From: an uncultured Clostridia bacterium
Lineage (GTDB): Bacteria; Bacillota; Clostridia; Christensenellales; UBA3700
Direction of reading: 5' to 3'
Length of the DNA stretch: 42,904 bases
NCBI GenBank assembly: GCA_947176265.1
Contig: CAMWQA010000006.1
Coordinates: 1 to 42,904, forward strand
Shown here one piece after another: positions 1-42,904 of the stretch. The notes under the pieces were generated by a model, which saw nothing but the letters and a program-made list of their open reading frames with translations, ran no database searches and was not told the origin of the DNA. The first letter of the stretch is position 1, and each line of letters begins with the position of its first letter. A program made the position numbers and the translations under genes.

Positions 1-30
1 GGGATAGAGGTCGGGACTCGAACCTTAAGT
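1..30 (-). other. tRNA 3'-end-like relic (T-loop plus acceptor 3' half)
   Basis: Reverse complement CTTAAGGTTCGAGTCCCGACCTCTATCCC resembles T-loop TTCGAGT + CCCGA + 7-nt acceptor half + CCC; no tRNA body follows. Related sequence at 3435-3466. Confidence 0.4.
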
Positions 31-69
31 ATGGAAAAATAGTTAGATAAGTGGAAGGTTAAGAATAAA

Positions 70-119
70 ATCGTAGTTCTTGCTTTTTTATTATTGTTTT
101 GATATAATGGAACTACGAT
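70..119 (+). promoter_or_regulatory. Cassette promoter copy 1: TTGCTT (80-85) -17 bp- TATAAT (103-108) inside inverted repeat ATCGTAGTT/AACTACGAT
   Basis: Direct read of motif; near-identical copies at 3507-3556 and 4803-4852. Confidence 0.75.
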
Positions 120-144
120 AAACAGTAATTTAGCGGAAAATAAT

Positions 145-762
145 ATGGAAACGATAGAAGTATTTAAGTATCTGCAAGAGCAAATTCATACAACAATAAT
201 AGCCACAAATGATGAGAATGGTTTGCCCGTTACTTGCGCTATCGACCTTATGGACTATGACGAAAACGGTCTGTACTTTTTAACAGCAAAGGGCAAAAAC
301 TTTTATAAGCGGTTAAAGGCAAACGGCTATCTTTCTCTTACGGGAATTAAAGGCGAAAATACTATGTCTTGCGTTGCTGTGTCCGTTCACGGAAGCGTTA
401 AAAAAATTGGTTTTGAACGGTTACAGAGATTGCTTGATAAAAACCCATATATGTATGAGATATATCCTACCGAACAGTCACGTTCTGCACTTACCGCATT
501 TTGCTTGTATGCAGGTGGTGGAGAATTTTTTGACCTTTCTAAAAAACCCATCGAGCGTTTTTCCTTCTCTTTCGGTGGGAATATAATGCAACCCAACGGA
601 TATGTTATAACGGATAAGTGTATTGGCTGTGGAAAATGTTTATCCGTATGTCCGCAAAATTGTATAATATTAGATAAGAAAGCAAAGATTATGGAAGTGA
701 ATTGTTTGCACTGTGGTAACTGTATGCAAATATGTCCGTCAAAAGCAGTTGTAAGGAAATAA
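145..762 (+). CDS. Pyridoxamine 5'-phosphate oxidase-like flavin-binding protein with C-terminal 2x[4Fe-4S] ferredoxin domain
   Basis: CIGCGKCLSVCP and CLHCGNCMQICP ferredoxin motifs; N-terminal split-barrel-like sequence. Confidence 0.8.
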   Translation: METIEVFKYLQEQIHTTIIATNDENGLPVTCAIDLMDYDENGLYFLTAKGKNFYKRLKANGYLSLTGIKGENTMSCVAVSVHGSVKKIGFERLQRLLDKNPYMYEIYPTEQSRSALTAFCLYAGGGEFFDLSKKPIERFSFSFGGNIMQPNGYVITDKCIGCGKCLSVCPQNCIILDKKAKIMEVNCLHCGNCMQICPSKAVVRK

Positions 763-797
763 TAATTGAACAATAAAATTCAATTTAGCGTAGAAAG

Positions 798-830
798 ACC
801 GATAAGGCTTAACTGTCTTGTCGGTTTTTT
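798..830 (+). terminator. Rho-independent terminator
   Basis: ACCGATAAG...CTTGTCGGT stem followed by T-run. Confidence 0.7.
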
Positions 831-870
831 ATTGTCATAGAAATTATTTTAAGAAAAATACTTAAAATAC

Positions 871-901
871 TTGTTTGTTACGTCGCGTAATGAATTATAA
901 T
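871..901 (+). promoter_or_regulatory. MerR-type promoter/operator with 19-bp spacer
   Basis: TTGTTT (871-876) -19 bp- TATAAT (896-901); spacer holds perfect dyad TTACG-TCG-CGTAA (878-890). Confidence 0.75.
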
Positions 902-921
902 TTACACACAAGGAGTTTTTT

Positions 922-1719
922 ATGGCAGGGTATAAAGCAATTCCACAAGGATATATGACAGTCGGAGAAGTCGCAAAGAAAATGGGGGTAACCGTTCGGG
1001 CATTGCAATATTATGACCGAGAGGGACTATTTAGACCGTCTTGCATTAGCGACGGTGGACGGCGTCTATATAGCGACAAAGATATAGTTAAACTGCATCA
1101 GATTCTTACTCTAAAATCGTTGGGATTTTCTTTCGATGAAATTAAAAACCGTTTGATTGCAATTGATACACCTCAAAAGGCAATAGACGCATTGACGGAA
1201 CAAAGCAGCGCTATTCAAGAGCAATTAAACGTTCTTACGCAATCTTTACAGGCAATTGGATTATTGAAAAACGAAATAGAGCAAATGCAATCCGTTGACT
1301 TTTCAAAGTATGCCGATATAATCATCAATTTGCAAATGGGAAACAAATACTACGGCTTGATAAAGTATTTTGACGAAAATATGCTTGATTATTGTCATAA
1401 GCGTTTTGATAAACAAAGCGGACTTGCATTTATAGATAAATTTAATCTTATTTTTGAGAAAGTTGAACGCGCAATAAAAAGCGGCGTCACGCCCGAAAGC
1501 GAACAAGGACAATTTATTGCAAAAGAATTTTGGCAACTTATAACGGAGTTTATCGATGGCGATATAAGTTTGTTGCCGCAACTAATGAATTTGGCAAATG
1601 CACAAGCAAACGACAGCGATAACAATATGCAAAACGCATTAAATTCTTTTATTGAGCCTGCGCTTGGCGTTTATTTTAGTAATTCGGGTATAAACCCTTT
1701 CGAGGTTAACAATGGGTAA
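922..1719 (+). CDS. MerR family transcriptional regulator, TipAS-like C-terminal domain
   Basis: MTVGEVAKKMGVTVRALQYYDREGLFRPS winged-helix MerR signature. Confidence 0.88.
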   Translation: MAGYKAIPQGYMTVGEVAKKMGVTVRALQYYDREGLFRPSCISDGGRRLYSDKDIVKLHQILTLKSLGFSFDEIKNRLIAIDTPQKAIDALTEQSSAIQEQLNVLTQSLQAIGLLKNEIEQMQSVDFSKYADIIINLQMGNKYYGLIKYFDENMLDYCHKRFDKQSGLAFIDKFNLIFEKVERAIKSGVTPESEQGQFIAKEFWQLITEFIDGDISLLPQLMNLANAQANDSDNNMQNALNSFIEPALGVYFSNSGINPFEVNNG

Positions 1720-2521
1720 TATAATCGAGATCAAGGAATTAAAAAAAAGTTATGGCAATAACGCCGTATTGAAAGGTATTAATTTAGCCGTGCGTAAAGG
1801 CGAAATCTTTGCTTTGCTCGGGGCAAACGGCGCGGGAAAAACAACTACTTTGGAATGTGTCGAGGGATTACGGAAATACGATAGCGGAAATATAACTGTA
1901 AACGGGAAAATAGGTATTCAGTTACAGTCGTCCGCATTACAAGCTCATATCAAACCTATGGAAGCCATTAAACTATTTGCAAAGTGGAACAAAGCAGTAC
2001 CTAATAACGAAATGCTTAAAGCTCTCGGAATATTTGAACTGTCCAAAAAGAAATATGCCGATTTATCAACCGGACAAAAACGCAGATTGCACCTTGCGCT
2101 TGCTCTTATCGGCAACCCTGACATTATTTTTCTTGACGAGCCGACAGCGGGGCTTGACGTCGAGGGGCGCGTATCGCTACACGAACAAATACGCACTTTA
2201 AAATCACAAGGCAAAACAATAATTCTTGCAAGCCACGATATGGCGGAAGTTGAAGATTTATGCGATAGGATAGCCATTTTACAAGACGGCAATATAGCTT
2301 TCGTCGGAACAGTTGACGAATTTACTGCTACTCACGGCAAAAGACACATTATTCGCGTTAAAACTGTCGACGGGCAAAAGGAATACGAAACGGAAAACAT
2401 AACGGAAACGTTATTTGAAGTATTGACGGAATATAAACAAAAAGATATATCCATATTGGATATACAAACTGATAGAGTATCGCTTGAACAAAATTTTATA
2501 AATATTATAAGAGGTGCGTAA
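1712..2521 (+). CDS. ABC transporter ATP-binding protein
   Basis: Walker A GANGAGKTT, LSTGQKRR signature, Walker B IIFLDEPTAGLD. Confidence 0.93.
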   Translation: MGNIIEIKELKKSYGNNAVLKGINLAVRKGEIFALLGANGAGKTTTLECVEGLRKYDSGNITVNGKIGIQLQSSALQAHIKPMEAIKLFAKWNKAVPNNEMLKALGIFELSKKKYADLSTGQKRRLHLALALIGNPDIIFLDEPTAGLDVEGRVSLHEQIRTLKSQGKTIILASHDMAEVEDLCDRIAILQDGNIAFVGTVDEFTATHGKRHIIRVKTVDGQKEYETENITETLFEVLTEYKQKDISILDIQTDRVSLEQNFINIIRGA

Positions 2522-2523
2522 AT

Positions 2524-3234
2524 ATGAAAGCATTAATTTACGGAATCGGTTTGCAATTCAAGTTCGATATACGCAGTAAAAGTATGCTTATTACTTGCTA
2601 TTTGGTGCCTTTGGTATTTTTCTTTTTTATGAGCGGCATATTTACGTCGGTTGATCCAATGGCTACAAAAACGCTTATATCTTCGATGACGGTATTTACT
2701 ATAACAATGAGCGCTTTAATGGGATTGCCGCCTGCGCTTGCAGAAATTTACGGAACTGACATTAAAAAAGTATATAACGCAAACGGCGCGCCGATATGGT
2801 TTGGAATAATAACACAGTTTGTTTCTTCCTTTATTCATACTATTATAGTTTGCCTTATTATATTTGCCGTTTCGCCACTTGTATTCAAAGCGGAATTACC
2901 GTCCGAGTTGTTATGGTATTTTTTATCGCTGATAGCGTTGCTTGCTGTAACATTGGCTATCGGTTGTATTATAGGGTTGTTATTCAAGCAACAAGCAAAA
3001 CTGACTATGATAGCAATGATAGTATTTTTGCCGTCCATTATGTTGTCGGGTACTATGTTTCCTGCAGATATGTTGCCGCAATTTATGCAATATATCGCTT
3101 ACGCCTTTCCCGCAACAATAGCTTTCAAAGCAATGACAAGTTTTCAAGTTTGGCACATTCCCGTATTGCTTGGTATATTCTTATTACTTTGTGCTGTTGT
3201 CGCATTATTATTAAAATTTAGAGTCAAGCGATAG
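2524..3234 (+). CDS. ABC transporter permease (ABC-2 type)
   Basis: About six TM segments; directly downstream of the ATPase gene. Confidence 0.85.
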   Translation: MKALIYGIGLQFKFDIRSKSMLITCYLVPLVFFFFMSGIFTSVDPMATKTLISSMTVFTITMSALMGLPPALAEIYGTDIKKVYNANGAPIWFGIITQFVSSFIHTIIVCLIIFAVSPLVFKAELPSELLWYFLSLIALLAVTLAIGCIIGLLFKQQAKLTMIAMIVFLPSIMLSGTMFPADMLPQFMQYIAYAFPATIAFKAMTSFQVWHIPVLLGIFLLLCAVVALLLKFRVKR

Positions 3235-3358
3235 ATTCCTGTAATTCAAATTTCAATTTGGTTTACAAGGCTAAAAATATCGCGAAGAGCAGTTGCCGTC
3301 GGGAGAAGAGACAGTAAGGCAAAAGAGAGAAAAGTAGGCAAATAACCTAAAAACAAAG

Positions 3359-3396
3359 AAAAACACACGCTTTGGAGTACGCTCCTTTTGCGTGTG
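3359..3396 (-). terminator. Relic copy of the tRNA-Leu downstream terminator
   Basis: CACACGC...GGAG..CTCC..GCGTGTG with adjoining T-run on minus strand; matches 5591-5637, but no intact tRNA is adjacent. Confidence 0.6.
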
Positions 3397-3434
3397 CTTG
3401 GGTGTCTATGATGAACAAAAAGGATTTTTTTGTG

Positions 3435-3466
3435 GGATACTAGAAGTCGGGACTTGAACCTTAAGC
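3435..3466 (-). other. tRNA 3'-end-like relic, copy 2
   Basis: Reverse complement GGTTCAAGTCCCGACTTCTAGTATCCCA resembles a tRNA T-arm/acceptor 3' half; same flanking AACCTTAAG as copy 1. Confidence 0.45.
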
Positions 3467-3506
3467 ATAAGAGAAACAGTTAAATAAGTGGTAGGTTACG
3501 AATAAA

Positions 3507-3556
3507 ATCGTAGTCCTTGCTTTTTTATTATTGCTTTGATATAATGAAACTACGAT
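3507..3556 (+). promoter_or_regulatory. Cassette promoter copy 2: TTGCTT (3517-3522) -17 bp- TATAAT (3540-3545) inside ATCGTAGT/ACTACGAT
   Basis: Near-identical to copy 1. Confidence 0.75.
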
Positions 3557-3591
3557 AAGCAGTAATTTAGCGGAGTAATACAATTACCGAT

Positions 3592-4248
3592 ATGATTGAT
3601 ATAAAAACTTGGATTAAGGATTTTACGGAAAAAGTCGAACAGACATTTGCTAATCGTGTGTGGTTTATAGGCTTGCAAGGCAGTTATGGTAGAGGGGAAG
3701 CAACTGAAACAAGTGATATAGATGTGGTTGTTATTCTTGACGAGTTAAAAATAAATGACCTAAAAACTTATAGAGATTTGCTCGACACTTTATCAAACAG
3801 AGATTTGATTTGCGGTTTTATATCTGGTAAAGCCGAACTTTTGAATTGTGAAGCAAGCGACTTATTTCAATTCTATTACGATACCACGCCGATAAAAGGA
3901 ACGCTCGATTTGCTTTTAGAAAAGGTAGATATGCAAAATGTGAAACGCGCTGTACGAATCGGCGCGTGTAACATTTATCACGCTTGCGTTCATAACTTCA
4001 TTCACGAGAAAAGCGACGATATACTCTGCTCATTGTATAAGTCGGCTGTCTTTGTTATTCAAGCGATATGGTTTTATGAAACGGGCAAATATATCAAATC
4101 AAAGGCTGAATTGCAAAAAGCAATCAATCCACCGTCTGCCGTGCTAACAACTGCACAGGCATTGAAAAACGGTGCAAGAGTGAAGTTTGAGGAAATGTCG
4201 AAGTTGCTACTGAATTGGGCAAAAACGATTATTGCAGGGTACAAATAA
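3592..4248 (+). CDS. Nucleotidyltransferase-domain protein (aminoglycoside adenylyltransferase-like)
   Basis: GSYGRGEATETSDIDVVV nucleotidyltransferase motif. Confidence 0.75.
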   Translation: MIDIKTWIKDFTEKVEQTFANRVWFIGLQGSYGRGEATETSDIDVVVILDELKINDLKTYRDLLDTLSNRDLICGFISGKAELLNCEASDLFQFYYDTTPIKGTLDLLLEKVDMQNVKRAVRIGACNIYHACVHNFIHEKSDDILCSLYKSAVFVIQAIWFYETGKYIKSKAELQKAINPPSAVLTTAQALKNGARVKFEEMSKLLLNWAKTIIAGYK

Positions 4249-4280
4249 AGATAAATTTCAATTTGAATAAGGAGGCAGTT

Positions 4281-4754
4281 ATGTCATTGACAAGAGCAAA
4301 AGAGCATTTGCAGAAATATGGTTTGGATAGTAGAATAACAGAGTTTGAAGTATCGTCGGCGACCGTACGCGAAGCGGCGATGGCAATAGGTTGCAAGGAA
4401 GAGGAAATAGCAAAGACGTTGTCTTTCATTGTAGACGATAAGCCCATATTGATTGTTGTAGCCGGCGATTGCAAAATTGACAATTCAAAATACAAAGCTA
4501 CTTTTTCTACTAAAGCCAAGATGATACCTTTTGAAGATGTAGAAAGGCTTATAGGTCACGGAGTTGGCGGAGTGTGCCCATTTGGAATAAATGAAGGCAT
4601 AGTTGTCTATTTAGATAAGTCATTGAAAAGATTTGAATATTTGTATCCCGCTTGCGGAAGTTCTAATAGTGCAATAAAGTTGAGTTTAGATGAACTTGAA
4701 AAAACGTCGGAGTATTGTAAGTGGATTGACGTCTGCAAATATATAGAAGGGTAA
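4281..4754 (+). CDS. YbaK/EbsC-type aminoacyl-tRNA deacylase family protein
   Basis: YbaK-like sequence (EIAKTLSFIVDDKPILIVVAGD, HGVGGVCPFG); start moved to ATG 4281 behind AAGGAGG. Confidence 0.82.
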   Translation: MSLTRAKEHLQKYGLDSRITEFEVSSATVREAAMAIGCKEEEIAKTLSFIVDDKPILIVVAGDCKIDNSKYKATFSTKAKMIPFEDVERLIGHGVGGVCPFGINEGIVVYLDKSLKRFEYLYPACGSSNSAIKLSLDELEKTSEYCKWIDVCKYIEG

Positions 4755-4802
4755 AGTAAACCAATAAATAAAAATATAGCGAATAGAAAGGCTAAGCATA
4801 AA

Positions 4803-4852
4803 ATCGTAGTCCTTGCTATTTGATTTTCGTTTTGCTATAATGATTGTACGAT
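4803..4852 (+). promoter_or_regulatory. Cassette promoter copy 3: TTGCTA (4813-4818) -17 bp- TATAAT (4836-4841) inside ATCGTA/TACGAT
   Basis: Diverged copy of 70-119 and 3507-3556. Confidence 0.7.
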
Positions 4853-4881
4853 AAACATTAATTTAGCGGAGCAAATAGGCT

Positions 4882-5334
4882 ATGAGATTTGAATACACAG
4901 ATGGCTGTAATAAAGATTTTGTTGAGTTATGTCATGAATTAGATAAGTTTTTAAATGAACTTGTAGGCGGAGAAGAAAATAGAGCCGAATACATTCAGTA
5001 TAACAAATTGGAAGATATACATGATGTAGTAATTGCCTATGATGGAAATGTGCCCGTAGGTAGTGCAAGTTTTAAGAAATATGATGATGAAAATGCCGAG
5101 GTAAAGCGTGTATTTGTAAAAAAAGAATACCGTAGACGTGGAATATCGTATGACCTTATGAAAATGCTTGAAGAACGAGCACGCGAAAAGGGATATAAGT
5201 ATTTTATATTAGAGTCTGGCGAGCCGCTTGTAGCGGCAATGGCTTTATATAGGAAAATTGGTTATAAAGTTATACCTAATTATGGGCAATACGCTGATAT
5301 GGCAGATTCAGTCTGTATGAAAAAGAAACTTTAA
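4882..5334 (+). CDS. GNAT family N-acetyltransferase
   Basis: VKRVFVKKEYRRRGISYDLMKMLEERAREKGYKYFILESGEPLVAAMALYRKIGY acetyl-CoA binding motif. Confidence 0.85.
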   Translation: MRFEYTDGCNKDFVELCHELDKFLNELVGGEENRAEYIQYNKLEDIHDVVIAYDGNVPVGSASFKKYDDENAEVKRVFVKKEYRRRGISYDLMKMLEERAREKGYKYFILESGEPLVAAMALYRKIGYKVIPNYGQYADMADSVCMKKKL

Positions 5335-5381
5335 ATTTCAATTTAGCGTTCCAAATAAAAAACTAAATATTGAGAAGAGCA

Positions 5382-5410
5382 GGGCTACGGCAAAACCGTA
5401 GCTCTTTTTT
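5382..5410 (+). terminator. Rho-independent terminator
   Basis: GGGCTACGG-CAAAA-CCGTAGCTC followed by TTTTTT. Confidence 0.8.
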
Positions 5411-5590
5411 ATAGGTTAAAATATTATAATTATTATAATTAAAGGGAAAATCCTTTTCGTACAATGGCAAAGCGAAAATAATCCTTATCGTACAATGAGA
5501 ACCTAATTTGGGAGCGGAGAGCAGTTGCTCACGGAAGCGGAGACTATAAGGCGAGAAGAGAAAAAGTAGGCGAAAAAGCCTAAAAACAAA

Positions 5591-5637
5591 GAAAAACACA
5601 CGCTTTTGGAGTAATTTGTACGCTCCTTTTGCGTGTG
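5591..5637 (-). terminator. tRNA-Leu terminator
   Basis: Minus strand CACACGC...GCGTGTG stem followed by TTTTTCTTTG, just downstream of the tRNA. Confidence 0.65.
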
Positions 5638-5643
5638 CTTGGG

Positions 5644-5730
5644 TGGTGCCGAAGGCGGGACTTGAACCCGCACGATGTCGCCATCACCGGATTTTGAGTC
5701 CGGCGCGTCTGCCAATTCCACCACTTCGGC
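5644..5730 (-). tRNA. tRNA-Leu (anticodon CAA), CCA encoded
   Basis: GCCGAAG...CTTCGGC acceptor, CCGGA-CTCAAAA-TCCGG anticodon arm, long variable arm, GTTCAAGTCCC T-arm. Confidence 0.95.
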
Positions 5731-5893
5731 ATTTGATTGGGTGGGCAATTAGCCTATTGCTTTATTATATTAGCATACTATTTGGGCATTTGCAATCAAA
5801 AAAATAAAAAAATAATTGGAAATATTTAAAAAATTCTAGATTTATGCCAAAAGATATAGTACAATATAGTAAATTAATGTAAGGAAGGGAAGT

Positions 5894-6427
5894 ATGAATA
5901 TTTGGCATGATATAAGCAAGGACAGAATTTCAACCGAGGATTTTATTGCTTGCATAGAAATACCCAAGGGTTGCAAGAATAAGTACGAAGTAGACAAGCA
6001 GACGGGTATGCTTATTTTGGACAGAATACTTTACACTGCGACGCACTATCCTGCCAACTATGGATTTATTCCTCGCACGTATGCGGATGACGGCGACCCG
6101 TTGGACGTACTTGTAATATGCAGCGAAGAGATCGCTCCGCTTGCGCTTGTCAAGTGCTATCCCATCGGTCAGATTTCCATGATTGACGACGGCAAAGAGG
6201 ATATTAAGATTCTTGCCGTGCCGTTTAAAGATCCCAACTGGAACGGATATAAAGACGTCAGCGAACTTCCGCCGCATATAATTGACGAGATGAAGCATTT
6301 CTTTGGAGTATACAAACAACTCGAGGGAAAGAAGATGGAAGTACTCGAATTGACTGGCAGAGACAGCGCGATTGAATCCATACGCAGAGCTATAGACCTG
6401 TACAACGAAGTATTTTTGAAAGATTAG
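5894..6427 (+). CDS. ppa: Inorganic pyrophosphatase (family I)
   Basis: THYPANYGFIPRTYADDGDPLDVLV signature. Confidence 0.95.
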   Translation: MNIWHDISKDRISTEDFIACIEIPKGCKNKYEVDKQTGMLILDRILYTATHYPANYGFIPRTYADDGDPLDVLVICSEEIAPLALVKCYPIGQISMIDDGKEDIKILAVPFKDPNWNGYKDVSELPPHIIDEMKHFFGVYKQLEGKKMEVLELTGRDSAIESIRRAIDLYNEVFLKD

Positions 6428-6464
6428 AGGCTAATACAAATTTAATTTACTAAAGATAAAATAA

Positions 6465-8627
6465 ATGAAAAGACTTTTTAATTTTAGGATTGCTCCTTTA
6501 ATTTTGTTGAGCATTGTCTTGGCAATTATGGCAATCACTTTTTGCAAGAACGTTACCGTTGTTGCATTTGTTGTTATTGCGGCAATTGCGCTATTAGCAG
6601 TAGTATTTATTAAACAATTTAAAAGTGTAAGACCCAAACTTGTAATTTGTATTTTGGTATTTTTGATTTCTTTGGGATTGACGACTTGGACATACGCCAG
6701 AGCAGAAAATAGGCAAATCTATTCGGAAAACTCTATTATCGAAGCAAATATAGATATGCTAACGCCTTGCGACGAAAAGGGAGAAGTGAAATCCGGCGAC
6801 GGTAAATTTGGAATTGAAGTATGTCTGAACGAAATATTTGTCGACGGCAGAAAGATAGAGGGCAAAGCTGTTGCCGTATTTTCAGACGCAGAAGTTTTCA
6901 ACGGATTTAAGGTAGGAGACAGGATAAGATTCAAGGGCAGTATTGCTCCGCGTAATCTCGTGGTAACCGATCCATACAGCGCGCTTGATTATCGCGACAA
7001 ACTTTATCATTATATTTATTGCGACGTGGATTTTGACGACGAGACTTTTTGTTTTTATAAAGTATCTTCTGGAATGAATCTCTTTGACAGAATAAAGATA
7101 AAAGTCAAGAGTACGCTTTATTCCAATACAAGGTCGGATACGGCAGGCTTTTTGTACGCAATGACTTTTGGCGACAAAGACGGATTGGACTCGCAAATTA
7201 AAAGCAGTTTCAGTTATACGGGCGCTGCGCACGTATTTGCCGTATCGGGATTGCACGTAGGTATACTTGCAGGCGCAATACTTTGGATATTCAAGATAAT
7301 AAAATTGCACAACCGCATTATCAGGCTTGCAGTCATGAGCGCGATATTGTTGATATTTACAGCGCTGTGCGGATTTTCGCCGTCGACGGTGCGGGCAAGC
7401 GTAATGACGGTAATGCTAATGCTCGCAAAGGCGATGGGTATGCGCAACGACGGGATTTCAAGCGCGTCGTTGGTCGCAAGCGGACTTCTTTTGTACAATC
7501 AAATATATTTGTTTGATATTGGTTTTTTGATGAGCTTCGTTGCGGTATTCGGCATACTCACGCTTTATAAACCCCTTGCAAAGTTGTCGAATAAATTGCC
7601 AACGAAGTTTCTCAAAAAGTTGGGCAGTTTGCTTGCCACGTCAATATCCGTAAACGCCTCGCTGTTGCCGCTGATGATGTATTATTTCAACGGAGAGTCG
7701 TTGCTTTTTATTATTGCGAATCTATTGCTTTTGCCCGCGCTTGCGGTCTTTTTCCCGATATATCTATTCGCAGTTGCAGCGGCTTCAATCGCTCCGTTTA
7801 TGGGCTGGCTCGTTACGGCGGTTGCGTCGCCATTTACGCTTTTGGCAATGCTCATCGAAAGAATAAGCAAATTGCCGTCGCTGCTTATTAATTTCAACGT
7901 AAATGCAATTGTCGTAATAATTGGCTTATTGAGCGTCGTGATGCTTTCGGAGTACGTATTTACCAACAAAAATCTCAAGCGAATTGCTTTGGCGGTCTTT
8001 GCAATAGTTTTGGTATTTACTACGTCTACGGCAGCAAGGATTTGGGGTTCAAACAATCTTTACGTATACTGTTTTACAGATAAATACGATTGTCAATATA
8101 TACTAGTAGACAACGCTTTTGGCGGAGAGTATCTGATAATCAACGACAAGACGAGCAGCGATAGCGTCGCCTGCGTCAAAAGGGCGATGAACGAGAATAA
8201 ATTTGCAAAGGTTGACGGAATAATAGTCGTAGGCGACGTTGACGGATACTACCTGGAAAAATTGCAATTGTCTACCAACTGTCCTTACGTATACAGCGCA
8301 AACGAATCGGAGTTTGTCTCCGAAGGTATCTATGCAGGTAAGGCAATTGCCGAAGACGGATTGGCGATAGGCTATCTCAATTACGGAGCGTTGGACGTCG
8401 TATCGGGCAAGACTACGCTTCGAGTTGTGGCGGAAGAAAATTATTACGCGAGCGACGGAGACTATCAAATACTCGTCACTTATAACGCGGTCAGCATAGA
8501 AACGGACGGAAAATATATCGTGTGCGACGCGGGTTTTGATAATTCTGTCAAAAATTACGTGCCAAGTACGTTTACTTTTGAAATAAATAATGATAGAATA
8601 AAAGTCGAAAGCTCTTGGAGGTATTGA
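6465..8627 (+). CDS. comEC: ComEC/Rec2-family competence protein
   Basis: GAAHVFAVSGLHVGIL and multi-TM competence domain. Confidence 0.85.
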   Translation: MKRLFNFRIAPLILLSIVLAIMAITFCKNVTVVAFVVIAAIALLAVVFIKQFKSVRPKLVICILVFLISLGLTTWTYARAENRQIYSENSIIEANIDMLTPCDEKGEVKSGDGKFGIEVCLNEIFVDGRKIEGKAVAVFSDAEVFNGFKVGDRIRFKGSIAPRNLVVTDPYSALDYRDKLYHYIYCDVDFDDETFCFYKVSSGMNLFDRIKIKVKSTLYSNTRSDTAGFLYAMTFGDKDGLDSQIKSSFSYTGAAHVFAVSGLHVGILAGAILWIFKIIKLHNRIIRLAVMSAILLIFTALCGFSPSTVRASVMTVMLMLAKAMGMRNDGISSASLVASGLLLYNQIYLFDIGFLMSFVAVFGILTLYKPLAKLSNKLPTKFLKKLGSLLATSISVNASLLPLMMYYFNGESLLFIIANLLLLPALAVFFPIYLFAVAAASIAPFMGWLVTAVASPFTLLAMLIERISKLPSLLINFNVNAIVVIIGLLSVVMLSEYVFTNKNLKRIALAVFAIVLVFTTSTAARIWGSNNLYVYCFTDKYDCQYILVDNAFGGEYLIINDKTSSDSVACVKRAMNENKFAKVDGIIVVGDVDGYYLEKLQLSTNCPYVYSANESEFVSEGIYAGKAIAEDGLAIGYLNYGALDVVSGKTTLRVVAEENYYASDGDYQILVTYNAVSIETDGKYIVCDAGFDNSVKNYVPSTFTFEINNDRIKVESSWRY

Positions 8628-9622
8628 TGCAGGCTCTTCAACTAAAGCAAACTTTTAAGACCAATATATCCGACGTATACGCGCTCACAGGCGACGATGA
8701 GGGTATGATTTTGTTTGCTTTGGAAAAGTTCTACGCGCTGATACCTTACGATATGAGAGAGTATTGCGTGCAGAAATTCGAAGGCAACGAAATCTCTCAA
8801 GACGACGTGATAGCCTCGCTGTCGTATCAATCTATGTTTGGAGATAGGAGACTTGTCATAGTCAAGGACTTCAATAAAAAGCTGACTATGGCGGAGACGG
8901 AAAAGTGGCTTGATTACGTGGACAATGCCGTCGAGGGCAATATACTTATACTCGTCAACTGTCCTACGATAAAGAGCGCGTTAAATCAATACGTCGTCGA
9001 CGTGGACTGCAACAAGATGGGACTTATCGACTACGTCAATTATATACAGACGCTGTTCAACTTTTATAAAGTCAAATACGACAAGTCGGCGCTGTCGGAG
9101 ATTGTCAATCGCTGCAATAAAGATTTCGGCAAGATAAACAACGAAATCAACAAGCTTATGATTTATGCCGGAAGCGATATAGAGATAAACAGACAGGTCA
9201 TTGATTACGTCGTTGCGACGGACACAGAGACGCAGGTTTTTGAATTTATCTACGCGATACAGGACGGCAACTACGACAAGGCTATGGGAATAATAGACGT
9301 GCTTTTGAGCAGAGGCGACAAACCGTCGATGATACTTGCGACGATTACTTTGACCTTTAAGCGTATGTTTGCCATAATGACCAACGACGGAGACGAAGAC
9401 TTTTTGTGCGAAAGACTGGGAATGAAAAAAGGCGCTCTCTTTATGACGAAAAAGAAGATTGACGAGGCAAAGCGCAGAGTAAGCGGATTTTTGACGAAAC
9501 TCAAAGACGCGGTGTATTATCTTTATCAGCTTGAATATGATTTCAAGAGCGGAAAAATATCGCAAGAAAACGCTCTTGATTTGGCAATAACACATCTTAT
9601 GGGAAAGACTTATGCAAAATGA
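8627..9622 (+). CDS. holA: DNA polymerase III subunit delta
   Basis: HolA-like sequence directly after comEC (common order); ATG 8627 preceded by GGAGG. Confidence 0.85.
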   Translation: MQALQLKQTFKTNISDVYALTGDDEGMILFALEKFYALIPYDMREYCVQKFEGNEISQDDVIASLSYQSMFGDRRLVIVKDFNKKLTMAETEKWLDYVDNAVEGNILILVNCPTIKSALNQYVVDVDCNKMGLIDYVNYIQTLFNFYKVKYDKSALSEIVNRCNKDFGKINNEINKLMIYAGSDIEINRQVIDYVVATDTETQVFEFIYAIQDGNYDKAMGIIDVLLSRGDKPSMILATITLTFKRMFAIMTNDGDEDFLCERLGMKKGALFMTKKKIDEAKRRVSGFLTKLKDAVYYLYQLEYDFKSGKISQENALDLAITHLMGKTYAK

Positions 9623-10220
9623 AAGACAGGCGTTTGTCCGCCCAAAAACGCCTAAATTAAAAAACGATTGGGCAACGATACTTTTGAAAGTCTTGCTGTA
9701 TGCGGGAATGTTTTTCTCGCTCTTTTACTTTGGCAAACTCAATTTCAATTCGCTTTTCGTAGCGGTAATTGACCCGTCGTATACAGATTTGTTCGGCATA
9801 TATCTAGCCGAGTATATTTCGTCAATGGGCAGTAAAATGTTGCTTGCAATGAAGATATTATTGCCGGCGATATGCGCGTTGTTGTTTTTCTTGTTTTATT
9901 TCTTATACGCAAGATTTTTCGCCACGCTGGTATTCAATCAAATGCGAGTATTCGGAGTAGGCTTTGACATACGCAAATTCAGAATATGCCTTGACAGCAG
10001 TATGGTAATTTTGAGCGTGCTTTTGGGCATAATTCAAGTGATATTCAATTATTATCCGCTAGCCGACAATTTCGGAAACGTGTTTATTCCGCCGGCTCTT
10101 GCGCTAATCTCAATGGCAATCTTTTACTTTACTTATTCGAAGAGTTTTGAAAAGATGTACCGTCCTTTGCTTCTCAACGTTATGGTTTTGCCTACGATAG
10201 TGTTGATATTATTTGCGTGA
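9612..10220 (+). CDS. Hypothetical integral membrane protein
   Basis: Several hydrophobic segments; overlaps holA end. Confidence 0.65.
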   Translation: MQNERQAFVRPKTPKLKNDWATILLKVLLYAGMFFSLFYFGKLNFNSLFVAVIDPSYTDLFGIYLAEYISSMGSKMLLAMKILLPAICALLFFLFYFLYARFFATLVFNQMRVFGVGFDIRKFRICLDSSMVILSVLLGIIQVIFNYYPLADNFGNVFIPPALALISMAIFYFTYSKSFEKMYRPLLLNVMVLPTIVLILFA

Positions 10221-10227
10221 GGTGGGT

Positions 10228-11655
10228 ATGAAGACGAGTATTAAACGTAAGAAAATATATGCGGTTGCAATAGCTTTGCTGGCGATAATAGTCACGGCGG
10301 TTTTCGCAGGTTGCACTGCTCCAAAGATAGACGTCAAAGGCGTCGAGGTTGACGTTGACGGTATCAAGGATACGGCGTACGGATATTTGCAAACTCTCTC
10401 CGGCGAAGGGCTTAACAACAGAACTTTGGGTACGCAAGGCGCGCTGGATTGCGCAAAGTATATCTCAGATGAGATGATCAAGCTGGGATATGCGGGCGCG
10501 TATTCAAGCGAGCAAGGCGAAGGATTGCAGGAATTCAAGACGTCTTTTAAGAGATTTGACGGAGCGGAAATAACCAACACGCAGGCGTACAACGTAATCT
10601 TTACCAAGAAGTCTGACAATGAAAAGAGTAAGGGCGAAATAATTCTTGCTTGCAGCTACGACAATTTGTATTCGGAAAAGTCGGATATAAGCGGCTCGTT
10701 GTGGAGCGCAGACGGCAGTTACGAGAGCGGCGCTTCGATAGCCGTTGCGCTCACGCTTGCGGGCGCGCTGAAAGATAAGCCTTGCGATTACGATTTGACT
10801 TTTGCATTCTTTACCGGCGGTTGTTACGAATGGCGCGGAGCAATGAATTACGTTGACAACCTTGACAGGACGGGTCTTGACAAGATTGCTCTCGTGCTCA
10901 ACTTTGCTACGTTGGGCGGAGGAGACAATTGGTATATCTATAGCGGCGAAAGCGCTAACGACTACGGAAGATATTTGAATGCGTGCGCTGAAGGTTACGT
11001 TACTGCCGTACCAAAGGACAGAAACATAGGTCAGTTTGCGCTTACCGAAAATTCAAAATACAATTACGCAAACATAGGTATGCTGTCCAATCATTACTTC
11101 TTTGACCTTAAGAACGTGCCTACGGCAAACGTGCTGTCGCTCAATTGGGGGATAAACGATAATCCGCTTTTCAGCGAAATGAAAGGCAAAGACAATATCT
11201 ATCACACCAAAAACGATACGTTGCAAAATATGATTGAGCGCAAAGGCGAAGATAAAATCAAAGCGCAACTCTTTGAGATTGTCAGATCTACGCTTACGGC
11301 TCTTGACGAGTCAAATCAAGAGACCCTCGTTGCAAGTCTTGACGTGGCGAAAAGTCAATTGACAAAAGCGGGAGCGCAGAACGGAAAGAGCGCAACATTG
11401 GCAAATATAATCATCAAAGTCGTGTTGATTGCCATATTGATTGCAATGACTTATATTATCAAAACCAACTTGACCAAAAACTTTGACAAGTACGCAAAGG
11501 CGAAAAAAGCCAATGAAGAAGGAGAGCGCGACGACATAGCAGACAAACAGCCGTTTGAGACTGATAATACTCATATTAACGCTCAAGATACGGCGAACTC
11601 TCAAAAAGCCGAGGAAAAGAAGGAAAATAATCAAGAAGACGACCCATTTATATAA
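10228..11655 (+). CDS. M28-like peptidase, lipoprotein, with C-terminal TM segment
   Basis: Lipobox VFAGC; M28-like layout ending in YHTKNDT. Confidence 0.6.
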   Translation: MKTSIKRKKIYAVAIALLAIIVTAVFAGCTAPKIDVKGVEVDVDGIKDTAYGYLQTLSGEGLNNRTLGTQGALDCAKYISDEMIKLGYAGAYSSEQGEGLQEFKTSFKRFDGAEITNTQAYNVIFTKKSDNEKSKGEIILACSYDNLYSEKSDISGSLWSADGSYESGASIAVALTLAGALKDKPCDYDLTFAFFTGGCYEWRGAMNYVDNLDRTGLDKIALVLNFATLGGGDNWYIYSGESANDYGRYLNACAEGYVTAVPKDRNIGQFALTENSKYNYANIGMLSNHYFFDLKNVPTANVLSLNWGINDNPLFSEMKGKDNIYHTKNDTLQNMIERKGEDKIKAQLFEIVRSTLTALDESNQETLVASLDVAKSQLTKAGAQNGKSATLANIIIKVVLIAILIAMTYIIKTNLTKNFDKYAKAKKANEEGERDDIADKQPFETDNTHINAQDTANSQKAEEKKENNQEDDPFI

Positions 11656-11754
11656 TTTCTTGTGATTTCTTGCAAAAAATTTATTAAAAACACTTTATTT
11701 TTGCAAAAAAAAATTATATTATTATATAGAAGGGAAGTGAAGGAGGAAGATATT

Positions 11755-12600
11755 TTGCTTAACATTTTATTGTCAGCAAACGTGGACGCGTCGAAAGCGT
11801 GGGTGGTAGTAGACATATTGGTAACTTTGGCGGTTGCCATAATGATGTTTGTATTCTTTGCAAGACGTAATAGCTACCGTATGGCGGTTATCGTAGCGGC
11901 GTACTCAATCATATATCTTGCTCTTTTGATTTTGAATATCTATTACAAGCAAGCCAACATAGCAGTCGACGTGCTTAGATTCTTCAATATATTCTGGATA
12001 GTGGCAATCGTAGAAGTCTATAGATCAGATCTCAAGATTCTTATGACCAAATTGGCAAGACGTCAAAAAGTCAAGTTAAACTACAACACCACCGACGAAG
12101 AACTCTTGCTTTCCGCAACCGAGATGGTAAAGGCTTGTCAGAATATGGCAAAGAACGACGTTGGCGCATTGATTATTATTGCTCCAACGGAAATTCCTCC
12201 GCATATTCTCGATACCGGTACGGGCTTGGACGCAACTATATCTAGCGGACTTTTGGAAAGTATCTTCAGCACTAAAGGACCTTTGCACGACGGAGCGGTT
12301 GTCGTACTCGGCAACAGAATTATCTCCGCAGGTTGTTTCTTGCCGTTGTCGCAGGAAGTTACGCTTGCAAAAGAACTCGGCACTCGTCATAGAGCTGCCA
12401 TCGGTATTACCGAAGAGAGCGACGTATTTGCAATAGTAGTCAGCGAAGAAAGCGGTATTATAAGCGTAGTTCAAGGCGGTACGATAAAGAGATATATGAC
12501 CCCTGAAAAGTTGCTTGAAGAGATTAAAGTAATCTACAGAATCAGCACCCAATCGGTAGTCAAAAAGCACGACAGAAAGGGACACAAGAAAAGCAACTAA
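11755..12600 (+). CDS. cdaA: Diadenylate cyclase (CdaA/DacA-like, DAC domain)
   Basis: DGA (LHDGAVVV) and RHR (GTRHRAA) motifs; N-terminal TMs; probable TTG start behind AAGGAGGAAG. Confidence 0.9.
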   Translation: MLNILLSANVDASKAWVVVDILVTLAVAIMMFVFFARRNSYRMAVIVAAYSIIYLALLILNIYYKQANIAVDVLRFFNIFWIVAIVEVYRSDLKILMTKLARRQKVKLNYNTTDEELLLSATEMVKACQNMAKNDVGALIIIAPTEIPPHILDTGTGLDATISSGLLESIFSTKGPLHDGAVVVLGNRIISAGCFLPLSQEVTLAKELGTRHRAAIGITEESDVFAIVVSEESGIISVVQGGTIKRYMTPEKLLEEIKVIYRISTQSVVKKHDRKGHKKSN

Positions 12601-12626
12601 GTTTTGTGTAATCAAAGCAAATTTAA

Positions 12627-12660
12627 ATGCCAAACTAATAAATAATAGTTTGGCATTTTT
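12627..12660 (+). terminator. Rho-independent terminator
   Basis: ATGCCAAACTA...TAGTTTGGCAT + T5. Confidence 0.85.
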
Positions 12661-12665
12661 GTTAA

Positions 12666-12825
12666 AAGAGTCTCTATTTAAGCTCACACGGCATCTTGCT
12701 ATAGATTTACGCGCTAAGTTCGTCTACGCATTTTGACGTACATAAAGTACGACTGCAATACGTATTTTTCTTATCGCATAAATCGTCAACGCAATCTTAT
12801 CCGCGTCGCTTAAATCTCGACTCTT
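12666..12825 (+). repeat. Dispersed intergenic repeat A, copy 1 (MITE-like, ~160 bp, AAGAGTC/GACTCTT ends)
   Basis: Aligns along its length to the reverse complement of 29973-30134. Confidence 0.75.
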
Positions 12826-12863
12826 AAGGAAGATTTTGAAAATATAATATAAAGGAAAAGGAT

Positions 12864-14099
12864 ATGAAAGACACAGTTAAAATTCCAAAAATACTTTTGC
12901 TAAAGGCAGACGTTGACAAGAGCAAATGGAGCGTCATTGCTTGCGACCAGTTTACTTCCCAACCTGATTATTGGGCTAAACTTGACAAGTTCGTTGGCGC
13001 CGCGCCGTCGACTTTGCGCATAATATTTCCCGAAGTGTATCTTGAGAGTAAAGACAAGCAAGAAAGAATAAAGGTTATTAACGCAAACATGCGCAAGTAT
13101 TTGCAAGAGGGATTGTTAGAGGAATTTGAAGGTTTCGTTCTCGTCGAGAGAAATACTTCCGACGGTCAAAAGAGACTTGGACTCGTCATAGCCGTTTACC
13201 TTGAAGATTACGAGTATACTCCTCAAAACAACGCGCTTATCAAAGCCACGGAGAAGACTGTCGTAGAGAGATTGCCGGCAAGAATAGAAGTGCGCAAGGG
13301 CGCGTGCCTAGAGAGTCCGCACATAATGATGCTTATGGACGACAGAAAGGGAATAATCGAAAATCTGTATGCGACCAAAGAGCAGTTTGAACTTGCTTAT
13401 GATTTTACGCTCAATATGGGCGGCGGAAGTATCAAGGGATATAAGATAAAAGATTGCAAAGGCATTATCGACGCTTTGAACGGGCTTTTGGATAAAGATA
13501 CGCTAAAAGAAAAATACGGAAGCGACAAGCCCATATTGTTTGCAGTAGGCGACGGCAACCATTCGCTTGCGACGGCAAAAGAGTGTTGGAACAATATTAA
13601 AAAGACTTTGAGTAAGGACGAGCTTGATACGCACCCTGCAAGATATGCGCTTTGCGAACTCGTCAACTTGCACGATAAATCTTTGCAATTTCAACCTATT
13701 CACAGAGCGGTTTTCGGAGTAGGCGAAGAGTTTGTAGAGTATATGGCAGGCGAGCTTGCTAAGTTGGGCGGAGAAAGTAAAGTCAAAGTCGTATACGCTG
13801 ACAAGACGTATTATTGGCAAGTTTCTTCCAATGCAAGCGACGCTATTGCCGACCTGCAGCAACTTATGGACGAATACAACAAATCGCATAAGGATATGAT
13901 TATAGACTATATCCACGGCGACGAACATTTGCTTAGCGTGGCAAAAGAGAAGAACGCCGTCGCGGTATTTATGCCTTGCCTTGAGAAAGACGGATTATTC
14001 GACTACGTAGTAAGGCGCGGAGTATTACCTCGGAAGTCCTTCTCAATGGGACACGCAGAAGACAAGAGATATTATCTCGAGTGTAGAGTGATTATGTAA
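12864..14099 (+). CDS. DUF1015 family protein
   Basis: DUF1015-like N-terminus, FAVGDGNHSLATAKECW motif. Confidence 0.85.
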   Translation: MKDTVKIPKILLLKADVDKSKWSVIACDQFTSQPDYWAKLDKFVGAAPSTLRIIFPEVYLESKDKQERIKVINANMRKYLQEGLLEEFEGFVLVERNTSDGQKRLGLVIAVYLEDYEYTPQNNALIKATEKTVVERLPARIEVRKGACLESPHIMMLMDDRKGIIENLYATKEQFELAYDFTLNMGGGSIKGYKIKDCKGIIDALNGLLDKDTLKEKYGSDKPILFAVGDGNHSLATAKECWNNIKKTLSKDELDTHPARYALCELVNLHDKSLQFQPIHRAVFGVGEEFVEYMAGELAKLGGESKVKVVYADKTYYWQVSSNASDAIADLQQLMDEYNKSHKDMIIDYIHGDEHLLSVAKEKNAVAVFMPCLEKDGLFDYVVRRGVLPRKSFSMGHAEDKRYYLECRVIM

Positions 14100-14103
14100 A
14101 TAA

Positions 14104-14140
14104 TAGGCGAGTACGATTTGTACCCGCCTTTGAATTTTTT
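14104..14140 (+). terminator. Rho-independent terminator
   Basis: AGGCGAGTAC-GATTT-GTACCCGCCT then T-rich tract. Confidence 0.65.
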
Positions 14141-14456
14141 AGGCTGTCATTACTACTGTAGCAATCATTGCAATCATATAGATTACGTAAGCTACCATAG
14201 CTACAATGCTAATAATAATTCCTGCCAACGCTAAACCCTTTCCTTTGCCATTTAGTTCAGTAGATCTATTTATGCCTATAATAGAGCATATTAATCCTAC
14301 CAATGGCATTAAGAATGCGAAGATAAATCCTACTATAGCAATCGTGTTGTTTTCAGTTGTTTTGTTGTTGGTATATGTTTTGCCTGTCGCAACGCCACAG
14401 TATGGGCAAACAACCGCCTTATCATCAATTTCTTTTCCGCAATTCGCGCAGTACAT
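14139..14456 (-). CDS. Zinc-ribbon protein with DUF4190-like membrane domain
   Basis: MYCANCGKEIDDKAVVCPYCG followed by two TMs. Confidence 0.8.
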   Translation of the reverse strand: MYCANCGKEIDDKAVVCPYCGVATGKTYTNNKTTENNTIAIVGFIFAFLMPLVGLICSIIGINRSTELNGKGKGLALAGIIISIVAMVAYVIYMIAMIATVVMTA

Positions 14457-14488
14457 ATTAATTTCCTCCTGTTTTTTCTATTATTTTA

Positions 14489-14525
14489 CTAGACATTTTA
14501 TCTAGTGTCAAGACATTTTGTCTAG
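14489..14525. promoter_or_regulatory. Tandem operator-like palindromes in divergent promoter
   Basis: CTAGACATTTTATCTAG and AGACATTTTGTCTAG, repeat starts 20 bp apart. Confidence 0.65.
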
Positions 14526-14547
14526 TTTTGGCAAATAATATTTTTGT

Positions 14548-14754
14548 ATGGATAAAAAATTTTGCGAAAATCTTAAAAGCGTACGCAAAGAAAGTTGTTT
14601 GACGCAAAGACAGATAGCCGCCGCGCTTGGGGTGGTAGAAAGTTGTTATGCAAATTGGGAACAGGGACGTACTGAACCCAATATAGATATGTTGAGAAAA
14701 CTTTGCAATATTTTTCAAATTAGTATTGATGAACTGATAAATGGAAATCTTTAA
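14548..14754 (+). CDS. XRE-family HTH regulator
   Basis: CLTQRQIAAALGVVESCYANWEQGRTEPNIDMLRKLCNIFQISIDELI. Confidence 0.9.
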   Translation: MDKKFCENLKSVRKESCLTQRQIAAALGVVESCYANWEQGRTEPNIDMLRKLCNIFQISIDELINGNL

Positions 14755-14860
14755 AACAATGTATTTTTTTGCTTGCCAAAAACCTTACGGCAATGTAAAA
14801 TATGTTATATAAAATATAAATACAACAATAATTATAAAAGGTTTAGAGGTACAAAATACT

Positions 14861-16180
14861 ATGTCAATCACAGTGGCAAAATTCGGCGGAACGTCAATGG
14901 CTGACGCAAAGGCAATAACAAAGGTGGCCGAAATAATCAAGCAGGACGCAAAGCGCAGATACGTCGTAGTATCGGCTCCGGGTAAGAGATTTTCTCAAGA
15001 CCACAAGGTCACGGATATGCTTTACGCTTGCTATCATGACTTGCAAATCAACGGCGAGTGCAAAGACACTTTTGATAAGATCAGAGAGAGATTTAAGGGT
15101 ATCGTAGACGATCTTGCGATAGACCTCGATATAGACAGTTATCTCGACAAAGTCGAGGAAGAAATGTATAAGTATGCTTCCGCAGAGTTTTGCGCGTCTA
15201 GGGGCGAGTATCTTTCGGCAGTCATCATGGCAAAAGTATTGGGATATACTTTTATCGACGCTAAGGATATAATGGTATTTAACGAAAGCGGAGATTTTGA
15301 AGCAGAACTTACCAACGAAAAGGTCAAGAGCGCGCTCCAAAAAATAGAGAGAGCAGTTGTCCCTGGATTTTACGGCGGAGACGAGGCGGGTATCGTGCAT
15401 ACCTTTAGCAGAGGCGGTTCGGACGTTTCGGGCGCGGTAATTGCAAGAGCGGTAGGCGCAAGCCTATACGAGAATTGGACGGACGTCAACGGCTTTATGT
15501 CGGCTGATCCGCGTATCGTATCCAATCCAAAGCCGATATCCACGCTTTCGTATAGAGAACTCCGCGAACTTGCCTATATGGGCGCCAACGTGCTTCACCC
15601 CGAGTCTATTTTCCCTGTCAGAATCAGCAAGATACCAATCAATATCCGCAATACTTTCTGCCCATCGGCAGACGGTACGATGATAGTTGCTGAGCTTGAC
15701 GAAAAAGAACTTGGCAAGAGAGTTATTACCGGTATTGCAGGCAAGAAAGGTTACAGCATCGTATATATCGAAAAGTCTATGATGAACAGCGAACTCGGCT
15801 TTGTTCGCAAAGTGCTTGCCGTACTTGAGTATTATAATATTTCTTTTGAGCACATGCCTTCCGGTATCGACACGATGAGTATAGTAATTGCCGATAGCGA
15901 ACTTGCAGGCAAAGAAGACGTCGTAGTGGAGAGAATAAAGAAGGTTGTCAATCCCGACCATATCGAAATCAAGAGCGGTATATCTTTGATTGCTACCGTT
16001 GGTCACGGTATGTCGTTCAAGCCGGGTAGCGCGGCTACGCTTGTCGGCGCGCTTGCAAAAGAAAAAATCAATATCCGCATGATTGACCAAGGTTCAAGCG
16101 AAATGAACATCATCGTGGGTATCGCTACAAGCGACTACGAGAGAGCAATCAACGCAATATACCAAGCGTTCCAAAATTAA
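14861..16180 (+). CDS. lysC: Aspartate kinase with ACT domains
   Basis: VAKFGGTSMADA N-terminus; FSRGGSDVSGAVIARA; C-terminal ACT regions. Confidence 0.9.
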   Translation: MSITVAKFGGTSMADAKAITKVAEIIKQDAKRRYVVVSAPGKRFSQDHKVTDMLYACYHDLQINGECKDTFDKIRERFKGIVDDLAIDLDIDSYLDKVEEEMYKYASAEFCASRGEYLSAVIMAKVLGYTFIDAKDIMVFNESGDFEAELTNEKVKSALQKIERAVVPGFYGGDEAGIVHTFSRGGSDVSGAVIARAVGASLYENWTDVNGFMSADPRIVSNPKPISTLSYRELRELAYMGANVLHPESIFPVRISKIPINIRNTFCPSADGTMIVAELDEKELGKRVITGIAGKKGYSIVYIEKSMMNSELGFVRKVLAVLEYYNISFEHMPSGIDTMSIVIADSELAGKEDVVVERIKKVVNPDHIEIKSGISLIATVGHGMSFKPGSAATLVGALAKEKINIRMIDQGSSEMNIIVGIATSDYERAINAIYQAFQN

Positions 16181-16197
16181 CTTTGAAAATCTTACGT

Positions 16198-16234
16198 CAC
16201 TCCCTTCTCGGTAAACGGAAGGGAGTGTTTTTTT
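16198..16234 (+). terminator. Rho-independent terminator
   Basis: CACTCCCTTC...GAAGGGAGTG + T-run. Confidence 0.85.
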
Positions 16235-16356
16235 GTTATTAATTATTAGCCATAAGATTCTTATTGACAAAAGTCTTCTAAGTGTGATATTTTATAGTCG
16301 TACAATTTACTTTTTATTATCAATTTAATATGTTAAGATTGTACGAAGGTGTACAT

Positions 16357-17700
16357 ATGAAAGCTCAATTAGGGAGACTTAAAACTTTTCAATGGCGATT
16401 ATTCGCATCGTTATGCGCGTTGGCGCTAATTCCTGCAATTTATCAAACGGTAAAGACATTTATTATTTCGTCAAATAATCAAAGCGGTGTGTTTGATATT
16501 GTAGGACAAATGGAGTGGTTTGATTTAATCAACGAAACGCTTCAAGCATTTTTGATAGTTCCGCTTTATTCAATTCTAAACAAAATATTCAAAAATAATA
16601 ATGAAGATTTTGCAAAGCATACTTTTAAAACCGGACTTATTGCATTCGTTATATATACTTTGTTTTCTATAGGCGTACTCATTTATGGCGTAGTTCTTAT
16701 AAAGGCAATGAATCCCAATGAGATAGATGTGTCAACGGCAAATCATTATCTACAACTCGAAACCGTTGCCTTTATGATTGGCATTATATCAAGCTTTGTA
16801 AACGTGGTTTTTGTTGTCATAGGCAAAGATAAAAATGTGTACATAATTCTAGCAGTACGTACAGTGCTTTCAGTAATCGTAGATTTTGCATTGATACCAA
16901 ATATAGGAATTTACGGTATAGCGATATCCAATATAATTGTCAACGCTGTTTTGGCAATAGCGGGTTATATAATTCTTTATATACCAAAATATATCAAGCC
17001 ATGTTGGTTTAGTAAGGCAGATTTTCCTGTTTTGAAGGAGTGGGTAAAAGTAGGAGTTTTCTCAGGAGTACAACAGTTTATTGACAATTTTATATACGCT
17101 ATAATGATTTGCAAAATGGTAAATATGGTCGCAGAACAAGGCAATTATTGGATAGCAAACAATTTTATATGGGGTTGGTTACTTATTCCAATTACGGCAT
17201 TGGCAGAAGTAATTAAGAATGATTGCAAAGATGGTTACTTAAAACTAAATCAGTTCAACTATTATTTCATTACCGCTGTTGTAGTATTAATCTGGGCATT
17301 AACCATTCCGCTTTGGACGCCATTTTACAAGCATGTGGAAAACCTATCCAACGCGCATGAGATATTTATGATTACCATCAAGCTTGCGCCATTTTATATT
17401 GCATATGCAGGTTGCGTAATAATTGATAATATCTTTGTTGGTTTGGGCAAGACTATCTATAGCGCAATAAATTCGTTGATAATCAACTTAGTATACTATG
17501 GAATATTCTTCATTCTGTATCTTTCACACGCCGTCACATTTACTATGGATATCATAATATTAATGTTTGGTTTGGGTATGGTAGTACATTTGGCGATCTC
17601 ATTGATAGAAGAGAAGTTGTTCTTGCGTCGGTTTGAGCTTAAAAAACTTTCGCGAGAAATAACTGCATCTAATGACAATAACGAAACGCAAAATAACTAA
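16357..17700 (+). CDS. MATE-like multidrug efflux transporter
   Basis: Multi-TM; MATE-like second half (IGIYGIAISNIIVNAVLAIAGYIILY). Start could also be ATG 16330. Confidence 0.7.
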   Translation: MKAQLGRLKTFQWRLFASLCALALIPAIYQTVKTFIISSNNQSGVFDIVGQMEWFDLINETLQAFLIVPLYSILNKIFKNNNEDFAKHTFKTGLIAFVIYTLFSIGVLIYGVVLIKAMNPNEIDVSTANHYLQLETVAFMIGIISSFVNVVFVVIGKDKNVYIILAVRTVLSVIVDFALIPNIGIYGIAISNIIVNAVLAIAGYIILYIPKYIKPCWFSKADFPVLKEWVKVGVFSGVQQFIDNFIYAIMICKMVNMVAEQGNYWIANNFIWGWLLIPITALAEVIKNDCKDGYLKLNQFNYYFITAVVVLIWALTIPLWTPFYKHVENLSNAHEIFMITIKLAPFYIAYAGCVIIDNIFVGLGKTIYSAINSLIINLVYYGIFFILYLSHAVTFTMDIIILMFGLGMVVHLAISLIEEKLFLRRFELKKLSREITASNDNNETQNN

Positions 17701-17739
17701 ATTATTGTTATAAAATTAATATTACTACATAATTGAAAA

Positions 17740-17761
17740 GGGCTGTCAGTAATGACAGCCC
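17740..17761. terminator. Bidirectional terminator hairpin between convergent genes
   Basis: GGGCTGTCA-GTAA-TGACAGCCC. Confidence 0.75.
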
Positions 17762-17768
17762 TGATATT

Positions 17769-19394
17769 TTATACTATATACACTTTGACTTCGTAGCTGT
17801 TTAGCTTTGCGGTAAACTTTCTGTCAGTCTTGATTTCTTCGCCAGTCCATTGTTCTACAAGAGTATACTCGTTTTTGTGGTTCATCTTGACGTATTCGTC
17901 GTCGACGATTTTTTGCAGATCGACGGAGACTTTTTTGTTGCCTTTGCGCTTGTTGAAGAGACATATTGCCGTCTTGTCGTTTGCAAGAGGTTTTGCAAGA
18001 ATATCCACGCCGTTGATTCTTTTGATTACCTTAGCTTGCTTGCCGAGCGGGTCTTGATTTATGGCAATCAAATTTTTGTTGGTAACTATATCGAGCACGT
18101 CTTGCTTGACGGAGCGCAAGTCGTTGCCGAGTATCAAAGGCGCGTTGAGCATACACCACGCGCTGAAGTGAGATTTATTTTGGTCGTAGGTAAGTTTGCC
18201 GTTGCCTACTTCCAACATATCGGGATCGTTCCAACCGCCCACGCCCGAGTATTTGTACAATTTAGCGGTATGTTTATACAGCATTACTATCCAATGCCAA
18301 TTGGGATTGATATCGGGAGTCGTTCTCCAAAGATTGCCGGCTTTTGCGCCCCATTTATAAGGTTTGTTAAGACCCCATTCGCAAATAGAGAAGGTTATTG
18401 GTTTTTCCTCTTCGCCATTCTCGAGAGCAACGCGTTGGGTTGCCTTTTTGAGAGCTTGACCCATTTTGTAATACTGCAAAGCGGCAGAGTCCGCACGGCA
18501 CGTCACGGGATTGGAAAGTTGGATTACGTTGGCGCCTTTGTTGAGGCGTACTATCTGCTGGAATCTCGCAGTAACGTTGAAGAATTTTTGATGGGGAAAT
18601 TCATATATATGGTTTACGCCGTTGACCTTTGCTACCAAAGTTTTGTTGTACCAGCCTTTCTTTTTGATACAAATCGTCAAGACGTATTCGCCGTCTTCGT
18701 CTACAATTACGTTGTCAAAAGTCGCAGTGCCTCTTGCCTTGTCAAGTCCCGAGATATAATATCCGCCGTCGAGTTTATCGTGGGGCATAAACTTGGCGAG
18801 TCCGTCTAACTTTGCTTGTTTGCAACCTACGACGATACCTTGCTTTTCTCCTACTTTGACTATCTCCAAAGCGTATACGAGGGGAGCGTACTTGCTGTAT
18901 TGCTCGTTGTGGCAAAAGTCGTATTTAAAGTATTCGATGCCCCATCTAGCAAAATTAAGCGCGTCTTTTTCTTCGTTGTGGAGAGATGCAGGCAAATTTT
19001 CGCAAGTGAGAGTGCCGTTGGAGGAGTATATGCCTACTTTGAGTCCCAAGTCGTTGAGCTTTGCTACGAGAGATGGGATACCGTTCTTAAAGCGCACTAA
19101 GTCTCCTTGTAAGTTACCGTTTTCGTCGCGCATATTGGAATGCCAATTGTCGTCGAGATTGATGAACTTATATCCTGCGTCAAGCAAGCCCTTTTCCACC
19201 ATGGCTTTGCCTGTGTCGTATATCAAGTCTTCGTCGATATTATTTTTGAAGGTGTTCCAACTTGCCCAACCCATTGGCGGGGTAAGCGCGACGCCATTGT
19301 CGTACTTTTCTCCAATATCCAATTTTGCCTGTCTTTTGCCCGGCGTTAACAGCATTTTGAGATAACACGACGGGCACATACCATTACGTTTCAT
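17769..19394 (-). CDS. Glycoside hydrolase family 27-like alpha-galactosidase with inserted beta-rich domain
   Basis: LTPPMGWASWNTF, INLDDNWH, YFKYDFC, WNDPDMLEVGN. Confidence 0.88.
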   Translation of the reverse strand: MKRNGMCPSCYLKMLLTPGKRQAKLDIGEKYDNGVALTPPMGWASWNTFKNNIDEDLIYDTGKAMVEKGLLDAGYKFINLDDNWHSNMRDENGNLQGDLVRFKNGIPSLVAKLNDLGLKVGIYSSNGTLTCENLPASLHNEEKDALNFARWGIEYFKYDFCHNEQYSKYAPLVYALEIVKVGEKQGIVVGCKQAKLDGLAKFMPHDKLDGGYYISGLDKARGTATFDNVIVDEDGEYVLTICIKKKGWYNKTLVAKVNGVNHIYEFPHQKFFNVTARFQQIVRLNKGANVIQLSNPVTCRADSAALQYYKMGQALKKATQRVALENGEEEKPITFSICEWGLNKPYKWGAKAGNLWRTTPDINPNWHWIVMLYKHTAKLYKYSGVGGWNDPDMLEVGNGKLTYDQNKSHFSAWCMLNAPLILGNDLRSVKQDVLDIVTNKNLIAINQDPLGKQAKVIKRINGVDILAKPLANDKTAICLFNKRKGNKKVSVDLQKIVDDEYVKMNHKNEYTLVEQWTGEEIKTDRKFTAKLNSYEVKVYIV

Positions 19395-19433
19395 TTATTC
19401 TCCTTTTTTCCATTTGATGATGATAAACGATTC

Positions 19434-19544
19434 GCAAATCTAAAATGCGTCTTTTCCGCCAATATAGCCTTTGACTCGCACCGACGTACATCAAGTACGA
19501 CGCCGCTCGTCAAAAACTATCTTGGCAAAAATTCGCTATTTTAT
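19434..19544 (+). repeat. Dispersed repeat B, copy 1
   Basis: GCAAATCTAAAATGCG...CTCGTCAAAAACTATCTTGGCAAAAATTCGCTATTTTATT; copy at 27075-27173. Confidence 0.75.
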
Positions 19545-19654
19545 TAATTGCGTATGTTTGTCATAATCAAATAATTATATATTTTTACTATTTCTATGTC
19601 ATTTATATTTCAAAACGTAGAGATTTCGAAATTGCGGTCGAAATTACCTCGAAA

Positions 19655-20002
19655 CTATGCAAACTGAAAAATTCTTATATCTTTTTCATAACCTATCGCG
19701 ACTGCATTGCCTCGCTTTATTGCGAATTTTTCTCCCTTGACTTGATTGGCGGTATAGATACTCTTGTTCGCCAGTTTTTTGCTGCCGTACCAAACTATAA
19801 GCACTTGTTTACCGTCTTTGGTATAGGTGCGTATAGAATAATCGCCGAAATCCCATTTTGCGCATTTATATCCTGCTTTTGCATATCTGTCGGTAACTGT
19901 GTTTTTGTTGGGAGTTATTTGCGTAAAGGCAAGACCGCAAGTCAGCGCAACCAAAAACAATATCAACAGGGAAGACAGTATTATCACGCTCGTCTTGTTC
20001 AT
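19655..20002 (-). CDS. Small membrane-anchored/secreted hypothetical protein
   Basis: ATG at 20002 behind GGAGG; N-terminal hydrophobic helix; C-terminus resembles the neighbouring ORF. Confidence 0.6.
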   Translation of the reverse strand: MNKTSVIILSSLLILFLVALTCGLAFTQITPNKNTVTDRYAKAGYKCAKWDFGDYSIRTYTKDGKQVLIVWYGSKKLANKSIYTANQVKGEKFAIKRGNAVAIGYEKDIRIFQFA

Positions 20003-20153
20003 TTTTACCTCCGCGAAATTCATTATAAATATTATACAGCGGTTTTTATAAAAAGTAAAGGGCAAAAAGCAAAGGCGCAACTTTCGTTACGCCTTACTTC
20101 TTTTAACTAATCAATTCGTCGCAAATGCGACTTGCGGGGTAGTTCGTCAAGAA

Positions 20154-20498
20154 TTAGAAAATCTTGATTGCGTCTTCATTACCGCTTGCAACGGCATTTC
20201 CCTTTCTCTTAACTGTTTTTTCACTTGCGCCCGGAGCTTTAACAGCCTTATCGTAAGCATCTTTTGCCTTATCTTCATTCTCATACCAAGTAATGGTTAT
20301 ATCCGGAATGATAGTAGCTAAGCCTTTGCCCTTTTTAACCATAGTAAGCGTGTTATCCGTCTTTGCATAAGTTTCGTAGTCCTTTTTTTGGAACTTCTTT
20401 TCTACGCTGTCCATGCTAGGCGTACAAGCTACGCACGCAATTGCAACCATTACTACTAAAAGTACAACGGCTACGGAAAGAACGACTTTCTTTTTCAT
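20154..20498 (-). CDS. Small lipoprotein, paralogue of 19655-20002
   Basis: Lipobox IACVAC; shared ending VKRKGNAVASGNEDAIKIF. Confidence 0.65.
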   Translation of the reverse strand: MKKKVVLSVAVVLLVVMVAIACVACTPSMDSVEKKFQKKDYETYAKTDNTLTMVKKGKGLATIIPDITITWYENEDKAKDAYDKAVKAPGASEKTVKRKGNAVASGNEDAIKIF

Positions 20499-20710
20499 AG
20501 TTTTGCCTCCTTTAAATTTTTTGATAGTTTTATTGTAACATTGATAAACTCAATTGTAAATATATAATTAAAAAATTTACTCCAACAATTTTTGAGACGG
20601 CTGTATTTTATTCAACAGAATTGAAAAAAGTATATATTAAAAATCAACGCAGTATTGTTTTTATGCAATTTATATGATATAATTTGTTTATTAAGACAGT
20701 GGAGTGAAAT

Positions 20711-22192
20711 TTGCAAAAGGTTATACAGTTTATCAACGACAACATACTTTGGGGCGTGCCTATGATAATACTCATTTTGGGTGTGGGGATTTATCTTACC
20801 GTGCGCAACAAGTTTACGCAAGTGACCAAGTTCCCGTACGCCGTCAAGAATACCATTGGCAAGACGCTTGCCGGCATGGGCAAAAAGAATAAGAAAAAGG
20901 GCGCGGGTATCTCGCAATTCGAGGCGTTTTCTACTGCCATAGCGGGTACTGTAGGCACTGGCAATATAGTGGGAGTTGCGACGGCTATACTGTCCGGCGG
21001 TCCCGGCGCGGTCTTTTGGATGTGGCTTTCTGCATTCGTGGGTATGTTTACCAACTTTGCGGAAAACGTGCTGGGTTTGTATTATCGCAAAAAGGGCAAG
21101 GACGGAGAGTACAGAGGCGGACCAATGTATTACATATCCGAGGGCTTGGGCTGGAAGTGGCTGGCGATATTATTTTCGATTTTCTGTATGCTTGCCGCGT
21201 TCGGTATGAATATGGTGCAAATCAATACCATTGCCGATACTTTAAACGGCGGTTTCAGCATACCCAAATGGGTAAGCGGCGTTGTAGTGGCAATAGTAAT
21301 CGCTTTGATAATAATCGGCGGTATCAAGCGCATAGGCAAGATTACTTCGTACATAATTCCATTTATGTGTCTGGGATTTATATTGTTGGCTTTGATAATT
21401 ATATTTATGAACGTCAAAGCCGTGCCGTCGGCGTTCGCGCAGATTTTTAAAAATGCCTTTAGTTTCCAAGCCGTCGGCGGAGGAGTGCTCGGCTATGCGA
21501 TAATGCGGTCTATGCGCTACGGATTGGCGAGGGGTATTTTCTCCAACGAAGCAGGTCTTGGCAGTTCCGTCATAGCGCACAGCGCGTCTTCGGTAAAAGA
21601 GCCCGTACAGCAAGGCTTGTGGGGTATCTTCGGAGTCTTCCTCGATACGATAATAATATGCACGTTGACGGCCCTCGTCGTCTTGACGAGCGGAGTATAT
21701 AAGCAGGGCGCGGACGTAAGCGGAGCAATGCTGTCGCAGACGGCGTTTACGCAATCATTCGGGCAGTTCGGCACAGTGATATTCAGCATTATGCTGCCGC
21801 TATTTGCCTTTACTACGATACTTTCGTGGGCTTATTACGGGGAGAAATCCTTTGAATTTATATTCGGCAAAAAGTATTCGATAATCTTTAAGATTGTTTA
21901 CGTTGCCTTAGTTATTGTCGGCGCGTTGACGAGCGTATCTCTCGTGTGGGATATGGCGGATTTGTTCAACGGACTTATGGCGATCCCCAATCTAATTGCG
22001 TTGCTTTTCTTGGGTAGCACTATTACGAGAATTACGCGCAACTACTTTGCAAGGCAAAAAGACAAGAGCATTATGCCTATGCTGTCGGCATATCCGGAGG
22101 AGAATTTGTCGCTTACTCTAAGTGAACAGACAGAGGAGAATGAAGCAACGGAAGAAGTTAATAAAGAGAATACAGGCGAAGAATCGGATTGA
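20711..22192 (+). CDS. Sodium:amino acid (alanine/glycine) symporter, AGCS family
   Basis: GTVGTGNIVGVATAILSGGPGAVFWMW and GIFSNEAGLGSSVIAHSA; likely TTG start. Confidence 0.92.
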   Translation: MQKVIQFINDNILWGVPMIILILGVGIYLTVRNKFTQVTKFPYAVKNTIGKTLAGMGKKNKKKGAGISQFEAFSTAIAGTVGTGNIVGVATAILSGGPGAVFWMWLSAFVGMFTNFAENVLGLYYRKKGKDGEYRGGPMYYISEGLGWKWLAILFSIFCMLAAFGMNMVQINTIADTLNGGFSIPKWVSGVVVAIVIALIIIGGIKRIGKITSYIIPFMCLGFILLALIIIFMNVKAVPSAFAQIFKNAFSFQAVGGGVLGYAIMRSMRYGLARGIFSNEAGLGSSVIAHSASSVKEPVQQGLWGIFGVFLDTIIICTLTALVVLTSGVYKQGADVSGAMLSQTAFTQSFGQFGTVIFSIMLPLFAFTTILSWAYYGEKSFEFIFGKKYSIIFKIVYVALVIVGALTSVSLVWDMADLFNGLMAIPNLIALLFLGSTITRITRNYFARQKDKSIMPMLSAYPEENLSLTLSEQTEENEATEEVNKENTGEESD

Positions 22193-22269
22193 GATTTCTC
22201 GACTACGCTCGAAATGACATAATTATTATTGATATTAGTTACAGAAAAAGGAAGAGTAACGTATTTGCG

Positions 22270-23256
22270 TTACTTTTCTTTATAATTACATATTATACTG
22301 TGTAGTTTTTGCAGATATTGCGCCTTGACATCGCGAGGAGATATAATCTCAATCTTTGTGCCAAGTCCCATACACCAACCGTAAAAAGAATCGCTTATTT
22401 GTATTTCCGTCGTAAAGCGGTATTTATCTCCGTAAGGGGAAAGTTTGGTATTTTTGCCAAACTTGTCGAATATCACTTCGACAATTTCGGGGTCAATTTC
22501 AAAGGTAACGTTTTGCATTTGACCGAGATACATTGAGAAGAGCTGTTTTTTCTTGCGCTTTGGGTCAAAGTCTTTGAGCTCAATGGGCAAAACAAAGTCT
22601 TCTCGAGAGATTTTGACGTTTTCCATTCTGTCTATGCGGTAATGCGCCACGTCTTTGTATTTGTCGCTTGTGGCGATGAGATAATAATTGTCGTTGCTTA
22701 CCATAGTGGCGATTGGATTGACGGTATACGGCTTGTCGGAGTGCATTGCGATCTTTTCGCCCTTTGCGTTGAACTTGTAGTATTTAAAGCTGATTTTTTT
22801 CTTAGCCACGATAGCTTCGTTAATATTGAATACGTTGTAATAGATTTGCTCGTTATCGCGCTTGGTCGTGTCAAATACTACGATATTATTTTTGATGACC
22901 TCGCCCTTATGAGAGCCCGCAAGAGAGGCGATTTTGTCGACGAGTCTGTCAGTCTTTTCGGGCGTGATAAAGCTTGACGCTTCCACTGCGTCAATGAGGA
23001 TACGCACTTCCGCCGTATCAAAACTTCTGTCGCTGACGTAATACATATTGCGTTTTTTGCGCGTCTGCATTATCTCATATCCGCAATTATTCAGTAATGC
23101 TATGTCGTCGTACAGCGTCTTACGCTCTACGTTTATTCCGTCGGCTTTGAGCCTGTCTATCAGTTCTTGCGTGGATAGGGGATGGGCTTCGTCGCTTTCG
23201 CTGGAAAGTATTTCGTAAAGTTTGAGTATTTTAATCTTTTGTTTTGGAGTAGCCAT
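22270..23256 (-). CDS. WYL-domain transcriptional regulator with N-terminal HTH
   Basis: N-terminal winged helix; ISFKYYKFNAKGEK and YRIDRMENVKIS WYL-domain features. Confidence 0.88.
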   Translation of the reverse strand: MATPKQKIKILKLYEILSSESDEAHPLSTQELIDRLKADGINVERKTLYDDIALLNNCGYEIMQTRKKRNMYYVSDRSFDTAEVRILIDAVEASSFITPEKTDRLVDKIASLAGSHKGEVIKNNIVVFDTTKRDNEQIYYNVFNINEAIVAKKKISFKYYKFNAKGEKIAMHSDKPYTVNPIATMVSNDNYYLIATSDKYKDVAHYRIDRMENVKISREDFVLPIELKDFDPKRKKKQLFSMYLGQMQNVTFEIDPEIVEVIFDKFGKNTKLSPYGDKYRFTTEIQISDSFYGWCMGLGTKIEIISPRDVKAQYLQKLHSIICNYKEK

Positions 23257-23340
23257 ATCGTCCTCGCAAAGTTTTTCTATATTATAACAGTTTTTGTACG
23301 TCTGCGCAATAATTAAATGTACAAGATTTAGGACATTTGG

Positions 23341-23720
23341 ATTCTTCGACTACGCTCAGAATGACAAGAACACCCCTTCCGCCCCTATAGGGCACCTTCC
23401 CCTCAAAGGGGACGGCGAGAATTAGGTAAGAAGTATATTAAGCGGATAGAGATTTCTCCACGTCGCTTCGCTTTGGTCGAAATGACATTATATTATTAAT
23501 CGGGGGGATTCTTCGACTACGCTCAGAATGACAATATTAAGGGCGTAGCCCCGTCGCCCTGAGCGAAACGCAGTGAAGTCGAACGGGTCTTATCAGATTA
23601 TAATGATAATTTGATTTTTTATTCAGAGATTCTTCGACTCCACGAAAACTTCGCTTTGCTGCATTTTCGCTCCGCTCAGAATGACGGAAAACACCCCTCT
23701 CGTTTGGAGAGAAGGGAGTG
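23341..23720. repeat. Cluster of interspersed ATTCTTCGACTACGCTCAGAATGAC-type repeats
   Basis: Multiple copies and inverted variants (23341, 23450, 23508, 23550, 23628). Confidence 0.85.
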
Positions 23721-24072
23721 GCGCAAAAATTTTACGAGTAAAATGGGGTATCCAACGATGAAAACGAACGCAGTCGTACTTGCTGTACGACAAGGGAGTT
23801 TGAAGAAGTAGGAGGCGTCATTTTGCCGTACAATATTGCGTCGCCTACCTTTGAGCCAAACAAAAAAAATTTATAAAAAATCAAAGTAAAAATATAAAAA
23901 TTCGTTTTGCTTTTTCCATATTGTTTTAGCCGCAATACGACTGATTTCCGCAAAAATCCATATTAAGATTTTTTACGCTATTTTTGAGTAAACGACGAGA
24001 CAAAACTTGACGAAAATCTACAAATTTCGACACATATACATAATAATGGCATAAGTTGGGAAAGTGGGCGAG

Positions 24073-24116
24073 TTATCCACACGAACACTTGTTTTTGTGG
24101 ATAAGTATGTGGATAA
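24073..24116. promoter_or_regulatory. DnaA-box cluster (three perfect 9-mers)
   Basis: TTATCCACA 24073-24081; TGTGGATAA 24096-24104; TGTGGATAA 24108-24116. Confidence 0.7.
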
Positions 24117-24333
24117 GTAGGGGTTTGAGCCAAAAATTTTTGAAAATTGCCCATTTTAAGCGCAAAAACGCCGTTTTTGAAAAATTCCATATTCTTTCCC
24201 AAATCGTGCAAAATTGACAGGGCATTTTCCGCAAAAATACATATAAAAAATTTGCTGTTTTTATTTAAAAATTTTGATATTTTAGGCATAGAAATTTTGT
24301 TGATTAATAAACTGAATATTAGGTAGGTGAACT

Positions 24334-25029
24334 ATGGTTTTTATAACTAAAAAAAGTTACGTCATAGCCATTGCGATAATTATCGTCATTGTCGCCGCGT
24401 CTATCGCCGTCGGCGGAGGGTATATTTACACTCATAGAGCGCAGGCTACGGCTAAAATAAGCGAGTATACCGTCGTCATAGACGCAGGTCACGGCGGGAT
24501 AGACGGCGGCGTCGTGGGAAGTCAAGGAGTAAAAGAGAGCGATATCAATCTCAAGATGGCGGGGGTATTGCAAAAACAACTTGAAAGCATGGGCTACGGA
24601 GTCGTCATGACGAGGACGAGTAAAGACGCGCTCAACAATATCAAGCGATTGGATATGCAGGCGCGCAAAGATATTATCGTCAAGGCTTCGCCGGTTGCCG
24701 TCATCAGTCTGCACGTCAATAAGTTTTCCAATTCGTCGCGCAGAGGAGCGCAAGTCTTTTACGACGATACGGGCATAGGCAAGGACTTCGCCGAGAATAT
24801 GCAAAAGAGCATAAATCAAAATATCAACGCCAAATACAGCGGCAGAGACGATTACGAAGCTATTGGGGGCGACCTCTTTATTACCAAGTGCGTCAAAGTT
24901 CCGTCGATAATAATAGAGTGCGGATTTATTTCCAATCCGCAAGATGAAAAACTTTTGCTGTCGCAAAGCTACTGTCAAGATCTTTGCAGAGTCATTGCCG
25001 ACGTCCTGACCGAGAGTTTGACCGTATAA
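24334..25029 (+). CDS. N-acetylmuramoyl-L-alanine amidase (Amidase_3, CwlD-like)
   Basis: VVIDAGHGGIDGG; SLHVNKF; IIECGFISNPQDEKLL. Confidence 0.92.
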   Translation: MVFITKKSYVIAIAIIIVIVAASIAVGGGYIYTHRAQATAKISEYTVVIDAGHGGIDGGVVGSQGVKESDINLKMAGVLQKQLESMGYGVVMTRTSKDALNNIKRLDMQARKDIIVKASPVAVISLHVNKFSNSSRRGAQVFYDDTGIGKDFAENMQKSINQNINAKYSGRDDYEAIGGDLFITKCVKVPSIIIECGFISNPQDEKLLLSQSYCQDLCRVIADVLTESLTV

Positions 25030-25051
25030 AACTTATTAAGTTTCACAATAT

Positions 25052-25930
25052 ATGAATATGCGTATGAAGAAATTTGCTTTGAGTATTATTTGTTTGGTAT
25101 TGGCAGTTGCGGCGTTGAGCGTAGGTATTTGCCGCGAGAAGTCTATGGATACGACGGTCACGCAGACGAGCGGAGAGGGATATTCGCAGACTTGCCTTGG
25201 CGACTTGACAATACTTATGTATCACAATACTTTAGCGAAAGGCAAGAAGCAAAGCGTATACTGCATTAATCAAGACAGTTTAAGAAAAGATTTTGAATAT
25301 CTCAAGACCAATGGATACAACGTGATAAGTTGCAAAAGTCTAATAGAATGCGTCGACAACGGAGCGCCTCTTCCAGACAAAGCCGTGATATTGACGTTTG
25401 ACGACGGCTATCTCAACAATATGACATACGCGCTGCCGCTGCTGGAAGAGTACGGATACAGCGGAGTATTTTCCGTCGTGGGCGACTATACCGCTTACGA
25501 CAAGAATGGAAAGGGCGGCGGAGACTTTATATACTTTGGTTGGGACGATATTGCAGAGGTGTCTAAAAATTCCAACGTTGAGATAGGTCTGCATTCCTAT
25601 TCTATGCACAACACCCGCCCAAGATTGGGAGTATCGCAACTCAAGAGCGAAAGCGACGAGATATATAAACAAGTCTTTGCAGACGATACGCAAAAACTCG
25701 TCGAGAAACTTGACGAGTTGGGAGTATCTTCAAATATTTACGCTTACCCTTACGGCAAGTACACCAAGATAAGCGAGAGCGTGCTAAAAGACAAGGGAGT
25801 AGTCATGACCTTGACTTGCAACGAGGGTATCAATCACATTTACGGCAGACGCAGTCTTTATCTTCTCAAGAGAATCAACAGAGACGCGACAAAAGGCGGA
25901 TTGGCAAGTATATTGAAAAGATATGAGTAA
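25052..25930 (+). CDS. Polysaccharide deacetylase family protein
   Basis: VILTFDDGYLNN, GLHSYSMH, YAYPYGKYTK. Confidence 0.9.
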   Translation: MNMRMKKFALSIICLVLAVAALSVGICREKSMDTTVTQTSGEGYSQTCLGDLTILMYHNTLAKGKKQSVYCINQDSLRKDFEYLKTNGYNVISCKSLIECVDNGAPLPDKAVILTFDDGYLNNMTYALPLLEEYGYSGVFSVVGDYTAYDKNGKGGGDFIYFGWDDIAEVSKNSNVEIGLHSYSMHNTRPRLGVSQLKSESDEIYKQVFADDTQKLVEKLDELGVSSNIYAYPYGKYTKISESVLKDKGVVMTLTCNEGINHIYGRRSLYLLKRINRDATKGGLASILKRYE

Positions 25931-26156
25931 AACGCTCATATCTTTTTAGTTATGGATAAGATGTATTTTGATTTTATTTGGGGGAGTATGGGGGTGGAGT
26001 ATAGGCTTGCTCGGTGTAATTTGCACAATAAGCAGATTTTTTATGTAGTGATACCTAACTAAAATACAAAGTAATAAAAACCCATAAAAAATACGTTATT
26101 TAAGCAAATAACACCTTCGCTCGCTTAGACGTAACTTCCGTTTTAAACGACATAAA

Positions 26157-26234
26157 AATTCTTCGACTCTGCTAACGCTACGCTCAGAATGACGTCAATC
26201 GGATTGAGATTTCTCCACTGCGGTCGAAATGACA
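26157..26234. repeat. Two interspersed TTCTTCGAC...CTCAGAATGAC / GATTTCTCC...GTCGAAATGAC repeats
   Basis: Same family as 23341-23720. Confidence 0.8.
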
Positions 26235-26239
26235 TTGAA

Positions 26240-26689
26240 CTAGTCGCTTTCGCCGAGTAAATAATCCGTTGTAACTCCAAAATAGTTGGCAAGGGTAATG
26301 ATTGCATTTGCGTTGGGAGTATATTTTCCTTGTTCCCAATGGTTTATAGCAGGTTGAGTTAAGCCTGCGTTTTTTGCAAGTTTGCCTTGAGACAAATTTT
26401 CCTTTATTCTCAATTCTTTTAATCGCTTATAAAATACAGACATGTCTATATTATAATCGTCTACTCGATATATAGGAGTGCTATCATCGTTTACTTTCAA
26501 CAAATAGTCTGTAGTGACTTGAAAGTATCTTGATAATATTATTACAACTTTAGCGTTAGGAGTTCGTTCTCCAGTTTCCCAATAACTAATTTCGCTATTT
26601 GCCAAACCTGTTTCTTTGGCAAGTTGCGGTTGAGATAAGTTAAATTCTTTTCTTAACAATTTAATATTTGATATAAATTTCTCTTTCAT
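26240..26689 (-). CDS. Tandem XRE-family HTH regulator (two HTH domains)
   Basis: LSQPQLAKETGLANSEISYWETGERTPNAK...TTDYLL and LSQGKLAKNAGLTQPAINHWEQGKYTPNAN...TTDYLL. Confidence 0.9.
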   Translation of the reverse strand: MKEKFISNIKLLRKEFNLSQPQLAKETGLANSEISYWETGERTPNAKVVIILSRYFQVTTDYLLKVNDDSTPIYRVDDYNIDMSVFYKRLKELRIKENLSQGKLAKNAGLTQPAINHWEQGKYTPNANAIITLANYFGVTTDYLLGESD

Positions 26690-26724
26690 AATTAAATTTT
26701 TTCACAATTCTTATTAAAAATCTA

Positions 26725-26769
26725 TTGACCTCTCCGTTTTCTTATTATATAATGATAAAAAAACGGAGA
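26725..26769 (+). promoter_or_regulatory. Promoter with perfect 10-bp inverted repeat flanking the -10
   Basis: TTGACC (26725-26730) -17 bp- TATAAT (26748-26753); TCTCCGTTTT (26731-26740) / AAAACGGAGA (26760-26769). Confidence 0.75.
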
Positions 26770-26777
26770 AAATCATT

Positions 26778-27074
26778 ATGACGCAATCAAATATTATACA
26801 AATTTTATGTGATACGGTAGACTGTAAAAGAATAGCAAATAATGAAGATTACCAGAAGAATTTAGATGAAGCAGTAAAATGCAATGAAATTTTAGTCAAT
26901 TTTGCTGGAGATAATAAAGAAATTCAAGAAACGATATATCAATACAGCGTAGCGCAAGGACAACTTGAAGGTATAGCAAGCGATATGTACTTTAGGGAAG
27001 GCTTTTTGTGCGGAGCGAGATTGGCGCTTGAAATATGCGGTTTTGATATTATGTTCGACTCAAAGAGAGTCTAG
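26778..27074 (+). CDS. Small hypothetical protein (possibly DUF6809-like)
   Basis: 98-aa ORF, divergent from the tandem-HTH gene; MYFREGFLCGARLALEICGF ending. Confidence 0.55.
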   Translation: MTQSNIIQILCDTVDCKRIANNEDYQKNLDEAVKCNEILVNFAGDNKEIQETIYQYSVAQGQLEGIASDMYFREGFLCGARLALEICGFDIMFDSKRV

Positions 27075-27173
27075 GCAAATCTAAAATGCGCCTTTTCTGC
27101 CAATTTAGCCCCGAATACATAGAGTACGACGTCGCTCGTCAAAAACTATCTTGAAAAAAATGCACTATTTTAT
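27075..27173 (+). repeat. Dispersed repeat B, copy 2
   Basis: Matches 19434-19544. Confidence 0.75.
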
Positions 27174-27380
27174 TTTTTGTCAAGCTCTCTACTCATCGAA
27201 CGGGCAGAGAAGAGAAACGGAAGTTACGAAAGGCGCAAAGTGGTATATGCATTAAGTACATTGCTAGTTTTTGGTTTTGTTATTTTCAAGTTTTGGAATA
27301 GTGTCACTAAAAAATAGCTTAGTTACTAATGCAAATACCACTTGAAAGCCTTTACTCCTGCCAAAAAATATTAATCGGTA

Positions 27381-27458
27381 TAGATTTCTCCGCTATAATC
27401 GAAATGACATAATAATTTTTTAATCGGGGAGATTCTTCGACTACGCTCAGAATGACAA
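27381..27458. repeat. Interspersed CTCAGAATGAC-family repeats
   Basis: Same family as 23341-23720. Confidence 0.8.
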
Positions 27459-27566
27459 GTCCTCTGCGCGGACAGTTATATTTTTGCCTATGGCAAAAGT
27501 TATATTGCCACTGCGTGGCAGTTATATACGCCTTCGGCGAGTTATATCGTCGCTATGCGACGGTTA
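27459..27566. repeat. Hairpin array: five mini-hairpins separated by AGTTATAT
   Basis: GTCC/GGAC; TTTTGCC-TAT-GGCAAAA; TGCCAC-TGC-GTGGCA; CGCC-TTC-GGCG; CGTCGC-TAT-GCGACG with GTTATAT at 27475, 27499, 27521, 27541 and partial GTTA at 27563. Confidence 0.85.
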
Positions 27567-27587
27567 AGGATACTTTATTAAGATTAG

Positions 27588-27685
27588 ATTCTTCGACTGC
27601 GCTCAAACTCCGCTATGCTGCGTTTTCGTTCCGCTCAGAATGACATTAGGAGATGGGGGATTCTTCGACTGCGCTCAGAATGACA
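27588..27685. repeat. Interspersed CTCAGAATGAC-family repeats
   Basis: Two further copies. Confidence 0.8.
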
Positions 27686-27746
27686 GAAAACCCCTCTCGT
27701 TTGGCATAAAAGATGCTAGACTTGACTAGCCTACCTTAGAGCCAAA

Positions 27747-29069
27747 CTATAAAATCTTCGCCTTGACATTTTCTATCTTTTCTATATCTTCAAGCAAAAT
27801 CTTTTTCAGTTCTTTCTTAATCTCTTTGTAGGCTTTGTTTCTCACAAGATTGGTATGTTGGGCAGGGTCTTTGATATTGTCGTAGAGCAGGTCTTCTTTA
27901 TATAACTTGCTCGTAGCTTTTTCCAATCCTAAAGACAACGGTTTTTTGACGCTGTAGGTATACTTATCAGTGATTATTGCGCGCCCCAGTTGCGACTCGC
28001 TTATCTGCAAGAAGATATGGTCGCGGCCTTTGCCTTCTACAAGCATAGGCAATATACTTTGGCTTTGATATTCTTCGGGGATTTGCGCGCCTGCAATATC
28101 GACTATGGTTGCGGTAAGGTCGAGAAGAGAGACGAAACCGCCAAAACGCTTGCCGACATATTTTTGCGTGGATTGCAATTTGGCAAGTCCGCCGCCTGTC
28201 ATTACGAATGGCAAATGCGCGCTTGCGTCGTGCGCGCTACGCTTATATTCAAAGTTGCGCGTCTTGAAGTGACAGCCGTGGTCGGAAGTGTATATTATTA
28301 CCGTATCGTCCCAAATGCCTTTATCTTTTACCTTTTGAATAAGATCGGCAAAGTTTTTGTCAAGTCGCTTGCAACAAGCGAGATAGTGCGCGTACTCCGT
28401 CTTATAGTTGCCCTTTAGTCCAACTAGGTCGTCGGGATAGGGAGTATTCTCAAACTGTTTGTCTTCGCCCTCTACGCATTGGAAGGTGTTGGCGGTATTT
28501 TGGTGGTGCGGCTCAAGTTGAGAAACCATAAGGAAGAACGGTTTGTCGCTGTCGTATTTGTCGATATAGTCGAGCGCAAAGTCGTTGATACAATCGCTGC
28601 GTACTCCTTCAAAAGTGACTTTGTTATTATCTTTATCAAACATATATCCGCCGTGTATGTCTGAAGTAAACTCAAGACAGTCCGCAGACAGCCAATAGTC
28701 GTTGTAGCCGCCGCGAAGTTCCTCGGGAATTGCCGTCTTCTGCACGTTGAATTTAGGCTTAAATCCGTTAGTGTCAGACGCAAGATGCCATTTGCCGATA
28801 TACGACGTGTTGTACCCTTGACGGTTGAGCGTCTTGGCAAGGGTATTTTCGTCGTCTTTATCCATAGAAATTCCGTTGATATAGCATTGGTTTTGCGTAG
28901 CGTATACGCCCGTCTGTATGCAAGCTCTTGCAGGTCCGCACACAGGTTGGCAGGTAAAAGCATTGTCAAAGAATATGCTGTCGTCCGTCATTGCCGAAAT
29001 GTTGGGAGTGACGGTCTCGTTGATAGTGTCGTATCGCTGTTGGTCGCTGAAATAAAGTATAATATTCAT
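27747..29069 (-). CDS. Sulfatase (type I, Cys-type)
   Basis: CGPAR sulfatase motif (C-x-P-x-R), N-terminal YFSDQQRYD, GKWHL. Confidence 0.9.
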   Translation of the reverse strand: MNIILYFSDQQRYDTINETVTPNISAMTDDSIFFDNAFTCQPVCGPARACIQTGVYATQNQCYINGISMDKDDENTLAKTLNRQGYNTSYIGKWHLASDTNGFKPKFNVQKTAIPEELRGGYNDYWLSADCLEFTSDIHGGYMFDKDNNKVTFEGVRSDCINDFALDYIDKYDSDKPFFLMVSQLEPHHQNTANTFQCVEGEDKQFENTPYPDDLVGLKGNYKTEYAHYLACCKRLDKNFADLIQKVKDKGIWDDTVIIYTSDHGCHFKTRNFEYKRSAHDASAHLPFVMTGGGLAKLQSTQKYVGKRFGGFVSLLDLTATIVDIAGAQIPEEYQSQSILPMLVEGKGRDHIFLQISESQLGRAIITDKYTYSVKKPLSLGLEKATSKLYKEDLLYDNIKDPAQHTNLVRNKAYKEIKKELKKILLEDIEKIENVKAKIL

Positions 29070-29162
29070 AATCTTCCTTTAGATGTATTCCATTGGAATT
29101 GTCATTGGGTATAAATTTTTAACTATATCTATAGTATCATATTTTTGTTTTTAAATCAAGAC

Positions 29163-29960
29163 CTAATTGCCAATCGCAACGGAATTGGTCACTATGTTGA
29201 CGATACATATTATCATTACGGCAATTTGCATTATATTGAAAGCCACTACGGTAATCTTGCCGGAAATCTTTTTGCCGACAAAACTGCCGATAAGTCCGCC
29301 GAGTACGCCTGCGACGCACATATAGGGGAGCATTGACAAGTCGTATCCGCCAAAGCCTCCGCTTAGGAGTATCGTCACGACTTTTGCAATCTGCGCGAAC
29401 ATTATCGTCACTATCGACGCAAACGTAGCTTCCTTTATCTCCATGGCAAAGAGTAGCATAAGTATCGCTACGTTGAGCGGACCGCCGCCTATACCCAAGA
29501 AAGACGAGATTATGCCTAGGATTAAACCTACCAAAATATAAAATATCAGATTTTGCAAATGCAACGGTTTGATTTTTTCTCTGAAGAGCATATAGAAGAA
29601 TATGCCAACTATCAAAAAGAGTAGTATGGAATTTTGAATTATCTTTATGATTTGCGGACTGGTTGCGCCTTTGGTCATAATCTCGAATAGATACTGTCCC
29701 AACACTCCGCCGCCGGCAGAAGATACGCCTAGAGCGATAAGTTTGACTATTGAAGTGCTGCGTTTTTTGCCCACCTGTCTTGCAAAAGTCGTCAGTGACA
29801 TTGCAAGCACTGTGATAGACGACAATGCGCCAATAGACGCGCTGTCAAAGTGACCCAGTAAGTCGAGCACCGGTTTGATTACCACGCCGCCGCCCATACC
29901 GGTAATTGCGCCTGCAAAAGTGCATATCAAAGCTATGAAAAAATATAATAACGCTATCAC
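29163..29960 (-). CDS. TauE/SafE family sulfite/sulfur-compound exporter
   Basis: Two-fold TM pattern with GAITGMGGGVVIKPVL and SSFLGIGGGPLNVAIL. Confidence 0.9.
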   Translation of the reverse strand: MIALLYFFIALICTFAGAITGMGGGVVIKPVLDLLGHFDSASIGALSSITVLAMSLTTFARQVGKKRSTSIVKLIALGVSSAGGGVLGQYLFEIMTKGATSPQIIKIIQNSILLFLIVGIFFYMLFREKIKPLHLQNLIFYILVGLILGIISSFLGIGGGPLNVAILMLLFAMEIKEATFASIVTIMFAQIAKVVTILLSGGFGGYDLSMLPYMCVAGVLGGLIGSFVGKKISGKITVVAFNIMQIAVMIICIVNIVTNSVAIGN

Positions 29961-29972
29961 TTTATCTCTCCA

Positions 29973-30134
29973 AAGAGGCTCTGAATAAGTGACGCGAGCA
30001 AAATTGCGTAAATGATTTTTGCGATAAGAAGGATACGCGTTGCGTTCGTAGCAGAGCTACGTACGTGTTGCGTAGACGAACTTAACGTATAAATCAGTAG
30101 CAAGATTGCCGTGAGAACTTAAGAAGAGACTCTT
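29973..30134 (-). repeat. Dispersed intergenic repeat A, copy 2 (inverted relative to copy 1)
   Basis: Reverse complement aligns with 12666-12825. Confidence 0.75.
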
Positions 30135-30226
30135 AATATCATTATATCAACGTAAAAGGGTGGTTGTCAATTTATATACGCTTTACTTGCAGGGCAGTTT
30201 GTTGTATAATATGCGAAGAGGTAAGT

Positions 30227-30535
30227 ATGAATTTTTTTGAAGAAGTATACGAAGCAGTCAAGGCAATCCCCGAGGGCAAAGTCGCAACTTACGGACAGAT
30301 TGCGCGTTTGCTGGGTTCGCCTCGTTCGTCGAGAGCGGTGGGGTACGCTTTGCACGTAAATCCTCAGCCGGTTGTAATCCCCTGCCACAGAGTAGTCAAT
30401 AGATTTGGAGAACTTGCTCCTGCGTTTGCCTTTGGGGGAAGAGAAGTACAGGCTGAATTGCTTGCAAAAGAGGGCGTGGAGTGCGACGAGAATTTTACCG
30501 TCGACCTTGCCAAATATCAGTGGGATGAGAAGTAA
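30227..30535 (+). CDS. Methylated-DNA--[protein]-cysteine S-methyltransferase-like (short MGMT domain)
   Basis: VVIPCHRVVN active-site motif; start reset to ATG 30227. Confidence 0.88.
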   Translation: MNFFEEVYEAVKAIPEGKVATYGQIARLLGSPRSSRAVGYALHVNPQPVVIPCHRVVNRFGELAPAFAFGGREVQAELLAKEGVECDENFTVDLAKYQWDEK

Positions 30536-31401
30536 TGACAAGGCGGTTGGAGTATAACGCAACTTTTGACGGCAGCGCGGAAGATATATTGAAATTTTAT
30601 GGGGTATCGTCGTCGGTGCGCACGTCGTTGAGAAAACGGTTGGGTCTCGTTTGCAAGATTACAGGCGAACTGGAGATACCAATCAGATTGATAGATACGC
30701 TGTCGCAAGGCGAGCGTATTTGCATATATCTCGTAGACGAATTCGTCAAACAAATCCCCAAGGCCGATATACCCGTCAATATCGCGTATGAGGACGAAGA
30801 TATTGCCGTGATTGACAAACAGGCGGGATTGGCGGTAATCCCAGTCAAAGCGCATTACGGCAAGAGCCTACCCAACGCTTTGGCAAATATATGGGGAGAT
30901 TTCGTTTACCGTCCTGTCAACAGACTCGACAGAGATACGTCGGGACTTATGATAGTGGCGAAGAACCAACTTGCGCACAGCGTACTGTCGGCAGAACATA
31001 TTTATAGGGAGTACGTCGCGCTTTGCAGCGGAGTTTTTGCGGGAGAGAAGCGCGGAGTGATTGTCTTGCCGATAATTCGACGCGGAGAGAGTATGCGCCG
31101 CGAGGTCAATACGGACGGAGAGAGATCAATCACGCATTACGAGATACTCAATCAATACCAAGATTATTTTTCCGCAAGGTTCGCGCTTGAGACAGGCAGA
31201 ACGCATCAGATAAGAGTGCATATTGCGCACTTGGGATATCCGCTTTGCTGCGATAAACTTTATAATGAAAATCCGCAAGATATTATCTGTCCCAACGGCA
31301 AGACCTTGGACAGACAGGCATTGCATTCTTGCAAATTGCAATTCCTTCATCCCATAAGCAAAAAGCCAATGGCATTTGAGTCGCCGGCAGAATTTTTGTA
31401 A
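30535..31401 (+). CDS. RluA family pseudouridine synthase
   Basis: VNRLDRDTSGLMIVAK; ETGRTHQIRVHIAHLGYP. Confidence 0.92.
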   Translation: MTRRLEYNATFDGSAEDILKFYGVSSSVRTSLRKRLGLVCKITGELEIPIRLIDTLSQGERICIYLVDEFVKQIPKADIPVNIAYEDEDIAVIDKQAGLAVIPVKAHYGKSLPNALANIWGDFVYRPVNRLDRDTSGLMIVAKNQLAHSVLSAEHIYREYVALCSGVFAGEKRGVIVLPIIRRGESMRREVNTDGERSITHYEILNQYQDYFSARFALETGRTHQIRVHIAHLGYPLCCDKLYNENPQDIICPNGKTLDRQALHSCKLQFLHPISKKPMAFESPAEFL

Positions 31402-31495
31402 TATACTTTATCGTTTGACATTTAATAATACGTAATATATAATTAAACCATAGATTTATTGCGCGAGTAAATTGGCGCAATTTAAGGAGTAGTAT

Positions 31496-32719
31496 ATGAA
31501 TATTTTCCAAAAGTGTTGGTACAGAACTTATCAAAAGACGATATATATCGTTTCGCCTTTCTTGAAATGGCGTCAGCCTCAAATTCTCAATTTGGAGAAC
31601 GGCATTGCCGATTTGCCTAAGTTCTTTAAAGACAAGGGCTTTGAAAGCGTATTGCTCGTCACAGACCCAATGCTTATGAAGTTGGGTATGCCGCAACCTA
31701 TTATCGATAAGAGCGCAGAAGTAGGCTTGCGCTGCGCGGTATTCAGCGAAGTTTGTCCCAATCCTACGATAGACGTCGTAGAGCAGGCTTTGCAAATGTA
31801 TAAGGATGAGAAGTGCCAGGGTATTATAGCTCTCGGCGGAGGCTCGTCAATGGACTGCGCTAAAGCAGTAGGCGCAAGAGTTGCTAGACCCAATAAGCAA
31901 ATCCCGCAAATGAAGGGCATACTCAAAGTTGGCAAAAAGCTTCCAACTCTCGTTGCTATACCTACGACGGCAGGTACGGGAAGCGAGACTACTTTGGCGG
32001 CGGTAATTACCAACTCCCAAACGCACGAGAAATACGCAATCAACGATCACGCGCTCATCCCCGAGTACGCATTGCTTGACGCAACTTTGACTACGGGACT
32101 TCCTCAACATATCACGTCTACGACGGGTATGGACGCATTGACGCACGCAGTCGAAGCGTATATCGGCAAGGGCAATACCAAGCAGACCAAAGCCGACGCA
32201 GAGAAGGCTGTCAAACTTATTTTCGACAATCTCGTTACTGCGTATAACGACGGCAAAAATCTCGAAGCAAGAGAGAATATGCTCAAAGGCGCGTTCTACG
32301 GCGGCGCAGCGTTTACGAGAGCGTACGTAGGCTACGTTCACGCAATGGCGCATACGATGGGCGGTTTTTATCATACTCCGCACGGCTTAGCAAATTCCGT
32401 AATTTTGCCGCATATACTCGAATGGTTTGGAAGCAGTATCTATAAGAAACTTGCCAAACTTGCAAATATCGTCGGTATCGAGGGCGAAAGCGACGAGGTC
32501 AAGGCAAAGAAGTTTATTCAGGCTATCAAAGATATGAACAAGGCAATGAATATTCCCGAGAAGATTGAGGGAGTGGTTGAAGAAAAAGACTTGCCGACGA
32601 TGGTCGACAGAGCGTACGCAGAAGCGCATCCGCTTTATCCTGTGCCAAAGTTTATGAGCAAAAAAGACCTCGAAGCTATGTTCCGCAAGGTTTGTCCGCC
32701 CAAGAGCGAGCAAGCGTAA
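31496..32719 (+). CDS. Iron-containing alcohol dehydrogenase
   Basis: GGGSSMDCAKAVGA; PTTAGTGSETT; HAMAHTMGGFYHTPHGLAN. Confidence 0.93.
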   Translation: MNIFQKCWYRTYQKTIYIVSPFLKWRQPQILNLENGIADLPKFFKDKGFESVLLVTDPMLMKLGMPQPIIDKSAEVGLRCAVFSEVCPNPTIDVVEQALQMYKDEKCQGIIALGGGSSMDCAKAVGARVARPNKQIPQMKGILKVGKKLPTLVAIPTTAGTGSETTLAAVITNSQTHEKYAINDHALIPEYALLDATLTTGLPQHITSTTGMDALTHAVEAYIGKGNTKQTKADAEKAVKLIFDNLVTAYNDGKNLEARENMLKGAFYGGAAFTRAYVGYVHAMAHTMGGFYHTPHGLANSVILPHILEWFGSSIYKKLAKLANIVGIEGESDEVKAKKFIQAIKDMNKAMNIPEKIEGVVEEKDLPTMVDRAYAEAHPLYPVPKFMSKKDLEAMFRKVCPPKSEQA

Positions 32720-32722
32720 ACT

Positions 32723-33319
32723 ATGAAATGTATTTTGGTGGCTAGCGGAGAATTTTGCAAAGAGCAGTTTTCCGTAAGTGAGCAAGATTTCGTAATCGCC
32801 GTAGACGGCGGATACGACTATATCAAAGATTTATGCCGAGTCGACTTGGCAGTTGGAGATTTCGATTCCCTTGGGTATGTACCCGAGGGAATTGCTACGC
32901 TCAAGCACAATCCAATCAAGGACTATACCGATACTTATCTCGCCTTTGAAGAAGCGTATAAAAGGGGATATGACGAGTTTGTAGTATACGGAGCTTTGGG
33001 CGGTAGGCTCGACCACACTGTTGCCAATTTGCAATGCGCGTACGACTTTGCAAAGAAAGGCGTAAAAGTGGAGCTTATCGGCAAGGACTGTACGGCGGAA
33101 GTTGTGACGGGCAAAAAGACGTTGCGCGGTCCAAAGGGACAGACCTTCTCGCTATTTGCTTTTGACGAGGCGAGGGGAGTGTATATAAGGAACGGCAAAT
33201 ACCCTTTGACAGACGCGACGTTGAAAAATACTTTCCCTCTTGGAGTGAGCAACGAATTGTTGGACGGCGACTGCGAAATAGAGATTAAAGACGGTCACGT
33301 ATTGTTGATTGTAAATTAG
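32723..33319 (+). CDS. thiN: Thiamine diphosphokinase
   Basis: VAVDGGYDYIKDL, AVGDFDSLG, KDYTDTYLA, GALGGRLDHTVANL. Confidence 0.9.
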   Translation: MKCILVASGEFCKEQFSVSEQDFVIAVDGGYDYIKDLCRVDLAVGDFDSLGYVPEGIATLKHNPIKDYTDTYLAFEEAYKRGYDEFVVYGALGGRLDHTVANLQCAYDFAKKGVKVELIGKDCTAEVVTGKKTLRGPKGQTFSLFAFDEARGVYIRNGKYPLTDATLKNTFPLGVSNELLDGDCEIEIKDGHVLLIVN

Positions 33320-33403
33320 TAGAAACAATAGATAGAATGATGTCAAAAGGATTAGAGATTTCTCCACTGCGGTCGAAGTGACATTTTATATATAGGTAAT
33401 TAT

Positions 33404-34066
33404 ATGCAAAAGACAGTATTTTTTGATTTAGACGGAACAGTGCTCGACACTCTTCCCGACCTTGCTAAGTCGGCGAATTACGCTTTGAAAGAGTTGGGCT
33501 ATCCCACTCAAAGCTTGGAGAGCGTGCGCATGGCAATAGGTCACGGCATACGCAATTTGCTCCGCGAGCTTATGCATTGCACTGACGAGCAAGAATTGGA
33601 AAAGTGCAGAGAGATATTCAAAGATTATTACGACGCGCATAAGGCGGATACGACAAAGCCCTTCGACGGAATTTTGAATATGTTGCAAGACCTAAAAAAT
33701 CGCGGATATAAACTCGTGCTCATTTCCAACAAGTACGACGGCGCGACAAAGGATTTGGCAATGCGCTTTTTTGGAGATTTATTCGACGGAGTATACGGTT
33801 CTCGCGACGATATACCTGCAAAACCCGACAGAGATTTATTTCAAATTGCGTGTAAGGAACACGGCGTTTCGCAAGACGGCATAATATACGTTGGCGACAG
33901 CGAAGTGGACTGTGAATTTGCAAGGAATTGCGGTATGACTTTGATTGCAGTAAATTGGGGGTTTAGAACTCAAGATCAGCTTATTCAAGCGGGCGCGGAT
34001 ATTATAGTAAGTTCGCCCATTGAATTGTATAACACCGTAATAAGAATCGCAGAAGAATTCATATAA
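33404..34066 (+). CDS. HAD hydrolase, phosphoglycolate phosphatase-like
   Basis: FFDLDGTVLDT; YVGDSEVDCEFARNCGM. Confidence 0.9.
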   Translation: MQKTVFFDLDGTVLDTLPDLAKSANYALKELGYPTQSLESVRMAIGHGIRNLLRELMHCTDEQELEKCREIFKDYYDAHKADTTKPFDGILNMLQDLKNRGYKLVLISNKYDGATKDLAMRFFGDLFDGVYGSRDDIPAKPDRDLFQIACKEHGVSQDGIIYVGDSEVDCEFARNCGMTLIAVNWGFRTQDQLIQAGADIIVSSPIELYNTVIRIAEEFI

Positions 34067-34176
34067 AATTTTTTATTTGCTTTAAGTATTGGCAGTTTTT
34101 TGGCGCGGCTATTGGTAAAATTTTCTCGATAAACCGAATTTCGGTTTAATAACTATTATCAGGAGAATGAATTACT

Positions 34177-35139
34177 ATGGCAGCACAGAAAAAAACTATC
34201 AACGTCAATGAGTTTTACTCGAAAGATTTGCAAGAGTATACCGCTAATTTACAAAGAGTCAAACCGGAAGCGGGGAAACCTTTAATCTTAAAGGCGAACG
34301 TGAATTCGCAAAGCGCTTTGAGCGCAGTAGAAAAAATTATCAACGATAGCGATAAAGAGTACAATAGAAAATTATTGAAAATGGCAGCCAAAAAGGGTAT
34401 TACGCCTACTGTAAAGAAAGTCTATCAAAACGTGCTCATGACATTTTTTAAAACCAATACGGTGGAGTACGATTACCGTTACACTTACAATGGCAACATA
34501 GTCAATATAAGCCCAAAGAAAATAGCTATAAACGAAGGATATGCTGAGTTTTCTTCAGCCACTCAATGCTACGTGGGAAAAGTAAGAGAAGGTTATTCGT
34601 ATTCATATCCGTGGGAAAAAGTCACGGACGATATGCTTGCGGATGAAATCGAGTCCGATTACGTAATTGCCAACGTCAACGAAAAGGATTACGAAAAAGA
34701 TTCCAAAGAAAGCATGAAGCAATACAACGAAAAACTTAAAGATTGGGTTAAAGATTTTGAGCAAGAAAGGCTTGGCGCAGGACGCTCAATGTACGGCGTA
34801 ACCGTCTACGACAAAGATTACGACTACAACGAAACGGTTTTGCTCGTTCCCTTTATATTGGTGTCCTACGATTTGGGAAATGCTATAGTTACTTTTCCGG
34901 TATGCGCAATTACGGGCAGTGTCGAGACGCCGTTGCTCAACAATCCCGCGGCGAGATTTGCTTACGACGCAAGCGCGCTTCCGCCTTCGTTCAGCATAGT
35001 ATTGTGTCTCATCGCTTCCGTATGTATGGTTGTAATTGGCGGAGTGTTGTACACGTTATACTTTATATACAGAAAGATTTCAGCAAATGCAAGGAGTCTT
35101 AACGGATATACCATTGACGAATTGAAAAAGTTGCTTTGA
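34177..35139 (+). CDS. Hypothetical protein with C-terminal TM helix
   Basis: 320-aa ORF, one hydrophobic segment near the C-terminus. Confidence 0.65.
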   Translation: MAAQKKTINVNEFYSKDLQEYTANLQRVKPEAGKPLILKANVNSQSALSAVEKIINDSDKEYNRKLLKMAAKKGITPTVKKVYQNVLMTFFKTNTVEYDYRYTYNGNIVNISPKKIAINEGYAEFSSATQCYVGKVREGYSYSYPWEKVTDDMLADEIESDYVIANVNEKDYEKDSKESMKQYNEKLKDWVKDFEQERLGAGRSMYGVTVYDKDYDYNETVLLVPFILVSYDLGNAIVTFPVCAITGSVETPLLNNPAARFAYDASALPPSFSIVLCLIASVCMVVIGGVLYTLYFIYRKISANARSLNGYTIDELKKLL

Positions 35140-35152
35140 TTCAATGCAAATA

Positions 35153-35200
35153 AATATCCGCCGACGGGGCAAAAGCCTTTTGAAATCGGCGGATATTTTT
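35153..35200. terminator. Bidirectional terminator
   Basis: AATATCCGCCGA...TCGGCGGATATT between convergent genes. Confidence 0.75.
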
Positions 35201-36074
35201 ATATACTTTTTTTCAAGGCGTTTAAAAATATTTCTGAGCATTTGGGAAATACTTGATATTTTTTCCACGCGATATCGAGATGTGATTGCAACTGCGGATA
35301 GAGCGGTCTGAAACACAAGTTGCTGTTGCCGTCTGTCTTTATTATTTTGTCAAGGCATACCGCATAGCCCAATCCTTCTTCGACAAGCAGCGACATGTTG
35401 AAGAGCAAATTGCCCGTTGCGACGACGTTGAGTTCTTCGTCGCTTTTTCTAAACCACTCGCTTATTATGTTTTTGCCGAGCGACTGTCTCGAGCGTATAA
35501 GAGGCTTATCCCACAAATCTTCGGGTGTGATAAACTCTTTTTCCGCAAGGGGAGAATCCTTGCGCATAAGTACGCCCCAAGTGTCTGTAAGGGGCAGTCT
35601 AAGATAGTCATATTTGGAAAGGTCAAACGGCTCTATGAAAATGCCGAAATCTATAAGCCCTTTGTCGAGTCTTTCGGAAATCGTTGCGCTGTCTCCGCTG
35701 AATAAGTGATACTTCACGTTGGGGTATTGCGCTTGCAGTCTGTGAGCTACTTTTGCAATAATGCTCATTGCGTGACTTTCTCCGCCGCCGATATAGATAT
35801 CTCCGCTTATATCGGTAATAGGCGAATTGAGTTCCTTTTCGGTCTTATCGTATAGTTGTATTATCTCTTCCGCGCGCTTATAGAGTAATTTGCCGGCTTC
35901 CGTCATCGTAATTTTTCTGCTGCCTCGAATAAAGAGCTGTTGACCTATCTCTGCTTCAAGATTTTGCATTTGGCGCGACAAATTGGGTTGGGTTACAAAC
36001 AAAGCTTCCGCCGCTTTTGATATGCTTTCTTCTCTTGCTACTGCCAAAAAGTATTTTAACTCTCTCAGTTCCAT
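35199..36074 (-). CDS. LysR family transcriptional regulator
   Basis: MELRELKYFLAVAREESISKAAEALFVTQPNLSRQMQNLE; start reset to ATG 36074. Confidence 0.93.
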   Translation of the reverse strand: MELRELKYFLAVAREESISKAAEALFVTQPNLSRQMQNLEAEIGQQLFIRGSRKITMTEAGKLLYKRAEEIIQLYDKTEKELNSPITDISGDIYIGGGESHAMSIIAKVAHRLQAQYPNVKYHLFSGDSATISERLDKGLIDFGIFIEPFDLSKYDYLRLPLTDTWGVLMRKDSPLAEKEFITPEDLWDKPLIRSRQSLGKNIISEWFRKSDEELNVVATGNLLFNMSLLVEEGLGYAVCLDKIIKTDGNSNLCFRPLYPQLQSHLDIAWKKYQVFPKCSEIFLNALKKSI

Positions 36075-36218
36075 ATTTTCTACAGTTCCTTTAATTAAAT
36101 TCGAATTAAGTATATCACGACAAAGTATGCGCGTCAATTATGGGTAAGGATAAAACATAAGCATTTTACATATTGATAAAAATGGGATATAATTTTAATG
36201 TAGGTAAACGGAGGGTAT

Positions 36219-36794
36219 ATGAATACGGAGCAGTTCAAAGAAGAAATGATAAAACGTACGCATATCGATGCAAATTCCCCTATGCATTTGCACATGCACG
36301 AAATGGCGCAAAGAGCAAGGAAAATTACGTGCGAAATAAACAATACCTATCGCGCGCCAGAAGAATTGCGGGAATTGTTTTCTAAACTTATCGGGGAGAA
36401 AGTCGACGAAAGTTTTGGATTGTTTCCGCCATTTTATGCCGATTACGGACAAAATATCACGATTGGTAAAAGGGTGTTTATCAATTCGGGGTGTTGTTTT
36501 CAAGACCAAGGGGGAATTGAGATAGGCGACGACGTGCTCATTGGTCAACAGGTGGTCCTGGCTACTCTCAATCACGATTTGTTGCCCAATGACAGAGCCA
36601 ATATGACGCCGGGACCTATAAAGATATGCGATAAGGTATGGATTGGCGCGCATGCGACTATACTTGCCGGAGTGACTGTCGGTAAGGGAGCGGTCGTTGC
36701 GGCGGGAGCAGTAGTAACCAAGGACGTACCAGAAAATACCGTCGTCGGCGGAGTACCGGCGAAAATAATAAAGACCATAAAGGAGACCGACTAA
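36219..36794 (+). CDS. Maltose/galactoside O-acetyltransferase-like (hexapeptide repeat)
   Basis: Left-handed beta-helix repeats; [45 protein letters not shown]. Confidence 0.92.
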
Positions 36795-36795
36795 T

Positions 36796-37776
36796 ATGAA
36801 CGAGAAACTTAATTTGACAAAAGAATGGGACAAAGTATTTCCCAAAAGCCCAAATGTAGACCACGAAAAGGTTACGTTCCACAACCGCTACGGCATTACG
36901 CTTGCGGCTGACTTGTATATTCCAAAGAATGCAAAAGGACAACTTCCCGCCATTGCGGTATGCGGTCCTTTTGGCGCAGTAAAAGAGCAGTCGTCGGGAC
37001 TTTACGCGCAAGTTATGGCAGAGCGCGGTTTTATTACGATTGCTTTCGACCCGTCGTTTACAGGCGAGAGCGGAGGGCAACCGAGATACGTTGCTTCGCC
37101 GGATATCAATACCGAAGATTTTTGCGCAGCGGTAGATTATTTGTCTTGCCGCGACGACGTAGACCCCGAGAAGATAGGTATCATAGGTATTTGCGGTTGG
37201 GGCGGTATGGCAATCAACGCTGCGGCTATTGATACCAGAATAAAGGCGACGGTTGCGTCGACTATGTACGATATGACGAGAGTAAACGCAAAAGGTTACT
37301 TTGATTCGGCTGACAGCGAACAGGCGCGTTACGAAACCAAGAAAGCTCTCAACGCGCAAAGAATTGTAGATTACAAAGCAGGCAGCTACGAATTAGGCGG
37401 AGGCGTGGTAGACCCGCTTCCCAAAGACGCTCCTTTCTTTGTCAAAGACTATTACGACTATTACAAAACTGCGCGCGGTTATCACAAGCGTTCGCTCAAT
37501 TCTAACGGCGGTTGGAATAAGACTTCTGCGTTGTCGTTTATCAATATGCCTATACTTGCTTACAGCAATGAAATACGCGGCGCAGTGCTCGTAATGCACG
37601 GCGAAAAGGCGCATTCGTGTTATTTCAGCAAGGACGCTTTCAAGAATTTGAAAGGCGACAACAAAGAGTTGCTCATTATTCCCAATGCAGTTCATACCGA
37701 TTTATATGACAATATTGACGTTATTCCTTTTGATAAGCTCGTAGAGTTTTTCAATAAGAATATGAGCGCAAAATAA
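36796..37776 (+). CDS. Alpha/beta hydrolase (dienelactone-hydrolase-like)
   Basis: GIIGICGWGGMAIN nucleophile elbow with Cys. Confidence 0.85.
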   Translation: MNEKLNLTKEWDKVFPKSPNVDHEKVTFHNRYGITLAADLYIPKNAKGQLPAIAVCGPFGAVKEQSSGLYAQVMAERGFITIAFDPSFTGESGGQPRYVASPDINTEDFCAAVDYLSCRDDVDPEKIGIIGICGWGGMAINAAAIDTRIKATVASTMYDMTRVNAKGYFDSADSEQARYETKKALNAQRIVDYKAGSYELGGGVVDPLPKDAPFFVKDYYDYYKTARGYHKRSLNSNGGWNKTSALSFINMPILAYSNEIRGAVLVMHGEKAHSCYFSKDAFKNLKGDNKELLIIPNAVHTDLYDNIDVIPFDKLVEFFNKNMSAK

Positions 37777-37779
37777 TCT

Positions 37780-38319
37780 ATGAAAAAATTATTTGCAACG
37801 TTAATTATCGCAATAATAACTTGCTTTGCCATAGTCGGTTGTACAAATTCTCCCGACGTACCTCCGTCGGGAGAGAGCGGCAACGAAACGTCAGGAGCTA
37901 CTTCGGGAGATACTACAGAGAGCGGAGAGTGCCAACAACCTCTTGAACAGGAGATTACAAAAGTGTATTTGACAATCAACTCAAATAAATTGGAAGTTGT
38001 CCTCGAAAAAAATTCCTCGGTTAACGCTCTTGTGGATAAATTGAAAAAAGGCGATATTAGTTATACCGCAAACGACTATGGCGGATTTGAAAAAGTCGGT
38101 GGATTGGGATTTAGTCTGCCTACGAATGATACGAGAATCACTACGCAGGCGGGCGACGTAATTTTATATTCGGGAAATCAAATAGTTTTGTTTTACGGCA
38201 GTAATACTTGGTCGTATACGCGAATTGGCAGAATAGAAGGGTATTCTTCTTCGCAGTTGCGCTCGTTGTTGGGCGCTGAAAACGGTAACGTCAAAGTAAC
38301 GTTAAATTTAAACAAGTGA
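37780..38319 (+). CDS. Lipoprotein, putative cyclophilin-like-fold domain
   Basis: Lipobox IVGC; ITKVYLTINSNKLEVVLEKNSSVNALVDKLKKGDISYTANDYGGFEKVGGLGFSLPTND. Confidence 0.65.
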   Translation: MKKLFATLIIAIITCFAIVGCTNSPDVPPSGESGNETSGATSGDTTESGECQQPLEQEITKVYLTINSNKLEVVLEKNSSVNALVDKLKKGDISYTANDYGGFEKVGGLGFSLPTNDTRITTQAGDVILYSGNQIVLFYGSNTWSYTRIGRIEGYSSSQLRSLLGAENGNVKVTLNLNK

Positions 38320-38334
38320 TCTTGCAGTAATTGA

Positions 38335-39063
38335 TTAATTTTTATTTTTCAAGTTTTCAAGCAATGCCTCAGTCACGATTGACCAATCGTACTGGGGCAT
38401 ATATCTTCCCGAGAAGACTCCGCCGTTTTTTACAAAGTCCCACATATCGCATGTCGCAAGTCTCGTGTTGATTACGGCGCGTCCGCGGCCGAATTCAACG
38501 AGAGCTTCCGCGCCGATTGACTTGAGAGTCAGTCTCAATCTGCATACCGCGTCGCGATAGAGCCTTTTGCCAAGTTCGACGTTTTTGTCCGCCCACAGAT
38601 TGCCTATCGCCGTATCCATCGTCACGTAAGAGCCTTGAGCGTCCGTCAATAGCGCAAGTAATTCTTTTGATTTTCGGGAAGAGAAGTTGACGGCTACTCC
38701 GTTTACAAACAAGTCAAATGCGTCAAAGGTACGCAAAAAGAATTTGGGTTCAGCCGTTTGAGCGTTGAGAGAAGCAAGCAAAGTTTTTAAGCTCTCCGCG
38801 CTGAAAGGCTTGTGAAAGAATGCCGCGACTTTGCCATCTAACCTTTTCGATATTGCATCTTCGTCTTTTGCGTACGCGCTGATAAATACTATCTTGATAT
38901 TGGGATTCAAATCCAGCATACGTCTTGCAAGCTCCACGCCGTCAATCTCCGGCATTTTGATATCCAAGAATGCGACGTCAACGCTGTTGATTCTCACGTA
39001 CTCAAGCGCGGCGCGCGGAGAATTCATAAACATCTTGCAATCTATATTCATATCGTCCACCAC
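38335..39063 (-). CDS. Response regulator (receiver + winged-helix/SARP-like domain), N-terminally truncated ORF; frame extends to ATG 39120 across a TAA
   Basis: VDVAFLDIKMPEIDGVELARRM, KIVFISAYAKDEDA, HKPFSAESL; upstream in-frame IIVVDDELSALYAFLPNV precedes the listed start. Confidence 0.85.
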   Translation of the reverse strand: MVDDMNIDCKMFMNSPRAALEYVRINSVDVAFLDIKMPEIDGVELARRMLDLNPNIKIVFISAYAKDEDAISKRLDGKVAAFFHKPFSAESLKTLLASLNAQTAEPKFFLRTFDAFDLFVNGVAVNFSSRKSKELLALLTDAQGSYVTMDTAIGNLWADKNVELGKRLYRDAVCRLRLTLKSIGAEALVEFGRGRAVINTRLATCDMWDFVKNGGVFSGRYMPQYDWSIVTEALLENLKNKN

Positions 39064-39123
39064 GTTGGGCAGGAAGGCGTATAATGCCGAAAGTTCGTCG
39101 TCTACTACAATTATTTACATTTT

Positions 39124-40980
39124 CTACTCCAAAGGTATTTTTATAGTTACTTGCGTTCCGCAGTTTGGCTGACTTGCGATTTGCATTTGCGCGCCCAATA
39201 GCTCAAATCTTTTTTGCGTATTTTCCAATCCTACTCCCGAGCGAGTAGCGTTCACGTCAAAGCCGTCGCCGTTGTCGCATACCGTTATGATTACAAAGTT
39301 GTCGCGCTTTTCTGAAGAGAGCTGTATATATCCGTCTTGCTTTTGTCTTATACCGCTATGCCGTATTGCGTTTTCTACGAGAGGTTGAAGAGAGAGTACC
39401 GGTACGGAAAAGTCGGTGTAATTTAAGTCAAGTAACAAGTTGAGTTTTCCGCTGGCGCGCAGATTTTCAAGCTCGAAATAATTGAGCACGTTGCGCACTT
39501 CGTCGTCGAATGGAATAACGTCTTTGCTATTGCTGTCTGTGATTAAACGCAAATGCTTTGCAAATTGTTCAATTGCCTTGTCGCCCTCGTCAAGTCCGTT
39601 GCGGTATTGCGCCTGAATTGCAGTGAGAGAATTGTATACGAAATGGGGTTTGATTTGCGCTTTCAAGGCTTGATTTTTTACTGCTGACAGTTCGCATTCC
39701 AATTCGCTTGCGCGAATGGCGGTGCGAGCCGTCTTTGCCAACTTCCAAATCCACAGTACGGCAAAGCACGCCAGAATTATCATTAATTCAAATGTAAATA
39801 TAAACTCCGTGCCGAAGACGAGCAAGCCAAGTCCGTCGCACAGTTCGAAGCAAAATACCGACATCAAGAATGCAAAGAGAGTGCCGTAGACGCACCATTG
39901 AATGGTCTCGGTCTTGTTGCCCAGCACTATCGGGACGAGATAAGAGCAACCCGCTGCAAAGAGCACAAAGGTAAATATCGGCGCAAGCGGAGTACCGTAA
40001 AAGCCAATCGCAAGCGCAGTAAACAGAGCAGCAATTGCCGAAGTAGTTATTACGAATATTTTATTGAGTTTTGAGCCGTTTTTCCAAAAGTGCGCTATAA
40101 GTATTGCAAAGGTAGCAATTGCCGACAATAATTGCAATATCATTGCGGCGGGTATAGACAGGTGGATTACGTACAGCATATCCTTGCTGAATAAAAAGTG
40201 GCAGTACAGCGCAAGCATAAAGGCAGGCGCGGTAATATCGCGTTTGTATTTAAAGAATGCAAAAGTGAGTATGCTGATAGCCACTGCCGAAGTCGTTATG
40301 CCAAGCGCGATATAGTTGAAACTGCGCAAATTCGCGCCGTAAGAAGTTCCGGTCTTTGATGCGGCTAGCCACGGCGCGGTATTGAATCCGCCGGTATTCG
40401 TCGCAGATATTTCTATGACTATTTCGAGAGTATTGCCGTCGGTACGGAAAGGGTGGATTTCGTCGGATACGCCCGTGACTTTGGTTTCGCTGACGTTCTT
40501 TGACAGCTCTCCGCTGCGATAGTTGAGCTGACCGTTGATAAATACTCTGTATGCAAAATTGCAATATAGGCGGTATACCTTTATATCTATATTTGGTTGC
40601 ACGTTTTCCAAAGTCAGTCGATATGACGCGTAACCTGTCTTGGGGAGACTGCCTTTGCCAAAATTTTTGTACGTCCAAAGATTTGGAATTTTTATCAATC
40701 CGTCGCTTTGCCCGTCGTAACCGTCGGTAACAATCCATTTGTTGTAAAAGAATTCCCACTTGCCGGCAAGATTGCACGCAACGTCTCTGGGAGGAATATC
40801 TACGCCCGAAAAATCCGCTTTGCCGTCTATGATTTGCGGGCTTTTGTATATCTTGGAATAGTTGCCGTTGAATACGAAGAGTATGACGATAAATAATGCA
40901 AGCAGAGTATACATTACAGCGCAAAAAATTATTTGGGCGGTCTTTGCCGTTATTTTTTTCTTTTTATTCAATACTGCCAT
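39124..40980 (-). CDS. Sensor histidine kinase (LytS/YehU-type His_kinase, 7TM sensor)
   Basis: LKAQIKPHFVYNSLTAIQAQY phospho-acceptor; NAIRHSG and GVGLENTQKRFELL ATPase motifs; start reset to ATG 40980. Confidence 0.88.
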   Translation of the reverse strand: MAVLNKKKKITAKTAQIIFCAVMYTLLALFIVILFVFNGNYSKIYKSPQIIDGKADFSGVDIPPRDVACNLAGKWEFFYNKWIVTDGYDGQSDGLIKIPNLWTYKNFGKGSLPKTGYASYRLTLENVQPNIDIKVYRLYCNFAYRVFINGQLNYRSGELSKNVSETKVTGVSDEIHPFRTDGNTLEIVIEISATNTGGFNTAPWLAASKTGTSYGANLRSFNYIALGITTSAVAISILTFAFFKYKRDITAPAFMLALYCHFLFSKDMLYVIHLSIPAAMILQLLSAIATFAILIAHFWKNGSKLNKIFVITTSAIAALFTALAIGFYGTPLAPIFTFVLFAAGCSYLVPIVLGNKTETIQWCVYGTLFAFLMSVFCFELCDGLGLLVFGTEFIFTFELMIILACFAVLWIWKLAKTARTAIRASELECELSAVKNQALKAQIKPHFVYNSLTAIQAQYRNGLDEGDKAIEQFAKHLRLITDSNSKDVIPFDDEVRNVLNYFELENLRASGKLNLLLDLNYTDFSVPVLSLQPLVENAIRHSGIRQKQDGYIQLSSEKRDNFVIITVCDNGDGFDVNATRSGVGLENTQKRFELLGAQMQIASQPNCGTQVTIKIPLE

Positions 40981-41122
40981 ATAGTAATACTCCCTAATTA
41001 TACCAATATTATGCCAAAAAAGCGCCAAAAAAGCAACGTTGAAAAATTATTTGACGGAGTACAATTAGGATTTTCCAAAAATATGCAAGTATATTAATAT
41101 TCTGCCCACGCAAAATAGTAGT

Positions 41123-42073
41123 GTGAAAAGCCGTAGGAAATTTTATATCAGCATTTTTATATTTTTATTTTTTACCGCCGTGGCAATGATCACAGTAGGC
41201 GGAGTATTATTATACGCAGGACAAAAAATGCAGACGGCGGCTGCTATGAGCAGCCCCAATACCTACGGCTTTTCGCCTAAAATGCAACTAATCAGTTCTT
41301 TCAGCACAGACTATTCCACTTCCAAAGAAGAGCGAGCTCACAACGTAGCCTTAGCGTGCAGTAACTTCTGCTGGCTCGTAGTTAAAAAGGGCGAAACGCT
41401 GTCGTTTAATACCGTCGTGGGTTTGCGAAGCGAAGAGAGGGGATATAAGAACGCAAAGGTAATTGTCAGCGGCGAGTATACCGAAGGAGTTGGAGGCGGA
41501 GTATGTCAGGTGTCAACTACGCTCTACAACGCTTGGATTAGAGCGGGTATGTCGGCAAAATCCGCGCAGTCGCACTCCTTGCCGTCGTCTTATTGCGGAC
41601 TGTCGCAAGACGCTACCGTCAGCGAATTTATCGACATGGTACTCGTCAACGACAGCGACTACGACGTAATCGTCAACGGATATACCAAAAATAAGAAGAT
41701 ATATTTTGACGTATACGGACATCCGTTGCAGTATAAGATAAATTTGCGCAGTGAAATTACCGAAGTTTTGCAACCTCCCGAACCTATCGTCGAGTGGAGC
41801 GACGAATTGACGGGCGAAATCCAACAAGACGAAGAGGGAGAATATACTGTCGTCAAAAAGAGCAGCGTGGGATATAAGTCAAGAGCTATAATAGAATACG
41901 TCAAAGACGGCAAAGTGATATTCCAAAAGCAACTCAGAAAAGATAACTATTTGCCTGTGCAAGGTAAAATAATGCGTAAGAAACCGCCGCAAGACGATAA
42001 AGAAAACGAGTCCGATAAAAATGATTTTCCGTTTTATGACTTCATATATCAGCCGTCAGTAAAGCCCATATAA
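41123..42073 (+). CDS. VanW family protein
   Basis: GVGGGVCQVSTTLYNAWIRAG motif; GTG start. Confidence 0.85.
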   Translation: MKSRRKFYISIFIFLFFTAVAMITVGGVLLYAGQKMQTAAAMSSPNTYGFSPKMQLISSFSTDYSTSKEERAHNVALACSNFCWLVVKKGETLSFNTVVGLRSEERGYKNAKVIVSGEYTEGVGGGVCQVSTTLYNAWIRAGMSAKSAQSHSLPSSYCGLSQDATVSEFIDMVLVNDSDYDVIVNGYTKNKKIYFDVYGHPLQYKINLRSEITEVLQPPEPIVEWSDELTGEIQQDEEGEYTVVKKSSVGYKSRAIIEYVKDGKVIFQKQLRKDNYLPVQGKIMRKKPPQDDKENESDKNDFPFYDFIYQPSVKPI

Positions 42074-42125
42074 TAATATAAAGTCATTAGACTGTCGCAA
42101 AATTGCGGCGGTCTTTGTCAAATAA

Positions 42126-42154
42126 TTGTCATTTCGAGCGAAGTCGAGAAATCT
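42126..42154 (-). repeat. Interspersed GTCATTTCGAGCGAAGTCGAGAAATCTT repeat
   Basis: Inverted member of the 23341 family. Confidence 0.75.
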
Positions 42155-42171
42155 TAATCTTATTAAAATAC

Positions 42172-42200
42172 TTGAATATTTGCTTTTTCTATGCTACACT
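42172..42200 (+). promoter_or_regulatory. Sigma70-type promoter TTGAAT -17 bp- TACACT
   Basis: 42172-42177 and 42195-42200. Confidence 0.6.
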
Positions 42201-42204
42201 AAAC

Positions 42205-42345
42205 TTGCGCTACAACTTAATATTTGTGTAATAGAAAATACATTGGCATAGGTGTATTCTTTTCTTCTCTATTACACGGAGAGTTGTAGCGCAAAACAAT
42301 CGAAAGGGATACCTTGTGTGGGCATCTCTTTTGGGGTGCCTATTT
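42205..42345 (+). ncRNA. Candidate structured leader/small RNA ending in an intrinsic terminator
   Basis: Nested stems 42205-42217/42282-42294 (13 bp), 42226-42235/42268-42277 (10 bp), 42237-42242/42253-42258 (6 bp); terminator 42321-42340 + TATTTTT. Confidence 0.55.
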
Positions 42346-42371
42346 TTATTTATCAAAGGAGAGAAAAGAGT

Positions 42372-42904
42372 ATGGAAAATGAATTAAGTAAAAAAGAGTT
42401 TTTAAGCAATTTGTACGCTTTGCGCGCAGGTCTGTCGGTAATTTCGCAGATTAATGATGAAATCGAGAATAGAGCAAATGTTGTCGAAAGTAAAGATTGG
42501 TATATTGAAGAATCAACAGGTATTTGGGGATTCTTCTTTCCAACGAATATTGACAAGAGTAAAAAATTAAAAGAGTTTGAAACAATTACAAAATTATACA
42601 ATTACAATTATAATTATTATAATGATATATCAGGAGAGGCTGATCAAGAAAAGCGTAACGAATATTTCTCAAAAATAAATATGATTCAGAGAATGATATT
42701 TTGTGATTGGTTAAATACTAATGAGGCGGAAGAATATTTTATTTCTAAAAAAGATGGAGCTATAAATAAATGCAATCAGTGCCAGAAGAAATTGGAACAA
42801 ATGAAGAATGATGCAGAAGATTATGAAAATAAAATACAATTTAGTTTAGAGCAAAAGAAAAAATATAATATGTTGGCAGTATTGACTATTCCTACAATAA
42901 TAGG
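42372..42904 (+). CDS. Hypothetical protein, 3'-truncated by window end
   Basis: Open frame from ATG 42372 behind AAAGGAG to the window end (MENELSKKEFLSNLYALRAGLSVISQ...); hydrophobic segment beginning at the edge. Confidence 0.75.
   Translation, partial: MENELSKKEFLSNLYALRAGLSVISQINDEIENRANVVESKDWYIEESTGIWGFFFPTNIDKSKKLKEFETITKLYNYNYNYYNDISGEADQEKRNEYFSKINMIQRMIFCDWLNTNEAEEYFISKKDGAINKCNQCQKKLEQMKNDAEDYENKIQFSLEQKKKYNMLAVLTIPTII

Follow-up and report, generated by a model that had tools for sequence, protein, structure and literature searches.

Mini-hairpin arrays with a constant GTTATAT spacer in a Clostridia genome and their link to IVP (PF05635) genes

The REP/REPIN elements associated with RAYT are dispersed extragenic palindromes at gene ends that may spread non-autonomously, and the attC sites of integrons are folded single-strand sites that accompany varied small genes. 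To our knowledge, the four-helix-bundle (IVP) genes have gone without an assigned function for 30 years. The IVSs of 23S rRNA genes with an S23p/IVP frame also contain inverted repeats and are suspected to be mobile, and for IVS/S23p the function is described as unknown and mobility as possible (PMC4990558). Furthermore, some cas loci are reported to include IVP genes (PMC3936711; PMC10910872), and PF05635 is reported to resemble Avd of diversity-generating retroelements (PMC10053308). A literature search, with most subscription papers outside its scope, found no description of hairpin arrays of the kind analyzed here.

The window, i.e., the entire stretch of 42,904 nucleotides from an uncultured Clostridia bacterium that was analyzed, contains at positions 27459-27566 five mini-hairpins with GTTATAT between them. 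The array is located between protein genes, outside 23S rRNA genes, and comprises the following features, listed together with an array-less relative from the same window:

27458..27605, + strand: duplicated unit of 148 bp; its counterpart on contig C1 (L003 1484-1631) shares 99.3% identity
27459..27474, + strand: hairpin 1, GTCCTCTGCGCGGACA, imperfect 6-bp stem, loop TGC (sequence, fold)
27475..27481, + strand: spacer GTTATAT 1 (sequence match)
27482..27498, + strand: hairpin 2, TTTTGCC-TAT-GGCAAAA (sequence, fold)
27499..27505, + strand: spacer GTTATAT 2 (sequence match)
27506..27520, + strand: hairpin 3, TGCCAC-TGC-GTGGCA (sequence, fold)
27521..27527, + strand: spacer GTTATAT 3 (sequence match)
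27528..27540, + strand: hairpin 4, A-CGCC-TTC-GGCG-A (sequence, fold)
27541..27547, + strand: spacer GTTATAT 4 (sequence match)
27548..27562, + strand: hairpin 5, CGTCGC-TAT-GCGACG, the end type that lacks a terminator (sequence, fold)
27563..27572, + strand: constant end motif GTTAAGGATA (GTTANGGATA) (sequence comparison)
25916..25958, + strand: array-less relative, a hairpin followed by TTTTTA and GTTATGGATA

The four GTTATAT copies, at 27475, 27499, 27521 and 27541, are exactly where the first-pass annotation had placed them, and its description of the layout, a constant short spacer alternating with variable perfect hairpins, was right. The terminal "partial GTTA" of that annotation is in fact the start of the constant end motif GTTANGGATA, and its GTCC-N7-GGAC, hairpin 1 in the list above, also permits a reading with a TGC loop and a 6-bp stem in which one position is mismatched. 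GTTATAT as such is not rare in the window (11 copies found against 9.1 expected); what is odd about the array is the periodic placing of this word with palindromes, not its frequency. Folding of 27459-27566 as DNA yields z = -5.0 and -5.3 for the two strands, and folding as RNA yields z = -3.5 and -3.5, with no shuffle equal to the native sequence in either case. A search of the window against Rfam at gathering thresholds produced a single match, a tRNA, with no rRNA and no family on the array. No intrinsic terminator (a GC-rich hairpin plus a T run) was found in the window array, in agreement with the earlier statement that it is not a terminator cluster.

The array is not a one-off. The pattern GTTATAT-N8..22-GTTATAT-N8..22-GTTATAT has 35 matches in the 1.77-Mb genome compared to 0 for the reversed pattern, pairs of GTTATAT have 69 matches genome-wide against 11 in the control, and the 148-bp copy on contig C1 is 99.3% identical. 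The left flanks of the two 148-bp copies are unrelated, and their left boundary coincides with the foot of hairpin 1; the right end of the duplicate falls within a different repeat that is itself dispersed, GATTCTTCGACTGCGCTCAGAATGACA, and homologous recombination may therefore have contributed. Besides the arrays, a second type of dispersed repeat, GATTCTTCGACTNCGCTCAGAATGACA, occurs on the + strand at window positions 23340, 23507, 27431 and 27659 (with a related repeat at 26209) and, together with a ATTTCTCCGCTACGGTCGAAATGACA-type companion, in many intergenic regions of the genome as well as on both sides of the window array. In a survey of the genus, triple arrays are abundant only in this genome (G000, 35) and in G038 (11). 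A strict scan for three GTTATATT units across 246 genomes of the class matched only this genome and one simple repeat; thus, the exact motif is rare in the 246-genome sample, but the architecture is not.

Read in array orientation, the arrays of this genome follow common rules, namely, hairpins with GTTATAT (variants GTGATAT and GTGAGAT) between them, then an end hairpin of either the TAAAA...TTTTA terminator type or the CGTCGC type, and finally GTTANGGATA. Of the 99 units (82 distinct) in the arrays of this genome, 74 are paired throughout, from end to loop, whereas shuffling the 3' arms among units leaves on average 22 fully paired (maximum 31 in 200 trials), which bears out the observation that the arms are kept matched while the sequence varies. 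The accompanying claim that the stems share no primary sequence is wrong: they are drawn from a small vocabulary used again and again across the genome, all 53 of the 15-mers have C-G as their closing pair, and the 3-nt loops share a rule, with T first in 71 of 83, then any nucleotide, then C or T in 80 of 83. On the opposite strand, the T-N-pyrimidine loop with its closing pair reads C-RNA-G, largely of the GNA type, a triloop of high stability in DNA. At L176 and L191, nearly identical hairpin units follow one another (TGTCCC..GGGACA and TGCCGC..GCGGCA), which suggests that units were tandemly duplicated not long ago.

A scan of species genomes for such arrays listed matches mostly in MAGs of gut and rumen Clostridia, with some simple repeats elsewhere. 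Among the matches listed, many loci continue past a centre motif into a second, oppositely directed array, in some cases followed by a reading frame. This frame belongs to PF05635/TIGR02436, the four-helix-bundle or 23S rRNA IVP family of Pfam and NCBIfam (the structure of a relative, 2rld, has been solved). The IVP gene is present in 12 of the 80 array loci that were fetched among the matches listed, and in ten of those 12, no more than about 250 bp separate it from the spacers. In the reverse search, IVP genes from 246 genomes of the class and from the family were picked irrespective of arrays; here, mini-hairpins upstream of IVP number 2.76 per 400 bp, while distant windows have 0.96 (p = 6e-15) and shuffled sequences 0.52. 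The highest-scoring PF05635 loci form a separate, array-less clade, which served as an internal contrast. In the class Clostridia, a gene co-occurring with the arrays is IVP (PF05635). Within the family, the association is weak: an IVP above the cut-off is present in 3 of the 4 genomes with arrays and in 7 of the other 42 (p ~ 0.03); G038 has its 11 triple matches yet no IVP match.

The two-armed layout, as seen in the class Clostridia, consists of about four hairpins with the forward spacer, a centre, about three hairpins with the inverted spacer, and IVP, the array being directly upstream of the IVP gene. Other spacers found in this layout are GCTAAAT, RTGAAAT, ATGAATT, GTGAAGW, RTGATGT, RYGATAT and a looser AATGAAT. 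In many elements, as judged by eye on 47 of them, the centre repeats the stem of the first hairpin next to the inverted spacer, the two changing in step; in several others (e.g., L117, L170, L317 and L324), the first listed unit has no centre match. In a 59-row IVP tree, a quick build with several weak forks, nine labels (eight spacer types and "none", obtained from k-mer counts and then grouped by hand) require 8 changes, which is the minimum, compared to 39.6 on average in shuffles. For the 37 rows with coded hosts, spacers require 7 changes and host families 26, which indicates that array and gene pass together from host to host; linkage by itself would produce the agreement between spacer and tree, and binding is not implied. 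The two-armed structure, the distribution of spacers by IVP lineage and the 148-bp duplicate of the window copy are all absent from the first-pass annotation.

Array-bearing IVP loci tend to follow RNA genes: a tRNA or tmRNA in the sense direction is found no more than 520 bp upstream in 17 of 42 such loci, in 0 of 14 array-less IVPs and in 2 of 230 control windows. A gut scaffold labelled as phage shows the same order as the elements (tRNA, terminator, array, IVP). The frame that follows IVP varies even between copies 98% identical over 637 bp; these genes may be cargo or simply host genes. Homologous-looking SAM methyltransferases are located directly after IVPs of two spacer types (L276 2346-2951 and L135 5915-6511). 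L303 contains an intact tRNA-Met (168-244) and a second copy of the tRNA-Met 3' end at 2714-2732, about 2.5 kb downstream of the intact gene and just before the IVP element; this duplication could reflect an integration event, though one that involved DNA lying upstream of the IVP element and not the element itself, and it is not counted as evidence here. On a Monoglobus plasmid (L361), IVP lies between hsdS and hsdR with inverted ATTAGGAATGAG-like repeats on both sides, and on a Treponema plasmid (L362), it is flanked by GGAAAGATGAAAG-like direct repeats that are not hairpins. A reverse transcriptase (PF00078) is absent from 7 of the 12 IVP- or array-bearing genomes checked (G000 has two), and its role as a required partner is accordingly not supported; nor was a template/variable repeat, as in diversity-generating retroelements, noticed in passing.

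In this genome, PF05635 is represented by two overlapping pieces at C1:66515-66816, so its sole IVP gene is frameshifted. This gene sits between two inverted GTTATAT arrays and, in the 59-row tree, falls on a long branch within the GTTATAT clade. Solo arrays end at GTTNNGG, and so does the left half of complete elements. Judging by these shared motifs, the window array looks like the solo left half of a two-armed element, and our preferred reading, which we hold to be right on balance, is that it is the solo, probably non-autonomous half of an IVP-carrying mobile element. The earlier idea of a mobile hairpin substrate is thereby partly upheld, since the dispersal of the arrays, their polymorphism and their linkage to IVP genes point that way. 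Comparison of relatives, which had been suggested for detecting unit gain or loss, shows differences in both unit number and array presence: at the obg junction, hairpins number five in this genome, two in G037 and none in G038, G028, G036, G029 and G030, at 97-98% obg protein identity, and the difference in presence could stem from loss or from gain. Because the single IVP gene is frameshifted, the arrays of this genome are probably relics or host-adopted; it is likely that the roughly 35 arrays are now immobile and either tolerated or used at transcript ends.

A complete element runs from a host gene or tRNA through a terminator, about four hairpins with the forward spacer, a centre repeating the first stem and about three hairpins with the inverted spacer to the IVP gene (PF05635) and, often, a variable further gene. 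A multimer of IVP might recognize spacer-hairpin arrays in folded form, be it ssDNA, a cruciform or RNA, in which case the code would be structure plus spacer and not stem sequence. The elements presumably move, and solo arrays may once have spread in trans. We know of no nuclease or recombinase activity of IVP, and neither excision, nor a circle, nor clean insertion of a whole element was observed. More tentatively still, the elements could constitute a distinct class of prokaryotic mobile elements. Their cis-acting ends would be arrays of sequence-variable mini-hairpins with a lineage-specific 7-bp spacer, read by a small multimeric four-helix-bundle protein; they would settle 3' of tRNA or other genes, carry additional genes and leave solo arrays as remnants; if so, the S23p/IVP family would gain its missing role.

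An alternative that we consider unlikely, albeit the best of those that follow, is a host RNA function, whereby the arrays would be 3'-UTR structures that end or stabilize transcripts in the sense orientation and block antisense transcription when inverted in operons, a mobile origin belonging to the past and the arrays being domesticated. Of the 23 sense arrays just past a stop codon, 20 include a TTTTA terminator hairpin, 11 of the 12 inverted arrays between co-directional genes are without one, and there are no arrays between divergent genes in the set from this genome; this pattern favours some interaction with transcription. For 7 of 23 array-adjacent genes, the end of the coding sequence, from the last codons through the stop, doubles as the left arm of the first hairpin, compared to 1 of 84 others (p = 6e-5), and the sole case among the 84 is the window gene ending at 25930, itself then followed by GTTATGGATA. 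This gene (25052-25930) provides with its last codons and stop the left arm of the 25916..25958 hairpin, and its ortholog in G038 has an array at that place; orthologous genes in G038 likewise have an array at the corresponding place, with different stems, in line with a host function. Against it, most relatives are array-free at the corresponding junctions, the array of complete elements, located after the terminator and before the IVP gene, is apparently outside the main transcripts, the spacer tracks the IVP protein and not the host, and the window array itself is without an intrinsic terminator.

Long perfect inverted repeats over the stop codon, with the left arm formed by the last codons of the gene and the stop, are seen at 25916-25958 and at L015, L063, L076, L078, L079, L080 and L110, and in L107 versus L089, which share an orthologous gene, both arms of the inverted repeat differ in step. 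Similar genes ending in ...REDQIERY..(L)LKEQRAMK.K, each followed by an array with different stems, form another recurrent context (L064, L013, L014; L052-L060), with three such genes in G000 and several in G038.

Improbable as an account of the whole is a neutral by-product of tandem duplication of short units combined with template-switch correction of quasi-palindromes, a process that would keep the arms matched with neither selection nor a dedicated protein. Such a process is compatible with the near-identical unit runs at L176 and L191 and with the difference in unit number between this genome and G037 at the obg junction. It does not account for the link to IVP, the opposed orientation of the two arms, the invariant C-G closing pair, the T-N-Y loop or the position on the tRNA side.

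That the arrays are REP/BIME elements mobilized by a RAYT (Y1) transposase is very improbable. They are indeed dispersed extragenic palindromes at gene ends, but PF01797 (Y1_Tnp) has 0 matches in G000 and G038 (both MAGs, 93-97% complete), so the earlier exclusion of REP holds up with respect to RAYT; no single stem sequence is conserved, and instead of a conserved palindrome with a GTAG/CGTC tag, 82 of 99 units are distinct with the spacer constant. A CRISPR-like or integron-like array, suggested by the alternation of a constant short repeat with variable units, by the varied genes after IVP in many elements and by the IVP genes in cas loci (PMC3936711), is hardly credible given that long direct repeats with unique non-palindromic spacers are replaced here by a 7-bp repeat and palindromic units, without exception, from a small recurring vocabulary, and that Rfam has no match on the array, so that the original dismissal of CRISPR and attC holds as regards layout.

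With IVP/S23p, long annotated as a family of unknown function that is possibly mobile, now tied to a definable nucleic-acid partner, namely matched-arm arrays with a spacer that tracks the protein tree, its function can be probed in assays of binding and mobility. The dispersal of arrays over gene ends is likewise relevant to the annotation of terminators and operons in gut and rumen Clostridia. Compared with REP/REPIN elements, the constant part here is the spacer and not the stem, and the array-rich genomes have no Y1 transposase. Compared with integron attC sites, the arrays consist of many hairpins, and the GTTATAT spacer does not appear to fit the attC core consensus. The closest counterpart is the 23S rRNA IVS with an S23p/IVP frame, e.g., that of Coxiella (PMC4990558): the complete elements encode the same family, PF05635/TIGR02436, although the window array itself is without an IVP gene and the genome's copy is frameshifted. 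Unlike these IVSs, the elements described here lie beside tRNA or protein genes and not inside rRNA, and they are composed of opposed arrays of multiple mini-hairpins with a lineage-specific spacer, accompanied by solo arrays that carry no gene.
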